This document shows, one piece after another, positions 1-64,000 of a DNA stretch of 64,000 nt. This DNA comes from Streptomyces sp. NBC_01275 (GTDB lineage Bacteria > Actinomycetota > Actinomycetes > Streptomycetales > Streptomycetaceae). The position numbers were made by a program, and so were the translations under genes. The first letter of the stretch is position 1. Every line of letters begins with the position of its first letter. The notes beneath the pieces are model-generated. The model was not told the DNA's origin. It was given only the letters and a program-made list of their open reading frames with translations, and did no database searches. The stretch spans positions 4,340,001 through 4,404,000 of the forward strand of contig NZ_JAPEOZ010000001.1 in assembly GCF_026340655.1 (NCBI RefSeq). The letters run 5' to 3'.

Positions 1-935
1 GACTCCCCGCCCGTCTCCACGAACAGCCAGGCCCCGCCCCGCGGCAGCCCCGCCGTCGACGGCACCAGATCGGCCGCCATCCCCTCCACCGTCAGCGGCC
101 CGTACGGCAGCAGGCCGGCCGCTGCCTCGGCGGCGGCGGCCTCGTCGGCGTACCCCAGGACCGCGAGCGCACGCGCGCGTGGAGCCTCCACGAGGTCGAC
201 GACCGCCTCCGTCAGCACGGCCAGCGTGCCCTCCGAGCCGCAGAAGGAACGGGCCACGTCGACGCCCTTCTCGGGCAGCAGGGCGTCCAGCGCATACCCG
301 GAGATACGGCGGGGCAGCTCGGGGAATCCGGTGCGCAGCCGCGCCAGGTCCCCCTCGACCAGCGCGCGCAGCCCGTCCGGGGCTCCCGCCCACCCCCTGC
401 CCAGCCGCAGCCGCTGCCCGCGCGCGGTGACGACGGCCAGCTCGCGCACGCTGTCCGCGGTCGTCCCCCACGCCACCGAGTGGGAGCCGCACGAGTTGTT
501 GCCGATCATCCCGCCGAGCGTGCAGCGGCTGTGGGTGGCGGGGTCGGGACCGAAGCGCAGCCCGTGCGGGGCGGCGGCCTCCTGGAGCCGGTCGAGGACG
601 AGGCCGGGCTGGACGACGGCGGTCCGCGCCTCGGGGTCCAGGCCGACCAGCCGGTTCAGATGCCGGGTGAAGTCCAGCACCACGCCCGTGCCCGTCGCCT
701 GCCCCGCGATCGACGTCCCGCCGCCGCGCGCCACGACCGGCACTCCGTGCGCCCGGCACACCTCCAGCACGGCCGCCACGTCGTCGGCGTCCCGCGGCGC
801 GACGACGCCCAGGGGGACCCGGCGGTAGTTGGACGCGTCCATGGTGACGAGCGCGCGGGCCATGACGCCGAAGTCCACGTCACCCCGGACGGCACGCCGC
901 AGCTCGCCCGCCAGCTCCAGCTCCGATTCCGACAT
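1..935 (-). CDS. FAD-linked oxidase (GlcD/D-lactate dehydrogenase-like), 3' end outside window
   Basis: Flavin-dependent oxidation of a 2-hydroxy acid such as lactate or glycolate is the usual role of this family. The visible 311 residues form an FAD-binding type 4 (PCMH) domain: GGGTSIAGQATG at about residues 71-82 is the pyrophosphate-binding loop, and IGNNSCGSHS at 144-153 is typical of the long members that carry a C-terminal Fe-S/CCG half. The frame is still open at position 1, so the C-terminal part lies outside the window. The ATG at 935 is the first plausible start. It is transcribed away from serC, and the 170-base divergent gap contains a dispersed repeat. The substrate cannot be deduced; single-domain or Fe-S fusion cannot be decided here. 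Confidence 0.85.
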   Translation of the reverse strand, partial: MSESELELAGELRRAVRGDVDFGVMARALVTMDASNYRRVPLGVVAPRDADDVAAVLEVCRAHGVPVVARGGGTSIAGQATGTGVVLDFTRHLNRLVGLDPEARTAVVQPGLVLDRLQEAAAPHGLRFGPDPATHSRCTLGGMIGNNSCGSHSVAWGTTADSVRELAVVTARGQRLRLGRGWAGAPDGLRALVEGDLARLRTGFPELPRRISGYALDALLPEKGVDVARSFCGSEGTLAVLTEAVVDLVEAPRARALAVLGYADEAAAAEAAAGLLPYGPLTVEGMAADLVPSTAGLPRGGAWLFVETGGE

Positions 936-943
936 GCGTCCAG

Positions 944-1023
944 CAAATCAGCCCGTCCGGCGTTTGAGGACGAGGCCCGTCCAAGGCCGAAGCGGGGTCT
1001 GGGGGCGGCAGCCCCGGGAACGG
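944..1023. repeat. Dispersed intergenic repeat, family A, copy 1
   Basis: A block containing GTTTGAGGACGAGGCCC, then GGCCGAAGCGGGG and GGGGGCGGCAGCCCC recurs at about 60487-60591 in the same order and orientation. Both copies are intergenic. I recall similar blocks scattered through Streptomyces genomes. The GGGGCTG/CAGCCCC part can form a hairpin. Confidence 0.7.
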
Positions 1024-1068
1024 CGACCAGAACGGCGACCAAAACGCCGTCTCACCCGACGGACCAGG

Positions 1069-2224
<1,156 letters not shown>

Positions 2225-2244
2225 CCGCTTCCCGCAATCCGTTC

Positions 2245-2283
2245 TTCCGTATCCGGTTTCCGTATCCGGTTTCCGTATCCGGT
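2245..2283. repeat. Three perfect 13-bp tandem repeats after serC
   Basis: TTCCGTATCCGGT is repeated head to tail at 2245-2257, 2258-2270 and 2271-2283, between the serC stop codon and its terminator. Confidence 0.9.
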
Positions 2284-2294
2284 ACGACCGTGAG

Positions 2295-2336
2295 GACGCC
2301 CGACGCGACAACGCGGCGGGCGTCTTCGCGTTTTTT
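2295..2336 (+). terminator. Rho-independent terminator of serC
   Basis: Stem GACGCCCG (2295-2302) pairs with CGGGCGTC (2317-2324), with an inner CGCG/CGCG stem around an ACAA loop. Six T residues follow at 2331-2336. This is a canonical hairpin plus T tract, which is uncommon in Streptomyces. Confidence 0.8.
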
Positions 2337-2399
2337 GTCCGTCCGTCCAGTTCGGGTGCTTCCGCCTACGATGCGGGGGTCCGGGCCCGTAGTAGCCGA

Positions 2400-3090
2400 T
2401 GAAGTCGGACGCGGCGGGTGCGGGAGCCTTGCCGGCGCCGGCGAGGAACTCGACCTGGCTGAGCTGGAGTTCGCCGCTGCCGGCGTTGTCGGTGATCCGC
2501 AGCCGGTAGTGACGGTACGAGGTGGTGTTGGCGAAGGGGAAGTCCCGCGTCTCGAAGCGGCGCGTGAAGTGTTCGCCGGTAGGGGTGTCGAGCGTCGTCC
2601 ACGTGCCGCCGTCGTGCGAGCCCTGGAGGTGCCAGTCCTGCGGATCGTGGCCCGAGGCGTCGTTGGCGGTGGTCAGCCTGTACGACGCCACGGCAGCCGG
2701 GCGCTGAAGGGTGAAGTCCAGCTCGGCGGTGTCCTCGTGCACCAGCCACTTGCTCGGGGACCTGTCGAGCAGATTGCGCGCGACCTCGCCTCCGGCCGCG
2801 AACTCGCCGCTCGCCTCGACGTCGACGACCGTGTCGGTGATGTCGCGCAGTTCGCCGGGCGCGGCATGAACGGCCGCCGTCGCGACGGCGGCCGTCAGGA
2901 CGACCGAGGCCGCGTTCCCGCGCCGGTCGCTCCAGGACACCCGCTCCAGGGGCGTCCCCCGGCCGTCGTCGAGCAGGATGCGCAGTTCACCGGAGGGACG
3001 CCAGTCGCCGTCCTGTCCCTCCTCGGTGGAGAACCGGTGCAGCGGGACGTCCGTGGTGCCGAACCGGTTCCATGAGCGTCCCTCAGTAAT
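2400..3090 (-). pseudogene. Decayed discoidin (F5/8 type C) domain gene, glycosidase-like remnant
   Basis: Read on the minus strand, about 2860 to 2430 encodes a coherent discoidin/F5-8C domain (GELRDITDTVVDVEASGE, then VASYRLTTANDA, DPQDWHLQGSHDGG and YRHYRLRITDNAG). This resembles the carbohydrate-binding domain attached to GH92 mannosidases and other secreted glycosidases. A signal-peptide-like stretch (ASVVLTAAVATAAVHAAP) sits just before it, but has no start codon of its own. Before that lies an unrelated fragment (RPSGELRILLDDGRGTPLER) that I do not recognise. The frame has no good start or RBS and runs on through unrelated DNA into the serC end. I read it as the residue of a deleted or fused gene, not as a functional CDS. 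Confidence 0.5.
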
Positions 3091-3266
3091 CGAGCAGTCG
3101 TCGTGCGATGGCGATCCGCGGACAACTCCCGTCCATGGATGCCAAGAAGCTACCGGCACCCACTGACACCGGAAGAGGTGCCGCGGGCGGGAACGGGCGT
3201 GGCGGAGCCACCCGCAGGGCCTGTCCGGCGGGTGTCGACGGACAGGCCCCTGGTCGGGAGGAGGGC

Positions 3267-3815
3267 TCAGCGCTTGAGCGTGAAGGTGAAGTCGCCGGAG
3301 AGCCTGCCGCTCAGCCGGACTGCCGAAACGAGTCTCCCTTCCGTGATCAGTCTCTCGACCTCGGCCCGTGAGAGGCCGCACCCTTCAGCGATCAGTCGCA
3401 CCGGCCGGACAGGGATCCGCGCTTTGAAGCGGACCGAGGCGTCGATCACCTCGCGGTCCGGATGATCCGATCCGCCGGTGTCGAGACGCCAGGCGTCGTC
3501 CCAGTCGAGGGCGATGCGACTACGACGCCGCACGACCGGATCCTGGAGCAACTCAGCTGCCAGGCCAGGGTCGTTGTCATGCAGCCGGTCCAGCAGCTCG
3601 GGTCGTACGGAGCGCACGTTCACCCGCTCCAGAACCGTGAGCTTCGTGGTTTCCCCGCAAGCGGTGCAGAGCGCGAGGAGCCAGGCGTCGATGAGCTTGT
3701 GATGTGCGTTGACGCGAAACTTGCCGTTTGCCCGGAAGCGCTCGGACGCGCACGCGTGGCAACGACGGAGAACGAGCGGCAGGCAGGTGGGCGCGACCAC
3801 CCAGTTTTCGAGCAC
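3267..3815 (-). CDS. DUF1062 domain-containing protein
   Basis: Cytoplasmic protein of 182 residues and unknown function. Two CxxC pairs (Cys19/Cys22 in CHAC and Cys50/Cys53 in CTAC) suggest a zinc ribbon at the N-terminus; the C-terminal half (VRLIAEGCGLSRAEVERLI) is helical and looks like a helix-turn-helix or S4-like segment. It matches the DUF1062 family of Actinobacteria and Firmicutes in length and Cys spacing. It stands alone on the minus strand; the 350 bases upstream are lower in GC than the neighbourhood. Family identity is good, function is unknown. Confidence 0.85.
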   Translation of the reverse strand: MLENWVVAPTCLPLVLRRCHACASERFRANGKFRVNAHHKLIDAWLLALCTACGETTKLTVLERVNVRSVRPELLDRLHDNDPGLAAELLQDPVVRRRSRIALDWDDAWRLDTGGSDHPDREVIDASVRFKARIPVRPVRLIAEGCGLSRAEVERLITEGRLVSAVRLSGRLSGDFTFTLKR

Positions 3816-3961
3816 AGAAATACACCGGTTTCAGTGAGAAGTCCGCAGCAAAAAGGAGCGCGGCGCACAGGCGCGACGCGCGACGATTCAGCACTCGGGA
3901 GGTCTCACACGGTGTACAACGGGACGCCCTTGACTAGACGACTTGGTTCGGCAGCACGGTA

Positions 3962-4129
3962 ATGGCGCACAGCGGCACCGCTCCACTGCTTTTCGAGCGC
4001 CTCACCGGGTTCGCCGCCCACGGAGACGCCATCGCCGTCCGTCACGGCAAGGCCCCCAACGGGCCCGCACTCCTGACCCGTTCACCATCCGCCCCGCTGG
4101 TCGATCCGGCGGGGCGCAGCCGTACGTGA
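3962..4129 (+). pseudogene. Short 55-codon frame, possible remnant of an adenylate-forming enzyme N-terminus
   Basis: The 357 bases between the DUF1062 gene and the next CDS hold only this short frame, beginning MAHSGTAPLLFERLTG and FAAHGDAIAVRHG. That opening resembles the start of AMP-dependent ligases (LFERL..AAHGDAIAV), but the remainder is unrelated and stops after 55 codons. No Shine-Dalgarno precedes the ATG. It may be chance or a relic. Confidence 0.2.
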
Positions 4130-4172
4130 AAATACGGATGCCCCCGGCCCCGCCCCTTGGTAGCTTCCTCGC

Positions 4173-4904
4173 GTGCCGAAGCTGAATCAGATCATCGCCG
4201 TGGAAAAGGGCGTCAAGTCGAAGTCCCTGCAAGAACTCACGCAGGCCCATCACGATGTGCAGAAGCCCGCGTTGCTTGCCGGGATCTCTCGCACGTACCA
4301 GGCGAAGGACGAAGAGGGCGAGCAGTTGCCGCCGGAGTCCACACGGGTCCAGGTCAAGGCGGAGGACGTGCTGCGTTCCGCGGCCGCGACGCTCACCCGG
4401 CTGTTCGACGTGACGGCGGCGAAGGACTGGGCGAACCGTACGGCGGTCGCCGACGTGGTCGTCGACGGCACCGTGCTGCTGTCCGCCGTCCCGGTGCCGT
4501 ATCTCCTGTTCCTGGAGAAGCAGCTCACGGATCTGAACACCTTCGTGCGCAAGCTGCCGGTGCTGGACGCCTCCGAGTCGTGGACGTTCGACCCGTCGAC
4601 GGACGGGTGGAAGACGGAGGCGGTGCGGACCATCCGTACGAAGAAGGTCCCCCGCAACCATGTGAAGGCCGAGGCCACGGAGAAGCACCCGGCCCAGGTC
4701 GAGGTGTACTACGAGGACGTGCCCGTGGGCTACTGGACCACGGTCAAGTTCTCCGGCGCGCTGCCGGCCCGCAGGGTCAACGAGCTGATCGACCGGGTCG
4801 AGAAGCTGCAGCAGGCCGTGAAGTACGCCCGCGAGGAGGCCAACGGCATCGAGGTCACCGAACAGAGAGTGGGTGACGCGGTGTTCGGCTACCTGTTCCG
4901 GTAG
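4173..4904 (+). CDS. Conserved actinobacterial protein (recalled as DUF7873) upstream of tRNA-like RNAs
   Basis: Soluble 243-residue protein of unknown function; I recall the family as DUF7873 but cannot check this. No signal peptide or membrane segment is present. It is rich in charged residues, with a basic centre (TIRTKKVPRNHVKAEATEK at about 158-176) and a C-terminal helix with coiled-coil character (RRVNELIDRVEKLQQAVKYA). The GTG start has TAGCTT ending 6 bases before it and no Shine-Dalgarno, so a leaderless mRNA is likely. Forty-six bases after the stop begins a pair of permuted tRNA-like elements on the same strand, with no obvious separate promoter. The basic patch and this context suggest RNA binding or processing, which is inference only. 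Confidence 0.75.
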   Translation: MPKLNQIIAVEKGVKSKSLQELTQAHHDVQKPALLAGISRTYQAKDEEGEQLPPESTRVQVKAEDVLRSAAATLTRLFDVTAAKDWANRTAVADVVVDGTVLLSAVPVPYLLFLEKQLTDLNTFVRKLPVLDASESWTFDPSTDGWKTEAVRTIRTKKVPRNHVKAEATEKHPAQVEVYYEDVPVGYWTTVKFSGALPARRVNELIDRVEKLQQAVKYAREEANGIEVTEQRVGDAVFGYLFR

Positions 4905-4915
4905 CCCCCTGATCG

Positions 4916-4949
4916 CCCCTCGTGCGAGCGAGGGGTGCGCGAAGAGCGC
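4916..4949 (+). other. Two small hairpins between the unknown gene and the tRNA-like elements
   Basis: CCCCTCG (4916-4922) pairs with CGAGGGG (4929-4935) around a TGCGAG loop, and GCGC (4937-4940) with GCGC (4946-4949). They could be a weak terminator, an mRNA/RNA processing site, or part of the leader of the tRNA-like transcript. No T tract follows. Confidence 0.5.
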
Positions 4950-5089
4950 AAGCTGAAACTGATGTTGAAGCTGAACCAGGGGTGACAGTTGGGGGTTCGA
5001 ATCCCTCCCCCGGCACACAGGCCGGGGTGGCCCAAATGGCAGAGGCGGCCCCATGAATCTCAGATTCTCGCTCCAGTCTCAGTATTCGC
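4939..5089 (+). ncRNA. Circularly permuted tRNA-like element 1
   Basis: The 3' half comes first: anticodon-stem strand GGGGT (4979-4983), T arm GGGGG-TTCGAAT-CCCTC (4991-5007), acceptor strand CCCCGGC (5008-5014) and A73. After CACAG the 5' half follows: acceptor GCCGGGG (5021-5027, seven perfect pairs with 5008-5014), TG, D stem GCC/GGC (5030-5032/5044-5046) around a loop with GGCAGA, then anticodon strand GCCCC (5048-5052), which pairs with GGGGT. Beyond the anticodon stem, 4953-4973 pairs with 5061-5082 (CTGA, ACTG, GAA, CTG against CAG, TTC, CAGT, TCAG), extending the stem. CCA is not encoded. The split lies in the anticodon loop, so the anticodon cannot be read with certainty. Confidence 0.6.
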
Positions 5090-5267
5090 CACCGAACGCC
5101 GGATCGACCGAGCGCGGACGATCGTCGACGAATAGGGGTTCAAGTCCCCTCTGTGCCTCTCCCTAATCTCCACCTCTTCACCTCTTCGTTTCCTTCCGTG
5201 GCACGGTAGTTCAAAGGCAGAACGCGTCGACCTCAGAATGATCCGCGGCTCTTAAACGCCGCCGGTG
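5090..5267 (+). ncRNA. Circularly permuted tRNA-like element 2
   Basis: Same architecture as element 1. 3' half: anticodon-stem strand CGACG (5126-5130), T arm AGGGG-TTCAAGT-CCCCT (5134-5150), acceptor strand CTGTGCC (5151-5157), then T. A 41-base pyrimidine-rich spacer follows. 5' half: acceptor GGCACGG (5200-5206, pairs with 5151-5157, one G-U), TA, D arm GTTC-AAAGGCA-GAAC (5209-5223), G, anticodon strand CGTCG (5225-5229). The anticodon stem extends to GTCGACG/CGTCGAC; beyond an eight-base bulge CTCAGAAT, GATC, CGCG and CTC (5240-5251) pair with GAG, CGCG and GATC (5110-5123). The D arm and T73 resemble tRNA-Gly, but no anticodon is certain. Confidence 0.6.
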
Positions 5268-5289
5268 TGCGCAATTGGGTGGCACAACA

Positions 5290-5321
5290 GGCCTCGGGAG
5301 CCGGATACCGCTCCCGGGGCC
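5290..5321. terminator. Bidirectional hairpin terminator after the tRNA-like array
   Basis: A 12-bp stem, 5290-5301 with 5310-5321 (one T-G pair), and an 8-base loop lie between the RNA elements and the convergent cellulase gene. It probably ends the plus-strand transcript. Confidence 0.65.
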
Positions 5322-5447
5322 GTCCCCATTCATGAAGGCCTGTCCGCGAAGGCGAAGACCTGTCCGCGAAGACGGCGACCTGGCCGCCAGGAAGGGCACC
5401 CGGTGACCGGTGACAAGCCCCGGGCGCCCCTCACACCCCCCACCCCC

Positions 5448-7118
<1,671 letters not shown>

Positions 7119-7126
7119 TCATCACG

Positions 7127-8185
7127 TCAAGACTTGCGGCGCAGCAGTCGGCCGAAGCCGAAGACCGCGACGCACAGGACCGCGAAGGCGAGCGCGCCCA
7201 GCTTGACGCCGCCGGTGGCCGAGGAGCTGCCCCCGTCCGCCGCCGCGCCCGAACCCCCGCCCCCGGAAGGCGACTTGGAATCGCCTCCGGTTCCGCCCCC
7301 GGGCGCGTCCTCCGCGACCACGGAGCTGCCGGAGCCCTCGGTGCCGTACAGGAGCTTGGCGCCATCCGCCGAGTAGCTGACGGACTCGCCCTGGCGCTGG
7401 AGGGGCACGTCGAGCCGGCCCTTGCGTTCGAGGTCGCCGCCGTTGAAGTCGTAGTAGATGCCGCCGAAGTAGCCGCGGACGGCGAGTCGGGCGCCGTCCG
7501 GGGAGAAGGCGGCGTCGGTGGCCCAGAGGTCGACGGCGGCGACGGGCTTGAAGACGTTGGCGCCGGAGGCGGAGAGGGTGGCCGGGCCCTCGTAGAGGTG
7601 CCCGCCGTCCTCCTTCTTGTCGATGATGTAGACGCGCCCGGTCCTGGGGTGCACGACCAGCGACTCGGCGTCGCGGGCCCCGTCGGAGTACTTCACGATG
7701 TACTGGGTGGCGCGCACGGTCTGGTCGGTCAGCGTCTTCGGCTCGGGCAGCCGGTAGATCCACACGTACGGCCAGTTGCCGCCGAGGTTGTCGCCGATGT
7801 CGCCGACGTAGATCTGGTTGTCGGGGCCGATGGAGATCGCCTCGACGTCGCGGGGCGAGCCGATGCCGGTGAGGGTGAGGCGGGCGACGGTCTTGCCGGT
7901 CGCGCTGTCGACGGCGTAGAGGTAGGGGCCGTCGTCGCTGTCGTTGTGGGTCCAGTAGACGCCCGGGTGCAGGCGGGAGGCGGCGAGGCCGCTGGACTCG
8001 GTGATGCGGGAGTCCTCGATGGTGAATCCCTTGTCGCCGACGCCGTCGCCGTCCGCGTTCCCGTCCGCTGCGGAGGCGGGCACGGCGAACGCGCCCACGA
8101 GGAGGACCCCGGCGAGGAGGGCTCCCGCACGGCTGACTGCGGCACGGCTGACTGCGGCACGGCTGACGAAGGGTGGTCGGCGCAT
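7127..8185 (-). CDS. Secreted, C-terminally anchored beta-propeller-like protein
   Basis: Cell-surface protein of 352 residues. Signal peptide at about 1-40, ending PASAA and preceded by a VSRAA triplication; then a repeat-rich body with WD/YVTN-like blades (DNQIYVGDIGDNLGG, HPRTGRVYIIDKKEDGG, SPDGARLAVRGYFGG); a Gly/Ser-rich stalk; and one C-terminal membrane helix (LGALAFAVLCVAVFGFG) followed by RRKS. No LPXTG sortase motif is seen, so the C-tail is simply membrane-embedded. The ATG at 8185 is used; a GTG two codons upstream is possible. Function is not deducible; a sensor or adhesion role is only a guess. It sits 95 bases upstream of the cellulase on the same strand, with the CebR site between. 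Confidence 0.75.
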   Translation of the reverse strand: MRRPPFVSRAAVSRAAVSRAGALLAGVLLVGAFAVPASAADGNADGDGVGDKGFTIEDSRITESSGLAASRLHPGVYWTHNDSDDGPYLYAVDSATGKTVARLTLTGIGSPRDVEAISIGPDNQIYVGDIGDNLGGNWPYVWIYRLPEPKTLTDQTVRATQYIVKYSDGARDAESLVVHPRTGRVYIIDKKEDGGHLYEGPATLSASGANVFKPVAAVDLWATDAAFSPDGARLAVRGYFGGIYYDFNGGDLERKGRLDVPLQRQGESVSYSADGAKLLYGTEGSGSSVVAEDAPGGGTGGDSKSPSGGGGSGAAADGGSSSATGGVKLGALAFAVLCVAVFGFGRLLRRKS

Positions 8186-8296
8186 GCTCACAAGCCTGCC
8201 ATCCCTTGCGCACAAGCCCGCCATCCCTGACCGCCGTTCAGCGGGCGTGTCCGGCCTCACACCCCGCGCGTCCGGCCGATCGTCCATCATGAGCGG

Positions 8297-8980
8297 ATGC
8301 TCAGGTTCATGCCCGTCGGCGACTCCATGACCATCGGAAGCGCCGGCGAACACACATGGCGTTACCGGATGTGGCAGCACCTGCGCGAGAACTTCGGCGG
8401 TCCGTTCACCCTCGTGGGCCCGCGCGAGACGCTGTACGACAAGGCGATGGACGCGCCGACCTCGTACGAGTACGCCGACCCCGACTTCCCCCGCGCCCAC
8501 CTGGCCGGCTGGGGCGAGGGGTGGCAGCACATGGCCCCGCTGATCGGCGACGCGGTACGCCGGTGCCGGGCCGACGTCCTCCTCGTCTCCCTCGGCCTGA
8601 TCGACCTCGGCTTCTACACGGACGCGGAGCAGACCGCCGACAACGTACGGAGCTTCGTGGCCGGCGCGCGCACGGGCAACCCGCGTATCCGCATGGTGCT
8701 GCTGCCGGTGATCCCGAACGTCCGCGCCGAGTCCGACGCCCCCTTCGCCGCCCAGGTCGCCCGTTTCAACGAACTGCTCGCGAAGGCCGTCGCCGACCTG
8801 GACGAACCCCGCTCCCCCGTCCTCTTCGCCTCGCCCCCGCCGTCGTACGACATCACCTTCGACACCTATGACGGCACCCATCCCAACGCCTCCGGCGAGC
8901 ACAAGATCGCGGCGGCCTTCGCGGACGCGATGCATCAGGCGTGGGGGGTGGGGGAGGTCTACGAGGCGTACGAGGGCTGA
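8297..8980 (+). CDS. SGNH/GDSL-family esterase-like hydrolase
   Basis: Cytoplasmic 227-residue serine hydrolase without signal peptide. The block I motif VGDSMT places the nucleophile at Ser10, and the C-terminal DGTHPNASGEH supplies the Asp and His of the triad. The usual block III GxND is replaced by LGLIDLG, so the oxyanion-hole Asn is not obvious. Substrate is unknown: acyl esters of sugars or lipids are typical. It is divergent from the beta-propeller gene; two 18-bp direct repeats (CACAAGCC.GCCATCCCT) lie in the gap near 8190-8230. Family assignment is solid, function open. Confidence 0.85.
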   Translation: MLRFMPVGDSMTIGSAGEHTWRYRMWQHLRENFGGPFTLVGPRETLYDKAMDAPTSYEYADPDFPRAHLAGWGEGWQHMAPLIGDAVRRCRADVLLVSLGLIDLGFYTDAEQTADNVRSFVAGARTGNPRIRMVLLPVIPNVRAESDAPFAAQVARFNELLAKAVADLDEPRSPVLFASPPPSYDITFDTYDGTHPNASGEHKIAAAFADAMHQAWGVGEVYEAYEG

Positions 8981-9082
8981 GGCCACCGACATATGCGCTT
9001 CGCGCCGTGACCTGGTCGCCGTGCGTATCGTTGTACCGCGCGGCTGCACTTGTGCGGAGGGCAGCCGGGGAGGAGCGCCACG

Positions 9083-9670
9083 ATGACCGTCCTTGAAGAC
9101 AGGATCGCGATGGCCGAGAGCGACAACACGAGCACGCTGGACGAGATGTTCGAGCGGCTCGAGACGATGCCCGTCCCCGAGGGATACAAGGTCGAGATCG
9201 TCGAGGGGACCGTCTTCATGTCGCCACAGCGGGACACCCACTGGGAGATCATCGCGGACATCTACGAGCAGCTACGGACCAAGTACCCCCGGAAGCGCGT
9301 GAAGTCCGACGTCCGTATCGACTACCCGGGTCACCTCAACGGATTCGCGACCGACGTCACGGCGATGGCCGAGGGCGCCGCCAAGACGGAGAACGGGCGC
9401 TGGCGCCACGAGGACGTCGAGTTCGTCGCCGAGGTCATCTCCAAGGGCACCGCCGCCAACGACTACGGCCCGAAGAAGGCCGCCTACGCCAAGGCCGAGG
9501 TCCCCGTCTACCTCGTCGCCGACCCGTACCAGGGCCGCTGCCACGTCTACACCCACCCCAAGGGCGACGACTACGCGACCGAGACGAAGGTCGCCTTCGG
9601 AGACGAGGTGGACCTCACGGACACCGTGGTCGGCCTCACCCTCACCACCGACGACTTCCCCCGCGACTAG
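9083..9670 (+). CDS. Uma2-family (DUF820) putative endonuclease
   Basis: Protein of 195 residues with the PD-(D/E)XK-like Uma2/DUF820 fold, common in multiple copies in Streptomyces and Cyanobacteria. Family landmarks are MPVPEGYKVEIVEG at the N-terminus, DVRIDYPG and the core VEFVAEVIS followed by KKAAYAKAEVPVYLVADP, whose acidic and lysine residues would form the nuclease centre. The ATG at 9083 has a strong GGGGAGGAG at 9067-9075; an upstream in-frame GTG has none. It is a single gene between unrelated neighbours, not paired with a recognisable toxin partner or transposase. Nuclease activity is inferred from the fold. Confidence 0.85.
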   Translation: MTVLEDRIAMAESDNTSTLDEMFERLETMPVPEGYKVEIVEGTVFMSPQRDTHWEIIADIYEQLRTKYPRKRVKSDVRIDYPGHLNGFATDVTAMAEGAAKTENGRWRHEDVEFVAEVISKGTAANDYGPKKAAYAKAEVPVYLVADPYQGRCHVYTHPKGDDYATETKVAFGDEVDLTDTVVGLTLTTDDFPRD

Positions 9671-9688
9671 GACCTGTCCGGAACCCCC

Positions 9689-9719
9689 TTGCCTGGAGCC
9701 CACTCCAGGACATTGGCTT
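9689..9719 (+). promoter_or_regulatory. MerR-type operator and promoter of the aldo/keto reductase
   Basis: CCTGGAG (9692-9698) and CTCCAGG (9703-9709) form a perfect dyad around CCCA. It overlaps a TTGCCT -35 (9689-9694) and precedes TTGGCT, leaving a long 18-19-base spacer, the geometry of MerR-activated promoters. No MerR gene lies in the window. Confidence 0.5.
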
Positions 9720-9726
9720 GGGTTCC

Positions 9727-10728
9727 ATGAAGTACACGCAGCTCGGACGCACCGGACTCAAGGTCAGCCGACTCGTCCTCGGCACCATGAACTTCGGCCC
9801 GCAGACCGACGAAGCCGACTCCCACGCGATCATGGACGCGGCACTGGACGCGGGCATCAACTTCTTCGACACGGCCAACGTCTACGGCTGGGGCGAGAAC
9901 AAGGGCCGTACCGAAAGCATCATCGGCAACTGGTTCGCCAAGAGCCCCGACCACCGCGACAAGGTGGTCCTCGCCACCAAGGTCTACGGCAACATGGCCC
10001 CGACCGGGGACGGCGGCGCCGCCTGGCCCAACCACGACAAGCTCTCCGCCCTCAACATCCGGCGGGCCGTCGACGCCAGCCTCAAGCGGCTGCAGACCGA
10101 CTACATCGACGTCTACCAGTTCCATCACATCGACCGCTCGACTCCCTTCGAGGAGATCTGGCAGGCCGTCGACGTGCTGGTGCAGCAGGGGAAGATCCTC
10201 TACGCGGGATCCAGCAACTTCCCCGGCTACAAGATCGCCCAGGCCAACGAGATCGCGGCCCGGCGCGGCGGCACCATCGGGCTCGTCAGCGAGCAGTGCC
10301 TCTACAACCTCGCCGAGCGGCGCGCCGAGATGGAGGTCATCCCGGCCGCGCAGGAGTACGGCCTCGGGGTGATCCCCTGGTCGCCGCTGCACGGCGGTCT
10401 GCTCGGCGGGGTCATCAAGAAGCAGGTCCAGGGCGGCCGGCGCGCCTCCGGCCGGGCGGCCGACTCCCTCGCCGACACGGCCGTCCGCGCACAGATCCAG
10501 TCGTACGAGGATCTGCTCGACAAGCACGGCATCGAACCCGGCGAGGCGGCCCTGGCCTGGCTGCTGACCCGGCCCGGCGTCACCGGACCCATCGTGGGCC
10601 CGCGCACCGCCGAGCAGCTCGACTCCGCCCTGCGCGCGGTCGAGCTGGAGCTGAGCGAGGAGCTGCTGTCCGGGCTCGACGAGATCTTCCCGGGCCCGGG
10701 GCCGTCCCCCGAGGCCTTCGCCTGGTAG
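9727..10728 (+). CDS. Aldo/keto reductase
   Basis: NADPH-dependent oxidoreductase of 333 residues reducing aldehydes or ketones in the cytoplasm. The catalytic tetrad is visible: Asp and Tyr in FFDTANVYG, Lys in LATKVYG and His in QFHHID. The cofactor loop GPRTAEQLDSALRA lies near the C-terminus. It resembles the YhdN/PdxI-type subgroup (MKYTQLGRTGLKVSRLVLG). The ATG at 9727 fits the family start; the 58-base gap upstream carries the MerR-like dyad, suggesting induction by an electrophile or aldehyde. The substrate is unknown. Confidence 0.92.
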   Translation: MKYTQLGRTGLKVSRLVLGTMNFGPQTDEADSHAIMDAALDAGINFFDTANVYGWGENKGRTESIIGNWFAKSPDHRDKVVLATKVYGNMAPTGDGGAAWPNHDKLSALNIRRAVDASLKRLQTDYIDVYQFHHIDRSTPFEEIWQAVDVLVQQGKILYAGSSNFPGYKIAQANEIAARRGGTIGLVSEQCLYNLAERRAEMEVIPAAQEYGLGVIPWSPLHGGLLGGVIKKQVQGGRRASGRAADSLADTAVRAQIQSYEDLLDKHGIEPGEAALAWLLTRPGVTGPIVGPRTAEQLDSALRAVELELSEELLSGLDEIFPGPGPSPEAFAW

Positions 10729-10759
10729 GTCACGGGCACGGGTGTGCGGCGGCGGTGGG

Positions 10760-10849
10760 CTACTTTCCTACCGCCGCCGCAACCGCCACCACCACGAACA
10801 ACAGCACTAGCGCACCGGCCATGATCCGGTTCCGGGTCTTCGGGTCCAC
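10760..10849 (-). CDS. Small membrane peptide, 29 residues
   Basis: GTG-started frame encoding VDPKTRNRIMAGALVLLFVV and a short Val/Ala-rich tail ending in GK. It has a basic N-terminus followed by one hydrophobic helix. I recall near-identical short proteins annotated in many Streptomyces, which is the main reason to call it. It begins 9 bases after the stop of the RNA 2',3'-cyclic phosphodiesterase gene on the same strand and is probably co-transcribed. Function is unknown; a single-span membrane peptide is all that can be seen. Confidence 0.65.
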   Translation of the reverse strand: MDPKTRNRIMAGALVLLFVVVAVAAAVGK

Positions 10850-10858
10850 GCGTCGAGC

Positions 10859-11431
10859 CTAACCCGCCCGGCCGAGCGGCCAACGGCCGACCGGCTCGTA
10901 GCGGGGCTGCTCCCCCGGCACCCCGGACGTCGGCAGGTTGCTGCGCACCAGCACCAGCTCTCCCACCGTCCACTCCCGGCCCGCGAAGGCGTCCAGCGCC
11001 TCGAGGTACGACGTCACGTCCACCGCGTCCCGGCTGCGGGCCAGCGTCAGATGGGCCTTGTAGCGGCGGTGCTCGCCCGTCTCCAGGCCCGCCTTGCGCG
11101 CCGCCGCCTCCGCCCGGCCGGCCAGCAGTCGCAGGGCCGGCACCTCCCCGGCCGCCCCCGCCCACAGCGCCCGCCCGTGCCCGAACTGTCCCCCGCCCCG
11201 CACCGCCAGCCGGAACGGCGCACTCCGGTGCGCGGCCCGCTCCAGCCGCGCCGACAGCTCCGGTACGACGTCGTCGTCGACCTCGCCGTAGAAGGCGAGG
11301 GTGAAATGCCAGCCGGGGCGGCCGGTCCAGCGCAGCCCGTCCGCCCCGGGCAGCCTGCGCAACTGCTCCACCTCGACGGCGAGTTCGTGGGCGACGTCCT
11401 GTGGGGGCAGCACGGCGGCGAAGAGTCTCAT
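10859..11431 (-). CDS. thpR: RNA 2',3'-cyclic phosphodiesterase (2'-5' RNA ligase family)
   Basis: Enzyme of the 2H phosphoesterase superfamily that opens 2',3'-cyclic phosphates at RNA ends; in vitro members also join tRNA halves with a 2'-5' bond. The 190 residues carry both signature HxT motifs, His42-Phe-Thr44 (WHFTLA) and His127-Leu-Thr129 (AHLTLA), at the usual spacing, and the conserved start MRLFAAVLPP. It is on the minus strand with a 29-residue membrane peptide just downstream. It is tempting, given the tRNA-like elements 6 kb away, to link it to RNA end processing, but nothing in the sequence ties them together. Confidence 0.9.
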   Translation of the reverse strand: MRLFAAVLPPQDVAHELAVEVEQLRRLPGADGLRWTGRPGWHFTLAFYGEVDDDVVPELSARLERAAHRSAPFRLAVRGGGQFGHGRALWAGAAGEVPALRLLAGRAEAAARKAGLETGEHRRYKAHLTLARSRDAVDVTSYLEALDAFAGREWTVGELVLVRSNLPTSGVPGEQPRYEPVGRWPLGRAG

Positions 11432-11482
11432 GCCGATGATTTTCCCGGCTCGCGCGGCCGGATGCCCGGCATTATGGGCCCC

Positions 11483-12004
11483 ATGGAGATCACCATCAGA
11501 GACGCCGGTCCCGACGACATCCCCGCGATACTCGGCATGCTCGACAGCAGTGTGGAGTGGCTGGTCTCACAGGGGCGCACCGGTCAGTGGGGGACGAAGC
11601 CCCTGTCGGAGAGCCCGAAGACGGTGGAGTCGGTCGTCCGGTACATGGAGGAGGGCCAGGTGTTCGTCGCCGAGGTCGACGGGGTGCCGGCCGCGACCCT
11701 CACGATCACCGGCTCGCCCGGCGTCTATCTGTCCCACCTCGCGCCGCCCGGCGAACCCGAGCGGTACATCCACTGGCTCGCCTCCGACCGTCGCTTCAAG
11801 GGCCACGGCGTGGGCAGCGCCCTCCTCGTGCACGCCGCCGAGGAGACCCGGCGGGCGGGCGTCTCCCTCCTCCGGGTGGACTGCTACGCGGGCGGCGACG
11901 GCAAGCTGGTCGCCTACTACGAGGCCAACGGGTTCGTCCCGACGGAGGGGTACACCCTCGGCGAGAACAAGTGGCCGGGACAGGTGCTGGCCCGGCGGGT
12001 GTAG
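11483..12004 (+). CDS. GNAT-family N-acetyltransferase
   Basis: Cytoplasmic 173-residue acetyltransferase using acetyl-CoA. The acetyl-CoA pyrophosphate loop is RRFKGHGVGSAL in the middle of the protein, followed by the typical YYEANGFVPTEGYTLG at the end of the fold. The ATG at 11483 is preceded by CATTAT seven bases upstream and no Shine-Dalgarno, so leaderless expression is likely. It is divergent from thpR. The acceptor substrate is unknown. Confidence 0.9.
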   Translation: MEITIRDAGPDDIPAILGMLDSSVEWLVSQGRTGQWGTKPLSESPKTVESVVRYMEEGQVFVAEVDGVPAATLTITGSPGVYLSHLAPPGEPERYIHWLASDRRFKGHGVGSALLVHAAEETRRAGVSLLRVDCYAGGDGKLVAYYEANGFVPTEGYTLGENKWPGQVLARRV

Positions 12005-12072
12005 GCGGCTGCCCGGCGGGCGTGGGGACGGCTGCCCGGCGGGCGTGGACGGCTGCCCGGGTGGGTGTGGAC
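12004..12072. repeat. Three imperfect ~21-bp tandem repeats
   Basis: CGGCTGCCCGGCGGGCGTGG recurs three times directly after the GNAT stop codon; the third copy is altered (CGGGTGGGTGTGG). Confidence 0.8.
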
Positions 12073-12121
12073 GGTACGGCGAGGGCCGGCCCCGGGGGCG
12101 ATGCCGTCGTACGGCTCGCCC

Positions 12122-12152
12122 GGCCGACCCGGGGGCGGCCCCCGGGTCGGCC
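12122..12152. terminator. Bidirectional terminator between GNAT and MFS genes
   Basis: GGCCGACCCGGGGG (12122-12135) and its exact complement (12139-12152) form a 14-bp perfect stem with a 3-base loop between convergent genes. Confidence 0.75.
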
Positions 12153-12156
12153 TGCG

Positions 12157-13611
12157 TCAGGCCGCGGGGGCCAGTTCGTGCTCGCCGGGCTCGTTCTCCC
12201 GGGGCTTGCGGGGGATGAAGCGCACGCGGGGGTGGCCGTGGCTCCAGGCGAACGACAGGCGCAGGTCGCCGACGCGGGCCAGGACCAAGCCGACGGTGAG
12301 GGCCGCGCCCGCGGCGATCGCGCCGCCCACCGCGAGGCCGGCCCGGACGCCGTACGCGTCCGTGATCCAGCCCGCGATCGGCGCGCCCACCGGCGAGCCG
12401 CCCAGGAAGACCATCATGTACAGGGCCATGACGCGGCCGCGCATCGCCGGGTCGGTGCCCATCTGGATGCTGGTGTTGGCGGTGACGTTGATCGTCATGC
12501 CGAACATGCCGATCGGAACCATGAGCAGGGCGAACAGCCAGAGGGAGGGGGCCGACGCGGCGACGATCTCCACCGCGCCGAAGGCTGCCGCCGCCGCGAT
12601 CATCACCCGCATCCGGGCCGTGCCGCGCCGGGCGGCGAGCAGCGCGCCGGCCAGCGAGCCGACCGCCATCAGGGTGTTGAAGAGGCTGTAGGAGCCGGCG
12701 CCCGCGTGGAAGACGTCGTCGGCGAAGGCGGAGAGATAGACGGGGAAGTTGAAGCCGAAGGTGCCGATGAACCCGACGAGGACGATCGTCCAGATCAGAT
12801 CCGGCCGGCCGGCGACGTAGTGGAGCCCCTCCCGCAGCTGGCCCTTGCCGCGCGGGGCGCGCTCGACGACGTACAGCTCGCGGGCGCGCATCAGCAGCAG
12901 GCCGGCGATGGGGGCGACGAAGGACAGGCCGTTGAAGAGGAACGCCCAGCCGGTGCCCACGCCGGTGATCATCAGGCCGGCGACGGCGGGGCCGACCAGG
13001 CGGGCGGACTGGAAGTTCGCGGAGTTGAGGCTGACCGCGTTCTGGAGCTGGTCCGGGCCGACCATCTCGGAGACGAAGGACTGGCGGGCCGGGTTGTCGA
13101 CGACGGTCGCGAGACCGACGGCGAAGGCGGCGACATAGACGTGCCAGATCTCGACGTGCCCGGAGAGGGTGAGCGCGGCGAGCGCGATGCCGGTGAGGGC
13201 CATCGACAGCTGGGTGACGAGCAGCGTGGGGCGCTTGGGCAGGCGGTCGACGAGGACGCCGCCGTAGAGGCCGAAGAGCAGCATCGGCAGGAACTGCAGG
13301 GCCGTCGTGACGCCGACGGCGGTCGCGGAGCCGGTGAGGCTGAGGACCAGCCAGTCCTGGGCGATGCGCTGCATCCAGGTGCCGATGTTGGAGACGACCT
13401 GGCCGAGGAAGAACAGGCGGTAGTTCCTGACCTTCAAGGAGCTGAACATCGAGGACTTCGAGGGGTTCGAAGGCTTCGAGAGCTTCGGGGACTTCGCTGG
13501 CTTCGGGGACTTCGAGGACTTCGAGGACTTGCCGGGGTCCCCAGGAGAGTCTGGGGAGGTGTCGTGGGTGGCCGGTGCGGGGGCGGAGTCTGCTCCGGGT
13601 CCCGTACTCAA
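12157..13611 (-). CDS. MFS transporter (EntS/NreB-like) with repetitive N-terminal tail
   Basis: Integral membrane exporter of 484 residues with about 12 hydrophobic segments. The MFS loop motif is present as GGVLVDRLPKRPTLL after the second helix; DNPARQSFVSEMV and NSANFQSARLVGPAVAG are typical of the enterobactin-exporter-like subgroup. The first about 55 residues are a hydrophilic tail made of KSS, KSP and KLSKP units, encoded by 9-bp repeats and likely cytoplasmic and disordered. It lies 25 bases downstream of a MarR-family gene on the same strand; the pair is a classical drug-efflux operon. The substrate is unknown. Confidence 0.9.
   Translation of the reverse strand: MSTGPGADSAPAPATHDTSPDSPGDPGKSSKSSKSPKPAKSPKLSKPSNPSKSSMFSSLKVRNYRLFFLGQVVSNIGTWMQRIAQDWLVLSLTGSATAVGVTTALQFLPMLLFGLYGGVLVDRLPKRPTLLVTQLSMALTGIALAALTLSGHVEIWHVYVAAFAVGLATVVDNPARQSFVSEMVGPDQLQNAVSLNSANFQSARLVGPAVAGLMITGVGTGWAFLFNGLSFVAPIAGLLLMRARELYVVERAPRGKGQLREGLHYVAGRPDLIWTIVLVGFIGTFGFNFPVYLSAFADDVFHAGAGSYSLFNTLMAVGSLAGALLAARRGTARMRVMIAAAAAFGAVEIVAASAPSLWLFALLMVPIGMFGMTINVTANTSIQMGTDPAMRGRVMALYMMVFLGGSPVGAPIAGWITDAYGVRAGLAVGGAIAAGAALTVGLVLARVGDLRLSFAWSHGHPRVRFIPRKPRENEPGEHELAPAA
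13440..13532. repeat. Nonameric coding repeats in the MFS gene
   Basis: GACTTCGAG-like 9-bp units repeat through the start of the MFS gene and encode the Lys/Ser/Pro-rich tail. Slippage at such repeats would change tail length in frame. Confidence 0.8.
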
Positions 13612-13636
13612 AAGGGTTCGCCTCCTCGTGAACTGC

Positions 13637-14074
13637 CTACAGGTGTGCGAGCTTCTCCAGCACGGGGGCGGCGGCGCGCAGTTTCGCCCACTCGTCCTCG
13701 TCGAGGCCGTCGACCAGGGTGGCCAGGAAGGCGTTCCGCTTGGCGCGGCTCTCCGCGAGCATGGCCTCGGCCTGCTCGGTCTTCGTGACGACCTTCTGGC
13801 GCCGGTCCTCGGGGTGCGGCTCCAGCCGGACCAGGCCCTTGGCCTCCAGCAGCGCCACGATGCGGGTCATCGAGGGCGGCTGCACATGTTCCTTGCGGGC
13901 GAGCTCGCCCGGGGTGGCGCTGCCGCACAGGGACAGGGTGCCGAGCACCGACATCTCGGTGGGGCTCAGCGACTCGTCGACCCGTTGGTGCTTGAGTCGA
14001 CGGGACAACCGCATCACGCCTGATCGCAGGGAGTTCACGGCGGCAGCATCGTCGCCATGGGTTAGGTCCGACAT
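13637..14074 (-). CDS. MarR-family transcriptional regulator
   Basis: Winged-helix repressor of 145 residues. The core is recognisable as LSPTEMSVLGTLSLCGSA (helices 2-3), TPGELARKEHVQPPSMTRIV (recognition helix) and the wing DPEDRRQKVV-type segment (HPEDRRQKVVTKTEQ). It probably represses itself and the MFS exporter 25 bases downstream until a phenolic or drug ligand binds. The ATG at 14074 is used; another in-frame ATG six codons upstream is possible. The operator-like inverted repeat at 14078-14105 covers exactly this start region, supporting autoregulation. Confidence 0.93.
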   Translation of the reverse strand: MSDLTHGDDAAAVNSLRSGVMRLSRRLKHQRVDESLSPTEMSVLGTLSLCGSATPGELARKEHVQPPSMTRIVALLEAKGLVRLEPHPEDRRQKVVTKTEQAEAMLAESRAKRNAFLATLVDGLDEDEWAKLRAAAPVLEKLAHL

Positions 14075-14077
14075 CTC

Positions 14078-14105
14078 TTTAGCGTAACTCATTACTCTCG
14101 CTAAA
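14078..14105. promoter_or_regulatory. Inverted-repeat operator of the MarR-MFS operon
   Basis: TTTAGCG (14078-14084) and CGCTAAA (14099-14105) are perfect inverted arms spaced 21 bp centre to centre, enclosing GTAA-CTCA-TTAC. The geometry suits a MarR dimer and it sits directly upstream of the regulator start. Confidence 0.7.
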
Positions 14106-14225
14106 CAAGCGGGGACGCGCCGAGATTCCCGCGAGTCCGGCCACGGAAACCCCATCATCACTCGAACGAGTGAGTCGGCAGCGGAAAGTGACCGCACTGC
14201 GGTACAGGCCCGCGACCCTCGTCTC

Positions 14226-14408
14226 ATGGGGACCAGCGTGCTCAGCCTGCGGATAGACGGGGAGCTGCTCGACCGGCTCCGGGACCATGCGGCCAAAAGG
14301 GGGATGAGCGTCCAGGACTATGTCGTCCAGACGCTCATCCGCGACGACTTCGACGAGCGGTTCCAGACCGCCGTCGAGGAGACGGAGAAGTTCTACGGGC
14401 TCACCTGA
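14226..14408 (+). CDS. Ribbon-helix-helix DNA-binding protein (CopG/Arc type)
   Basis: A 60-residue protein with the RHH pattern: strand VLSLRIDGELLDRL, then helices DHAAKRGMSVQDYVVQTLI. The short acidic C-tail (EETEKFYGLT) is like that of antitoxins, but no toxin gene follows; the next gene is convergent. It is probably an orphan DNA-binding regulator acting as a dimer. No clear Shine-Dalgarno is seen before the ATG. The same pattern could belong to a solitary antitoxin. Confidence 0.75.
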   Translation: MGTSVLSLRIDGELLDRLRDHAAKRGMSVQDYVVQTLIRDDFDERFQTAVEETEKFYGLT

Positions 14409-14442
14409 GCCGCGGTATGACGGGACGCTCGGCTCAGGTGAG
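14400..14442. terminator. Bidirectional terminator containing both stop codons
   Basis: CTCACCTGAGCCG (14400-14412) is the exact inverse of 14430-14442, a 13-bp stem with a 17-base loop. The stop codons of the RHH gene and of the convergent permease lie within the arms. Confidence 0.75.
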
Positions 14443-15885
14443 GCCGAGGGCCGGCATCAGGTAGTAGAACGTGAACACGGCGGAGACCACGTACATCGGC
14501 ACGGGGACCTCCCGGCCGCGGCCCGCCGCCAGCCGCAGCACGACGAAGACGATGAAGCCCATGCCGATGCCGTTGGTGATCGAGTAGGTGAACGGCATCA
14601 TCACCATGGTGATGAACGCCGGTACGGCGATGGTGGGGTCGGCCCAGTCGATCTCCTTGACCGAGCCGGCCAGGATCAGGAAGCCCACCGCGAGCAGGGC
14701 CGGGGTGGCCGCCTGGGACGGAACCATCGTGGCGACGGGCGTGAGGAACAGCGCCACGGTGAAGAGGCCGCCCGTGACCAGGTTCGCGAAGCCGGTGCGG
14801 GCGCCCTCGCCGACGCCGGCCGTGGACTCCACGAAGGCGGTGGTGGCCGAGGAGGAGCTGGCGCCGCCCGCGGCGACGGCGAGGCCGTCGACGAAGAGGA
14901 CCTTGTTGATGCCGGGCATCTGGCCCTGCGCGTCGGTCAGCTTGGCCTCGTCGCTGACGCCCATGATCGTGCCCATCGCGTCGAAGAAGCACGACAGCAG
15001 CACGGTGAAGACGAAGAGCACGCCGGTCAGCACGCCGACCTTGCCGAAGCCGCCGAACAGGCTGACCTGGCCGATGAGGCCGAAGTCGGGCGTGGCGACG
15101 GGGTTGCCGGGCCATTCGGGGGTGGTGAGACCCCAGGAGGGGATCGTCGCGACCGCGTCGACGATCAGCGCCAGGAAGGTCATGGCGACGATCGAGATCA
15201 GGATCGCGCCGGGCACCTTGCGGACGATGAGGGCCAGCGTCAGCAGGGCGCCCAGGATGAAGACGAGCACCGGCCAGCCGGTGAGGTGACCGTCGCCGCC
15301 GAGCTGGAGCGGCACGGTGGTGTGCGCGGCGTCCGGGATACGGCTGACGAAGCCGGAGTCGACGAGCCCGATCAGCATGATGAACAGGCCGATGCCGATG
15401 CTGATCGCCTTGCGCAGGCCGAAGGGGACCGCGTTCATGACGCGCTCGCGCAGACCGGTGGCGACCAGCAGCATGACCACGAGACCGGCCAGCACCACCA
15501 TGCCCATGGCGTCCGGCCAGGACATCCTGGGGGCGAGCTGGAGCGCGACCACCGAGTTCACGCCGAGGCCGGCGGCCAGCGCGATCGGCACGTTGCCGAT
15601 GACACCCATGAGCAGGGTGGTGAAGGCCGCCGTCACACAGGTGGCGGTGACCAGCTGACCGTTGTCCAGCTGATGCCCGTACATGTCCTTCGCGCTGCCG
15701 AGGATGATCGGGTTCAGCACGATGATGTACGCCATCGCGAAGAAGGTGGCGAAACCGCCGCGGACCTCCCGGGGCAGCGTGCTGCCGCGCTCGGAGATCT
15801 TGAAATAACGGTCGAGAGCGCCCTGAGCAGGCGCGTTCCCCGGCTGTTCGGGGGCGGGGACCTTGGCGGTGGCCGAGGTGGACAT
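14434..15885 (-). CDS. NCS2-family nucleobase permease (AzgA-like)
   Basis: Membrane transporter of 483 residues, 12-14 hydrophobic segments, probably importing adenine, guanine or hypoxanthine with protons. It has AzgA-subfamily features: RYFKISERGSTLPREVRGG at the N-terminus, FATFFAMAYIIVLNP in helix 1, GLGVNSVVAL and the paired substrate-site motif around FVESTAGVGEGARTGFANLV. The start is the ATG at 15885. An AT-rich stretch upstream (CGTTTCAGTATGAACATATA) probably holds the promoter. The divergent DUF2530 gene is its usual actinobacterial neighbour. Confidence 0.92.
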   Translation of the reverse strand: MSTSATAKVPAPEQPGNAPAQGALDRYFKISERGSTLPREVRGGFATFFAMAYIIVLNPIILGSAKDMYGHQLDNGQLVTATCVTAAFTTLLMGVIGNVPIALAAGLGVNSVVALQLAPRMSWPDAMGMVVLAGLVVMLLVATGLRERVMNAVPFGLRKAISIGIGLFIMLIGLVDSGFVSRIPDAAHTTVPLQLGGDGHLTGWPVLVFILGALLTLALIVRKVPGAILISIVAMTFLALIVDAVATIPSWGLTTPEWPGNPVATPDFGLIGQVSLFGGFGKVGVLTGVLFVFTVLLSCFFDAMGTIMGVSDEAKLTDAQGQMPGINKVLFVDGLAVAAGGASSSSATTAFVESTAGVGEGARTGFANLVTGGLFTVALFLTPVATMVPSQAATPALLAVGFLILAGSVKEIDWADPTIAVPAFITMVMMPFTYSITNGIGMGFIVFVVLRLAAGRGREVPVPMYVVSAVFTFYYLMPALGLT

Positions 15886-15996
15886 GGATTTTCCTACGAG
15901 CAGAAGTGGACAGACGCAAACCGTTTCAGTATGAACATATAAGAACCAGGATCGCTATCTCCGCGCGTAGATGTGACCGCCTCGTAAGCTGTCCCC

Positions 15997-16296
15997 ATGG
16001 CCGCGTTTTTCTCGGGACCCCTCAAGCACGAGGCGCCGGAGCCCCTGGAGGGCCCGGTCGTCGCCACGATCACCGGCGGCACGATCCTCTGGTTCGTCCT
16101 CTTCCTCGTCCAGCTCCCCTTCTACGGCTGGTTCGACGACCGCGGCCAGGCCTGGTGGGTGTGGACCTGCCTGGCCGGGGCGGGCCTCGGCCTGATCGGC
16201 ATCTGGTACGTCCGCAAGCGGGACGCCGCGCTCAAGAGGGCGGCGGCCGAGTCACAGGCACAGGCGCAGGCGCAGGAGACGGACGCGACCGAATAG
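15997..16296 (+). CDS. DUF2530 family membrane protein
   Basis: Small membrane protein of 99 residues with two hydrophobic segments (TILWFVLFLVQLPFY and WVWTCLAGAGLGLIGIWYV) and a charged C-tail with a QAQAQAQ run. DUF2530 proteins are actinobacterial and often lie beside NCS2 permeases, as here. TAAGCT ends six bases before the ATG, and no Shine-Dalgarno is present, so a leaderless mRNA is likely. No function is known. Confidence 0.85.
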   Translation: MAAFFSGPLKHEAPEPLEGPVVATITGGTILWFVLFLVQLPFYGWFDDRGQAWWVWTCLAGAGLGLIGIWYVRKRDAALKRAAAESQAQAQAQETDATE

Positions 16297-16409
16297 CGCG
16301 GCTCGGGTACAACCGGCGTACGATCCGGCGTTCCTTCCCCTCATCCCCTGGTCGGATCTTCGCCGCTTCCGACGGGTGTGCGCGCAAAACCGCACGTACC
16401 GTCGATTCC

Positions 16410-18776
16410 ATGACCCATACCGACGCGCCCGCATCCGCACCGGCGGCGACCGGCCTCAGCGCCGCCGAGGTCGCGGACCGCGTCGCGCGCGGTCAGGTGA
16501 ACGACGTGCCCGTCCGCAGCAGCCGTTCCGTCGGCGAGATCGTCCGGGCGAACGTCTTCACCCGGTTCAACGCGATCATCGGCGTCCTGTGGCTGGTCAT
16601 GCTGTTCGTCGCGCCGATCCAGGACAGCCTCTTCGGCTTCGTGATCCTCGCCAACACCGGCATCGGCATCATCCAGGAGTGGCGGGCCAAGCAGACCCTG
16701 GACTCCCTCGCGGTGGTCGGCGAGGCCCGTCCCACGGTCCGCCGCGACGGCGTCGCCGTGGAGGTCGGCACCTCCGACCTGGTGCTCGGCGACCTGATCG
16801 AGATCGGGCCCGGCGACAAGGTCGTCGTGGACGGCGCCTGCGTGGAGGCGGACGGGCTGGAGATCGACGAGTCGCTGCTCACCGGCGAGGCCGACCCCGT
16901 CGTCAAGCGGCCCGGCGACCCGGTCATGTCCGGGAGCTTCGTGGTCGCCGGCGGCGGCGCCTTCGAGGCGACCAAGGTCGGCCGCGAGGCCTACGCCGTC
17001 CAGCTCGCCGAGGAGGCCTCCCGCTTCACCCTCGTCCACTCCGAGCTGCGCTCCGGCATCTCCACGATCCTGAAGTACGTGACGTGGATGATGGTCCCGG
17101 CCGCGATCGGCCTGGTCATCACCCAGTTCGTCGTCAAGGACAACGACGTCAAGGACTCGATCGCCCGCACCGTCGGCGGCATCGTCCCCATGGTCCCCGA
17201 GGGCCTCGTCCTCCTCACCTCGGTGGCCTTCGCGATCGGCGTGATCCGGCTCGGCCGGAAACAGTGCCTGGTGCAGGAGCTGCCGGCCATCGAGGGCCTC
17301 GCCCGCGTCGACACCGTCTGCCTGGACAAGACCGGCACCCTCACCGAGGGCGGCATGGACGTCACCGAACTGCGCCTGCTCGACGACGGCGACGAGACGT
17401 ACGTACGACGGGTGCTCGGGGCGCTCGGGGAGTCCGATCCGCGGCCGAACGACTCCCTCCAGGCGATCATCGCCGCCTATCCCGACGCCGAGGACTGGCG
17501 CTGCACCGAGTCCCTGCCCTTCTCCTCCGCCCGCAAGTACAGCGGCGCCAGCTTCAGCGAGGGCAACGGGGAGAGCAGTACGTGGCTGCTGGGGGCGCCG
17601 GACGTGCTGCTGGGCGACGGCGACCCCGCCCTCGCCGAGACCGGGCGGCTCAACGAGCAGGGGCTGCGGGTGCTGCTGCTGGCCCGGGCCGCCGGCGACC
17701 TGGACCGCGCCGACGTCTCCCGGGGCGCCCGGCCCACCGCCCTCGTCGTCCTGGAGCAGCGGCTGCGGCCCGACGCCGCCGACACCCTGCGCTACTTCGC
17801 CGAGCAGGACGTCCGCGCCAAGGTCATCTCCGGGGACAACGCGGTGTCGGTGGGGGCGGTGGCCGCCAAGCTCGGCCTGGACGGCCGTACGGTGGACGCG
17901 CGCCGGCTGCCCGCCGACCGAGAGGGGATGGCGCGGGCGCTCGACGACGGCACGGTGTTCGGCCGGGTCACCCCGCAGCAGAAGCGGGACATGGTCGGCG
18001 CGCTGCAGTCCCGGGGGCACACGGTCGCGATGACCGGCGACGGCGTCAACGACGTGCTGGCTCTGAAGGACGCGGACATCGGCGTGGCCATGGGGTCGGG
18101 TTCCGAAGCCACCCGGGCGGTCGCGCAGATCGTGCTGCTGAACAACAGCTTCGCGACCCTGCCGTCGGTGGTCGCGGAGGGCCGGCGGGTCATCGGCAAC
18201 ATCACGCGGGTGGCGACGCTCTTCCTGGTGAAGACGGTCTACTCGGTGCTGCTGGCCCTGCTGGTGGTGTGCTGGCAGGTCGAATACCCCTTCCTGCCGC
18301 GCCACTTGACGCTCCTGTCCACCCTCACCATCGGCATCCCGGCCTTCTTCCTCGCCCTCGCCCCCAACACGGAACGGGCCCGGCCCCACTTCGTGCGGCG
18401 GGTGATGCGGTACTCGATCCCGGGTGGGGTCGTCGCGGGCGTCGCGACCTTCCTGACGTATCTGATCGCCCGTCACTCCTACACGGGCGAGGGCTCGTTG
18501 GACGCCGAGACCAGCGCGGCGACGCTCACGCTGTTCCTGATCTCGATGTGGGTGCTGGCGATCGTCGCCCGGCCGTACACCTGGTGGCGGGTGGTGCTGG
18601 TGGCCTCGATGGGCGTGGCGTTCCTGCTGGTCCTCGCGGTGCCGTCGCTGCAGGAGTTCTTCGCGCTGAAGCTGGTGGGGATGACGATGCCGTGGATCGC
18701 CGTCGGCATCTCGGTGGTGGCGGCGGCCGCCCTGGAACTGCTTTGGAAGTGGGTCGACCGCCGCTTTCCCGACTAG
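16410..18776 (+). CDS. Cation-transporting P-type ATPase
   Basis: ATP-driven ion pump of 788 residues in the cytoplasmic membrane. Visible landmarks: actuator loop LLTGEADPV, membrane motif Pro263-Glu-Gly-Leu in helix 4 (MVPEGL), phosphorylated Asp306 in DKTGTL, and hinge motif TGDGVNDVLALKDADIG (Asp544). There is no N-terminal heavy-metal-binding domain and helix 4 lacks CPC, so it is not a P1B metal pump; the PEGL motif resembles calcium or magnesium pumps. The ion is unknown. TACCGT lies seven bases upstream of the ATG, again suggesting leaderless transcription. No regulator adjoins it. Confidence 0.92.
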   Translation: MTHTDAPASAPAATGLSAAEVADRVARGQVNDVPVRSSRSVGEIVRANVFTRFNAIIGVLWLVMLFVAPIQDSLFGFVILANTGIGIIQEWRAKQTLDSLAVVGEARPTVRRDGVAVEVGTSDLVLGDLIEIGPGDKVVVDGACVEADGLEIDESLLTGEADPVVKRPGDPVMSGSFVVAGGGAFEATKVGREAYAVQLAEEASRFTLVHSELRSGISTILKYVTWMMVPAAIGLVITQFVVKDNDVKDSIARTVGGIVPMVPEGLVLLTSVAFAIGVIRLGRKQCLVQELPAIEGLARVDTVCLDKTGTLTEGGMDVTELRLLDDGDETYVRRVLGALGESDPRPNDSLQAIIAAYPDAEDWRCTESLPFSSARKYSGASFSEGNGESSTWLLGAPDVLLGDGDPALAETGRLNEQGLRVLLLARAAGDLDRADVSRGARPTALVVLEQRLRPDAADTLRYFAEQDVRAKVISGDNAVSVGAVAAKLGLDGRTVDARRLPADREGMARALDDGTVFGRVTPQQKRDMVGALQSRGHTVAMTGDGVNDVLALKDADIGVAMGSGSEATRAVAQIVLLNNSFATLPSVVAEGRRVIGNITRVATLFLVKTVYSVLLALLVVCWQVEYPFLPRHLTLLSTLTIGIPAFFLALAPNTERARPHFVRRVMRYSIPGGVVAGVATFLTYLIARHSYTGEGSLDAETSAATLTLFLISMWVLAIVARPYTWWRVVLVASMGVAFLLVLAVPSLQEFFALKLVGMTMPWIAVGISVVAAAALELLWKWVDRRFPD

Positions 18777-18798
18777 CGGGGGTACTGCTTGCTTCGTG

Positions 18799-19596
18799 TT
18801 ACTGCACGTCGACGAAGTCCGCCGCGGAGGTGACCGCCGGGGTGGTCGTGGTGCCGGCGAAGACGTAGCGGAAGGAGCCGTCCGCGGACGCCGTGACCGT
18901 GGTCTTGAGGGCGCCGGTGGAGTTGGTCTTGATGGTCTTCACCGTGGTGTAGGCGGTGGCGCCCTTCTTCTTGAACTGGAGCTTCACCGGCTGGGCGGCG
19001 TATCCGGCGTACTTGTTGGTGTCCCAGTTGGCGCGGGTCAGCTTGCCCGCGACGGTGATGGTCTTGCCCTTCTTCACCGGCTCGGGGGCGGCGTCGGTGG
19101 TGAGCTTGGCGAGGCGCTGGACCTTGCTGGTCCCGAAGCCGGTCTGCGTGGTGATCCCGCCGTTGCTGCCCACGGCGAGGGCGCCCAGCTTCCATGTGCC
19201 CGCGAAGGCGTTGGTCAGGTCCTCGGTGTCGTCGGAGGAGGCCGGGCGGAACTCGACCTTGGCCGTGCAGTTCAGGACCGTCGAGGAGACCGTCGTGCAC
19301 GTGCCGGGGTTGTCGCCGCCGAAGGAGTCACCGTCCAGGTCGATCGTGCTGCCGCGGTAGAAGACCGGGCCGCTCGCGAAGGAGCTCGCGCTCAGGCTCG
19401 CGGGCTTGGTCACCGTGTAGGTCGCGCTGACGGTGACCTTGGCCGTGGTGCCGACCACGATGTTCTTGCCCGCGTTGACCTTGACCTTGGAGAAGGTGAC
19501 GGCGGGGCCGGCCGGGGCGGCCTGCGCGGCCGGGACGGCGAGGGCTGAAAGTGCCACGGCGCCGGTGACGGCGGCCACGATGGCGGCTATGCGCAT
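18799..19596 (-). CDS. Secreted protein with calcium-binding-like repeat domain, paralog 1
   Basis: Exported 265-residue protein. The signal peptide is MRIAAIVAAVTGAVALSALA ending at AQA-A. The mature protein has two parts: a variable beta-rich domain (VTFSKVKVNAGKNIVVGTT), then a conserved C-terminal Ig-like domain with PEPVKKGKTITVAGKLTRAN and TTVKTIKTNSTGALKTTV. The C-terminal 100 residues are nearly identical to those of the next gene, so the two arose by tandem duplication. Function is unknown; surface adhesion or matrix roles are typical of such domains. The start is fixed by the signal peptide. Confidence 0.8.
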   Translation of the reverse strand: MRIAAIVAAVTGAVALSALAVPAAQAAPAGPAVTFSKVKVNAGKNIVVGTTAKVTVSATYTVTKPASLSASSFASGPVFYRGSTIDLDGDSFGGDNPGTCTTVSSTVLNCTAKVEFRPASSDDTEDLTNAFAGTWKLGALAVGSNGGITTQTGFGTSKVQRLAKLTTDAAPEPVKKGKTITVAGKLTRANWDTNKYAGYAAQPVKLQFKKKGATAYTTVKTIKTNSTGALKTTVTASADGSFRYVFAGTTTTPAVTSAADFVDVQ

Positions 19597-19763
19597 GTGC
19601 GTTCCCCAGATGGAGAGAGGTGATCTCGGAGTCTGTTGACTCGTTGAGTGAGATCCGTGACGGATGGTGCGAGTTGTACGGCGAGAGGTAAGGGGTTGGA
19701 AAGAGAAACGAGCGGCCGCCCAGGGTGGCTCCCTGGGCGGCCGCTGACGTTTCCGGCGTACTA

Positions 19764-20693
19764 CTACTTCACGTCGACGTAGTCACCCGCGGTGGTGACC
19801 GCCGGGGTGGTCGAGGTGCCCGCGAAGCTGTAGCGGAAGTAGCCGTCCGCCGACGCCTTGACCGTGGTCTTGAGGGCGCCGGTGGAGTTGGTCTTGATGG
19901 TCTTCACCGTGGTGTAGGCGGTGGCGCCCTTCTTGCGGAACTGGAGCTTCACCGGCTGGACGGTGTAGCCGTGGTACTTGCCGTCGTCCCAGTTGGCGCG
20001 GGTCAGCTTGCCGGTGACGGTGATGGTCTTGCCCTTCTTCACCGGCTCCGGGGCGGCGTTGACCGTCAGCTTGGAGTAGCGCTGGAGCTTGGTGCCCGCC
20101 AGGGCGTACTGCTCGGCGTAGCCGACCTTGCTGAGGTCGATGTTCTCGTCGAGCGGGTCCTGGTCGTTCCAGTCGATGACGTACCCGGCCGCCTTCCAGC
20201 CGGTGGCGTCGGCGTTGGTCAGCTCCTCGCCCGGGTAGATGTCGATGGTGCCCTTGCAGTTGGCGACCGTCGTCGAGGCGGCGGTGCAGACCGGCCAGTC
20301 GTCGCCGAAGAGGATGTTGCCGTCCTCGGAGGCGTAGTCGCCGCGGTAGAGCTCGACGTCGATCCAGACGTCTTCCGCCGAGAGGTCGATGTCGGCGGCG
20401 TGCGTGACCTTGTAGGTCACCGGGACGGTGACCTTGTTGGTGGTGCCGACGACGATCGGCTTGCCGTTGTTGACCTTCACGGCGGAGAAGGTGGCGTCCA
20501 GCGGGTAAGGGGTGCCGGTGGTGGTACCGGTGAAGGTGGTGTTGCCGGAAGCGGCCTGACGCGCGGCCTGCACGGCGGCGCGGGCGTCGGTCGGGCTGAC
20601 CGATCCGGCGTCGGCGGCCTGTGCGGCCGGCACGGCGAGGGCGGAGAGAGCCAGGGCGCCGGTGACGGCGGCCACGGTGGCACGGATGCGCAT
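19764..20693 (-). CDS. Secreted protein with calcium-binding-like repeat domain, paralog 2
   Basis: Exported 309-residue paralog of the neighbouring gene, 167 bases away in tandem. The signal peptide is MRIRATVAAVTGALALSALA; an Ala-rich helical insertion (DARAAVQAARQAASG) absent from the paralog follows. The variable domain is acidic and aspartate-rich (DWNDQDPLDENIDLS), which could bind calcium. The C-terminal domain is almost unchanged (PEPVKKGKTITVTGKLTRAN). Both genes have related upstream DNA (AGATCCGTGACG), so probably shared regulation. Function is unknown. Confidence 0.8.
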   Translation of the reverse strand: MRIRATVAAVTGALALSALAVPAAQAADAGSVSPTDARAAVQAARQAASGNTTFTGTTTGTPYPLDATFSAVKVNNGKPIVVGTTNKVTVPVTYKVTHAADIDLSAEDVWIDVELYRGDYASEDGNILFGDDWPVCTAASTTVANCKGTIDIYPGEELTNADATGWKAAGYVIDWNDQDPLDENIDLSKVGYAEQYALAGTKLQRYSKLTVNAAPEPVKKGKTITVTGKLTRANWDDGKYHGYTVQPVKLQFRKKGATAYTTVKTIKTNSTGALKTTVKASADGYFRYSFAGTSTTPAVTTAGDYVDVK

Positions 20694-20889
20694 GCAATCC
20701 CCCGGTAAATAAAGGATCCCGAATGCCCGAGTTGCCCTGCGGCTCGTCATCGGACAGGGTCCAAGTGATCGTGGAGCCTGTTGGCTCATGAAGTCAGATC
20801 CGTGACGCGTGTGAATGGTTGTACGAGGCGAAGAACATTTTCTTTCGTTCAGGCTCGTTTTCTTTCGTCGCGCTCGTTTTTCCTCGATC

Positions 20890-23800
20890 TCAGTCGAACC
20901 AGCGGTCCCGCGCCAGCTCCGCCGTCCGCGAGGGATCCTCCAGCAGGGCCGCGACCTCGAAGCGGCGGGGCCACTGCCCGGCCGCCCACGCCAGGCCGGC
21001 GGCGACGCCCTCCAGGGTCGAGGCGTGCAGGACGGCGTCGTCGGTCAGCCGCCAGTCGATCTCGACGCCGTCGACGACGAGTTCGTCGTGCTCGACGTAC
21101 GACGTGGGAGTCCGCGGGCCGAGCAGCACCCGCACCGGCTCCGGTACGTCGTGTTCGGAGCCCTCGGAGTCGACCGAGCCGGTGACGGACTCGCTGAGGC
21201 GCCGGACCTGGAACAGCTCGGCCAGCTCGGCCGCGCGCGCGGGCCGTACGGGGAGCAGCGGGACGCCCTCCGTGAAGGGCAGCAGGTCGGGGGAGTCGAC
21301 GACGACCGCGTCGGCCGCGTCCACCACCTCCACCCGGCCGTCGACCACGGCCCGCACCTCGTCCGGCAGGGTGACCTGCTCCGGGTCCAGTTCGGCCAAC
21401 GCGCTGTAGAGGCCGTGGAGTTGGGCGGGGGAGACGGGGCGGTCCGGGTCGGCCAGGCGGTCCAGGAGCTCCGCCGCGCCGCCGGGCTCGTCGAGGAGCG
21501 CGGACACGGACGTCCGTACGCCCAGGGCGCGCAGCACCTGTTCGTCGTCGAAGCCGGTCGCGTCGGCCTCGTCGTAGAGGCCGTGCAGGAGGGGGTCGCC
21601 GCCGGCCGCGAGCAGACCGGCCGGGCGGCGGCCGTCGAGGACGGGGTTCCCGCGCAGCCACCAGGCGGTGTAGGGCCGTACGACCTCGTGGGTGCCGTCG
21701 GGCAGGAGGATGCGGACGGGCTGGGTGAGGGCGTCGCGCAGGGGCGGCTGGGCGAGCAGGGCGAGGGCCTGCGGCCAGCGGTCGTCGTCGACGAGGTCGA
21801 GGTCGCGGACGGCGACCAGCTCGGTGGCGACCGGCGGGACGGGGCTGTCCGGGAAGCGGTCGAGGATGTCCTCGCACCACACGTCCACGGCGTCCAGCAG
21901 ACCCGCGTCGTCGGGCTCGGCGAAGTCGCCTTCCCTGGGCTCCAGTTCGTCCGGGTCGAGGACGACGTCGGTGGCGCGCACGAGCGCGAAGCTCGCGAGC
22001 ACACCACAGGCGGCGAGCGGCTTTTCGCCCCACTTGTCCGCCAACTCGGCGTCCACGAACGCGAGTTCGTCCTCGCGGATGACGGAGGCGAACGGGCTGC
22101 CGGGGAGGACGAGTTCACCGGCGGGGACCAGTTCGCCGTCCTCGTCGGGCAGCGCGAGCGCGCCGAGCCAGGGCTCGTCGCCGGGCTCCAGGCCCGCGTC
22201 GCGGACGAGGGCGAGGACGGTGTCGGCGAGTTCCTCGGCGTCGGGCGTGTCCTGGTCGTCCCAGGCCCCGCCGTCGTCGTCCAGGGACGCGGCGACCGCG
22301 GCCCGCACCTGCGGGGTGGTCAGCACCGCGCGGGGCGTGGCGGGCAGCGCGCCGAGCTTCTCCAGGAGGGGGTGCGCGGCGTCCGGGTGGGCGACCTTGA
22401 GGCCGAGGCGGGCGAGGACGTCGGCGTCGACGCTCGTCGCGTCCGCGGTGTCCGCCGGGTCCCCCAGGGGCAGGAGCACCTGGCGGGGCCCGATGGTCGT
22501 ACGGCCGTCGGCCAGTGGCACGGGCAGTCCGGAGAGCCGGTCGGGGTCGACGCCGGCGAGGCTGTCGTAGAGCCGCCGCCACCAGTCCGGGTCCTTCTCC
22601 AGACCGGCCAGCCGGTCGATCGCGTCGGCGAGCGGGACCCGGGCGACGCCCAGGGTGCGCAGCTCGACGCGCCGTTCCAGCCCGGCGGGCAGCAGGGTCG
22701 GCAGCACCTCGGCGAGCACCCGTACGGTGTCGGCGCCGGCGCCCTCGACGACCTCGGCGTCGCGGGGGCGCAGGGCCTCGGGAAGCTCGACCTCGTCCTC
22801 GTCCTGGGGGCCCTTGGGCTCGACGGCGGGCGGGAGGAAGGCGGTGCGCGGCAGCCGTTCGAGGAGGGCCTGGCGCAGCGCCCCGTCCAGCTCGCCCTTG
22901 CCCAGCGGTCCGGGCACGAGGTCGATGATCTCGGCGGTCACCGGCCGCCAGTCGGCGAGCAGTCGGGCGTACGCGTCCGCCGCGCGCTGCACCAGATGGT
23001 CGGTCAGCGGGCCGGGGGCGGCGTGCCGGCGGGTGGTGTCGAGGGGGAAGGAGGCGATGAGCAGGGCGGGGACGCCCAAGGGCTCGTCGCTGGGGGTGGG
23101 GGCGTGCACGACGGGGGTGGTGCGGGGCCGGACGGGGCCGCCGTCGGCGTCGACCGGCACGGCCCAGGTGACCGACCAGTGCGGCCGCAGCCGCTCCTCG
23201 ACCGGCCGGTCGGCCAGCAGTTCGGCGTCGAGCGTCCCGTGTGCGGCGACGGTGCGCCAGCGGGTCGTCCCCCGGTCGGAGTCCGCGACGACGGTGAGGT
23301 CGCCGTCGGCGGCCCGGCGCAGGGTGCGGGGCTCCTGGTCGCCGATCTCGACGACGACCTCCTCCAGCCCGGGCAGGGCGAGCAGGAGGGCGTCGTCGAC
23401 GGCGCCGAGGAGCCGCTCCGCGAGGTCGGCGGCGGCCGGGTCGCGCAGGGGCAGGATGACGGCCGTGTCGTAGGGGTCCGGGGCGGTGCCCTGGGCGGCG
23501 AACGGGAGCCGGAGCAGGGGCACGTGACCGTCGCGCCGGCGGACCTCGTCGCCGAGGCCGGGGCTGTGCCGGGCGGTGGCGGAGGCCAGCTCGCGGGCCT
23601 CGGCGAGGTCCCAGCGGACACCGCCGTGCCGGCCGACGACGGCGGGCTCGTCGGTGACGGCGAGCACGGCGGCGAACCCGACGCCGAACCGCCCGACGGC
23701 CGAGTGGGCGGCCTCCTGCCGGGGCGCGTGCTGGGGCTCGCGCTTGGCGGAGGCGCGGAGGGTGGCGAGGGACTCGACGCCGGCCGCGTCCAGCGGCGCG

Positions 23801-24069
23801 CCGGTGTTCGCGGCGACGAGGACGCCGTCGCGCAGGGTGAGCCGCAGCCGGCCCGCCACCCCCGCCCGGGCGGCCGCGTCGGCGGCGTTCTGCGCGAGCT
23901 CGACGACGAGGCGGTCCCGGTACCCGCCGAGGACGAGGTCCTCCTCGGCGTTGGCGTCCTCCCGGAAACGGGCGGGACTCGTGGCCCAGGCGTCCAGCAC
24001 TCCGCGACGCAGGCGGGCCGTGCCGAAGGGGTCCGCGCCCTCGGGCGCCGGCCGCACGAACTTGCTCAC
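20890..24069 (-). CDS. Sacsin-type GHKL (Hsp90-like) ATP-binding protein
   Basis: Large soluble protein of 1059 residues. The N-terminal about 220 residues form a sacsin/Hsp90-like GHKL ATPase domain: N box LVVELAQNAADAA, G1-like VAANTGAPLDAAGVESL and G2 VGRFGVGFAAVLAV. The remaining 800 residues are acidic, Leu/Asp-rich, with no other domain I recognise. A chaperone-like or signalling ATPase is plausible. Start: the GTG at 24069 has GGAG at the ideal distance; a GTG two codons upstream is too close to it. DUF3027 follows upstream on the same strand across a repeat-filled gap. Confidence 0.85.
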   Translation of the reverse strand: MSKFVRPAPEGADPFGTARLRRGVLDAWATSPARFREDANAEEDLVLGGYRDRLVVELAQNAADAAARAGVAGRLRLTLRDGVLVAANTGAPLDAAGVESLATLRASAKREPQHAPRQEAAHSAVGRFGVGFAAVLAVTDEPAVVGRHGGVRWDLAEARELASATARHSPGLGDEVRRRDGHVPLLRLPFAAQGTAPDPYDTAVILPLRDPAAADLAERLLGAVDDALLLALPGLEEVVVEIGDQEPRTLRRAADGDLTVVADSDRGTTRWRTVAAHGTLDAELLADRPVEERLRPHWSVTWAVPVDADGGPVRPRTTPVVHAPTPSDEPLGVPALLIASFPLDTTRRHAAPGPLTDHLVQRAADAYARLLADWRPVTAEIIDLVPGPLGKGELDGALRQALLERLPRTAFLPPAVEPKGPQDEDEVELPEALRPRDAEVVEGAGADTVRVLAEVLPTLLPAGLERRVELRTLGVARVPLADAIDRLAGLEKDPDWWRRLYDSLAGVDPDRLSGLPVPLADGRTTIGPRQVLLPLGDPADTADATSVDADVLARLGLKVAHPDAAHPLLEKLGALPATPRAVLTTPQVRAAVAASLDDDGGAWDDQDTPDAEELADTVLALVRDAGLEPGDEPWLGALALPDEDGELVPAGELVLPGSPFASVIREDELAFVDAELADKWGEKPLAACGVLASFALVRATDVVLDPDELEPREGDFAEPDDAGLLDAVDVWCEDILDRFPDSPVPPVATELVAVRDLDLVDDDRWPQALALLAQPPLRDALTQPVRILLPDGTHEVVRPYTAWWLRGNPVLDGRRPAGLLAAGGDPLLHGLYDEADATGFDDEQVLRALGVRTSVSALLDEPGGAAELLDRLADPDRPVSPAQLHGLYSALAELDPEQVTLPDEVRAVVDGRVEVVDAADAVVVDSPDLLPFTEGVPLLPVRPARAAELAELFQVRRLSESVTGSVDSEGSEHDVPEPVRVLLGPRTPTSYVEHDELVVDGVEIDWRLTDDAVLHASTLEGVAAGLAWAAGQWPRRFEVAALLEDPSRTAELARDRWFD

Positions 24070-24234
24070 GTTCACTCTCCATCATCGGCGTGAGGACGAA
24101 GGTACCGCCCGCCGGAGGCCGGTCCGCCCCCAGCACGGGCGAGAGACGTGAGAGCTGAGCCGAAGCCCTGAGTCACGATCTGATAACAATGCCTGGGAGG
24201 GCTCGGAATCCGGAGGCCTGGGAGCAGGAGAGCC

Positions 24235-24414
24235 GGAATCCGACGGCCCTCGATCAGCGGCCCTGAATCAGGAGATCCGAAATCGGGGGTCCGGAATCAG
24301 AGGGTCCGAAATCGAGGGGCCCGGCATCAGAGGGTCCGAAATCTGGAGGTCCGGAGCCAGGGGTCCGGAATCTGGACGTCCGGAATCTGGACGTCCGGAA
24401 CCAGGGTTCCGGGA
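24235..24414. repeat. Degenerate 15-bp tandem repeat array
   Basis: GGTCCGGAATCTGGA-like units (also GGTCCGAAATC) recur about ten times in the gap between the DUF3027 stop and the sacsin-like gene. The array has no gene and no CRISPR-like unique spacers. Confidence 0.75.
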
Positions 24415-25383
24415 TCAGGAGTGCCCCAGCTCCGCCGATTCCTCGTCCGCCGCCGTCGCCGCGGGCACCGAGCCCGAGTCCGGGGCGGGCCGCAGGGGGA
24501 ACGGGTCCACCCGGGTCTCGTCGATGACCGGTTCCGCCGGGCGGGGCGGTGTCGGCATGACCGCCGCCTCCGAGTGGCCTCCACAGCCGTACGCCAACGA
24601 CACCACGCGGCCGTCCGCCGGGGAGAACTCGTTGGCGCAGATGCCGAAGGCCTGGCCGAGGGAGCCGCCGACACGGGCCAGGAAACCGCAGCTCACACAG
24701 GATGCGGGGGCCGCCTGGGCCATGGGGGTCTTCGGGCCGAAGGAGTCCTCCCAGCGGTCGGCGGCGGTGTGCAGTCCGTAGCGGGACAGGACGCGGGCGC
24801 GGCGCAGGCCCAGCTCCTCGGCGACCGCGGCGATCGTGCCCCGGCGGGGGGTGGTGGACAGGGCGGCCGGCGGGGTCGCCGTGACCTCCGCGTCCTCGAC
24901 GTCCGCCAGCTCGGCCATCTCCTCGGAGAGGGGCGAGTTCGGCGTGGGCTCGTCGGCGTCGGTGTAGCCCGGCTGGAGGCGCGGATCGTCCTCGCCGGTG
25001 TAGCCGGGCTCCAGACGCAGGTCCTCCGCGTCGGTGGGGAGCAGGTCGCCGGGGCCCATGTCGCCCGGGCGCAGGCGCTCGCTCCACGGCACCCACTCGG
25101 GGGCCAGGACCGCGTCCGGGCCCGGCAGCAGGACCACCTCGTCGAGCGTGACGACCTTCGCGCGGGAGGCCCGGGCCACGGTCGCCGCCCAGCGCCAGCC
25201 GCGGTAGCCCAGCTCCCTGCACTCGAAGTAGTGCGTGACCACGCGGTCGCCCTCGGACAGCACGCCTACGTGCTCGCCGATCACGCCGGGCGCGGCGGCC
25301 TCCTGTGCTGCGGCACGGGCGAGGTCGACGGCCTCGGCGCACAGGCGGTCGGGGGTGCGGCTTCGCGTGGTCGCTGCGCTCAC
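24415..25383 (-). CDS. DUF3027 domain-containing protein
   Basis: Actinobacterial protein of 322 residues and unknown function. The N-terminal domain (DRLCAEAVDLARAAAQEAA through HYFECRELGYRGWRWAATVARA) and the C-terminal Cys motif CVSCGF near AFGICANEFSPADGRVVSLAYGCG-type sequence are the DUF3027 hallmarks; the four cysteines could bind zinc. A low-complexity acidic linker with a PGYTGEDD/PGYTDADE duplication joins them. The GTG at 25383 is preferred, with GAGAAG about 9 bases upstream. It is the last gene before a divergent MFS gene. Confidence 0.85.
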   Translation of the reverse strand: MSAATTRSRTPDRLCAEAVDLARAAAQEAAAPGVIGEHVGVLSEGDRVVTHYFECRELGYRGWRWAATVARASRAKVVTLDEVVLLPGPDAVLAPEWVPWSERLRPGDMGPGDLLPTDAEDLRLEPGYTGEDDPRLQPGYTDADEPTPNSPLSEEMAELADVEDAEVTATPPAALSTTPRRGTIAAVAEELGLRRARVLSRYGLHTAADRWEDSFGPKTPMAQAAPASCVSCGFLARVGGSLGQAFGICANEFSPADGRVVSLAYGCGGHSEAAVMPTPPRPAEPVIDETRVDPFPLRPAPDSGSVPAATAADEESAELGHS

Positions 25384-25719
25384 AGGTATCGCTTCTCTCC
25401 TACGCCGTCTCTCGGGTGCGCCGGCCTGAAGGCGGCGGGTGCGGACGGAGCGGACCTGGGGACCGCGTCGACGTCCGCGCCCGATCGCGCTCGGGCGCAC
25501 CTGCTGTCATCCATTCTGCGGGATGGCCGGGAGGCGCGCGGCCGAGAACGATCGCCACGGCGCGCTACGCACGCTACCTGTTCGAGAACGCTCGGCCTAC
25601 ACCGACGGCCCGTTTCCCCTCGCTGATCCGCTTCAAGTCGTCCCCGAGGTCTCCGGAACCACACCGCCATCCGCGCGGTAACCGCACTACACACATCATT
25701 CTCGGGGCACTATGACGGA

Positions 25720-27162
25720 GTGGCAGCCGCGCAGACACCCCAGGGCGCCACCGGGATCGGTGGGGCCAAGGGGAGCAGAGGGAGCAAGAGGGGGACGACG
25801 GGAAGCGGTTCGGGCCGGGCAGCCGGGGCCCTCCGCTCGGTCGGCCGCGCCCTGCACCTCCCGTTCACCGGCACCGCCCGCGGTATCCGCAAGGCCACTC
25901 ACGCGCACGGCGCCGGCGAGTCCGGCCTCGGCAAACTGATCGAGCTGCACGCCGTGAACGGCGCCGGCGATGTGATGATCACCATCGCGCTCGCCTCCAC
26001 CGTGTTCTTCTCCGTGCCGACCGACGAGGCCCGCGGGCGCGTCGCCCTCTACCTCGCCATCACCATGGCGCCCTTCACCGTCCTGGCCCCCGTCATCGGA
26101 CCGCTCCTGGACCGGCTGCCGCACGGCCGGCGCGCCGCGATGGCGGCCGCCATGCTCGCCCGGGCCCTGCTCGCCCTGGTGCTCTCCGGCGCGGTCGTCA
26201 CCGGCGGCATCGAGCTGTACCCGGCCGCCCTCGGCGTGCTCGTCGCCTCGAAGGCGTACGGAGTCGTCAGAAGCGCCGTCGTGCCACGCCTGCTGCCGCC
26301 CCGGTTCTCCCTGGTCAGAGCCAATTCCCGGGTCACCCTCGGCGGACTGCTCGCCACCGGCGTCGCCGCGCCCGTCGGGGCGGGCCTCCAGGCACTCGGG
26401 CCGCGCTGGCCGCTCTACGGCGCGTTCGTGATCTTCGTCGCGGGTACGTTCCTGTCGTTCACGCTGCCCCGCAAGGTCGACTCCGCCAAGGGCGAGGCCG
26501 TGGCGCTGCTCGCCGCGGACGAGGAGCACCTGCACGGGCCGCACCGGCATCCCGTGAAGCGGCCCGGGCTGCGGACGGTCGGCATCGCCGTCACCCACGC
26601 CCTGGGCGCCAACGCGGCGCTGCGCTGGCTGTCCGGGTTTCTGACCTTCTTCCTGGCGTTCCTGCTGCGCGAGCATCCGCTGACCGGGCAGAGCGCGGCC
26701 GTCTCGCTGGGCATGGTCGCCGTCTCGGCGGGCGTGGGCAACGCGCTCGGCACGGCGGTGGGGTCCTGGCTGCGCTCCAAGGCGCCGGAGCTGATCATCG
26801 TGACGGTGATGGCGGTCGTGCTGGGCGCGACGCTCACCGCCGCCGTCTTCTTCGGCGCGTTCCTGGTGGCGTGCATGGCGGCGGTCGCCGGGTTCTCCCA
26901 GGCCCTCGCCAAGCTGTCCCTGGACGCGCTGATCCAGCGGGACGTGCCGGAACTGGTGCGCACGTCGGCGTTCGCCCGTTCGGAGACGATGCTCCAGGTG
27001 TGCTGGGTGTTCGGGGGCGCGGTCGGCATCGTGATGCCGCTGAACGGCACGCTGGGCCTGTCGGTGGCGGCCGCGGTCGTCGCCCTCGGCTGGGTGACCA
27101 CCGCCCGCGGCCTGCTGTCCTCGGCCCGGCACGGGGGCTCGTCCCAGGCGAGGGTGAAGTGA
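25720..27162 (+). CDS. MFS-like integral membrane transporter
   Basis: Membrane protein of 480 residues with about 11-12 hydrophobic segments. The first about 60 residues are a Gly/Ser/Arg-rich cytoplasmic tail. The helix 2-3 loop LLDRLPHGRRAAMAAAML is MFS-like, and AKLSLDALIQRDVPELVRTS with FARSETMLQVCWVFGG is a conserved signature of the actinobacterial family adjoining DUF3027 genes. The start is GTG at 25720; CACTAT ends six bases before it. Substrate unknown. It is divergent from the DUF3027 gene, a pairing I recall as conserved in Streptomyces. Confidence 0.88.
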   Translation: MAAAQTPQGATGIGGAKGSRGSKRGTTGSGSGRAAGALRSVGRALHLPFTGTARGIRKATHAHGAGESGLGKLIELHAVNGAGDVMITIALASTVFFSVPTDEARGRVALYLAITMAPFTVLAPVIGPLLDRLPHGRRAAMAAAMLARALLALVLSGAVVTGGIELYPAALGVLVASKAYGVVRSAVVPRLLPPRFSLVRANSRVTLGGLLATGVAAPVGAGLQALGPRWPLYGAFVIFVAGTFLSFTLPRKVDSAKGEAVALLAADEEHLHGPHRHPVKRPGLRTVGIAVTHALGANAALRWLSGFLTFFLAFLLREHPLTGQSAAVSLGMVAVSAGVGNALGTAVGSWLRSKAPELIIVTVMAVVLGATLTAAVFFGAFLVACMAAVAGFSQALAKLSLDALIQRDVPELVRTSAFARSETMLQVCWVFGGAVGIVMPLNGTLGLSVAAAVVALGWVTTARGLLSSARHGGSSQARVK

Positions 27163-27303
27163 CCCCGCGGTGACCCCGCAGTGACCCCGCGCGCTTCCGC
27201 TTTCCGCGGGTTTCGGGGTGTTTCCGTGCCCGCGTGGCCTAACACACAGGCACGCCGCACCCCACGTAGGGAGACGGCTGGACGTGCCCGATAGCCTTCC
27301 GCC

Positions 27304-27816
27304 ATGACCACGATGCCTCGCGGCGGAGCCGCTGATGTACACAGCGCTGTGCGACGTCGCCGCGCCGTCGCCGCCGCCGGCGCCGTTTCCGCCGGACTGC
27401 TCGTCCTGTCGGCCTGCGACAAGCCCACCCCGCTGTCCACGATCACCGTCGGCCGCTCGTCGGTCAGCTCGGAGGCCACCTGCGGCGGCGAGGACACGGC
27501 CCTCAACGCGGCGGCCCTGACGAAGTGCCTCAAGGACACGGACATCAAGTCCATCAGCGTCGACCCCGACGAGACCGTCCGTTTCGGCGTCGACCCCGAC
27601 GTCGCGGACAAGCGCTGGACGATCCTGATGAACGGTCAGCCGCTCACCGAGGACAGCGACAAGACCTACCGCACGATCCCGGGCAGCGTGTTCTTCAACG
27701 CCCAGTACGGCGCCCAGGGCAACTCCACCCTCGTCACCATCAAGGCGGGCGACGGCAAGAAGGACAGCCAGACGGCGACCGGTCTGTGGTCGTTCAAGCT
27801 GAAGAAGGACGACTGA
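27304..27816 (+). CDS. DUF2771 family lipoprotein
   Basis: Membrane-anchored lipoprotein of 170 residues. The signal sequence ends in the lipobox LVLSAC, so Cys39 or its neighbour would carry the lipid. The exported domain (ISVDPDETVRFGVDP, WTILMNGQPLTEDSD, YRTIPGSVFFNAQYGA) matches DUF2771. TAGCCT lies six bases before the ATG, so a leaderless mRNA is likely. The stop overlaps the futalosine hydrolase frame by a few bases, suggesting translational coupling. Function is unknown. Confidence 0.87.
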   Translation: MTTMPRGGAADVHSAVRRRRAVAAAGAVSAGLLVLSACDKPTPLSTITVGRSSVSSEATCGGEDTALNAAALTKCLKDTDIKSISVDPDETVRFGVDPDVADKRWTILMNGQPLTEDSDKTYRTIPGSVFFNAQYGAQGNSTLVTIKAGDGKKDSQTATGLWSFKLKKDD

Positions 27817-28586
27817 TCACGTCCGACACGCGCGTCGACACGCATGCCACGCACGTCACGCGCATCCTCGTGGCCACCGCGGTCCCCGCCGAACGGGACG
27901 CGGTGGCACGGGCGTTCACGGCCCCGGACCCCGCCCACGAGGTGCGCCCGCCGGGCCTGCCCGCCGGTGTGACGCTGCACCGCCCCGACCCGGCGTTCGA
28001 CGTCCTCGCCGCCGGGGTGGGCCCCGCGCTCGCCGCGGCGTCCGTCTCCGCCGCGCTCACCGCCGCCGCCCTCGAGGGCGCCCCGTACACCCTCGTGGTG
28101 TCCGCGGGCATCGCCGGCGGCTTCGCCCCGGACGCGCCCGTCGGCTCCCTCGTCGTCGCCGACGAGATCACCGCCGCCGACCTGGGCGCCGAGACCGCCG
28201 ACGGCTTCCTGCCGGTCACCGAGCTGGGCTTCGGCGCCGTCACCCACCGTCCCCCCGAGTCCCTCGTACGGGAAGCGGCGGCCGTCACCGGAGCGCGCAC
28301 CGGCGCCGTCCTGACCGTCTCCACGGTCACCGGCACCGCCGCCCGCGCCGCCGCCCTTCGCGCGCGCCATCCGCGTGCCCTGGCCGAGGCCATGGAGGGC
28401 TTCGGGGTCGCCGAGGCGGCCGCCCTGCACGGCACGCCCGTCCTGGAGCTGCGCGCGGTCTCCAACCCGGTGGGTCCGCGCGACCGCGCCGCCTGGCGCG
28501 TCGCCGACGCCCTGAAAGCCCTGGAAACCGGTTTCGGGAAGCTCGCGCCCGTCCTCAACCGTTGGAACCCGTATGACCACCAGTGA
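27813..28586 (+). CDS. mqnB: Futalosine hydrolase
   Basis: Cleaves the base from futalosine or aminodeoxyfutalosine in the alternative menaquinone pathway. It is a nucleoside-phosphorylase-like fold: ILVATAVPAERDAVARAF at the N-terminus, VVSAGIAGGFAPDAPVGSLVVADE for the ribose/phosphate-like site (split here for brevity), and EAMEGFGVAEAAALHGTP containing the catalytic Glu region. No ATG or GTG is found at the expected start. CTG at 27813 overlaps the upstream TGA and follows GAAGAAGGA; an in-frame GTG at 27786 lacks an RBS. I use the CTG, with low confidence in the exact residue. The end overlaps mqnD. Confidence 0.9.
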   Translation: MITSDTRVDTHATHVTRILVATAVPAERDAVARAFTAPDPAHEVRPPGLPAGVTLHRPDPAFDVLAAGVGPALAAASVSAALTAAALEGAPYTLVVSAGIAGGFAPDAPVGSLVVADEITAADLGAETADGFLPVTELGFGAVTHRPPESLVREAAAVTGARTGAVLTVSTVTGTAARAAALRARHPRALAEAMEGFGVAEAAALHGTPVLELRAVSNPVGPRDRAAWRVADALKALETGFGKLAPVLNRWNPYDHQ

Positions 28587-29523
28587 CCAGACCACCGCTG
28601 ACCAGACCACCGGCGTCCTGACCGCCGGCGTCCTGACCGCCGGCGAGCGACCGGAGCGGTCCGAGCAGCCGGAAGGGCCGCGGCAGCCGCTTCAGATCGC
28701 GTACTCCCCCTGCCCGAACGACACGTTCGTCTTCGACGCCCTCGCCCACGGCCGGGTGCCGGGCGCGCCCGCGCTCGACGTGACCTTCGCGGACATCGAC
28801 GTCACCAACGGCATGGCCGAGCGCGGCGAGTTCGACGTGCTGAAGGTGTCGTACGCCGTGCTGCCGTACGTCCTCGACGCGTACGCGCTGCTGCCCTGCG
28901 GGGGCGCGCTGGGGCGGGGCTGCGGGCCGCTGGTGCTCACGCGGGAGGCGGGGGTCGACCTCACCGGCCGAACGGTCGCGGTGCCCAGCGAGAAGTCGAC
29001 CGCCTACCTGCTGTTCCGGCTCTGGGCGGCGGACACCGTCCCCGGAGGCGTCGGCGAGGTCGTCGTCATGCCGTTCCACGAGATCATGCCGGCCGTACGG
29101 GACGGGAAGGTCGACGCGGGACTCGTCATCCACGAGGCCCGCTTCACGTACCAGAACTACGGCCTGCACAAGCTGGCCGACATGGGCGAGCACTGGGAGT
29201 CCACCACCGGCCTGCCCATCCCCCTCGGCGCGATCATCGCCAAGCGCTCCCTGGGCACGGACACGCTGACGCGGCTCGCCGACTCGATCCGCACCTCCGT
29301 ACGGGCCGCCTGGGACGCCCCCGAGGTCTCCCGCCCGTACGTCATGGAACACGCCCAGGAAATGGACCCGACCGTCGCCGACCAGCACATCGGCCTGTAC
29401 GTCAACGAGTTCACGGCCGAACTCGGCGAGGACGGCTACGCGGCGGTCCGGGGGTTGCTGACACGCGCGGCGGCCGAGGGGCTGGTGCCTGCGCTCGGGC
29501 CCGAGGCCCTGTCGTTTCCGTGA
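28573..29523 (+). CDS. mqnD: 1,4-dihydroxy-6-naphthoate synthase
   Basis: Converts cyclic dehypoxanthinyl futalosine to 1,4-dihydroxy-6-naphthoate in the futalosine route to menaquinone. The 316 residues have the periplasmic-binding-protein-like fold with the family start QIAYSPCPNDTFVFDALAHG, VPSEKSTAYLLFRLW and VIHEARFTYQNYGLHKLADM. The first 40 residues are extra and repetitive (TTADQTTG, VLTAGVLTAG) from short DNA duplications. It overlaps mqnB by 14 bases, so the two are co-translated. Part of its 3' end is duplicated 150 bp downstream. Confidence 0.95.
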   Translation: MTTSDQTTADQTTGVLTAGVLTAGERPERSEQPEGPRQPLQIAYSPCPNDTFVFDALAHGRVPGAPALDVTFADIDVTNGMAERGEFDVLKVSYAVLPYVLDAYALLPCGGALGRGCGPLVLTREAGVDLTGRTVAVPSEKSTAYLLFRLWAADTVPGGVGEVVVMPFHEIMPAVRDGKVDAGLVIHEARFTYQNYGLHKLADMGEHWESTTGLPIPLGAIIAKRSLGTDTLTRLADSIRTSVRAAWDAPEVSRPYVMEHAQEMDPTVADQHIGLYVNEFTAELGEDGYAAVRGLLTRAAAEGLVPALGPEALSFP

Positions 29524-29635
29524 GCCGGTCGGTCATCGGAGCCGCCGGACGGAGTTCGGCGCAGCCGCCCGCAGCCCGCGAAGCGGTGCAAGGGCGGCGG
29601 AAAAGAGCGGACACGCGCGGCGGCCGAGGGGCTGG
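29460..29635. repeat. Direct repeat of the mqnD 3' end
   Basis: The 26 bases at 29460-29485, inside mqnD, recur exactly at 29610-29635, after its stop. Translated, the second copy reads TRAAAEGLAPPLGRGALDLP, an eroded version of the MqnD C-terminus. It is a partial tandem duplication. Confidence 0.85.
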
Positions 29636-29694
29636 CGCCGCCCCTCGGCCGTGGTGCGCTCGACTTGCCTTCGTCTGAAGGGCTGCCTGAAGGG

Positions 29695-30078
29695 CTATAC
29701 GTCCAACTGGTCCGCGACCGCGCGCAGTAGACCGGCGATCTTCTTGCCGGAATTCTTCTCGGGGTAGCGGCCCTTCTCGAGCATCGGGGTGATGTTCTCG
29801 AGGAGGGTCGTCAAGTCCTGGACGATGGAGGCGAGTTCGTCGGGCTTCTTGCGCTGGGCGGCCGCGACCGAGGGGGTCGGGTCGAGAATGACGACGGAGA
29901 GCGCCTGGTCGCCGCGCTGTCCGGCGACGACGCCGAACTCCACTCGCTGGCCCGGCTTCAGTGCCTCGACTCCGGCGGGGAGGACCGAGGAATGGACGAA
30001 GACGTCACCGCCGTCGTCGCGGGAGAGAAAGCCGAAGCCCTTCTCGGTGTTGAACCACTTGACCTTGCCGGTAGGCAC
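29695..30078 (-). CDS. Cold-shock domain protein with C-terminal extension
   Basis: RNA/ssDNA-binding protein of 127 residues. The N-terminal 65 residues are a cold-shock domain with RNP1 GFGFLSRDD and RNP2 DVFVHSSVL and start GKVKWFNTEKG. The extra about 60-residue tail (LASIVQDLTTLLENITPML, then RYPEKNSGKKIAGLLRAVAD) is helical and specific to actinobacterial members. The GTG at 30078 has GAGGAC upstream. It is a single gene on the minus strand, distinct from the minimal 68-residue paralog at 54434-54640. Confidence 0.93.
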   Translation of the reverse strand: MPTGKVKWFNTEKGFGFLSRDDGGDVFVHSSVLPAGVEALKPGQRVEFGVVAGQRGDQALSVVILDPTPSVAAAQRKKPDELASIVQDLTTLLENITPMLEKGRYPEKNSGKKIAGLLRAVADQLDV

Positions 30079-30264
30079 GTCTGTCCTCGTCCTCGTACTC
30101 GTCGGAAAACTGCTTCGGAAACAACTCCAAAGCCGTTGTGGAACGGCTCTGGACAGCACTTGGGCGGGTCGACCATGACCCGCCGGTACCAAGGCTAATG
30201 GTCTTCGGGCCGGTGACAAGACGTCCCCCGGTTGTTCCTCAGGGCTGGGAACTACCCTGGTCCG

Positions 30265-30516
30265 GTGCGTGACAAAACCCAAACGAATTCCGCCGCTCCC
30301 GGTGACCGACTGATCCGTGCCGGTGCCATCGTGTTCTTCGCCGGTGCGGTGGCCACACTCGTCACCGTCGCCCCGTTGTTCCTCGGCACGACGCCATTTC
30401 CGACGTACATGTTCGGATTGAGCATGCTCATGGGCGTCGGGTTCCTGATCGCGGGCGCGGGGGTGCTCCGGTCCGTCGCCGCCGGACGGCGTCAGGCGCG
30501 CGAGGCCGCGAGGTAG
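30265..30516 (+). CDS. Small two-helix membrane protein
   Basis: Protein of 83 residues with two hydrophobic segments (AIVFFAGAVATLVTVAPLF and MFGLSMLMGVGFLIAGAGV) and a basic C-tail. TACCCT ends six bases before the GTG at 30265, and no Shine-Dalgarno exists, so a leaderless message is likely. Its 3' end overlaps the convergent HAD gene by 25 bases. I recognise it only as a conserved Streptomyces hypothetical; no function can be proposed. Confidence 0.75.
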   Translation: MRDKTQTNSAAPGDRLIRAGAIVFFAGAVATLVTVAPLFLGTTPFPTYMFGLSMLMGVGFLIAGAGVLRSVAAGRRQAREAAR

Positions 30517-31130
30517 CCGGAGAGCCAGGCGGGGAATTCCGTGAGGTCGGCGAGGACCACGTCCGCGCCGGCCGCCCGCAGCTCGTCCGCGCCGCACGGC
30601 CCCGTCGGCACGGTGACCGACAGCGCCTCGGCGGTGCGCGCGCCGCGTACGTCGCCCACGTGGTCGCCGACGTACACGCTCGCCCCGTGCGTACGCAGGG
30701 CGTCCGCCTTCCGCTCGGCCCACAGGTTGCCGACGAGGGCGTCGGCGGGGATGCCGAGGTGCTCCAGGTGCAGCCGGGCGTTGGGCTCCCACTTGGCGGT
30801 GACGACGATCGCCCGCCCGCCGGCCTCCTGCACGGCCTCGACCGCTTCGCGGGCGCCGGGCATCGCATGGGTGCCGGGGACGGCGTACGCGGGGTAGATC
30901 TCGCGGTAGAGGTCGGCCACGGACGCGATCCGCTCCGGCGGGAACCAGTGGGCCATCTCCTCCTCCAACGGCGGCCCCAGCCGGGTGACCACGAGATCGG
31001 CGTCGATGTACGTCCCCGTCCGCTCGGCCAGTTCCACGTAGCAGGAGCGGATGCCGGGCCGGGAGTCGATGAGGGTCATGTCGAGGTCGAAGCCGACGGT
31101 GAACGGCGGAGCGAGGGTCATGGGAGCCAT
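30492..31130 (-). CDS. HAD-superfamily phosphatase
   Basis: Cytoplasmic hydrolase of 212 residues, subfamily I (Gph-like). Motif I is VGFDLDMTLIDS (nucleophile and general acid Asp), motif II IVVTAKW, a lysine in WAERKADAL and motif IV YVGDHVGDVRGAR. A helical cap lies between motifs I and II. The usual substrates are small phosphorylated metabolites such as phosphoglycolate. The motif I sequence DLDMT, with Met instead of Gly, is typical of a phosphatase branch annotated as haloacid dehalogenase in Streptomyces. The start may also be the ATG three codons later. Confidence 0.9.
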   Translation of the reverse strand: MAPMTLAPPFTVGFDLDMTLIDSRPGIRSCYVELAERTGTYIDADLVVTRLGPPLEEEMAHWFPPERIASVADLYREIYPAYAVPGTHAMPGAREAVEAVQEAGGRAIVVTAKWEPNARLHLEHLGIPADALVGNLWAERKADALRTHGASVYVGDHVGDVRGARTAEALSVTVPTGPCGADELRAAGADVVLADLTEFPAWLSGYLAASRA

Positions 31131-31189
31131 TGTGTCCGGTCGGCGGAAACGGCCGGAATTGGTTTTCTACCGGCCTTGTTCGTGACTGT

Positions 31190-31316
31190 TTCCGCCGTCT
31201 CAAGCTGTCTCCAGCTGCCTCCGGCCGTCTCCGCCGTCTCCGGTTGCCTCCGGCTGATTCCGCTGATTCCGGCTGATTCCGCCGTCTCCGCCGTCTGCGG
31301 CTGTTTCCGTTGTTTG
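31190..31316. repeat. Low-complexity intergenic repeat (CCGCCGTCTCCGGCTG / GATTCCG)
   Basis: Short related units such as CCGCCGTCTCCGG, TGCCTCCGGC and CTGATTCCG alternate between the divergent HAD promoter and the end of the next minus-strand gene. No gene is present. Confidence 0.75.
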
Positions 31317-31318
31317 CG

Positions 31319-32395
31319 CTAGCGCCGTCGCTGCGACCGCCAGACCAGGAACAGCGCCGAGGCGACGGCGGCGCCCCGCACCACCCAGGGCCAGGTCTGG
31401 GCGATCGCGTCGTTCATCTGGCCCTCGGCGATGGGGTCGCCCCAGCGGCCGTCGCCACGGCCCCACAGCCAGACGAGTCCGGCCGCCGCCGCCAGCCCCG
31501 GCAGTCCCATGACCGCCCACTTCGTCTCCCGGTCGCTCAGCCGGCGCGAGACGTAGGCGATGAGCCAACCCACGATCAGCGCGGGCCAGTTGCCGAGCAC
31601 CGCACCGGCGACGAGTGCGCAGGCGGCGATCAGGAGGAGGGGGTTGCTCCAGCCGGCGCCCCCGGTGCGTTCGGTGCGTCCGGTCCGTCCGGCGGGGCGG
31701 AGGAGTCCGAGGAGACGGCGGCGGGGGGCGGTCGCGGCATCGCCGTCCGCGGGCTCCCGCTCCTCCCCCTCTCCCTCCCCGTCCCCGGACTCGCCGGGCT
31801 CTCCCGGGTCGCCTTCGGCCGCCTTGGGCCTGGGCGGCCTCAGCATGTCCGGGATCTCCACGCCCCCGACGAACCCCGGCACGTCCTCGCCGGGACCGAA
31901 GGGGTCCGGCTCGCGCCGCCACCAGTCGGGCGTCTGCGTGCCGTCGCCCAACTCGTGCGCGGGGGCCCGGTGCGGCGGGGACGCGGCGTCGGAGGGGGTG
32001 GCGGGGGACGGCTGCGGTGCGCTCGGGCGGGGCCGCGGCACGACCCGCCGCAGCCCCCTCGGCCGGTTCGCCGTCTCCTTGTCCCTCTCCTCGCCCCTCT
32101 CCATGCCGTCCCGCTGCACGGGCACGGAGGCCGACGGCACGCCCGGCGCGACGGGCGTGCCCGAGGCGCCGTCGGCGGCCGCCGCGACGAGGTCGTCCGG
32201 GCTGCCCAGCCGGTCGAGGATGCGGCGGACGGCGGCGGGCGAGTCGACGGGGGCCTTGGCGCGCCGCCGGTCGATCTCGTTGCGCAGCTCGGAGACGAGC
32301 CGCATCCGCGTCGCCGACGACAACTGCCGCTGCTGGGCGACGTCGCCGACACGGCTCAGATACTCGTAGACGACCTGGTCGCTCTCGATCCCCAC
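31319..32395 (-). CDS. Membrane protein with N-terminal HAAS-like domain
   Basis: Protein of 358 residues. The N-terminal 75 residues (VVYEYLSRVGDVAQQRQLSS, then VSELRNEIDRRR and ILDRLGSPDDLVAAA) match the HAAS/DUF1700 helical domain often linked to PadR regulators and membrane signalling. A long disordered Pro/Glu/Gly linker follows, then four hydrophobic segments (PLLLIAACALVAGAVLG, WPALIVGWLIAYV, WAVMGLPGLAAAAGLVWLW, VVRGAAVASALFLVW). Divergent from the helicase-associated gene with a 93-base gap. Partner and function unknown. Confidence 0.8.
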   Translation of the reverse strand: MGIESDQVVYEYLSRVGDVAQQRQLSSATRMRLVSELRNEIDRRRAKAPVDSPAAVRRILDRLGSPDDLVAAAADGASGTPVAPGVPSASVPVQRDGMERGEERDKETANRPRGLRRVVPRPRPSAPQPSPATPSDAASPPHRAPAHELGDGTQTPDWWRREPDPFGPGEDVPGFVGGVEIPDMLRPPRPKAAEGDPGEPGESGDGEGEGEEREPADGDAATAPRRRLLGLLRPAGRTGRTERTGGAGWSNPLLLIAACALVAGAVLGNWPALIVGWLIAYVSRRLSDRETKWAVMGLPGLAAAAGLVWLWGRGDGRWGDPIAEGQMNDAIAQTWPWVVRGAAVASALFLVWRSQRRR

Positions 32396-32488
32396 GGGGA
32401 GACGCTACCGCGCGCGGCGGGGCCGGACGGGGCTCCCAGGCGACGGACTCGGGCCTCGGCGTCGTACCCACCCGCTACCGTGGGCAAG

Positions 32489-35089
32489 ATGAGCACCGAG
32501 GACCTTCCGGCCCCCCGGTCCCTCGCGGAAGCTCTCCGCGGCAGGGACGACGCTTCGCTGGCCGCCCTCCTGCGCAGCCGCCCCGATCTCATCACCCCGG
32601 TTCCGACCGATCTCACACAGCTCGCCACCCGGGCCGGCACCCGTGCCTCCGTGGTGCGCGCGCTGGAGCGGCTGGACCGGTTCGCGCTGCAGACGGCGGA
32701 GGCGCTGGCCGTCGCCGGGGAGCCGGCGACGTACGACGAGCTGCTGGGGCTGACGGCCGGGGACGGGCGCGACCCGGACGTGGCCGCCGCGCTGCCCGGT
32801 GCGGTGGCGGGCTTGCGCGAGCAGGCGCTGGTGTGGGGTTCCGACGACCGGCTCCGGCTGGTGCGCACCGCCCGTGAGCTGCTCGCGCCGTCGCCGCAGC
32901 ACCCGTCCCCGACGGGGCTCGGGCCGAGCGTGCAGGAGGCGACGGCCGGGATGTCTCCGGGGCGGATCCAGGAGATCGTGGCCGCGGCCGGGCTGGCGTC
33001 CACGCACGACTCCGTGTCGGCGGTGGGCGCGCTGAGCGGCCTGTTCACCGACCGCGCGAGGATGGCCGCGCTGCTCGACGGCGCGCCGGCCGAGTCCCTT
33101 GAGGTGCTGCGCCGGCTGGTGTGGGGGCCGCCGTACGGGCAGGTGACGCATGATCCGGCCGCGCGGCTGCGCTGGCTGCTGGACCGCGGTCTGCTGCTGC
33201 CCACGGCCCCCGGCACGGTGGTCCTGCCCCGCGAGGTCGCCCTGCACCTGCGGGCGGGCCGCGCCCACCGCACGCCCGAGCCGGCGCCCCCGGCGGTCGA
33301 GCCGGCCGCCGTCCACGCTCCCCAGGTGGTGGACGCCACCGCGGCCGGCCAGGCGTACACGGCGCTGGCGACCGTCGAGGAGCTGCTGAAGGACTGGGAC
33401 GAGGGCGGGCCCGCGGTGCTGCGCGCCGGCGGGCTGAGCGTGCGCGACCTCAAGCGCACGGCCGTCGCCCTGGACGTGTCCGAGCCGGTGGCCGCGTTCT
33501 GGGTCGAGCTGGCGTACGGGGCCGGGCTGCTGGCCTCCGACGGCGAGGCCGACGAGCGGTACGCGGCGACCCCGGCGTACGACGAGTGGCTGGAGCGGCC
33601 CGCCGCGGCGCGCTGGGCGCAGCTGGCGGAGACCTGGCTGGCGGCGACCCGGACGTCGGGGCTGGTCGGCGGGCGGGACCTGAAGGAACGGACGCTGTCG
33701 GCGCTCGGCCCGGGCCTCGACCGCTCCGCCGCGCCCGAGGTGCGCCACCGGGTGCTGGCCCTGCTCGCCACGCTCCCCGAGGGCGCCGCGCCCGACGCTG
33801 AGTCGGTGCTGGCCCGGCTGCGCTGGGAACGGCCGCCGCGCTCCCCGCAGGGCGAGGACGACCTGCGCACCCGGCTGGCCCGCTGGACCCTGACGGAGGC
33901 GGAGATGCTCGGCATGACCGGGCGGGGGGCGCTGTCGGCGCAGGGACGGGCGTTGCTGGGGGCGAGGGCGGACGGGCGGCAGGGGAAGCCCGCACCGGCG
34001 GGACATCAGGAACGGACGACGACCCGAGCGGCGAGCCCGGGCGACAAACTCCCTGTGCGCCATGTCCCGACCGCGACCGCCGCCGGACCGGCACACCCCT
34101 CCCCCACCGCCCTTGCTTCCGCGCTCTCCCCCACCGAGAAGGCCGTGGCCTCCGCGGCCGCCGCCCGTCTCCTGGCCCCGCTCCTCCCCGAGCCCCTGGA
34201 CCACGTGCTGCTCCAGGCCGACCTGACCGCGGTGGCCCCCGGCCCGCTGCGGCGCCCGCTGGCCGACATGCTCGGCGTCCTGGCCGACGTCGAGTCCAAG
34301 GGCGGCGCGACCGTCTACCGCTTCACGCCCGCCTCCGTACGCCGTGCCCTGGACGCCGGCCGGGCCGCCGCCGACCTGCACGCCTTCCTCGCCGAGCACT
34401 CCCGCACGCCGGTGCCGCAGCCGCTGGCGTACCTGATCGACGACGTGGCCCGTCGCCACGGCCATCTGCGGGTGGGCGCGGCCTCGGCGTACGTCCGCTG
34501 CGACGACGACTCCGTCCTGAACGAGATCCTCGCCGACAAGCGCGCCGCCGGTCTGCGGCTGCGCCGGCTGGCCCCGACCGTCCTCGCGACGCAGGCCGAC
34601 CCGACGACGCTGCTCGACGGCCTGCGCGCGATGGGCTTCGCGCCCGCCGCCGAGTCCGCCGAGGGCGACGTCCTGATCACCCGCGCCCTCGCCCATCGCA
34701 CCCCGCCCCGCACGGCCCCCGCTCCGGTGCCCGACGGCCCGCCCGCTCCCGACGGCACGCTCCTCACGGCGGCGATCCGCGCGATCCGGGCCGGCGACCT
34801 CGCCGCCACGACCCCCCTCAAACCGGCGGACGACGCGACCGCCCTCGCCCCCGGCGAACTCCCCCGCACCAGCTCCGCAGAGACCCTCGCCACCGTCCAG
34901 GCCGCCGTCCTCACCGGCGAGGCCCTGTGGATCGGCTACGTCAACGCCGAGGGCGCCGCCAGCCAGCGCGTCATCGCCCCCGTCCGCGTCGAGGGCGGCT
35001 TCGTGACGGCGTACGACCACACGGCGGACGAGGTACGCACGTATCCGCTGCACCGGATCACGGGGGTGGCGGAGCTGGCGGAGGAGTAG
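32489..35089 (+). CDS. Helicase-associated protein sharing the XPB N-terminal domain (no ATPase motifs)
   Basis: Soluble protein of 866 residues, annotated in related genomes as helicase C-terminal domain protein (PF13625-like). No Walker A or DEAD box is seen, so it is not itself a helicase. The region LAYLIDDVARRHGHLRVGAA, followed by DSVLNEILADKRAAGLRLRRL, aligns with the N-terminus of the XPB helicase encoded 0.9 kb downstream (DIAETMDRYGRLTL; RPVLEEILRSKRVAPLVGAR). The C-terminal 60 residues (LWIGYVNAEGAASQRVIAPV) form a WYL-like domain. TACCGT lies seven bases before the ATG. A role as XPB partner in DNA repair or transcription is inference. Confidence 0.85.
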   Translation: MSTEDLPAPRSLAEALRGRDDASLAALLRSRPDLITPVPTDLTQLATRAGTRASVVRALERLDRFALQTAEALAVAGEPATYDELLGLTAGDGRDPDVAAALPGAVAGLREQALVWGSDDRLRLVRTARELLAPSPQHPSPTGLGPSVQEATAGMSPGRIQEIVAAAGLASTHDSVSAVGALSGLFTDRARMAALLDGAPAESLEVLRRLVWGPPYGQVTHDPAARLRWLLDRGLLLPTAPGTVVLPREVALHLRAGRAHRTPEPAPPAVEPAAVHAPQVVDATAAGQAYTALATVEELLKDWDEGGPAVLRAGGLSVRDLKRTAVALDVSEPVAAFWVELAYGAGLLASDGEADERYAATPAYDEWLERPAAARWAQLAETWLAATRTSGLVGGRDLKERTLSALGPGLDRSAAPEVRHRVLALLATLPEGAAPDAESVLARLRWERPPRSPQGEDDLRTRLARWTLTEAEMLGMTGRGALSAQGRALLGARADGRQGKPAPAGHQERTTTRAASPGDKLPVRHVPTATAAGPAHPSPTALASALSPTEKAVASAAAARLLAPLLPEPLDHVLLQADLTAVAPGPLRRPLADMLGVLADVESKGGATVYRFTPASVRRALDAGRAAADLHAFLAEHSRTPVPQPLAYLIDDVARRHGHLRVGAASAYVRCDDDSVLNEILADKRAAGLRLRRLAPTVLATQADPTTLLDGLRAMGFAPAAESAEGDVLITRALAHRTPPRTAPAPVPDGPPAPDGTLLTAAIRAIRAGDLAATTPLKPADDATALAPGELPRTSSAETLATVQAAVLTGEALWIGYVNAEGAASQRVIAPVRVEGGFVTAYDHTADEVRTYPLHRITGVAELAEE

Positions 35090-35091
35090 CG

Positions 35092-35171
35092 GCGGCGAGG
35101 CCCAGCGGCCGAGAGCTCGGCGGCCGGGGCTCAGCGGCTGGGCTCGGCGACTGGGGCTCGGCGGCCTGGGC
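35092..35171. repeat. Tandem GGCTCGGCGGCCTGG-like repeats
   Basis: Units of about 16 bp (GGCTCAGCGGCTG, GGCTCGGCGACTG, GGCTCGGCGGCCT) fill the space between two convergent stop codons. Confidence 0.75.
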
Positions 35172-35720
35172 TCAGCAGTCGCCGACGGAGGCGTCCGCGG
35201 GGAGGCCGAAGTGGGCGCGGGCCGCGGTCTCCAGGCCCTGGGACGACATCTCGTCCTGGACCGTCCATGCGGCGAGGACGCCGAAGTGGGCCTTGGTCCA
35301 TCCGGCGTTCCCCTCGCCGTCGGGGGCCTCCTCCCGGGACACGATCCGGTAGCCGCCGTCCGCGTCCGCGTCCCGCTTCAGCCGCACCACCTGCGGGAAC
35401 TGCGCGCCGCTGCACTCCACCAGGGAGTCGCCGCGCACGCCGTACTCGACGCACAGCGTGTTGACGCCGGCCCGCACCTCGTCCTCGTGCTCCGCCAGGT
35501 CGAGCGCGTCCGCCCGGCAGAACCAGCGGGACTCGAGGGCGGGCTCGGTCTCGCCGTATCCGCTGCCGCGCGCCTCGGCGACGAGCCCGGCCTCGATCAC
35601 CGGCCGCACCTCGCCCCACAGCCGGGCGTCGACGTCCGCCGCCGGCCACATCACCCAGCCGCCGGTGCCCACCAGCACCACCACGGCTCCCACGCCGGTT
35701 GCCCATCTGAGGACCGACAT
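35172..35720 (-). CDS. Membrane-anchored or secreted protein of unknown function
   Basis: Protein of 182 residues. A single N-terminal hydrophobic stretch (WATGVGAVVVLVGTGGWVMW) acts as signal anchor. The extracytoplasmic part has four conserved-looking cysteines (RWFCRAD, NTLCVEY, LVECSG and the C-terminal VGDC), probably forming disulfides. The ATG at 35720 follows GAGGGG at good distance. It lies between two helicase-related genes on the other strand. No family is recognised. Confidence 0.75.
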   Translation of the reverse strand: MSVLRWATGVGAVVVLVGTGGWVMWPAADVDARLWGEVRPVIEAGLVAEARGSGYGETEPALESRWFCRADALDLAEHEDEVRAGVNTLCVEYGVRGDSLVECSGAQFPQVVRLKRDADADGGYRIVSREEAPDGEGNAGWTKAHFGVLAAWTVQDEMSSQGLETAARAHFGLPADASVGDC

Positions 35721-35810
35721 ACCGTGCCCCCTCACCACGTCGTACGCAGCCGCGCTGCTCCCCCGTTCAGACACCCGGAGGGTGCGCATGGTTGCCCGGG
35801 TGTCCGGCCT

Positions 35811-35898
35811 GGTGATCGCGCGGGGGCGGCTTGGTGATCGCGCGGGGGCGGCTTGGTGATCGCGCGGGGGCGGCCTGGTGATCGCGCGCGGGCAGCCC
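35811..35898. repeat. Four 22-bp tandem repeats upstream of the XPB gene
   Basis: GGTGATCGCGCGGGGGCGGC plus two bases repeats at 35811, 35833, 35855 and 35877; the fourth copy is altered. It occupies the divergent promoter region of the XPB gene and the small membrane protein gene. Confidence 0.9.
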
Positions 35899-35999
35899 GG
35901 GGCGGCCCGGGAAGAGCGCACCCCCGTTCCGACGCGCCGTAAGGCACACTGGAGGTTTGGTCCGATGCCTCGGTCCGGTGCGGAAGGGATGTTACGTAC

Positions 36000-37643
36000 G
36001 TGAATGGTCCACTCATCGTCCAGTCCGACAAGACCCTGCTCCTGGAGGTCGACCACGAGCAGTCCGGCGAGTGTCGGCGGGCCATCGCGCCGTTCGCGGA
36101 GCTGGAGCGGGCGCCGGAGCACATCCACACGTATCGGCTGACGCCGCTGGGGCTGTGGAACGCGCGGGCGGCCGGGCATGACGCCGAGCAGGTCGTGGAC
36201 GCGCTCGTGCAGTACAGCCGGTATCCGGTGCCGCACGCGCTGCTGGTGGACATCGCCGAGACGATGGACCGGTACGGGCGGCTGACGCTGAGCAAGCATC
36301 CGGCGCACGGGCTGGTGCTGACGACCACCGACCGGCCGGTGCTGGAGGAGATCCTGCGCTCGAAGCGGGTCGCGCCGCTGGTCGGGGCCCGGATCGACCC
36401 GGACACCGTCGTCGTGCACCCCTCCGAGCGCGGGCAGATCAAGCAGACGCTGCTGAGGCTGGGCTGGCCGGCCGAGGACCTCGCGGGGTACGTCGACGGG
36501 GAGGCGCATCCGATCGAGCTGGCCGAGGACGGGTGGGCGCTGCGGCCGTATCAGAAGCAGGCCGTGGAGAACTTCTGGCACGGCGGGAGCGGGGTCGTGG
36601 TCCTGCCCTGCGGCGCCGGGAAGACCCTGGTCGGGGCCGGGTCCATGGCGCAGGCCAAGTCGACCACGCTGATCCTCGTCACCAACACCGTGTCCGCCCG
36701 GCAGTGGAAGCACGAGCTGGTGAAGCGGACCTCGCTGACCGAGGAGGAGATCGGCGAGTACAGCGGGACGAAGAAGGAGATCCGACCGGTCACCATCGCC
36801 ACCTACCAGGTGCTGACGACCCGGCGGAAGGGCGTCTACCCGCACCTGGAGCTGTTCGACTCCCGGGACTGGGGGCTCATCGTCTACGACGAGGTGCACC
36901 TGCTCCCCGCCCCCGTCTTCAAGTTCACCGCCGACCTCCAGGCGCGGCGGCGGCTCGGTCTGACCGCGACCCTCGTGCGGGAGGACGGGCGCGAGTCGGA
37001 CGTCTTCTCGCTCATCGGGCCCAAGCGGTTCGACGCGCCGTGGAAGGAGATCGAGGCGCAGGGGTACATCGCGCCCGCCGACTGCGTGGAGGTACGGGTC
37101 AATCTGACCGACTCCGAGCGGCTCGCGTACGCGACCGCCGAGGCGGAGGAGAAGTACCGCTTCTGTGCGACGACCGCGACGAAGCGGAAGGTGACGGAGG
37201 CGATCGTGCGGCGGTTCGCCGGGCAGCAGATCCTCGTCATCGGGCAGTACATCGACCAGCTCGACGAGCTGGGCGAGCATCTGAACGCCCCCGTGATCAA
37301 GGGCGAGACCTCCAACGCCCAGCGCGAGAAGCTCTTCGACGCCTTCCGGGAGGGCGAGATCAGCGTGCTCGTGGTGTCCAAGGTCGCGAACTTCTCGATC
37401 GACCTGCCGGAGGCGACGGTCGCCATCCAGGTGTCGGGCACCTTCGGCTCCCGCCAGGAGGAGGCACAGCGCCTGGGCCGCGTCCTGCGCCCCAAGTCGG
37501 ACGGCCACCAGGCCCACTTCTACTCGGTCGTCGCCCGCGACACCATCGACCAGGACTTCGCCGCCCACCGCCAACGCTTCCTGGCCGAACAGGGCTACGC
37601 GTACCGCATCATGGACGCGGACGAACTCCTGGCGGAGGGCTGA
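36000..37643 (+). CDS. DNA repair helicase XPB
   Basis: ATP-dependent 3'-5' DNA helicase of superfamily 2, 547 residues, as found in Actinobacteria. The N-terminal damage-recognition-like domain (about 1-170) is followed by RecA domain 1 with Walker A LPCGAGKTL (Lys208) and DEVH (Asp297), the RED-like motif LVREDGRESDVF, and RecA domain 2 with QVSGTFGSRQEEAQRLGRVL (motif VI). Its likely role is duplex opening in repair or transcription. The GTG start at 36000 follows GGAAGGGA. Neighbouring genes include a protein with the same N-terminal domain and a HelD helicase. Confidence 0.94.
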   Translation: MNGPLIVQSDKTLLLEVDHEQSGECRRAIAPFAELERAPEHIHTYRLTPLGLWNARAAGHDAEQVVDALVQYSRYPVPHALLVDIAETMDRYGRLTLSKHPAHGLVLTTTDRPVLEEILRSKRVAPLVGARIDPDTVVVHPSERGQIKQTLLRLGWPAEDLAGYVDGEAHPIELAEDGWALRPYQKQAVENFWHGGSGVVVLPCGAGKTLVGAGSMAQAKSTTLILVTNTVSARQWKHELVKRTSLTEEEIGEYSGTKKEIRPVTIATYQVLTTRRKGVYPHLELFDSRDWGLIVYDEVHLLPAPVFKFTADLQARRRLGLTATLVREDGRESDVFSLIGPKRFDAPWKEIEAQGYIAPADCVEVRVNLTDSERLAYATAEAEEKYRFCATTATKRKVTEAIVRRFAGQQILVIGQYIDQLDELGEHLNAPVIKGETSNAQREKLFDAFREGEISVLVVSKVANFSIDLPEATVAIQVSGTFGSRQEEAQRLGRVLRPKSDGHQAHFYSVVARDTIDQDFAAHRQRFLAEQGYAYRIMDADELLAEG

Positions 37644-37707
37644 GCCGCCGAGCAGCGGAGGGCTGAGCCACCCGGGTACGGGTGATCCGCGGACGCGTCG
37701 GCAGGGC

Positions 37708-37887
37708 TCACCTGCGGCGCACGCCCGCCTCCTCCGCGTACTCGCCCAGGACGATCACTTCGAAGGCGGCGACGGCGAAGACCTTCACGGCGCGCAGGGC
37801 GTCGCCGAGGCGGTGGTGGTGGGTGTCGGAGAGAGGGGTCGCGCCGGAGGGGCGACCGGGGGCCGGGGTGATGGTCGCTGTGCTCAT
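37708..37887 (-). CDS. Small conserved Streptomyces protein (59 residues)
   Basis: Begins MSTATITPAPGRPSGATPLS and contains the helix GDALRAVKVFAVAAFEVIVL followed by GEYAEEAGVRRR. The helix is amphipathic to hydrophobic and may be membrane-peripheral. The ATG at 37887 is preceded by GGAG five bases upstream. It is convergent with the XPB gene. Similar short proteins beside XPB genes are recalled from other Streptomyces, but no function is known. Confidence 0.7.
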   Translation of the reverse strand: MSTATITPAPGRPSGATPLSDTHHHRLGDALRAVKVFAVAAFEVIVLGEYAEEAGVRRR

Positions 37888-38178
37888 GTCTCCATGATGG
37901 ATTCCGGGGCATAAGGGGGGCATCGGTCTCCGGTGCCCCGTTGCACACTGCGCCTGTACGCCTTACGGGGGATCCCTTCCCCTCGGGGAGGAGGCCCTGG
38001 GAGGTCTGTGTCCCCTAGGGGGCGGAGGAACCGGCGGCGGAAAACCCGTTGGCGTCCGCCTCCCCCGCCCGCCTACAATCTCCGCTCTTGCCCGCCTCCC
38101 TTCACGGAGCGCCGCCGACCGGACGGAAACCGGGCGGCATCCCGCAGCCACCCCATCAGCCGGCCCGGAGGCACCCCC

Positions 38179-40254
38179 TTGTCCACGCCCGTCGTCGACG
38201 ACACCCCCGGCGATCCGCTCTCCCGTGAGCGCGCCCACCTGGCCTCCTCCCGTGCCGCTCTGCGCGCGATGCGCGAGGACGTGCAGAACCTCGACATCCG
38301 CGACGTCGCCGCGAACTGGGTGAACGCCCAGATCCTGGAGCGCCAGATCGGCGAGCGGATCAAGGCCCTCGCCGACCTCAGCCACACCCCGCTGTTCTTC
38401 GGGCGGCTCGACTACCTGCACGCGCCCGGCGCGGAGCAGGCGGAGGGGGCCGAGGGCGAGCAGTTCTACATCGGGCGTCGGCATGTGCACGACGGCGAAG
38501 GCGATCCGATGGTGATCGACTGGCGTGCGCCGGTCTCGCAGCCGTTCTACCGGGCGTCGAAGAAGGACCCGATGGACGTCGGGCTGCGCCGCCGCTTCGG
38601 CTACACCGGCGGCGACCTCACCGCGTACGAGGACGAGCACCTCTCCGACCCGCAGGAGCACGCGCGCACCAGCAAGCTGCTCCAGCAGGAGATCGAGCGT
38701 CCACGCGTCGGCCCGATGCGCGACATCGTCGCGACCATCCAGCCCGAGCAGGACGAGATCGTACGCAGCGGGCTCGGCGGATCCGTGTGTGTGCAGGGCG
38801 GTCCCGGCACCGGGAAGACCGCCGTCGGCCTGCACCGGGTCGCCTACCTCCTCTACGCCCACCGCGAGCGGCTCGCCCGCACCGGGACCCTGGTCATCGG
38901 GCCGAACCGGTCCTTCCTGCACTACATCGAGCAGGTCCTACCCACGCTGGGCGAGTTGACGGTGCGCCAGGCGACCGTGGACGATCTCGTCGCCCATGTG
39001 GAGGTGCAGGGCGTCGACGACTCGGCGGCCGCGGTCGTCAAGGGCGACGCCAGAATGGCGGAGGTGCTGCGACGGGCCGTCTACTCGCATGTGACGATGC
39101 CGACCGAGCAGGTCCTCGTGGTGCGCGGCTCCCGCCGGTGGCGGGTCCCGGCGTACGAACTGGAGGTCATCGTCGGCGAGTTGCTCGACCGGGACATCCG
39201 CTACGGGGCCGCCCGCGAGGCCCTCCCGCAGCGCATCGCGCACGCCGTGCTGGTGCAGATGGAGCGCTCGGGCGAGGCCCCGGACGACCGCGTGCAGGAC
39301 GCCGTCGCCCGCAACACCGCGGTGAAGGCGGCCGTCAAGGCCATCTGGCCGCCGGTCGACCCCGCCAAACTGGTCCTGCGGCTGCTCACCGACGCGGAGT
39401 TCCTCGCCGTGCACGCGGAGGGGATCCTCGACGAGGACGAGCAGAAGACGATCCTGTGGGCGCTGCCCGGGTCCGGGAAGAGGGCCGTGCGGAGCGTGAA
39501 GTCGGCCAAGTGGTCGCCCGCGGACGCGGTGTTGATCGACGAGACGACCGACCTCGTCGAGCGCACGCACTCCCTCGGGCACGTCGTCCTGGACGAGGCG
39601 CAGGACCTGTCCCCGATGCAGTACCGGGCGGTCGGCCGGCGCTGCACCACCGGCTCGGCGACCGTCCTCGGCGACCTGGCGCAGGGCACCACGCCCTGGG
39701 CGACCCGGAGTTGGGAGGAGGCTCTCACCCACCTCGGCAAGTCCGACGCGGTCATCGAGGAGCTGACGGCCGGCTTCCGGGTGCCGACGGACGTCATCAC
39801 CTACGCCTCCCGGCTGCTGCCGTACATCGCGCCCGGCCTCACGCCGGTGGCGTCGGTGCGGGAGAATCCGGGCTTCTTCGACCTCCGTCCGATCGGTGAC
39901 ACGGCCGAAGTGGTCGCCGCCTGCGAGGAGTTGCTGCGCAACGAAGGGTCGACCGGTCTCATCGCCGCCGACGCCCGGATCCCGGCGCTGGCCGAGGCGC
40001 TCACCGGGGCGGGCATCGGATTCCTGGCCCCCGGCGAGGAGACCACCCAGGACACCCGGCTCACCCTGGTCCCGGCCTCCCTGGCCAAGGGCCTGGAGTA
40101 CGACTACGTGGTGCTCGACGAGCCCGGGGCCGTCGTCGACGGCGAGCCGGACGAGCGGACGGGGCTGCGGCGGCTGTACGTGGCGCTGACCCGTGCGGTG
40201 TCGGGGCTGATCGTCACCCACGCGGCGGCGCTGCCGGAGCAGCTCGCCGACTGA
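38179..40254 (+). CDS. helD: HelD-family UvrD/Rep-like helicase (RNA polymerase-associated)
   Basis: Superfamily 1 ATPase of 691 residues that in Actinobacteria and Bacillus releases stalled RNA polymerase from DNA. An N-terminal coiled arm (LSRERAHLASSRAALRAMRE) precedes RecA domain 1 with Walker A GGPGTGKTAVGL (Lys213) and DEAQDLSPMQ (Asp472); the C-terminal domain has LTRAVSGLIVTH. The family signature VIDWRAPVSQPFY is present. The TTG start at 38179 is supported by GGAGG seven bases upstream. No rifampicin-associated element was found upstream, so it is more likely the housekeeping HelD than the antibiotic-induced HelR. Confidence 0.9.
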   Translation: MSTPVVDDTPGDPLSRERAHLASSRAALRAMREDVQNLDIRDVAANWVNAQILERQIGERIKALADLSHTPLFFGRLDYLHAPGAEQAEGAEGEQFYIGRRHVHDGEGDPMVIDWRAPVSQPFYRASKKDPMDVGLRRRFGYTGGDLTAYEDEHLSDPQEHARTSKLLQQEIERPRVGPMRDIVATIQPEQDEIVRSGLGGSVCVQGGPGTGKTAVGLHRVAYLLYAHRERLARTGTLVIGPNRSFLHYIEQVLPTLGELTVRQATVDDLVAHVEVQGVDDSAAAVVKGDARMAEVLRRAVYSHVTMPTEQVLVVRGSRRWRVPAYELEVIVGELLDRDIRYGAAREALPQRIAHAVLVQMERSGEAPDDRVQDAVARNTAVKAAVKAIWPPVDPAKLVLRLLTDAEFLAVHAEGILDEDEQKTILWALPGSGKRAVRSVKSAKWSPADAVLIDETTDLVERTHSLGHVVLDEAQDLSPMQYRAVGRRCTTGSATVLGDLAQGTTPWATRSWEEALTHLGKSDAVIEELTAGFRVPTDVITYASRLLPYIAPGLTPVASVRENPGFFDLRPIGDTAEVVAACEELLRNEGSTGLIAADARIPALAEALTGAGIGFLAPGEETTQDTRLTLVPASLAKGLEYDYVVLDEPGAVVDGEPDERTGLRRLYVALTRAVSGLIVTHAAALPEQLAD

Positions 40255-40261
40255 ACCCCAG

Positions 40262-40337
40262 CCCCCTGGCAGGCCCCCTACGGGGGACTACGGGGGCTAC
40301 GGGACCTACGGGACCTACGGGGTCTACGGGGGCGGGG
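40262..40337. repeat. CTACGGG tandem repeats with small terminator hairpin
   Basis: CTACGGGGG/CCTACGGGA units of 9-10 bases repeat six or seven times between convergent helD and cutC; the first forms a CCCC-TAC-GGGG hairpin that may terminate transcription. Confidence 0.75.
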
Positions 40338-40340
40338 GAC

Positions 40341-41033
40341 CTACCCCTCGTCCAGCGCCTTCCGCCACTCCCCCACCGCCGCCGCCGACACCGGTCCGGC
40401 CCAGCCGTCGGGCCGGGCCGCTCCGCCGATGTGGAAGGCGTCGATCCCGGCCGCCGTCAGGACCGGCAGGTGATCGAGGCGCAGTCCTCCTCCCACGAGG
40501 AGCTGCTGCCCGTACCCCTGTCGGCCGGTCTGCGCCGCCTCCGCGAGGAGGGTGGGCAGGCCCTCGTCGACGCCCGTCGCCGAGCCGGCCGTGAGGTAGG
40601 CGTCCAGTCCCGGTACGCCGTCCAGCTGCTTGCGCAGGGCGTCGCGGTCGACGGCGTGGTCGAGCGCCCGGTGGAACGTCCAGCGGCAGCCGTCCAGCTC
40701 GGCGGCGATCCGCTCCACGGCGGGCAGGTCCACCGCCCCCTCCGCGTCGAGGAACCCGAGTACGAACTCCTCGGCCCCGGCCTCCCGCAGTTGGTACGCG
40801 ACGCGTACCAAACGCTCGACGTCCCCCGCCGCGAACCCGTCCGCCGACCGCAGCATCACGCGCAGCGAGAGATCGACGGCTGCGCGGATCGCGGCGAAGG
40901 CCGGGACGGGCGGGGTGAGCCCGTCCGCGGCCATGTCGGTGACCAGTTCGAGGCGGTCCGCGCCTCCGGCCTGGGCGGCGACCGCGTCCTCGACGTCGAG
41001 GGCGATCACCTCCAGGACTGCACGCTTGCTCAT
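40341..41033 (-). CDS. cutC: CutC-family protein
   Basis: Cytoplasmic TIM-barrel protein of 230 residues of the CutC family, first described in copper homeostasis but with unproven enzymology. Typical segments are LEVIALDVEDAVAAQAGGAD RLELV (read in two parts), FVLGFLDAEGAVD, WTFHRALDHAVDR and QQLLVGGGLRLDHL. The ATG at 41033 gives the family start MSKRAVLEVIA; an upstream in-frame ATG adds a poor N-terminus. A DasR-like site lies 54-67 bases upstream, hinting at a link to amino-sugar metabolism rather than copper. The gene is divergent from the HD phosphohydrolase. Confidence 0.9.
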   Translation of the reverse strand: MSKRAVLEVIALDVEDAVAAQAGGADRLELVTDMAADGLTPPVPAFAAIRAAVDLSLRVMLRSADGFAAGDVERLVRVAYQLREAGAEEFVLGFLDAEGAVDLPAVERIAAELDGCRWTFHRALDHAVDRDALRKQLDGVPGLDAYLTAGSATGVDEGLPTLLAEAAQTGRQGYGQQLLVGGGLRLDHLPVLTAAGIDAFHIGGAARPDGWAGPVSAAAVGEWRKALDEG

Positions 41034-41084
41034 GGGACCCCATTCGTCAACGGCCGTCGGCGTTCGACGGGCGGCTACGGGCAT

Positions 41085-41100
41085 ACAGGTCTAGTCCAAT
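41085..41100. promoter_or_regulatory. DasR-responsive element (dre)-like site
   Basis: AGGTCTAGTCCA at 41087-41098 matches 10 of 12 core bases of the dre palindrome TGGTCTAGACCA. It lies in the 101-base gap between divergent cutC and the HD gene, so it could control either or both. Confidence 0.55.
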
Positions 41101-41134
41101 TCAAGAATACGCCCCGGCGCGCGAGAATGAGGTC

Positions 41135-41836
41135 ATGGCCGACCCAGACGCCCTGCGCACCCGCTTCGCCCGCGCCCTGGAAGGAGCCCGGGGCCCGGAA
41201 GAAGTCCGAGCCCCGGAACGAGTCCAGGACCCCGACCCCAGCCGTGGCGACTCCGGCGACGCCCCCGACCCGACGCCCTACGCCGACGCCCTCCTCGCCC
41301 GCTGGCAGGAGCCGCAGCGCCGCTATCACACGCTCACGCACCTCACCGCGGTCCTCGACCACATCGACGTACTCGAGACGCACGCCGACGACCCGGACGT
41401 CGTACGCCTCGCCGCCTGGTTCCACGACGCGGTCTACCTCCCCGACCGCTCCGAGAACGAGGAGCGGTCCGCCCGGCTCGCGGAGCGGGCGCTGGCGGAG
41501 GCCGGGGCGCCGGCGGGCAAGACCGCCGAGGTCGCCCGGCTCGTCCGCCTCACCGTCACCCACGACCCGGCCGACGACGACCGCGACGGCCAGGTCCTGT
41601 GCGACGCCGACCTCGCGATCCTCGCCGCGCCGCCGTCCGCGTACGCCGCCTACACCGCCGCCGTCCGCGAGGAGTACCACTTCGTGCCCAGCGACGCCTT
41701 CCGCACCGGCCGCGCCGCGATCCTGCGTCAACTCCTCGACCTGCCGAGACTGTTCAGGACGCCGTACGGGGCGGCCCAGTGGGAGGCGACGGCCCGGTAC
41801 AACCTGCGGGGCGAGCTGGAGCTGCTGACCTCATGA
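41135..41836 (+). CDS. HD-domain metal-dependent phosphohydrolase
   Basis: Cytoplasmic protein of 233 residues with the HD superfamily core: RRYHTLTHLTAVLDHID (first His), AAWFHDAVYLPD (the His-Asp pair) and DADLAILAAPPSAYAAY (last Asp), then EYHFVPSDAFRTGRAAIL. This set is typical of the predicted HD phosphohydrolases annotated as YpgQ/COG4339-like, whose substrates may be nucleotides or cofactors. The N-terminal 45 residues are an extra Pro/Asp-rich tail. Its stop overlaps the next ATG (ATGA), so translation of the two is coupled. Confidence 0.87.
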   Translation: MADPDALRTRFARALEGARGPEEVRAPERVQDPDPSRGDSGDAPDPTPYADALLARWQEPQRRYHTLTHLTAVLDHIDVLETHADDPDVVRLAAWFHDAVYLPDRSENEERSARLAERALAEAGAPAGKTAEVARLVRLTVTHDPADDDRDGQVLCDADLAILAAPPSAYAAYTAAVREEYHFVPSDAFRTGRAAILRQLLDLPRLFRTPYGAAQWEATARYNLRGELELLTS

Positions 41837-42342
41837 GCACCCCGCGCCTCCCGGCCGCCCTCGTCCCCTCCGCCCGGCTCACCCTCGTCCCCGTCGTTCC
41901 CGTCGCCGCCGCCGATCTGCGGGCGGGCGGCGACGGCGGGTTCCGCTGGCTCGACGGCGGGCCGTTCCAGGGGACGCGGGACGCGGCCGGAATGCTCGTG
42001 CGGGCGTCCGAACGCGGCGTGCACCGGCCGGAGTTCGGGCTCTACGTCCTCGTGCGGCGGGCGGACGGCCGGGCGATCGGCAGCATGGGCTTCCACGCCT
42101 CGCCCGACGAGGACGGCCGTAGCGAGATCGGCTACGACCTCGTTCCCGCCGCCCGCGGCCACGGCTACGCGACCGAGGCGCTGCGCGCGCTGGCGGACTG
42201 GGCGCTGGCCCGGGACGACGTACGACGTCTGTTCGCCACCGTCGAACACGCCAACGCCCCCTCGCGGGCCGTGCTCGAACGGGCCGGGTTCGTCAAGGTC
42301 GGCGAAGGCGAGGACGCGTACGCGTATGAGCTGCGCCGCTGA
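41833..42342 (+). CDS. GNAT-family N-acetyltransferase (RimJ/RimL-like)
   Basis: Protein of 169 residues with the GNAT acetyl-CoA loop ARGHGYATEALRALADWAL and the C-terminal VEHANAPSRAVLERAGFVKV, features of the RimJ/RimL group that acetylate protein N-termini or small amines. The start ATG overlaps the HD-gene stop by 4 bases, indicating a two-gene operon. The substrate is unknown. Confidence 0.9.
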   Translation: MSTPRLPAALVPSARLTLVPVVPVAAADLRAGGDGGFRWLDGGPFQGTRDAAGMLVRASERGVHRPEFGLYVLVRRADGRAIGSMGFHASPDEDGRSEIGYDLVPAARGHGYATEALRALADWALARDDVRRLFATVEHANAPSRAVLERAGFVKVGEGEDAYAYELRR

Positions 42343-42471
42343 CCTCGACCTGACGTAGCCGGAGCCGATCTTCGCCCCTTCGCCTCCCACCAGCCCCCGC
42401 GCGTTTCCGATAATTCCGACACGGCCGCGCCGCGCACGGGCCGTGTACGCCGGGGGAAGCGGGGGAGCGCC

Positions 42472-43344
42472 ATGAGTCGGACCGACCCGTCCACGCCGCC
42501 TGGGCCGCCCGGCCCTCCGCCGCCGGACCCCACCACCCATCTGCTGGCCCTGCGAAGCGTGCGCTGGGCCATCATCGGCGTGGTGGCCAGCACGGCGATC
42601 GGCCTGGTGAGCCTGTTCTTCCAGGCCTCGCCGCCCAAGGACGGCGACCGGGACTCGGGCGGTACGACGACCAGCAGCAGCGGTTCCCTCGGCACGGACG
42701 GCGGGGACGACACGGGCGGCGCGGAGGACGGCGGCGTCGGCCCGGGCCCGAACGGCGGCACCGCCACCCCCGGTCCCACCCCCACGGACTCCGGTTCCAG
42801 CTCCGGCGCCAGCTCAGGCTCCGACTCCAGCTCAGGCTCCACCTCCGGCGAACCCGTCGACGACCCCTCCGACGAAGGCCTCTCCGGGAGCGACGACGGC
42901 CTCACCCCCGCCGAGCACAAGCTGCGCGACGCGCTCAACAGCGACCAGTGGTCGCACGAGAGCTGCTCGCACGCCGTGTGGGCGGGCGCGGAGGCCGCCC
43001 TGTACTGCACGGTGACCACGGTGGACCAGTACGGCGTCACCGGCACCGGCAAGGCGAGCGTCGTGACGTACCCGACGAAGTACGACCGTGACGCCGTCTT
43101 CCAGAGCTACGCCGGCCGGATGCAGCCGGGCGACTGCGAGTCGCAGACCAACGTCTACGGCAGCTGGCGCGAGAACAACACCGGCGTCTCCGCCGGGGAC
43201 GTGGTCTGCTTCCTGGCCCAGAGCGGACAGTACGTCTTCCTCTGCAGCTACTACGACCGCCCGGCGCTCGTCCAGATCACCGGCCCCGACCAGCGGATCC
43301 TCGCCGCCTGGTGGCACACCATGGAACCGGTGTTCACCGACTGA
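42472..43344 (+). CDS. Single-pass membrane protein with Ser/Gly stalk and cysteine-containing outer domain
   Basis: Protein of 290 residues. A Pro-rich cytoplasmic tail (PPGPPGPPPPDP), one membrane helix (WAIIGVVASTAIGLVSLFF), a 90-residue Gly/Ser/Thr/Asp stalk, then a 150-residue outer domain with four cysteines (HESCSHAV, LYCTVTT, GDCESQT, VVCFLAQ, FLCSYYD gives five or six). Such modules occur as extracellular sensor parts of Streptomyces membrane proteins and Ser/Thr kinases, but no kinase is fused here. GGGGGAG-type sequence precedes the ATG. Function is unknown. Confidence 0.8.
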   Translation: MSRTDPSTPPGPPGPPPPDPTTHLLALRSVRWAIIGVVASTAIGLVSLFFQASPPKDGDRDSGGTTTSSSGSLGTDGGDDTGGAEDGGVGPGPNGGTATPGPTPTDSGSSSGASSGSDSSSGSTSGEPVDDPSDEGLSGSDDGLTPAEHKLRDALNSDQWSHESCSHAVWAGAEAALYCTVTTVDQYGVTGTGKASVVTYPTKYDRDAVFQSYAGRMQPGDCESQTNVYGSWRENNTGVSAGDVVCFLAQSGQYVFLCSYYDRPALVQITGPDQRILAAWWHTMEPVFTD

Positions 43345-43606
43345 GCCCGGAGTTCTTACGTCTGCGCAGGCCCGCCGCCGTCAGCAGGCGCACCACCTCA
43401 CGGCTGCCGACCTCGACCGCGCCGGCCGCCACCACGTCGGCGTAACGGTGGGACGGGATGTCGTAGTGATCGCGCTCGAAGGCACGCCGGGGCACGCCCA
43501 GCCCCTCGGCGAAGGCGTGCAGTTCGTCGTAGGAGACATCGCTGACGAGGTGGGACCACAGGCGGCCGTGCCCCGGCCAGGCGGGTGGGTCGATGTAGAC
43601 GGTCAC
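43334..43606 (-). CDS. DUF4031 family protein
   Basis: Small 90-residue protein matching DUF4031: VTVYIDPPAWPGHGRLWSHL at the start, then DELHAFAEGLGVPRRAFER and DHYDIPSHRYADVVAAGA. The aromatic DPPAWPGHGR.WSHL pattern is diagnostic. GTG start; the first three bases overlap the stop of the upstream gene (GTGA), so the two are translationally coupled. Its end overlaps the convergent membrane-protein gene by 11 bases. Function unknown. Confidence 0.87.
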   Translation of the reverse strand: MTVYIDPPAWPGHGRLWSHLVSDVSYDELHAFAEGLGVPRRAFERDHYDIPSHRYADVVAAGAVEVGSREVVRLLTAAGLRRRKNSGLSR

Positions 43607-43989
43607 GAGGAAGCGGTCCCGCCCGTCGCCGACCCCAGCGCCCCCACCGCGGCGACCTTCACGCTCGCCTTGTGGCAGACCCAGTGCGGGTCGGGGCCGA
43701 GCTCGGGCTCGACCTCCAGGGCATGCGGATCGCCGGAGCCGCAGACCGGGCACAGCGGCCAGCGGCCGTACCGCTCCAGCAGCGCGTCCTGCACGTCCTG
43801 GGCCACCAGCCCGGCCACGTACGCCACCCCGTCCGGCCACTGCTCGACCCACCAACGCCGCTGCACGACCGAGTCCTCGACCATGGACACCACGTCCGCC
43901 GCGGCGACCTCGCCCGAGGCCAGATCGGAGAGCACGAGGGCGCGCGCCGCGTGCAACGCCTGTTCCAGTGAGCTGACCGAGGGATCCAT
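43603..43989 (-). CDS. Conserved hypothetical protein with CPVC motif, upstream partner of DUF4031
   Basis: Protein of 128 residues. The N-terminal half is helical (SLEQALHAARALVLSDLASG; VVSMVEDSVVQRRWWVEQWP) and the C-terminal half has CPVCGSGDPHALEV followed by HWVCHKASV, probably one zinc-binding site. It is co-transcribed with the DUF4031 gene (4-base overlap) and divergent from murR across 55 bases that hold the murR promoter and operator. No function known. Confidence 0.8.
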   Translation of the reverse strand: MDPSVSSLEQALHAARALVLSDLASGEVAAADVVSMVEDSVVQRRWWVEQWPDGVAYVAGLVAQDVQDALLERYGRWPLCPVCGSGDPHALEVEPELGPDPHWVCHKASVKVAAVGALGSATGGTASS

Positions 43990-44008
43990 GCACCCATTGT
44001 GCGCACTC

Positions 44009-44040
44009 TTGACCCGGGTCCTGAACCGAAAATATGTTTC
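44009..44040 (+). promoter_or_regulatory. Leaderless murR promoter overlapped by MurR/RpiR-type operator
   Basis: TTGACC (44009-44014) and TATGTT (44033-44038) are spaced 18 bases; the GTG start follows six bases later. GAAAATATGTTTC (44028-44040) is a GAAA-N5-TTTC palindrome over the -10. A second GAAACTTTC-like palindrome lies inside the gene at about 44064-44072. Confidence 0.6.
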
Positions 44041-44044
44041 AAGA

Positions 44045-44959
44045 GTGACCCAGGATGCGAAGGAAACTTTCAGCCCGGCGCCACCCGCCGTGCCCGCCGC
44101 TCCCGCAGCCCTCGCCGCCAAGGTCCGCACGCTGTCCCCCTCCATGACCCGCTCCATGCGGCGCGTCGCCGAAGCCGTCGCCGGCGACCCGGCGGGCTGC
44201 GCCGCCCTCACCGTCACCGGCCTCGCCGAACGCACCGGCACCAGCGAGGCGACCGTCGTGCGCACCGCCCGCCTCCTCGGCTACGCCGGCTACCGCGACC
44301 TGCGCCTCGCCCTCGCCGGACTCGCCGCCCACCAGCAGTCCGGCCGCGCCCCGGCCCTCACCACCGACATCGCGGTCGACGACACCCTGGCCCACGTCGT
44401 CGCCAAACTCGCCTACGACGAGCAGCAGACCCTCGCCGACACGGCCGCCGGACTCGACACCGGCCAGCTCGACGCGGCGGTCACCGCGGCGGCGGCCGCG
44501 CGGCGCATCGACGTGTACGGCGTCGGGGCGTCCGGGCTCGTCGCCCAGGACCTCACCCAGAAACTGCTGCGGATCGGGCGCATCGCCCACGCCCACAGCG
44601 ATCCGCACCTCGCGGTGACGAACGCCGTGCAGCTGCAGGCGGGGGACGTCGCCGTCGCGATCACCCACTCGGGGTCGACCGGCGACGTGATCGAACCGCT
44701 GCGGGTCGCCTTCGAGCAGGGCGCCACGACGGTGGCCATCACGGGGCGGCCGGACAGTCCCGTCACCCAGTACGCGGACCATGTGCTGACCACGTCCACT
44801 GCGCGGGAGAGCGAGTTGCGGCCTGCGGCGATGTCTTCCCGGACCAGTCAGTTGCTGGTCGTGGACTGTCTGTTCCTGGGTGTCGTCCAGCGGACCTACG
44901 AGACTGCTGCGCCTGCTTTGGCCGCGTCTTACGAGGCGTTGGCCCATCGGCACCGGTAG
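44045..44959 (+). CDS. murR: MurR/RpiR-family transcriptional regulator
   Basis: Repressor-type regulator of 304 residues with N-terminal RpiR helix-turn-helix (VRTLSPSMTRSMRRVAEAV; LAERTGTSEATVVRTARLLG) and C-terminal SIS sugar-phosphate-binding domain (IDVYGVGASGLVAQDLTQKL; VAITHSGSTGDVIEPL). By context it senses MurNAc 6-phosphate or a related amino sugar phosphate and controls murQ and murP downstream. The GTG at 44045 is chosen because the promoter and palindrome end just before it. Divergent from the DUF4031 operon. Confidence 0.92.
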   Translation: MTQDAKETFSPAPPAVPAAPAALAAKVRTLSPSMTRSMRRVAEAVAGDPAGCAALTVTGLAERTGTSEATVVRTARLLGYAGYRDLRLALAGLAAHQQSGRAPALTTDIAVDDTLAHVVAKLAYDEQQTLADTAAGLDTGQLDAAVTAAAAARRIDVYGVGASGLVAQDLTQKLLRIGRIAHAHSDPHLAVTNAVQLQAGDVAVAITHSGSTGDVIEPLRVAFEQGATTVAITGRPDSPVTQYADHVLTTSTARESELRPAAMSSRTSQLLVVDCLFLGVVQRTYETAAPALAASYEALAHRHR

Positions 44960-44995
44960 ACCGTAGGGGCGCTCGTTCGTGGGGATCTGCCGGTC

Positions 44996-45058
44996 CGATG
45001 CGGCTGGTCGCGCCCGCGCGGCGGAGTCGCATCCATACACAGCCCCGCGCCCCTGGTC
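44996..45058. repeat. Dispersed intergenic repeat, family B, copy 1
   Basis: GGCTGGTCGCGCCC, CGCGGCGGAGTCGCAT and CCCCGCGCCCCTG occur in this order; the same order, reverse-complemented, occurs at about 63361-63425. It lies between murR and murQ. Confidence 0.75.
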
Positions 45059-45097
45059 GGCCTCACCGGCCCCTGTCGAAAGAGAACCGGAAGACGA

Positions 45098-46033
45098 ATG
45101 CCCTCTACCCCCGACGCCCCTGATCTGCGCGCCCAACTGGACGCTCTCACCACCGAAGCCTTCCGGCCGGACCGTGCCGAGATCGATCGGCTTCCCACCC
45201 TCGACATCGCCCGTCTGATGAACGGCGAGGACGCGGCCGTGCCCGCCGCCGTCGCCGAGCGGCTGCCGGAGATCGCCGCCGCGATCGACGCCGTCGCCGC
45301 ACGGATGGCGGGCGGCGGGCGGCTGGTCTACGCCGGTGCGGGCACCGCCGGTCGCCTCGGCGTTCTGGACGCGTCCGAGTGCCCGCCCACCTTCAACACC
45401 GCCCCCGGGCAGGTCGTCGGAGTCATCGCGGGCGGCCCGGCGGCCATGGTCGCCTCCGTCGAGGGCGCCGAGGACTCCCGGGAGCTGGCCGAGGCCGACC
45501 TCGCCGCCCTCGCCCTCACCGCCGACGACACGGTGGTCGGGGTCTCCGCCTCCGGGCGCACCCCGTACGCGATCGGCGCGGTGGAGTACGCCCGTGCCCG
45601 GGGTGCGCTGACCGTCGGGCTGGCCTGCAATCCGGGCAGTGCGCTGGCCGCGGCCGCCGAGCACGGGATCGAGGTGGTCGTCGGGCCCGAGCTGCTCACC
45701 GGCTCCACCCGGCTGAAAGCGGGCACGGCGCAGAAGCTGGTGCTGAACATGGTCTCGACGATCACGATGATCCGCCTGGGCAAGACGTACGGGAACCTGA
45801 TGGTCGACGTACGCGCCTCGAACGAGAAGCTGCGCGCCCGCTCCCGTCGTATCGTCGCGCTCGCGACCGGGGCGGCGGACGACGAGGTCGAGGCGGCGCT
45901 CACGGCTGCCGACGGCGAGGTGAAGAACGCGATCCTGGTGCTGCTGGCCGGGGTGGACGGGGCGGCGGCCGCCCGCCTTCTGGAGGAGTCCGGCGGCCAT
46001 CTGCGCGCCGCGCTCGCCGCGGAACGGTCCTGA
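45098..46033 (+). CDS. murQ: N-acetylmuramic acid 6-phosphate etherase
   Basis: Cleaves the lactyl ether of MurNAc 6-phosphate to GlcNAc 6-phosphate and D-lactate during peptidoglycan recycling. The 311 residues contain the SIS fold: GGRLVYAGAGTAGRLGVLDA, ECPPTFNTAPGQVVGVIAGG, the catalytic region EGAEDSRELAEADL, and SASGRTPYAIGAVEYA; STRLKAGTAQKLVLNM is the family signature. It is preceded by GAAAGAGAACCGGAAG-type purine-rich sequence and followed 16 bases later by murP, so murQ-murP form an operon behind murR. Its product feeds nagA, which lies 17 kb away in this window. Confidence 0.95.
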   Translation: MPSTPDAPDLRAQLDALTTEAFRPDRAEIDRLPTLDIARLMNGEDAAVPAAVAERLPEIAAAIDAVAARMAGGGRLVYAGAGTAGRLGVLDASECPPTFNTAPGQVVGVIAGGPAAMVASVEGAEDSRELAEADLAALALTADDTVVGVSASGRTPYAIGAVEYARARGALTVGLACNPGSALAAAAEHGIEVVVGPELLTGSTRLKAGTAQKLVLNMVSTITMIRLGKTYGNLMVDVRASNEKLRARSRRIVALATGAADDEVEAALTAADGEVKNAILVLLAGVDGAAAARLLEESGGHLRAALAAERS

Positions 46034-46049
46034 GCCGCACGCTCGGGGA

Positions 46050-47516
46050 GTGCACACCCCTGACTCCTCTCACCGCACCCTCGCCGCCGCCCTCCTCCCC
46101 CTGGTCGGCGGCCCCGCGAACGTCGCCTCCGTCGCCCACTGCATGACCCGGCTGCGGCTGGGCCTCGCCGATCCGTCCCGGGCGGACGAGGAGGCGCTGC
46201 GGGCGGCGCCCGGGGTGCTCGGGCTCGTCGTGGACGGCGGCTCGTACCAGGTGGTGCTCGGACCGGGCGTGGTGACGAAGGTGACGGCCGAGTTCGAGAC
46301 CCTCCTCGACGGAAGCCCGAGTCCGAGTCCGAGTCCGAGTCCGAGCCCGAGTCCGCGCGAGAACCAGAACCAGAGCCAAGGCCGGTCGACCGCCGATGAA
46401 CTGGCGCTGCGAGGCTCGGAGTTGAGGGAGTCGCGACGCCGGCGCAACGCCACCCCCCTCAAGTCCGTCCTCCGTCGCCTCGCCGCCGTCTTCGTCCCCC
46501 TCATCCCCGCCCTCGTCGGCTGCGGGATCCTGGCCGGCCTCAACGGGCTTCTCCTCAACGCCGGCTGGCTGCCGGGCCTGACTCCCGCCCTGGCGGCCGT
46601 CGCCTCCGCCTTCATGGCGCTGATCGCGGTCTTCGTCGGCTACAACACGGCGAAGGAGTTCGGCGGCACCCCGGTGCTGGGCGGCGCGGTCGCGGCGATC
46701 GTCGTCTACCCGGGGGTGGCGAAGGTGACGGCGTTCGGGGTGCACCTCTCCCCCGGCCAGGGCGGGGTCCTGGGGGCGCTGGCGGCGGCGCTGCTGGCGA
46801 CGTACGTCGAGAGGCAGTGCCGGGGCCGGGTCCCGGAGACGGTGGACATGCTGCTGACCCCGACCCTGACCGTCCTCGTCGCCGGCCTCGGCACCCTGTA
46901 CGGCCTGATGTACGCGGCCGGCGCGGTCTCCACGGCCATCGGCACGGCGGCGAACTGGCTGCTGGCGACGACGGGCCCGTTCGCCGGGCTGGTCCTGGGC
47001 GGCCTCTTCCTCCCGCTGGTGATGCTCGGCCTCCACCAGGCCCTCATCCCCCTCCACACCACCCTCATCGAGCAACAGGGCTACACCGTCCTGCTCCCGG
47101 TCCTCGCGATGGCGGGCGCGGGCCAGGTCGGCGCGGCGGTCGCGGTGTACGTCCGGCTGCGCCACGACGTCTCACTGCGTACGACGATCAGGTCGGCCCT
47201 CCCGGCGGGCCTGCTGGGCGTCGGCGAGCCGCTCATCTACGGCGTCTCCCTCCCCCTGGGCCGCCCCTTCCTCACCGCCTGCGCGGGCGGCGCGGCGGGT
47301 GGGGCCTTCGTCGGGTTCTTCGCGATGCTCGGCGACAAGGTGGGCGCGACGGCGATCGGCCCGTCGGGCTGGGCCCTCTTCCCGCTCCTCGCGGGCAACC
47401 GGGGGCTGGGCGCGACGGCGGCGATCTACGGGGGCGGGCTGCTGACGGGGTACGCGGTCGGCTTCGCCGCGACGTACGTCTTCGGCTTCACCGACCGCGT
47501 GAGGAAAGCTGCTTGA
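46050..47516 (+). CDS. murP: PTS IIBC permease, probable MurNAc transporter
   Basis: Phosphotransferase-system permease of 488 residues. The N-terminal IIB domain carries the phosphorylated Cys31 in AHCMTRLRLGL; a (Ser-Pro)n linker encoded by a hexameric GTCCGA-like repeat follows; the C-terminal IIC domain has about ten membrane helices and the motif LLGVGEPLIYGVSLPLGRPF. No IIA is fused, so the general glucose-type IIA is needed. Position right after murQ supports MurNAc uptake with phosphorylation at C6. GTG start at 46050. Confidence 0.9.
   Translation: MHTPDSSHRTLAAALLPLVGGPANVASVAHCMTRLRLGLADPSRADEEALRAAPGVLGLVVDGGSYQVVLGPGVVTKVTAEFETLLDGSPSPSPSPSPSPSPRENQNQSQGRSTADELALRGSELRESRRRRNATPLKSVLRRLAAVFVPLIPALVGCGILAGLNGLLLNAGWLPGLTPALAAVASAFMALIAVFVGYNTAKEFGGTPVLGGAVAAIVVYPGVAKVTAFGVHLSPGQGGVLGALAAALLATYVERQCRGRVPETVDMLLTPTLTVLVAGLGTLYGLMYAAGAVSTAIGTAANWLLATTGPFAGLVLGGLFLPLVMLGLHQALIPLHTTLIEQQGYTVLLPVLAMAGAGQVGAAVAVYVRLRHDVSLRTTIRSALPAGLLGVGEPLIYGVSLPLGRPFLTACAGGAAGGAFVGFFAMLGDKVGATAIGPSGWALFPLLAGNRGLGATAAIYGGGLLTGYAVGFAATYVFGFTDRVRKAA
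46312..46352. repeat. GAGTCC hexamer repeats in murP linker
   Basis: Six or seven tandem AGTCCG units encode the Ser-Pro repeat that joins IIB and IIC; length changes would stay in frame. Confidence 0.85.
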
Positions 47517-47553
47517 GCTGCTTGGGTTACTTGAACAAATGGAGCTGCTTGAG

Positions 47554-49089
47554 CTACTTGCGGGCCTTCTGGTAGCCCGTCACCTTGCCGATCCAGGTGA
47601 TGAAGTCGCCGGGGTCGAGGTCGGCGCCGTGGCCGGCGTCCCAGTAGTACGACGTGTCGACGTCGTCGCCGAGGTTGGTCAGGCGGGTGGCGAGGTTGGC
47701 GACGACCGAGAGGGAGGTGTCGCTGTCCTTGGTGCCGACGCGGATCCACCAGTGCTTCGCGCGGTGCGGGTTGACCTTGTCGACGAGGTGGTACATCGGG
47801 TTCATCAGATGGAGCTTGGCCGGGATGTCGGCGTCCAGGCGCGCGCTGGCCCCGGCCTCGTGGCGCAGGGCGTAGAGCGTGAAGTGGCGGGCTTTGGTGG
47901 CGCCGGCGCCGTAGAGGTTGTTCTCGCCGGTGGACAGGTCGAACGCGTCGAAGGACGGGGCGTTCTTCTTGCGGGCGCCGACGTGGGCGAGGAAGTCGGC
48001 CCAGGTGAAGGCGGCCTGGCCGGCGGACCAGGTGATGAAGGGGTTCGCGGCGAGGTAGGTCGCGCGGGCGGTGTCCGACAGGGCAGCCAGGTACTTGGTG
48101 GCCGACGGCTGGATGAAGGTCTCCAGGATGTACGTGTCCAGGTTGCGCACGCTGAGGGCGCCGTAGCCCCTGGCGCGCAGCTTGAGGGACGCGATGTAGT
48201 CCGTGTACTGGGCCTTCAGCTCGCCGGAGACAGTCGCGTCGACCGCCGCGCCGGAGGCGAGTGCGTTGGCGCCCCAGTTCCACTCGTAGGCCGCGTCGGC
48301 GTGCTCCAGGTCGGTGATCGGGCACCAGTCGCCGCTGGCGAAGATCGCGTCGGAGGCGTCGGCCGCGCCGATCTCCGCGAGGTAGGAGTCGTACAGCGGG
48401 CTGTCGCCGGAGGCGCCGAGCAGTGCGGAGAGGGCGCCGCCGGCGCTGACGCCGGAGGTGACGATCCGCTCGGTGTCGCCGGGGACGCGGCCCTTGTTGA
48501 ACTTCAGGTACCGCACCGCCGCCTTGAGGTCGACGATGGCGGCGGGCGCGACCCCGTAGTAGGTACCGCTCGCGTCGACGAGGCTACGACCGCGCGCGCC
48601 GGGCTCGACGACGACGTACCCGGCGGCGAGGGCGAGCTGCTGGCGGCTGAGCGTGCCGGCGGGGCCCATCGCGCCGCCGATGCCGGTGGCGTTCGCGACG
48701 GAGGACGGCATGTAGCCGCCGACCTGGTTGGCGAAGAGGATGGGTGCGTTCGTCGCGTCGACCGCCGTGCCGTCGACGGACACCGGGACGCTGACGTTCA
48801 GGGACTGGTACGCCGTGTCCACCGGGTTGGCCACATAGCTGGCGACCTTGTAGAAGCGGTAGGTCACGCTGTGGGCGGCGCCGGCGGTGTCCGTGACGCT
48901 GACGGTCTGCTCGGTGTAGGCGGCGGGGTCGAAGACCAGGGAGGAGTCCGCGGCGGCTTTCGCGGCGGCCTGCGACGTCCCGGCGGCGGCCTGCGGGGTG
49001 GCGGCGGCCTGCGTGGCGAACCCCAGGGCGGGGGCGGCTCCCGCCGCGGTGAGTCCCATGACCACAGTTCTGCGCTTCACTCGCTTCAC
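47554..49089 (-). CDS. Secreted alpha/beta hydrolase, subtype B tannase-like esterase
   Basis: Exported serine esterase of 511 residues. The N-terminus (VKRVKRRTVVMGLTAAGAA) looks like a twin-arginine-independent or weak Tat-type signal with an Ala-rich cleavage region. The nucleophile elbow is TSGVSAGGALSALLG; HGAD near the C-terminus (DAGHGADLD) supplies the His. The body (DTAYQSLNVSVPVSVDG; RVGTKDSDTSLSVV) matches the tannase subtype B / feruloyl esterase-like group acting on gallate or hydroxycinnamate esters. The GTG at 49089 has GGAGAGACGG upstream. Runs convergent with murP. Confidence 0.82.
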   Translation of the reverse strand: MKRVKRRTVVMGLTAAGAAPALGFATQAAATPQAAAGTSQAAAKAAADSSLVFDPAAYTEQTVSVTDTAGAAHSVTYRFYKVASYVANPVDTAYQSLNVSVPVSVDGTAVDATNAPILFANQVGGYMPSSVANATGIGGAMGPAGTLSRQQLALAAGYVVVEPGARGRSLVDASGTYYGVAPAAIVDLKAAVRYLKFNKGRVPGDTERIVTSGVSAGGALSALLGASGDSPLYDSYLAEIGAADASDAIFASGDWCPITDLEHADAAYEWNWGANALASGAAVDATVSGELKAQYTDYIASLKLRARGYGALSVRNLDTYILETFIQPSATKYLAALSDTARATYLAANPFITWSAGQAAFTWADFLAHVGARKKNAPSFDAFDLSTGENNLYGAGATKARHFTLYALRHEAGASARLDADIPAKLHLMNPMYHLVDKVNPHRAKHWWIRVGTKDSDTSLSVVANLATRLTNLGDDVDTSYYWDAGHGADLDPGDFITWIGKVTGYQKARK

Positions 49090-49311
49090 TTCCGTCTCTC
49101 CTCTGGGCGGCTCGGTCGGACGCCAGTGGAGCAACCGTTTCTGAAGGTCTCCTTTGTGTCTCCAGTGACGGGAGGGGAACCGGCCAGGGCGGCCACCCCG
49201 TCATTGCGCCACCGAACGGAGCGAATCGTCACCAAAATTGTTAACAATGAACTCATTCGGCGACGCGCAAGTTGGCCGCAACTGATACCCGTTCTTCTAT
49301 CCTTGGGGCTC

Positions 49312-49881
49312 ATGAACCACGCCCAGCTCACCGCCCTGGGCCGCGCCCTCCGCCTCCTGGGCGAGCACGGCGAGGCTCTCACCTCCGACACCCCGGACGC
49401 CCGGCTGCACGAGGTCAAGGCCGACCTACGGCGGGCCCTGGAGCTGGTGGACGAGGGAGTGACCGGCGCCGCCCCCACCACCCGGTGCGCCGAGCATCCG
49501 AACGGGCCCGTCGACGAGAGCGCTCCCGACCTGTGCCTGCTGTGCGAGACACGGCGGCGCGCGGCCCGGCGCGACGAGTTCAACGGCCCCGCCGCACAGG
49601 CGGCGCACACCTCCCCCGCCCCCTCCCGCTACGGCGCCCGCGCCGAACGCCCGCAGCCCCAGCAGCGCTGGCTGCCCGAGCTGTGGAACGGGCAGGAGTG
49701 GCAGCTGTGCGGCACCCCGAGGCGGGACCGCCGCGAGACCGAGCTCTACATCAACGCCCTGCGCCGCGGCTCCCGGCCCGCCATGGCCTACCGGCTGGTG
49801 CACGAGTTCACCGACTACGAGGTGCTGCGGATCTGGGGCACCCCGGTGAAGGTCGACATCGAGCCGCTGGGGAACCTGTAG
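49312..49881 (+). CDS. Conserved hypothetical protein with CxxC motif
   Basis: Soluble 189-residue protein. The N-terminal helices (ALGRALRLLGEHGEALTSD) precede a likely zinc site built from Cys59 and His62 plus Cys75/Cys78 (CAEHPNGP; CLLCET). The C-terminal half (RWLPELWNGQEWQLCGTPRR; YRLVHEFTDYEVLRIWGTPV) is well conserved-looking but not a domain I recognise. TATCCT lies eight bases before the ATG. It is divergent from the tannase gene across a relatively AT-rich 220-base gap that contains TTGTTAACAATG. Confidence 0.75.
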   Translation: MNHAQLTALGRALRLLGEHGEALTSDTPDARLHEVKADLRRALELVDEGVTGAAPTTRCAEHPNGPVDESAPDLCLLCETRRRAARRDEFNGPAAQAAHTSPAPSRYGARAERPQPQQRWLPELWNGQEWQLCGTPRRDRRETELYINALRRGSRPAMAYRLVHEFTDYEVLRIWGTPVKVDIEPLGNL

Positions 49882-49927
49882 AGCCCGTGCGTCCCGGAGC
49901 GCCCGGACCGCCCAGCAAGCCCGGAGT

Positions 49928-49962
49928 GCCCGTACCGCCCGTACCGCCCGTACCGCCCGTAC
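49928..49962. repeat. 9-bp tandem repeats CCGTACCGC
   Basis: Four units of CCGTACCGC lie between the convergent stops of the CxxC protein and metallophosphoesterase genes. Confidence 0.85.
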
Positions 49963-49968
49963 AAATGT

Positions 49969-50847
49969 TCAGTCGAGATCGGCGTGGCGGGCCACGACCT
50001 GCCGGGTCCGCTCCTCGTCCAGTTCGTACACCGTCTCGTGGGCCCGAGGGTCGCGTGCGTGGAAGGTGTGGAACATCGGGCCGGTCGCGCCGCCCAGCTC
50101 CACCAGCGACGCCGACGCCCCGCGCACGGCCCGCTCGGTCCCGGGCGCGGTGGTCAGGTCGATGCGGTTGACGACCCCGGGCGTCACCCACACCGGCGTC
50201 GAGGCCAGGAACCCGCACAGCTGGAGGTGGAAGTGCCCGGTCAGGACGACCCGGACGTCGCTGCCCCGGATCACCTCCGCCAGGGCGTCGGCGTCGCGCA
50301 GCCCGAAGACCGGCTGGGTCGTCGAGAGGTCGAGGTGGATCGGGGGGTGGTGGAAGGCGAGGACGGTGCCGCCGTGCTCGGCCGGGGTGCTCAACACCTG
50401 GCCCAGCCAGTCCAGCTGGGCCGCGCCGAGGCGGCCGTACACCTTCCCCGGCACCAGTGAGTCCAGGGTGACGAACCGCCATCCGCCGACCGTGCTCACC
50501 GCGGCCCGCACGCTGTCGGGGGCCTGCGCCCGGTCCGTGCCGTCGACCCCCAGATGCCCGCTGCCCAGCACCTTCGCGAAGGCGGACCGCTCGTCGTGGT
50601 TGCCGGTGGTGTAGAAGACCGGCGCGTCCATCGCGCGCGCGAAGTCGCCGACCAGCTCCCGTACGGTCGCGTACGCCTCCGCCGAGCCGTCGTCGGCGAG
50701 GTCGCCGGTGACGACGACCGCGTCCACGTCCCGCTGATGGCGGAGTTCGGCGAGGATCAGACGCAGGGAGCCGGTCGCGTCGGCGCCGCGGGAGCCCGGG
50801 GAGTCGACCCGCTCGATATGGGTGTCCGAGAGATGGAGAATCCTCAT
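49969..50847 (-). CDS. Calcineurin-like metallophosphoesterase (CpdA-like)
   Basis: Cytoplasmic dinuclear-metal phosphoesterase of 292 residues. All family motifs are visible: LHLSDTHI, VVVTGDLADDG, TTGNHDER, AFHHPPIH and LTGHFHLQ. Sequence layout resembles 3',5'-cAMP phosphodiesterase CpdA, so hydrolysis of cAMP or another cyclic nucleotide is plausible, though these enzymes are promiscuous. The ATG at 50847 gives the expected MRILHLSDTH start. It is followed by convergent repeats. Confidence 0.9.
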   Translation of the reverse strand: MRILHLSDTHIERVDSPGSRGADATGSLRLILAELRHQRDVDAVVVTGDLADDGSAEAYATVRELVGDFARAMDAPVFYTTGNHDERSAFAKVLGSGHLGVDGTDRAQAPDSVRAAVSTVGGWRFVTLDSLVPGKVYGRLGAAQLDWLGQVLSTPAEHGGTVLAFHHPPIHLDLSTTQPVFGLRDADALAEVIRGSDVRVVLTGHFHLQLCGFLASTPVWVTPGVVNRIDLTTAPGTERAVRGASASLVELGGATGPMFHTFHARDPRAHETVYELDEERTRQVVARHADLD

Positions 50848-50890
50848 CTCCCGGACACTACACAGCAGTTGGAGCTTTGAACCCTCGTTC

Positions 50891-52039
50891 TCAGCTGAGG
50901 GTCTGGAGGGCCGCCGCGTCGTAGGGCGCCAGCTCGTCGAGGCGGCCGTCGAGGACCTTCGCCGCCCACTGCGGGTCCTGGAGCAGGGCGCGGCCGACGG
51001 CGACGAGGTCGAACTCGTCGCGCTCCAGCCGGTCGAGGAGGTCGTCGATGCCCTTGACCGGGGCGCCCTCGCCCTGGAAGCCCTTGAGGAAGTCGCCGTC
51101 GAGGCCGACCGAGCCGACGGTGAGGGCGGTCTTGCCGGTCAGCTTCTTCGTCCAGCCGGCCAGGTTGAGGTCGGAGTCGTCGAACTCCGGGACCCAGTAG
51201 CGGCGGGTGGAGGCGTGGAAGGCGTCGACGCCGGCCGCGGCGAGCGGGGCGAGGATGGCCTCCAGCTCCTGCGGGGTCTCGGCGAGGCGGGCGCGGTAGG
51301 CGTCCTGCTTCCACTGGGAGTAGCGGAAGATGACGGGGAACTCGGGGGAGACGGTCTCCCGGACGGCGGCGACGACCTCCGCCGCGAACTTCGTCCGGGC
51401 GACCAGGTCGCCGCCGTAGGCGTCCGTGCGGCGGTTGGTGCCCTCCCACAGGAACTGGTCGATGAGGTAGCCGTGCGCGCCGTGGAGCTCGACGCCGTCG
51501 AAGCCGATGCGCTCGGCGGCGGCCGCGGCCTCGGCGAACGCGCCGATGACGTCGTCCAGGTCGCGCTGCGTCATGGCCTTGCCTGCGCCCTCGGTGCCGT
51601 CGGTGCGCACACCGGAGGGGCCGACGGCGGGGGCGTCCGCGAACGGCGGCTCGCCCTGCTGCCGCACCATGCCGATGTGCCACAGCTGCGGCACGATCGT
51701 GCCGCCCGCCGCGTGCACGGCGTCGGCGACCTTCGCCCAGCCCGCGAGCTGCTCCTCACCGTGGAAGCGCGGGACGCGGTCGCTCTGCCCGGCGGAGTCG
51801 TGCCCGACGTACGTCCCCTCGGTCACGATCAGACCGACGCCCGCGGCGGCACGGCGGGCGTAGTACGACACCACGTCCTCGCCGGGCACGCCGCCCGGGG
51901 AGAACATGCGCGTCATGGGCGCCATCGCTATGCGGTTCGGCACGGTCAGGCCGTTGATCGACACCGGCCGGGAGAGGATCTCGGCGGCACGGGAGGCGGC
52001 GGGAGACGCGGAGGGGGCCGCGGAGGGGGTGGCAGTCAC
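50891..52039 (-). CDS. Old Yellow Enzyme-family NADH:flavin oxidoreductase
   Basis: FMN-dependent ene-reductase of 382 residues, reducing activated C=C bonds such as those of electrophilic enones. TIM-barrel landmarks: NRIAMAPMTRMFSP at the N-terminus, PQLWHIGMV, GFDGVELHGAHGYLIDQFLW (His-His/Asn substrate pair region) and LVAVGRALLQDP for FMN phosphate binding. The GTG start at 52039 adds a short Ala/Ser/Pro tail. It is 43 bases upstream of the metallophosphoesterase on the same strand, perhaps co-transcribed. Confidence 0.93.
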   Translation of the reverse strand: MTATPSAAPSASPAASRAAEILSRPVSINGLTVPNRIAMAPMTRMFSPGGVPGEDVVSYYARRAAAGVGLIVTEGTYVGHDSAGQSDRVPRFHGEEQLAGWAKVADAVHAAGGTIVPQLWHIGMVRQQGEPPFADAPAVGPSGVRTDGTEGAGKAMTQRDLDDVIGAFAEAAAAAERIGFDGVELHGAHGYLIDQFLWEGTNRRTDAYGGDLVARTKFAAEVVAAVRETVSPEFPVIFRYSQWKQDAYRARLAETPQELEAILAPLAAAGVDAFHASTRRYWVPEFDDSDLNLAGWTKKLTGKTALTVGSVGLDGDFLKGFQGEGAPVKGIDDLLDRLERDEFDLVAVGRALLQDPQWAAKVLDGRLDELAPYDAAALQTLS

Positions 52040-52260
52040 GACAGGGGGCTCCTCGGAGAGGTCGGTCAGACGTCGAGCAGTCTTCGGGCGGCGAACGGCG
52101 GACGGTCACACGTTCCACACGGTATGTGCACACGCATCGACCGCCCCTGAAGGCCAACCACTCCACCTGCCACCGACATTCCGCCACCCCACCGCAACCC
52201 CCTGTGATCCGGGACACGCCCACGCCCCGAGGCGCTCAAGAACCACGCCGACTGAAACAC

Positions 52261-52304
52261 CCGAGGGCGGTACCGCCTGCCGCAGCAGGAGGTACCGCCC
52301 TCGG
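52261..52304 (-). terminator. groEL terminator
   Basis: CCGAGGGCGGTACC (52261-52274) and its exact complement (52291-52304) form a 14-bp stem with a 16-base loop, 28 bases after the groEL stop. The rest of the 292-base gap to the next gene holds nothing I recognise. Confidence 0.8.
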
Positions 52305-52331
52305 TAAGGACGCAGATCAACCAGAGGTCGA

Positions 52332-54062
<1,731 letters not shown>

Positions 54063-54081
54063 TCACCGACCCGGTCCTTCT

Positions 54082-54108
54082 TTGTCACTCTCACCTTCAG
54101 AGTGCTAA
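54082..54108. promoter_or_regulatory. CIRCE element 1 (HrcA operator)
   Basis: TTGTCACTC - nine bases - GAGTGCTAA: the right arm is perfect CIRCE, the left differs at two positions. It is the element closer to groEL. Confidence 0.75.
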
Positions 54109-54117
54109 CGCCAATGA

Positions 54118-54144
54118 TTAGCACTCGCCCATGCCGAGTGCAAG
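54118..54144. promoter_or_regulatory. CIRCE element 2 (HrcA operator)
   Basis: TTAGCACTC - GCCCATGCC - GAGTGCAAG: perfect left arm, right arm with two changes. It lies 9 bases from the first element. Confidence 0.85.
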
Positions 54145-54204
54145 CGCCTCACCTTGATCCGCAGGTGAACACGGGCCTCCGGGCAGGTCTCCCGAGGGCC
54201 GCCG

Positions 54205-54310
54205 GCATGTCTCGGGAGGACTCGCGGCGGCGCCCGGAGGACTCTCGGCGACCCTCGGAGGGCTCCCGACAGCCCCTTCGGAGGACTCCCGACAGCCCCC
54301 GGAAGGCCCC
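54205..54310. repeat. 21-bp tandem repeats, CGGAGGACTCCCGACAGCCCC type
   Basis: GGAGGACTCCCGACAGCCCC-like units of about 21 bp are repeated four to five times between the groEL operators and the csp gene. A short AT-rich stretch follows to 54410. No gene is present. Confidence 0.75.
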
Positions 54311-54433
54311 CGGACATGCCGAAGGACCCGCACCCCCCAGGAGGCGCGAGCCCTTCGCTATGCTTTCGCATATGTACTGATGTGCTGATGTACTAAGTTG
54401 TACAGAAGAACGTCGCTGCAGTCGGCGCGTGCT

Positions 54434-54640
54434 TCAGCCGGTCGCGAGACGGACCATGTCCGCCTGCGGCCCCTTTTGGCCCTGCGAGATCTCAAAATCG
54501 ACCCGCTGACCCTCTTCCAGGGTGCGGTATCCGTCCATCTGGATCGCGCTGTAGTGGACGAAAACATCCGCACCACCGTCGACCGCGATGAAGCCGTACC
54601 CCTTCTCCGCGTTGAACCATTTGACGGTGCCCTGAGCCAT
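54434..54640 (-). CDS. CspA-type cold-shock protein
   Basis: RNA chaperone of 68 residues consisting only of a cold-shock domain: [15 protein letters not shown] (RNP1), [10 protein letters not shown] (RNP2) and [15 protein letters not shown]. Like S. coelicolor ScoF-type proteins in length. The ATG at 54640 has GGGGAG upstream. It lies directly upstream of groEL on the same strand but separated by 480 bases with independent operators. The 450-base region upstream holds its probable long 5' leader. Confidence 0.95.
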
Positions 54641-54994
54641 GCCTAACTCCCCTATTACTGGCCCTTGCACAGATCCACACTTCGCGGATCCGGGTCAGAC
54701 CTCACCCCCCAGCTGATTGGGGGCGTGCGCCGGAACGCGTCGACCGCGGCCGAATGTATCTGTCCAACTGCCCTCTGCAACAGGTCAATCGGACGAGAAT
54801 TCTGGACGCACTGGGTCCGGAATGTGGCGAGAATTCGCCTGAATTCGGGGCAAGTCAGGCCCCGCAAAAGCCACAAATGCCACGCAAGAGGCACACACTT
54901 TGGCTACTTCTTGTCGGGCGTAAGGCAGAAATCAAAGGCTCCGGTTCCGGGGATCTGGACCGGGTTCCCCAACTGTACCGCGCTCAACCACACT
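54641..54994. other. Gene-free, relatively AT-rich region upstream of the cspA-type gene
   Basis: I see no credible CDS here. It contains a CCCCC/GGGGG hairpin at about 54706-54723, two GAATTC-like motifs near 54797-54846, and lower GC than the flanks. It probably holds the promoter and a structured 5' leader of the cold-shock gene. Confidence 0.5.
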
Positions 54995-55033
54995 GAATTG
55001 CCCCCTCCGCTTCTCTTACGGAGGGGGCAATTC
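54995..55033 (-). terminator. Terminator of the thrC-moaD operon
   Basis: GAATTGCCCCCTCCG (54995-55009) is the exact inverse of 55019-55033: a 15-bp perfect stem with a 9-base loop, 60 bases after the moaD-like stop codon. Confidence 0.85.
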
Positions 55034-55092
55034 GGTGAACTCTCGGTAATCACTGTTACCGACGGTTACTACTCGTGGGTACTGACCGGAGG

Positions 55093-55368
55093 TCAGCCGC
55101 CCGCGACCGCCGGGATGATCGAGACGCCCGCGCCGTCCGGGGTCGCCGTCTCCAGGCCCTGCTCGAAGCGGACGTCGTCGTCGTTGACGTACACGTTGAC
55201 GAACCGGCGCAGCTTGCCCTGGTCGTCGAGAACGCGCGCGGCGATGCCGGTGTGACTCTTCTCCAGGTCGGCGATGACCTCGCCGAGAGTCGCGCCCTCG
55301 GCCGTGACCTCGGCCTTGCCGCCGGTGTAGGTGCGCAGGATGGTGGGGATGCGGACGTTGACGCTCAT
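55093..55368 (-). CDS. MoaD/ThiS-family sulfur carrier (CysO-like)
   Basis: Ubiquitin-like protein of 91 residues (VRIPTILRTYTGGKAEVTAE at the start) ending in the di-glycine tail AVAGG, which would be adenylated and thiocarboxylated. Its place directly after thrC is shared with mycobacterial CysO neighbourhoods, so a role in cysteine or other sulfur transfer is more likely than molybdopterin synthesis, by analogy only. The ATG overlaps the thrC stop by 4 bases, giving translational coupling. Confidence 0.88.
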   Translation of the reverse strand: MSVNVRIPTILRTYTGGKAEVTAEGATLGEVIADLEKSHTGIAARVLDDQGKLRRFVNVYVNDDDVRFEQGLETATPDGAGVSIIPAVAGG

Positions 55369-56666
55369 GACGCGAGGCCAGCCTCTCGGAAGGAGTCGAG
55401 GTTCGGGCGGATGGTCGCGGTCAGGCCGGTGCCGGCCACCGCGTCCAGGGTCTTCAGGCCGTCGCCGGTGTTCAGGACGACGGTCGTCTTGGTCGGGTCG
55501 AGAAGACCGTTCTCGATCAGCTTGCGCGTCACACCCACGGTCACCCCGCCGGCGGTCTCCGCGAAGATCCCCTCGGTCCGGGCGAGCAGCCGAATCGCGT
55601 CGACGACCTGCTCGTCGTTCACGTCCTCCACCGCCCCGCCCGTCCGCCGGGCGATGTCGAGCACGTACGGCCCGTCCGCCGGATTGCCGATCGCCAGCGA
55701 CTTGGCGATGGTGTTCGGCTTCTGCGGACGTACGACGTCATGGCCCGCCTTGTAGGCGACGGACACCGGCGAGCAGCCTTCCGCCTGCGCGCCGAAGATC
55801 TTGTACGGCCGGTCCTCGACGAGCCCGAGCTTGATCAGCTCCTGGAGCCCCTTGTCGATCTTCGTGAGCTGCGAGCCGGAGGCGATGGGCACCACGAGCT
55901 GGTCGGGGAGCTGCCACCCCAGCTGCTCGCAGATCTCGTACGCCAGGGTCTTGGAGCCCTCCGCGTAGTACGGCCGCAGGTTGACGTTGACGAAGCCCCA
56001 GCCCTCGCCCGCCGGGTCGCCGATGAGCTCGGAGCAGAAGCGGTTGACGTCGTCGTAGTTGCCCTCGATGCCGACGAGCTCGCCGCCGTAGATCGCGGCC
56101 ATGACGATCTTGCCCTGCTCCAGGTCGTGCGGGATGAACACGCAGGAGCGGAAGCCGGCCCGGGCGGCGGCCGCGCCGACGGCGCCGGCCAGGTTGCCGG
56201 TGGAGGAGCAGGAGAGGGTGGTGAAGCCGAAGGCGCGGGCGGCCTCGATGGCCTGGGCGACGACGCGGTCCTTGAAGGAGTGCGTCGGGTTGCCGGAGTC
56301 GTCCTTGACGAAAAGCTTGCCGGCGTCGACGCCCAGCTCGCGGGCCAGGTTGTCGGCCTGGACGAGCTTGGTCCAGCCCGGGTTGATGTTCGGCTTGTCC
56401 GCCACGTCTGCCGGGACGGGCAGGAGGGGCGCGTAGCGCCAGATGTTCGCGGGGCCCGCCTCGATGCGCTTGCGGAGCTCCTCGGTGTCGTAGGAGGAGA
56501 AGTCGTAGGCGATCTCAAGCGGGCCGAAACACTCCTCGCAGGCGAAGACCGGGCCGAGGGGCACGCGGTGACCGCACTCGCGGCAGGAGAGGGCGGCGGC
56601 GGGGCCGAGGTCGACCGAGGGGGTCGCGGGGGATTCGGTGGTGCTTGCAACAGTCTGCGCAGCCAT
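55365..56666 (-). CDS. thrC: Threonine synthase
   Basis: PLP enzyme converting O-phosphohomoserine to threonine. The 433 residues include an N-terminal zinc-ribbon-like Cys28-x2-Cys31/Cys43-x2-Cys46 set (CREC; CEEC), PLP lysine Lys132 in PTHSFKDRV and the Gly-rich phosphate loop, with SSTGNLAGAVGAAAAR. It is of the short class II-like type of Actinobacteria. The ATG at 56666 is chosen; an in-frame ATG eight codons upstream is possible. Operon with the MoaD-like gene. Confidence 0.95.
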   Translation of the reverse strand: MAAQTVASTTESPATPSVDLGPAAALSCRECGHRVPLGPVFACEECFGPLEIAYDFSSYDTEELRKRIEAGPANIWRYAPLLPVPADVADKPNINPGWTKLVQADNLARELGVDAGKLFVKDDSGNPTHSFKDRVVAQAIEAARAFGFTTLSCSSTGNLAGAVGAAAARAGFRSCVFIPHDLEQGKIVMAAIYGGELVGIEGNYDDVNRFCSELIGDPAGEGWGFVNVNLRPYYAEGSKTLAYEICEQLGWQLPDQLVVPIASGSQLTKIDKGLQELIKLGLVEDRPYKIFGAQAEGCSPVSVAYKAGHDVVRPQKPNTIAKSLAIGNPADGPYVLDIARRTGGAVEDVNDEQVVDAIRLLARTEGIFAETAGGVTVGVTRKLIENGLLDPTKTTVVLNTGDGLKTLDAVAGTGLTATIRPNLDSFREAGLAS

Positions 56667-57001
56667 GGAGGCGAGGCCCTTTCTCCTCATCTTCCTCACG
56701 ACGCATCTCGCCGTGAGACGGATTTGGCACCTTCCCGAGCCGGGAGCCTCGCGCGCATGAAATGCGGCAAGACCGGCTGGAGGGTTGCCGGGGCTTCATC
56801 GGGCCGTATCCCTCTGCCCCTCTGGATGAGCGGTATGAAGTTGTAAACGACAGCGACCTCGGACATGCGATGGTCATCCGCGTTGTTCAAGACTGTAACC
56901 GAAGGCCAGGACAGTTGAGATAGTCGTCCGAACCGCGAGATGGATCACACGGTCACCTGCCGTGCACCCGGTGTGATCACGACAGTGAGGAGCCGCTGAT
57001 C
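56667..57001. other. Divergent control region of thrC and gpgS
   Basis: The 335-base gap holds no gene. It contains a hairpin CTCACG/CGTGAG near 56694-56716 in the thrC leader and the 8-bp inverted repeat described separately. No threonine-rich leader peptide was evident. Confidence 0.5.
56943..56978. promoter_or_regulatory. Inverted repeat upstream of the glucosyl-phosphoglycerate synthase gene
   Basis: GATCACAC (56943-56950) and GTGTGATC (56971-56978) are exact inverted arms 28 bp apart, ending 23 bases before the GTG start; it could be an operator or an mRNA hairpin. Confidence 0.45.
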
Positions 57002-57946
57002 GTGCTGCAAGAAACTGAGCGCTGGCTGGCCACCCGCTCCTGGTCCGTGACCGACCGCCCGCTCCACCGGATCATGGCCGCCAAGCGTGCCACGGGCCAG
57101 TCGGTGTCCGTCGTCCTGCCCGCGCTGAACGAGGAGGAGACGGTCGGTGACATCGTCGCCGTGATCCGTCACGACCTCATGCAACAGGTCCCGCTCGTCG
57201 ACGAGATCGTCGTCGTCGACTCGGGCTCCACCGACCGCACGGCCCAGGTCGCCGCCGCGGCCGGCGCACGTGTCGTCCACCGCGACGAGATCCTCCCGCG
57301 GATCCCGGCCGTGCCCGGCAAGGGCGAGGTCCTGTGGCGCTCCCTGCTCGTCACGACCGGGGACGTCGTCTGCTTCATCGACGCCGACCTGAGGGAGTTC
57401 TCCTCCGACTTCGTCTCGGGCATCGTCGGCCCGCTGCTCACCGACCCGGGCGTGGACCTCGTCAAGGGCATGTACGACCGGCCCCTGGGCGGCGCCGCGG
57501 GCCAGGGCGGCCGGGTCACGGAGCTGATGGCCCGCCCCCTCCTCAACATGCACTGGCCGCAGCTGGCCGGGTTCGTGCAGCCGCTGGGCGGCGAGTACGC
57601 GGCCCGCCGCAGCCTGCTGGAGCAGCTGCCCTTCCCCGTCGGGTACGGCGTGGAGCTGGGCATGCTGGTCGACGCCCTGCACCTGGTGGGCCTGGACGCC
57701 CTCGCCCAGGTCGACGTCGGCGTGCGCAAGCACCGTCACCAGGACGGCCAGGCCCTGGGCCGGATGGCGGCCGCCATCTACCGCACCGCCCAGCTCCGGC
57801 TGGCCCGCGGCCATCTGATCCGCCCGTCCCTCACCCAGTTCGAGCGGAGCGCGGACGGCTTCGAGCCGCGCACCTACTCGGTGGACACGGAGGAGCGGCC
57901 GCCGATGGCGGAGATCGCGGAGTACGCCACGCGCAAGGTCGCGTAA
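57002..57946 (+). CDS. gpgS: Glucosyl-3-phosphoglycerate synthase
   Basis: GT-A glycosyltransferase (family GT81) of 314 residues, transferring glucose from a nucleotide sugar to 3-phosphoglycerate, first step of glucosylglycerate and methylglucose lipopolysaccharide synthesis. Seen: VSVVLPALNEEETVGDIVAV, DEIVVVDSGSTDRT, metal-binding DAD in VCFIDADLREF, and KHRHQDGQALGRMA. GTG start with AGGAG 10 bases upstream. It stands beside otsA/otsB, another osmolyte pathway. Confidence 0.92.
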   Translation: MLQETERWLATRSWSVTDRPLHRIMAAKRATGQSVSVVLPALNEEETVGDIVAVIRHDLMQQVPLVDEIVVVDSGSTDRTAQVAAAAGARVVHRDEILPRIPAVPGKGEVLWRSLLVTTGDVVCFIDADLREFSSDFVSGIVGPLLTDPGVDLVKGMYDRPLGGAAGQGGRVTELMARPLLNMHWPQLAGFVQPLGGEYAARRSLLEQLPFPVGYGVELGMLVDALHLVGLDALAQVDVGVRKHRHQDGQALGRMAAAIYRTAQLRLARGHLIRPSLTQFERSADGFEPRTYSVDTEERPPMAEIAEYATRKVA

Positions 57947-58037
57947 GTCGCGTCAGCGGTTGCGCAACGCTGCTGAGCGGGCCGTTCACGGCTGAATACG
58001 GCCCGATACGGCCCGTTCACGCAGGGCGACCGTACGT

Positions 58038-58064
58038 TTGAGCGTTTCCGTACCTGGCTAGGTT
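58038..58064 (+). promoter_or_regulatory. Leaderless otsA promoter
   Basis: TTGAGC (58038-58043) and TAGGTT (58059-58064) resemble -35 and -10 hexamers; the ATG at 58072 follows seven bases after the latter and has no Shine-Dalgarno. Confidence 0.55.
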
Positions 58065-58071
58065 GAGGCGT

Positions 58072-59571
58072 ATGGCTTTCACCGGCAGTGGTGCTCAGGT
58101 CCTGGTCGCGTCCAACCGCGGCCCGGTCTCGTACGAGGTGAACCCGGACAGTCCGGACGGCTCGCTGCGCGCCAAACGCGGCGGCGGCGGGCTGGTCTCC
58201 GGGCTCTCGGCGATCGGCCCGGACGCGGGCGCCCTGTGGGTGTGCGCGGCGCTGTCCGACGGCGACCGGGAGGCGGTCCGGCGCGGGGTCGGCGAGGAGG
58301 GCGTGCGGATGCTGCCCATCCCGGCCGACGTGCACGCCGACGCGTACAACGGCATCGCGAACTCGGTCCTGTGGTTCGTCCACCATCTGCTCTACCAGAC
58401 CCCGCTGGAGCCGGTCTTCGACGCGGAGTTCCGCCGCCAGTGGGCGTCGTACGAGACGTACAACCGCGCGTTCGCCGAGGCGCTGGCCGAGGAGGCGGGG
58501 CAGGGCGCGGCGGTGCTGGTGCAGGACTACCACCTGTGTCTGGTCCCCGGGATGCTCCGCGCACTCCGCCCCGACCTGCGCATCGGCCACTTCTCGCACA
58601 CGCCGTGGGCGCCCCCGGACTACTTCGGCCTGCTGCCCGAGGACATCCGCAAGCAGCTGATCCTGGGCATGCTGGGCGCGGACCGGCTGGGGTTCCTGAC
58701 CCATCGGTGGCTGGGCGCCTTCTCCGCGTGCGTCGAGGCCACGGACCTGGACGCGTCTCCGCGGATGGCCCTCTCGGGAGTGCCCGAGTCGTTCCAGTAC
58801 GTCCCGAACTGGAACGGGCCCGGCCATCGCACCTGGCTCGGCGTGCACGGTCTCGGCGCGGACGCCGACTTCCTGCGCGAACGGTCGCACCGCCCGGACG
58901 TCGAGGAGCGGATGGCGTCCCTCCGGGAGGAGATCGGCGGCGAGGGCCGCAAGACCATCGTCCGCGTCGACCGCACCGAGCTGTCCAAGAACATCGTGCG
59001 CGGCCTGCTGGCCTACCGGCAGCTGCTCGACGACCACCCGGAGTGGCGCGAACGCGTCGTCCACGTGGCGTTCGCGTACCCGTCCCGCCAGGACCTGGCC
59101 GTCTACCGCGACTACATGGCGGAGGTGCAGCGGGTGGCCGACGAGATCAACGAGAGCTACGGCACCCCCGGCTGGACCCCGGTCCTCCTGCACCTGAAGG
59201 ACGACTTCGCCCGCTCCCTGGCCGCCTACCGCCTGGCGGACGTGGCCCTGGTCAACCCCATCCGCGACGGCATGAACCTCGTCGCCAAGGAGATCCCGGT
59301 CGTCTCCGACGAGGGCTGCGCACTGGTGCTGTCCCGGGAGGCGGGCGCGTACTGGGAGCTGAAGGAGGACTCCCTCGTGGTCAACCCGTACGACGTCATG
59401 GAGACCGCCCGCGCCCTGCACGAGGGTCTCACCATGAAGCCGGAGGAGCGGGCCGAGCGCACCGAGAAGCTGGCGGCGGCCGCGACCGCGCTGCCTCCGG
59501 CCCAGTGGTTCCTGAACCAGCTGACAGCGCTACGGGAGATCGAGCCGATCCAGCCGGATCAGCCGAGCTGA
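58072..59571 (+). CDS. otsA: Trehalose-6-phosphate synthase
   Basis: Glycosyltransferase of family GT20, 499 residues, making trehalose 6-phosphate from UDP/GDP-glucose and glucose 6-phosphate. Landmarks: LVASNRGPVSYE, GGLVSGL near the N-terminal donor loop, VLVQDYHLCLVPGMLR, FSHTPWAPPDYFGLLP and PIRDGMNLVAKE. It acts with the convergently encoded phosphatase otsB; the two 3' ends overlap by 13 bases. Trehalose is a spore and stress solute in Streptomyces. Confidence 0.95.
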   Translation: MAFTGSGAQVLVASNRGPVSYEVNPDSPDGSLRAKRGGGGLVSGLSAIGPDAGALWVCAALSDGDREAVRRGVGEEGVRMLPIPADVHADAYNGIANSVLWFVHHLLYQTPLEPVFDAEFRRQWASYETYNRAFAEALAEEAGQGAAVLVQDYHLCLVPGMLRALRPDLRIGHFSHTPWAPPDYFGLLPEDIRKQLILGMLGADRLGFLTHRWLGAFSACVEATDLDASPRMALSGVPESFQYVPNWNGPGHRTWLGVHGLGADADFLRERSHRPDVEERMASLREEIGGEGRKTIVRVDRTELSKNIVRGLLAYRQLLDDHPEWRERVVHVAFAYPSRQDLAVYRDYMAEVQRVADEINESYGTPGWTPVLLHLKDDFARSLAAYRLADVALVNPIRDGMNLVAKEIPVVSDEGCALVLSREAGAYWELKEDSLVVNPYDVMETARALHEGLTMKPEERAERTEKLAAAATALPPAQWFLNQLTALREIEPIQPDQPS

Positions 59572-60431
59572 TCCGCGAGGGCCCGCAGCAGCTCCACGAC
59601 CCCGGCCGGCCCGTCGACGACCAGGTCCGCCCGCTGGGCCACCTCGCCGACCTCCGTGCTGCCGCTGCACACCAGCAGGCCGGGCACGCCGTCGGCGCGG
59701 AGTTTCTCGACGGCGGCGAAGGCGGGGAGGTCCCCGAGGTCGTCGCCGGCGTAGAGGACGGACTCGGCGCCGACCTCGCGGACGTGGTCGAGGAGGGCCA
59801 CGCCTTTGTCGATGCCCGGCGGGCGCAGCTCCAGGACCATGCGGCCCGGCTCGACGATCAGTCCGTGCCGGGCGGCGAGGTCGGTGAGGGGGGCGCGCAG
59901 GGCGTCGAAGGCGGCCTGGGGGTCGTCGGCGCGCCGGGTGTGGACGGCGACGGCCCGGCCGCCCTTCTCCTCGACCCAGACGCCCGGACCTCCCTGGGCC
60001 GCCTCCAGGACCGCCGGCAGCTCGGCGCGGACGGCGGCGACGCCGGGGTGGGGGGCGGGGGCGGTGAGGGCGCCGGTGCGGGCGTCCCAGCGTTCGGCGC
60101 CGTAGTGGCCGAGAACGGAGAGACGCTCCAGCCCCGCGACCCCGGCGAACCCGCCGTTGCGCACGGCGACCTCGGCCGGCCGGCCTGTGACGACGGCCAC
60201 GGCGGCGACCTTCGGCGCGAGCGCGGCGAGCGCGGGCCGGGCGCCGGGGTGGGCGCGAGCGTCCTCGGGGTTCTCGACGATCGGCGCGAGGGTCCCGTCG
60301 AAGTCGAGGGCGACGAGGGCGCGGCCGGGCCGGGCGAGGATGGCGGCGAGCGCTTCACGTCCGGCGGAGGTGGTGGGGACGGGGAGGGTGGGGGATACGG
60401 GGTCCGTGGAGGGTGTCTCTTGGGTGCCCAT
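59559..60431 (-). CDS. otsB: Trehalose-6-phosphate phosphatase
   Basis: HAD phosphatase of 290 residues dephosphorylating trehalose 6-phosphate. Motif I VALDFDGTLAPIVENP, motif II VVTGRP, substrate segment VLGHYGAERWD, catalytic acids in LELRPPGIDKGVAL and motif IV YAGDDLGDLPAF all match. Start at ATG 60431. The gene is convergent with otsA, so coordinated expression would need two promoters. A dispersed repeat lies upstream. Confidence 0.94.
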   Translation of the reverse strand: MGTQETPSTDPVSPTLPVPTTSAGREALAAILARPGRALVALDFDGTLAPIVENPEDARAHPGARPALAALAPKVAAVAVVTGRPAEVAVRNGGFAGVAGLERLSVLGHYGAERWDARTGALTAPAPHPGVAAVRAELPAVLEAAQGGPGVWVEEKGGRAVAVHTRRADDPQAAFDALRAPLTDLAARHGLIVEPGRMVLELRPPGIDKGVALLDHVREVGAESVLYAGDDLGDLPAFAAVEKLRADGVPGLLVCSGSTEVGEVAQRADLVVDGPAGVVELLRALADQLG

Positions 60432-60486
60432 ACGGCGACGATAGCCAATCCAGCCCGCGGCACCTATGGACGCCGGTCCGGACATC

Positions 60487-60591
60487 TCAGCCCGTGGGGG
60501 TGCCCCCTCTGGGGGAGTTTGAGGACGAGGCCCTTTCGGGGCCGAAGCGGGGGTCTGGGGGGCGGCAGCCCCCAGGGACGGCGCCCCCTGC
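60487..60591. repeat. Dispersed intergenic repeat, family A, copy 2
   Basis: Same block order as 944-1023 (GTTTGAGGACGAGGCCC, GGCCGAAGCGGGG, GGGGGCGGCAGCCCCC), here with an extra GGGGGTGCCCCC hairpin in front. It lies between DUF3263 and otsB. Confidence 0.75.
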
Positions 60592-60604
60592 CCACCGGCA
60601 CGAC

Positions 60605-60841
60605 TCAGCGCTCACCCCGCCGAGCGTCCCGTACGCGACGAAGTCGGTTCACCGTCACCGGGTCATGGGCCAGCGCACGCGCATCGTCCAGGAGGGCGTT
60701 GAGGAGCTGGTAGTAGCGGACCGGGGACAGGTCCAGCTCCTCCCGGATCGCCCGTTCCTTCGCACCGGGGCCGGGGAACCCGCGCCGCTCCAAGGCCAGG
60801 ATGCCCCGCTCCCTGGCCGCAAGCTCAAGCTCTTCCTCCAT
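60605..60841 (-). CDS. DUF3263 family protein
   Basis: A 78-residue protein with the DUF3263 signature ARERGILALERRGFPGPGAK, then REELDLSPVRYYQLLNALLD. It is a small helical protein with a helix-turn-helix appearance and basic C-terminus (VNRLRRVRDARRGER), probably DNA binding, as proposed for the family. The ATG at 60841 fits other members. It is 34 bases downstream of the sugar-binding lipoprotein gene and on the same strand. Confidence 0.85.
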   Translation of the reverse strand: MEEELELAARERGILALERRGFPGPGAKERAIREELDLSPVRYYQLLNALLDDARALAHDPVTVNRLRRVRDARRGER

Positions 60842-60875
60842 GCCCGGCACGGTATCCCCGCCCACCGACAGCGGC

Positions 60876-62153
60876 TCACTCCCCGGAGGAGTTCGCCAGC
60901 GCCGTGGCCGTCGTCTGCAGCTGGTCCAGGACCTCGGCGGGGCTGCCGTCCGCGGTCACGGCCTGACCGATCCGCTTCTTGATCGCCGCGCTGACCCCGG
61001 CCCAGGAGGTACGCCCGACGGGGGGCAGCTGGGAGAGCGTGAGCTGGTCCAGGAACGGCTGGAGGTCGGCGTCCTCCTTGGTCCCGGTCATCGCCTGGGA
61101 GGCGGAGTTGGTGACGGGCAGCAGGTCGTACTCGCGGGAGAAGTCGACGACGTTGTCCTCGCTGTAGACGAAGTCGAGGAAGTCGCCGATCTCGTCGGCG
61201 TGGCCGTTCTGCTTGAAGGCCGTCATCCAGTCGGCCACGCCCATGGAGACCTTGGCGGGCCCGTTGACGCCGGGCATCGGGACCATGCCGAACTTGACGC
61301 CCTTCTTCTCGGCCGCCTTCATCAGCGAGGGGTGGCCGTTGAGCATGCCGACGTCACCGGCGGTGAACGCGGTGAACGCGTCGGCCCGGTTGAGCTTGCC
61401 CGGCGCGACCGGCCCGGTCAGCCCCTTGCCGACCAGGTCGTTCTTCAGCCAGTCGAAGGTGTCGACGTTCTCGGTGGAGTCGAGGTCGTAGCCGCCGGCG
61501 GTCTGGGCGTAGCCGCCCCCGCCGCTGAGCAGCCACTGCATGGTCTCGGCCTGCGCCTCCTCGGGCCCGAGGGGCAGCGCGTACGGGTACTTCACGCCCT
61601 GTGCCTTGAGCGCCTGGGCGTCCTCGGCGAGTTCGGCCCAGGTGGTGGGCGGGGTGAGGCCCGCCTTGGCGAAGAGGGTCTTGTTGTAGAACAGCAGCCG
61701 GGTGGAGGAGGCGAACGGCATGCCGTACTGCACGCCTCGTACCTTGCCCGCGTCGGCGAGCTGGGAGACGAAGTCGGCCTCGACGGGGATGGAGACCACG
61801 TCGCCGACCTGGTACAGCTTGTCGGCGGCCGCGTAGTCGGCGTACGCGCCGATCTGCGCCATGTCGGGGGCGTCGCCCGAGTCGACCATCTTCTTGACCT
61901 TGGCGTCGACGTCGTTCCAGGAGTAGACGCTCACGTCGACGGTGACGCCGGGGTGGGCCTTCTCGTACGCCTCGACGAGCTGGTCCCAGTACTTCTCGGA
62001 GCTGTTGGCGCCGCTGTCGCCGTAGTCGGCGGCGACGAGTCTCAGGGTGACGTCTTCGGCGCCTGAGGTGACCCCGCATCCGGCGAGAACCGCGGCGATC
62101 CCGAGAAGGGACACCCCCGCGACCATCCCTGACTTCCCTGCCCGCCGCTGCAC
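60876..62153 (-). CDS. Sugar ABC transporter substrate-binding lipoprotein
   Basis: Extracytoplasmic solute-binding lipoprotein of 425 residues (family 1, sugar type). The signal is VQRRAGKSGMVAGVSLLG with lipobox VLAGC. Features: YWDQLVEAYEKAHPGVTVDV, MPFASSTRLLFYNKTLFAKA, TAFTAGDVGMLNGHPSLM and GVADWMTAFKQNG. No permease or ATPase genes are adjacent, so it is an orphan binding protein. The GTG at 62153 has GGGGAG seven bases away; an ATG at 62276 would add a repeat-derived hydrophilic stretch and no better signal. Divergent from nagK and sharing its dre region. Confidence 0.88.
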   Translation of the reverse strand: MQRRAGKSGMVAGVSLLGIAAVLAGCGVTSGAEDVTLRLVAADYGDSGANSSEKYWDQLVEAYEKAHPGVTVDVSVYSWNDVDAKVKKMVDSGDAPDMAQIGAYADYAAADKLYQVGDVVSIPVEADFVSQLADAGKVRGVQYGMPFASSTRLLFYNKTLFAKAGLTPPTTWAELAEDAQALKAQGVKYPYALPLGPEEAQAETMQWLLSGGGGYAQTAGGYDLDSTENVDTFDWLKNDLVGKGLTGPVAPGKLNRADAFTAFTAGDVGMLNGHPSLMKAAEKKGVKFGMVPMPGVNGPAKVSMGVADWMTAFKQNGHADEIGDFLDFVYSEDNVVDFSREYDLLPVTNSASQAMTGTKEDADLQPFLDQLTLSQLPPVGRTSWAGVSAAIKKRIGQAVTADGSPAEVLDQLQTTATALANSSGE

Positions 62154-62194
62154 CGAACCGCTCCCCACTGAATCACTGGACTGTTCACCGGACC

Positions 62195-62242
62195 GATCGC
62201 CCGGCCGATCGCCCGGCCGATCGCCCGGCCGATCGCCCGGCC
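62195..62242. repeat. Four perfect 12-bp tandem repeats GATCGCCCGGCC
   Basis: Units at 62195, 62207, 62219 and 62231 lie in the 5' leader of the lipoprotein gene, between its RBS and the dre sites. Confidence 0.95.
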
Positions 62243-62301
62243 GATTGTCCGACTGACTGCACAACTGATTGCTCATACCAATGGATCCGTTATCCGGAGT
62301 A

Positions 62302-62313
62302 AGGTCTACACCA
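62302..62313. promoter_or_regulatory. dre-like site 1 (DasR)
   Basis: AGGTCTACACCA matches TGGTCTAGACCA at 10 of 12 positions. It is the site nearest to the lipoprotein gene. Confidence 0.5.
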
Positions 62314-62319
62314 TGGCTG

Positions 62320-62331
62320 TGGACTAGACCT
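62320..62331. promoter_or_regulatory. dre site 2 (DasR)
   Basis: TGGACTAGACCT: the right half of the dre palindrome is nearly intact. An identical 12-mer is site 3. Confidence 0.75.
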
Positions 62332-62375
62332 CTACAGGCCTCTCGAGGGCGCACGGTACCCCCAAGACGCGTAAG

Positions 62376-62387
62376 TGGACTAGACCT
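62376..62387. promoter_or_regulatory. dre site 3 (DasR)
   Basis: TGGACTAGACCT again, 29 bases before the nagK start; the arrangement matches DasR control of nagK-nagA known in S. coelicolor. Confidence 0.75.
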
Positions 62388-62415
62388 CTCGCGGGTCTCG
62401 GTCCACACTGTTTCC

Positions 62416-63357
62416 GTGAGACATGTCATCGCCCTCGACGTGGGCGGCACCGGGATGAAGGCCGCCCTGATCGGGGCGGACGGCGCTCTGCTGCACCAAG
62501 CCCGCCGGGCCACCGGCCGTGAGCGCGGCCCCGACGCGGTCGTCGCCGGGATCCTCGGCTTCGCCGCCGAGCTGCGCGCACTCGGCGTGGAGCGGTTCGG
62601 CGAGCCCGCGGTCGCGGCCGGCGTGGCCGTTCCCGGCATCGTCGACGAGACCGCCGGCATCGCCGCCTACGCGGCCAACCTCGGCTGGCGGGACGTACCC
62701 CTGCGCGGGCTGCTCTCCGCGGAGCTCTGGATTCCGGTCGCGCTCGGCCATGACGTGCGCACCGGCGGGCTCGCGGAGGGCCGGATCGGCGCGGGCCGGG
62801 GCGCGGACCGCTTCCTGTTCGTGGCGCTGGGCACCGGCATCGCGGGCGCGATCGGCGTCGACGGCCGGGTGGAGGCGGGCGCGCACGGCTTCGCGGGCGA
62901 GATCGGCCACATCGTCGTACGGCCCGGCGGGACCCCGTGTCCGTGCGGGCAGCGCGGCTGTCTGGAGCGGTTCGCGTCGGCGGCGGCGGTGAGCGAGGCG
63001 TGGGCGGCGGCCTGCGGGGACCCGGAGGCGGACGCCGCGGACTGCGCGAAGGCCGTCGCGTCCGGCGACCCGAACGCCGTCCGGGTCTGGCAGCAGGCCG
63101 TGGACGCGCTCGCCGACGGCCTGGTCACCGCCCTCACCCTGCTGGACCCCCGCACCCTCGTCATCGGCGGCGGCCTGGCAGAGGCGGCCGAAACCCTCTT
63201 CACCCCCCTACGGGAAGCGGTCCGCCAACGGGTCACCTTCCAAAAACTCCCGGAGATCGTCCCGGCGGCGCTGGGGGACACCGCCGGCTGCCTGGGCGCA
63301 GGCCTCCTGGCCTGGGATCTCCTCAACACGACCGACGGCATGGAGGTAGCAACCTAA
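62416..63357 (+). CDS. nagK: ROK-family N-acetylglucosamine kinase
   Basis: Phosphorylates GlcNAc to GlcNAc 6-phosphate; ROK-fold kinase of 313 residues. ATP phosphate loop ALDVGGTGMKAAL, the ROK zinc motif CPCGQRGCLERFAS, GEIGHIVV with the sugar-binding Glu/His, and GGGLAEA are all present. The GTG at 62416 follows two dre sites. The stop codon overlaps the nagA ATG (TAATG), so both are translated together. Substrate is assigned from neighbourhood and dre sites; other N-acyl hexosamines are possible. Confidence 0.9.
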   Translation: MRHVIALDVGGTGMKAALIGADGALLHQARRATGRERGPDAVVAGILGFAAELRALGVERFGEPAVAAGVAVPGIVDETAGIAAYAANLGWRDVPLRGLLSAELWIPVALGHDVRTGGLAEGRIGAGRGADRFLFVALGTGIAGAIGVDGRVEAGAHGFAGEIGHIVVRPGGTPCPCGQRGCLERFASAAAVSEAWAAACGDPEADAADCAKAVASGDPNAVRVWQQAVDALADGLVTALTLLDPRTLVIGGGLAEAAETLFTPLREAVRQRVTFQKLPEIVPAALGDTAGCLGAGLLAWDLLNTTDGMEVAT

Positions 63358-64000
63358 TGGCCACCCCCTCAGGGGCGCGGGGCGTCACATCATGCGGCTC
63401 CGCCGCGTGGGCGCGACCAGCCACAACGCACCCGCAGGTACTGACCGGCGCGAGGGTGGTACTACCCACGGGCACGGTGCCCGACGGCCGCGTGACCATC
63501 GACGGCGCCCGAATCACGGCCAACGCCCCGCAGGGACACGCCGAGGTCGTGGACGTACGGGGCCACTGGCTGGTCCCCGGCTTCATCGACCTGCACAACC
63601 ACGGCGGCGGCGGAGCCTCCTTCTCCGGCACGGCGGACGACGTACAGAAAGCCATCCACACGCACCGCCTGCACGGCACCACCACCCTCGTCGCGTCCAC
63701 CGTCACCGACGACATGGACGTCCTGGTCCGCCAGGCCGGCCTGCTGAGCGAGCTGGCCGAGCAGGGCGACCTGGCCGGGATCCACTTCGAGGGCCCCTTC
63801 ATCTCGCCGTGCCGCAAGGGCGCGCACTCCGAGGGGCTGCTGCGCGACCCGGACCCGGCGGAGGTCCGCAAGCTGATCGACGCGGCGCGCGGCCAGGCGA
63901 GGATGGTCACGCTGGCGACGGAACTGCCGGGCGGCCTGGACTCCGTACGACTGCTCGTCGAACACGGGGTGATCGCCGCCGTCGGGCACACGGACGCGAC
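63357..64000 (+). CDS. nagA: N-acetylglucosamine-6-phosphate deacetylase, 3' end outside window
   Basis: Removes acetate from GlcNAc 6-phosphate, giving glucosamine 6-phosphate for glycolysis or wall synthesis. The 214 visible residues hold the amidohydrolase metal motif DLHNHGGGG, substrate loop TLVASTVTDD and active-site Glu in IHFEGPFIS, ending at AVGHTDAT, the metal histidine region. The ATG overlaps the nagK stop. The first about 25 codons (MATPSGARGV TSCGSAAWAR) come from a dispersed repeat and are not family sequence; the conserved protein begins near VLTGARVVLPTG. The frame is open at the right edge. Confidence 0.92.
   Translation, partial: MATPSGARGVTSCGSAAWARPATTHPQVLTGARVVLPTGTVPDGRVTIDGARITANAPQGHAEVVDVRGHWLVPGFIDLHNHGGGGASFSGTADDVQKAIHTHRLHGTTTLVASTVTDDMDVLVRQAGLLSELAEQGDLAGIHFEGPFISPCRKGAHSEGLLRDPDPAEVRKLIDAARGQARMVTLATELPGGLDSVRLLVEHGVIAAVGHTDA
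63361..63425. repeat. Dispersed repeat family B, copy 2, inside the nagA start
   Basis: Reverse complement of the block at 44996-45058 (GGGGCGCGGGG, GCGGCTCCGCCGCG, GGCGCGACCAGCC). It sits immediately after the nagA ATG and is translated as an N-terminal extension. Confidence 0.8.

Follow-up and report, generated by a model that had tools for sequence, protein, structure and literature searches.

A ~400-nt RNA with two permuted tRNA-like modules accompanies DUF7873 genes in streptomycetes and phages

Introduction

A conserved RNA of ~400 nt (roughly 4914–5321, + strand) lies directly 3′ of a DUF7873 gene (4173–4904) in the window, by which we mean the whole 64,000-nt stretch of the 10.4-Mb Streptomyces sp. 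NBC_01275 genome that was analysed. Comparison of loci shows, at the level of sequence, the RNA and its fold as well as a co-occurrence with DUF7873 and a spread among phages, and we infer that DUF7873 is the partner of the RNA. The explanation that we favor, and consider probable, is a two-part system composed of a DUF7873 protein and a trans-acting noncoding RNA, which would represent a new Y-RNA-like family.

Permuted bacterial RNAs that mimic tRNAs are known as partners of Ro60, circularly permuted tRNA genes are found in algae and archaea, and tmRNA has a tRNA-like part and is permuted (two-piece) in some lineages. In the locus described here a permuted tRNA module is paired with a second protein family (among the matches listed for 147 genomes, a gene without a full-length RNA and an RNA without a detected gene each occur once), and our results suggest that permuted tRNA modules have been reused in a second ribonucleoprotein. 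DUF7873, a family with thousands of members, gains a testable role, and the phages provide a system that can be tested for RNA surveillance, tRNA handling or counter-defence. The name DUF7873 was not found in the literature searched, most subscription papers lying outside that search; in the same literature, with the main Y RNA papers outside it, we recognised no prior description of the RNA, and an earlier one may exist.

Results

The RNA and its features

A reading of the sequence alone (hereafter the first-pass annotation) had assigned two tandem tRNA-like elements to 4939–5267. Both elements lie inside this span, but the RNA extends beyond it, since hairpins at 4914–4939 and 5290–5321 also belong to it. 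The features of the locus are as follows.

4173–4904, + strand: DUF7873 gene, 243 aa, the putative protein partner (PF25283, E 1.6e-118)
4914–4939, + strand: GC-rich 5′ hairpin of the RNA (sequence; by eye in Streptomyces loci)
4952–4974, + strand: leader containing four UNA units spaced exactly 6 nt apart (runs compared with shuffles and controls)
4979–5052, + strand: permuted tRNA-like module 1 (relaxed scan, covariation, sub-gathering Rfam YrlA match)
5059–5082, + strand: conserved UNA-containing middle strand, in the window CTCAGATTCTCGCTCCAGTCTCAG (kept in loci without module 1)
5097–5102, + strand: 5′ strand of the element 2 outer helix, partner 5262–5267 (two-sided changes at 6/6 pairs)
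5103–5107, + strand: internal-loop motif AUCGA, opposite UUAAACG at 5252–5258 (invariant columns)
5110–5116, + strand: 5′ strand of the element 2 inner helix, partner 5244–5251 (two-sided changes at 7/7 pairs)
5126–5229, + strand: permuted tRNA-like module 2 (relaxed scan, covariation, R1 match)
5232–5241, + strand: tail UNA units, CTCAGAATGA (invariant A3 columns; excess at spacing 6)
5290–5321, + strand: 3′ hairpin with GGNUA in the loop region (anchored loci compared with control pieces)

The 3′ hairpin with GGNUA recurs in 35/52 anchored loci of a first set, which comprises viral contigs, three named phages and the window, and in 27/43 anchored streptomycete loci, compared with 25/747 control pieces. 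Rfam at gathering thresholds gave no match at the RNA locus, a pattern search of 4850–5400 detected neither a sigma-70-type promoter nor a terminator, and ARAGORN found no tRNA in the 64-kb window. Folding 4939–5267 as a single sequence revealed a stability no greater than that of shuffles (z −0.04). Elsewhere in the window, a SAM riboswitch (RF00162, 77.4 bits) is located at 56684–56832 on the − strand.

Two tRNA-like modules in circularly permuted order

The central claim of the first-pass annotation, that two tandem tRNA-like modules are circularly permuted, was confirmed: in each, the 5′ acceptor strand and D arm come only after the T arm and 3′ acceptor strand. In element 1, the T arm (4991–5007, loop TTCGAAT) is followed by the 3′ acceptor strand CCCCGGC (5008–5014), a 6-nt linker, the 5′ acceptor strand GCCGGGG (5021–5027) and a D arm (5030–5046) that we take to be of the leucine type; the anticodon 3′ and 5′ strands are at 4979–4983 and 5048–5052. 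Element 2 has its T arm at 5134–5150, the acceptor strands CTGTGCC (5151–5157) and GGCACGG (5200–5206) separated by a 42-nt linker, a D arm at 5209–5223, and anticodon 3′ and 5′ strands at 5126–5130 and 5225–5229. These acceptor strands, and the anticodon-strand pairs GGGGT/GCCCC (element 1) and CGACG/CGTCG (element 2), had been named in the first-pass annotation and are present in the sequence.

A strict scan for permuted tRNAs detected element 2 only, and 3 chance matches appeared in 20 dinucleotide shuffles of the 64-kb + strand. Because the strict scan missed element 1, its D-loop rule was later relaxed. The relaxed scan recovered both elements on the + strand, together with one chance-like match at 11790, and nothing on the − strand; its control is the 1 kb 5′ of the gene in viral loci (see below), the shuffle figures applying to the strict scan only. 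A permuted-tRNA search of the window is thus positive for both elements in its relaxed form and negative for element 1 in its strict form.

Comparative support for the fold

Element 1 was aligned from 39 of 65 loci, hand-picked to limit size and redundancy (A4), and element 2 from 39 of 44 candidates (A3); the five removed from A3 by hand (L082, L086, L087, L088, L115) were all matched later by R1, a covariance model built from element 2. Both elements retain the acceptor, T and D helices, with a covariation of 0.519 in A4 compared with 0.144 in shuffles, and of 0.806 in A3 compared with 0.243 in shuffles and at most 0.190 with partners slid. Pairing in these three helices was a criterion in choosing the loci, which leaves the outer helices, the anticodon-like stem and the repeats as the only features independent of selection. 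RNAalifold, applied to a plain MAFFT alignment of element 2 (39 loci), predicted 29 pairs, 28 of which show two-sided changes. R1 itself matches the window at 5082–5274 with 135.5 bits, the window having been part of the model.

The first-pass annotation had also proposed that DNA outside each module pairs to extend the anticodon stem, and here the two elements differ. For element 2 the outer complementarity is strongly supported by 13 covarying pairs in an outer and an inner helix, all with two-sided changes and with 87–91% of cells paired: 6/6 pairs in the outer helix (5097–5102/5262–5267; 91.0% of cells) and 7/7 in the inner helix (86.9% and 91.2%). The window itself breaks two pairs in this register, both non-standard pairs of the inner helix. 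The AUCGA/UUAAACG internal loop is invariant in the 39 sequences at columns A22, T23, C24 and A26 and at T171, A173–A175 and G177, partly as a result of selection, since loci were anchored on AUCGA- and UUAAA-type motifs; tail columns T158 and A160 of A3 are invariant as well. With its internal loop, the basal stem of module 2 has a layout like that of the Y RNA basal stem.

For element 1, a 14-pair outer helix had been described, and it was not borne out: RNAalifold predicted no such pairs in 39 aligned loci, and the region is instead a leader of UNA repeats. Antiparallel pairing between repeat centres exceeded shuffles at one of four positions (13/39 loci compared with 7.6 in shuffles, 2 of 300 of which were as high); relatedness is the more likely explanation, since the same middle position exceeds shuffles out of register too. 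UNA units are nearly self-complementary and can therefore mimic an outer helix in a single sequence. Covariance thus upholds the acceptor, T and D helices of both elements and the outer helix of element 2, but not that of element 1. The first-pass annotation had considered functional tRNAs, decoys and structural RNAs as options, and the last of these is upheld as one option.

Module 1 is replaced by a short hairpin in 8 of 31 loci read by eye (L003, L004, L008, L011, L013, L021, L026 and L027), and the flanking strands stay. A script flagged T loop 1 as missing in 19/110 streptomycete loci, six of which have, by eye, only a longer linker; its loose pattern also overlooks losses that are visible by eye. 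The conserved middle motif was found by script in 106/110 streptomycete loci, and all 106 of these have a T-loop match where module 2 lies.

The anticodon region and the 6-nt repeat

At the position of the anticodon stem, 57% (element 1) and 60% (element 2) of cells are paired, compared with 39% in shuffles, whose maxima are 51% and 50%, respectively; this is moderate evidence, since the variable-loop length was chosen as the best-scoring geometry. The anticodon stem of the first-pass annotation is therefore kept in position, but more weakly than the acceptor, T and D helices. In place of varied anticodons, a recurrent CUNAG-type sequence was seen by eye. The CTCAGA that had been noted as shared by the two anticodon regions is present, but it is one unit of a 6-nt UNA repeat.

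The repeat is most evident in the leader. UNA occurs there at exact 6-nt spacing in 121 pairs, compared with 11.2 in mononucleotide shuffles, and runs of at least four units are found in 27/47 distinct loci, the frequency of such runs being 0.3% in dinucleotide shuffles and 0.2% in 880 control pieces; these counts overstate independence, since the loci share ancestry. An excess at spacing 6 extends to the middle (44 vs 12.6) and tail (50 vs 11.1) and consists mostly of pairs of units, runs of at least three being only slightly above shuffles (3/47 in the middle and 4/46 in the tail, compared with ~2%). The 6-nt spacing suggests that the RNA is lined by several copies of a protein, each with a 6-nt footprint, which makes the repeat an unusual and concrete prediction of how the protein would coat the RNA.

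These data bear on the possibility that the modules are circularly permuted tRNA genes whose products are spliced or circularised to working tRNAs. The order of halves is that of the algal and archaeal genes, the 3′ half with tRNA helices standing before the 5′ half; the tRNA geometry is canonical; linkers start with NCCA in 18/45 (element 1) and 13/44 (element 2) distinct cases; and an RtcB ligase is present. Yet the splicing endonuclease domain tRNA_int_endo (PF01974) has 0 matches in the host genome, compared with matches in 4/14 control genomes, all archaea; CUNAG-type sequence recurs where anticodons should vary; and some streptomycetes carry a hairpin in place of module 1. In the absence of varied anticodons and of a splicing endonuclease match, the modules are probably not tRNA genes, a mature tRNA is not to be expected as in algae and archaea, and we regard this proposal of the first-pass annotation as unsupported and highly improbable. 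Tandem identical tRNA-Asn genes (L242, L243 and host C1:3071895–3071990) mimic a permuted tRNA, are matched by R1 at 33–133, and are a trap for permuted-tRNA searches.

Co-occurrence of the RNA with DUF7873

The DUF7873 family is large (7228 matches among 7999 scored candidates). Its best AlphaFold2 model has a mean pLDDT of 92.8 and a pTM of 0.78, two of five models being weaker (75.8 and 67.1), and gave no confident fold match against a structure library; RNA binding by DUF7873 is consequently predicted from its linkage to the RNA. The most conserved stretch, A168-T169-x-x-H172-P173-A174-Q175, would lie at the tip of a hairpin, since it is situated between long predicted strands (151–166 and 175–194).

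R1 was run over 147 genomes of the order, with genome lists compiled by hand. Counting as full-length a match to model positions 1–160 with E <1e-8, among the matches listed (sorted by E-value), the RNA was found in 71/72 genomes with DUF7873 and in 1/75 without it, and 74/147 genomes had neither. The Fisher p is 5e-40, which overstates independence, since streptomycete genomes are related, but RNA and gene correspond almost one to one. The two exceptions are G089, which has an intact RNA and no detected DUF7873, and G029, which has the gene and, in the matches listed, only a partial match beside it. Any R1 match at E 0.001 occurs in 129/147 genomes, since Ro-linked Y RNAs and tandem tRNAs match partially. 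In G089 the intact RNA (L241) is without DUF7873 in the genome or beside the RNA, through loss or through a gap in an assembly of ~910 contigs. G003 contains two copies of the DUF7873 gene, and a separate full-length RNA lies near each of them.

DUF7873 is also found in another family of the order (12 genomes), and in an even sample of the phylum it is present in 7/396 genomes, all of the window's genus. Among 14 named control genomes it was found only in Deinobacterium chartae, which also has TROVE. A Nonomuraea record holds the gene with the RNA (R1 match), and a Streptomyces plasmid has an R1 match; the Nonomuraea record (L246, NZ_LT559118.1), 11.85 Mb and labelled a plasmid, is probably a chromosome.

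Spread among phages and independence from the gene

DUF7873 protein was detected by tblastn in 73 phage records. At least one permuted element lies within 1 kb 3′ of the gene in 70/79 viral loci (two in 49), compared with 3/79 within 1 kb 5′, the control of the relaxed scan. The 79 loci are 80 minus L117, which has no ORF end, and include L091, whose frame stops 10 codons after the match start, so that its "downstream" begins inside the gene. R1 matched 56/61 loci at E 0.1 or better, including 10/10 named-phage loci. This test set comprised 51/80 viral loci and the 10 named-phage loci, of which only L051 was in the model and a few others are near-duplicates of its members; of the 29 viral loci outside the set, 26 built the model and L077, L095 and L109 are near-duplicates. 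No R1 match was obtained at L067, L068 and L104, where the gene is present, or at L117 and L135, both of which end early. The named phages are those of Arthrobacter, Gordonia (2), Rhodococcus, Pseudanabaena, Microcoleus, Klebsiella, Vibrio and Rhizobium (2), and the match is partial in the Klebsiella, Vibrio and one of the Rhizobium phages. The pair of gene and RNA thus occurs in actinobacterial, cyanobacterial, Klebsiella, Vibrio and Rhizobium phages.

Visual reading of 31 loci, that of the window and those of the 30 best-scoring relatives, placed the RNA after the gene in every case. Since it is usually directly 3′ and on the same strand, it might act in cis, as a 3′ UTR element by which the DUF7873 mRNA is controlled or stabilised. 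We consider this improbable, because the RNA is on the strand opposite to the gene in L105 and upstream of it in L112, a HEARO RNA match (4950–5159) and a neighbouring CDS separate gene and RNA in the Microcoleus phage locus L057, and G089 has the RNA without a detected gene (with a gap among its ~910 contigs possible).

A FastTree phylogeny of 110 proteins was rooted with the sequences from Klebsiella, Vibrio and Rhizobium phages. Its 21 streptomycete sequences (20 of 80 loci and the window, copies from the other family and Nonomuraea being left out) form one clade with support 0.947. The nearest neighbours are L058 and L059 (support 0.941), with 0.30 and 0.19 at the next deeper nodes; these, like the other viral contigs, are predicted viruses. 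The simplest reading of the tree is that the streptomycete copies sampled derive from one entry from phages.

Relation to Ro60-bound Y RNAs

The closest known RNAs, as judged by sequence and predicted fold, are the Ro60-bound bacterial Y RNAs (YrlA, RF02553). YrlA resembles a circularly permuted tRNA (PMC13355120, consulted in part); its basal stem tethers Rsr, and its tRNA-like domain is a binding site for PNPase and a substrate of the modifying enzymes TruB and DusA, according to the part of PMC8394870 consulted. The two systems have in common a permuted T/acceptor/D domain on a basal stem, an adjoining protein gene and, at the five streptomycete Ro loci read, tandem modules. They differ in the partner (DUF7873 here, not TROVE), in the loop of the basal stem and in the 6-nt UNA repeat, the longest UNA run in ten Ro-linked modules read being 0–1.

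The RNA might be a plain YrlA-type Y RNA, bound by Ro60 and merely adjoining DUF7873. Besides the permuted module, there are Rfam YrlA matches on element 1 (27.5 bits, E 8e-4, 4967–5070; the best Rfam match at relaxed thresholds) and on the DUF7873-linked RNAs of 3/7 named-phage loci and 4/8 further DUF7873 or RNA loci, all below the gathering score of 69, and TROVE is matched in 44/72 DUF7873 genomes. The window RNA has the permuted T/D/acceptor domain, but it falls short of the 69-bit threshold and has no detected TROVE gene: Ro60, searched as TROVE (PF05731), has no match in the host genome and none in 28/72 genomes with DUF7873. Across the 147 genomes, both are found in 44, DUF7873 only in 28, TROVE only in 35 and neither in 40, an association that is not significant (Fisher p 0.098); TROVE counts are less certain than those of DUF7873, since the matches are short (profile positions ~267–354 of 442) and a divergent Ro60 may be missed.

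Furthermore, the Ro loci of five relatives, chosen for the best partial R1 matches near TROVE, have tandem Y RNAs of their own, with two permuted tRNA-like modules each (L236–L240, − strand). Seven Rfam YrlA matches at these loci score 31.5–41.2 bits; with both groups below the gathering value of 69, this threshold does not tell them apart. R1 matches the Ro-linked RNAs only within model positions 54–125, from which it follows that the tRNA-like module is common to both groups and the rest differs. We regard a plain, Ro60-bound YrlA as quite improbable for the window RNA.

A model for the DUF7873 system and its use in phages

For the favored two-part system, we envisage that the region 4914–5321 would be transcribed as one RNA, to which DUF7873 may bind as a scaffold protein, as suggested by linkage and by the Y RNA analogy, with several copies placed along the UNA units at a 6-nt footprint. 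Each module consists of a T arm, a D arm, a loop-capped acceptor helix and a short anticodon-like stem, and module 2 is mounted on the basal stem. By analogy with YrlA and its PNPase, TruB and DusA contacts, the modules may recruit or divert tRNA-handling enzymes, and tRNA-rich phages would gain from the system; the scaffold role, the encounter with these enzymes and the benefit to phages all draw on that analogy. The main selective use would likeliest be in phages, where the RNA is often near tRNA genes. A bolder version, which we offer tentatively, is a phage-born class of ribonucleoprotein in which UNA-aligned DUF7873 subunits display two permuted tRNA bodies. Phages might use this particle to capture tRNA-handling machinery or to protect it, for instance from tRNA-cleaving defences, and streptomycetes would have domesticated it.

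A special case of the two-part system is a tRNA decoy, in which tRNA bodies without an anticodon loop would absorb or block tRNA-cleaving defences. The phage loci are rich in tRNAs (286 by ARAGORN in 637 kb, with at least one in 41/80 loci), YrlA has been proposed as a possible competitive inhibitor of an anticodon nuclease (PMC7790460, in the part consulted), and tRNA arrays are discussed as anti-defence in the portion of PMC12803027 seen. Nonetheless, the fetched stretch is free of tRNAs in 39/80 viral loci, PADLOC gave no match, and the RNA is retained on streptomycete chromosomes; a counter-defence role of this kind is possible but rather unlikely.

GOLLD and ROOL are likewise structured phage RNAs, often near tRNA islands and of unknown function (PMC12286853, consulted in part). 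The RNA described here is smaller and differs from them in its tRNA-like modules and tightly linked protein gene, and the GOLLD and ROOL Rfam models gave no match at the window locus, the named-phage loci or the further DUF7873 or RNA loci searched. A tRNA-like part is shared with tmRNA, and module 2 of the Klebsiella phage locus L056 has a sub-threshold beta-tmRNA match (24.8 bits, gathering 84); in contrast to tmRNA, T and D arms occur twice, and there is no tmRNA match at the window locus. Separately, the Gordonia phage Phendrix (L052, 2072–2600) carries an unannotated tmRNA match of 89 bits, above gathering, between annotated tRNAs.
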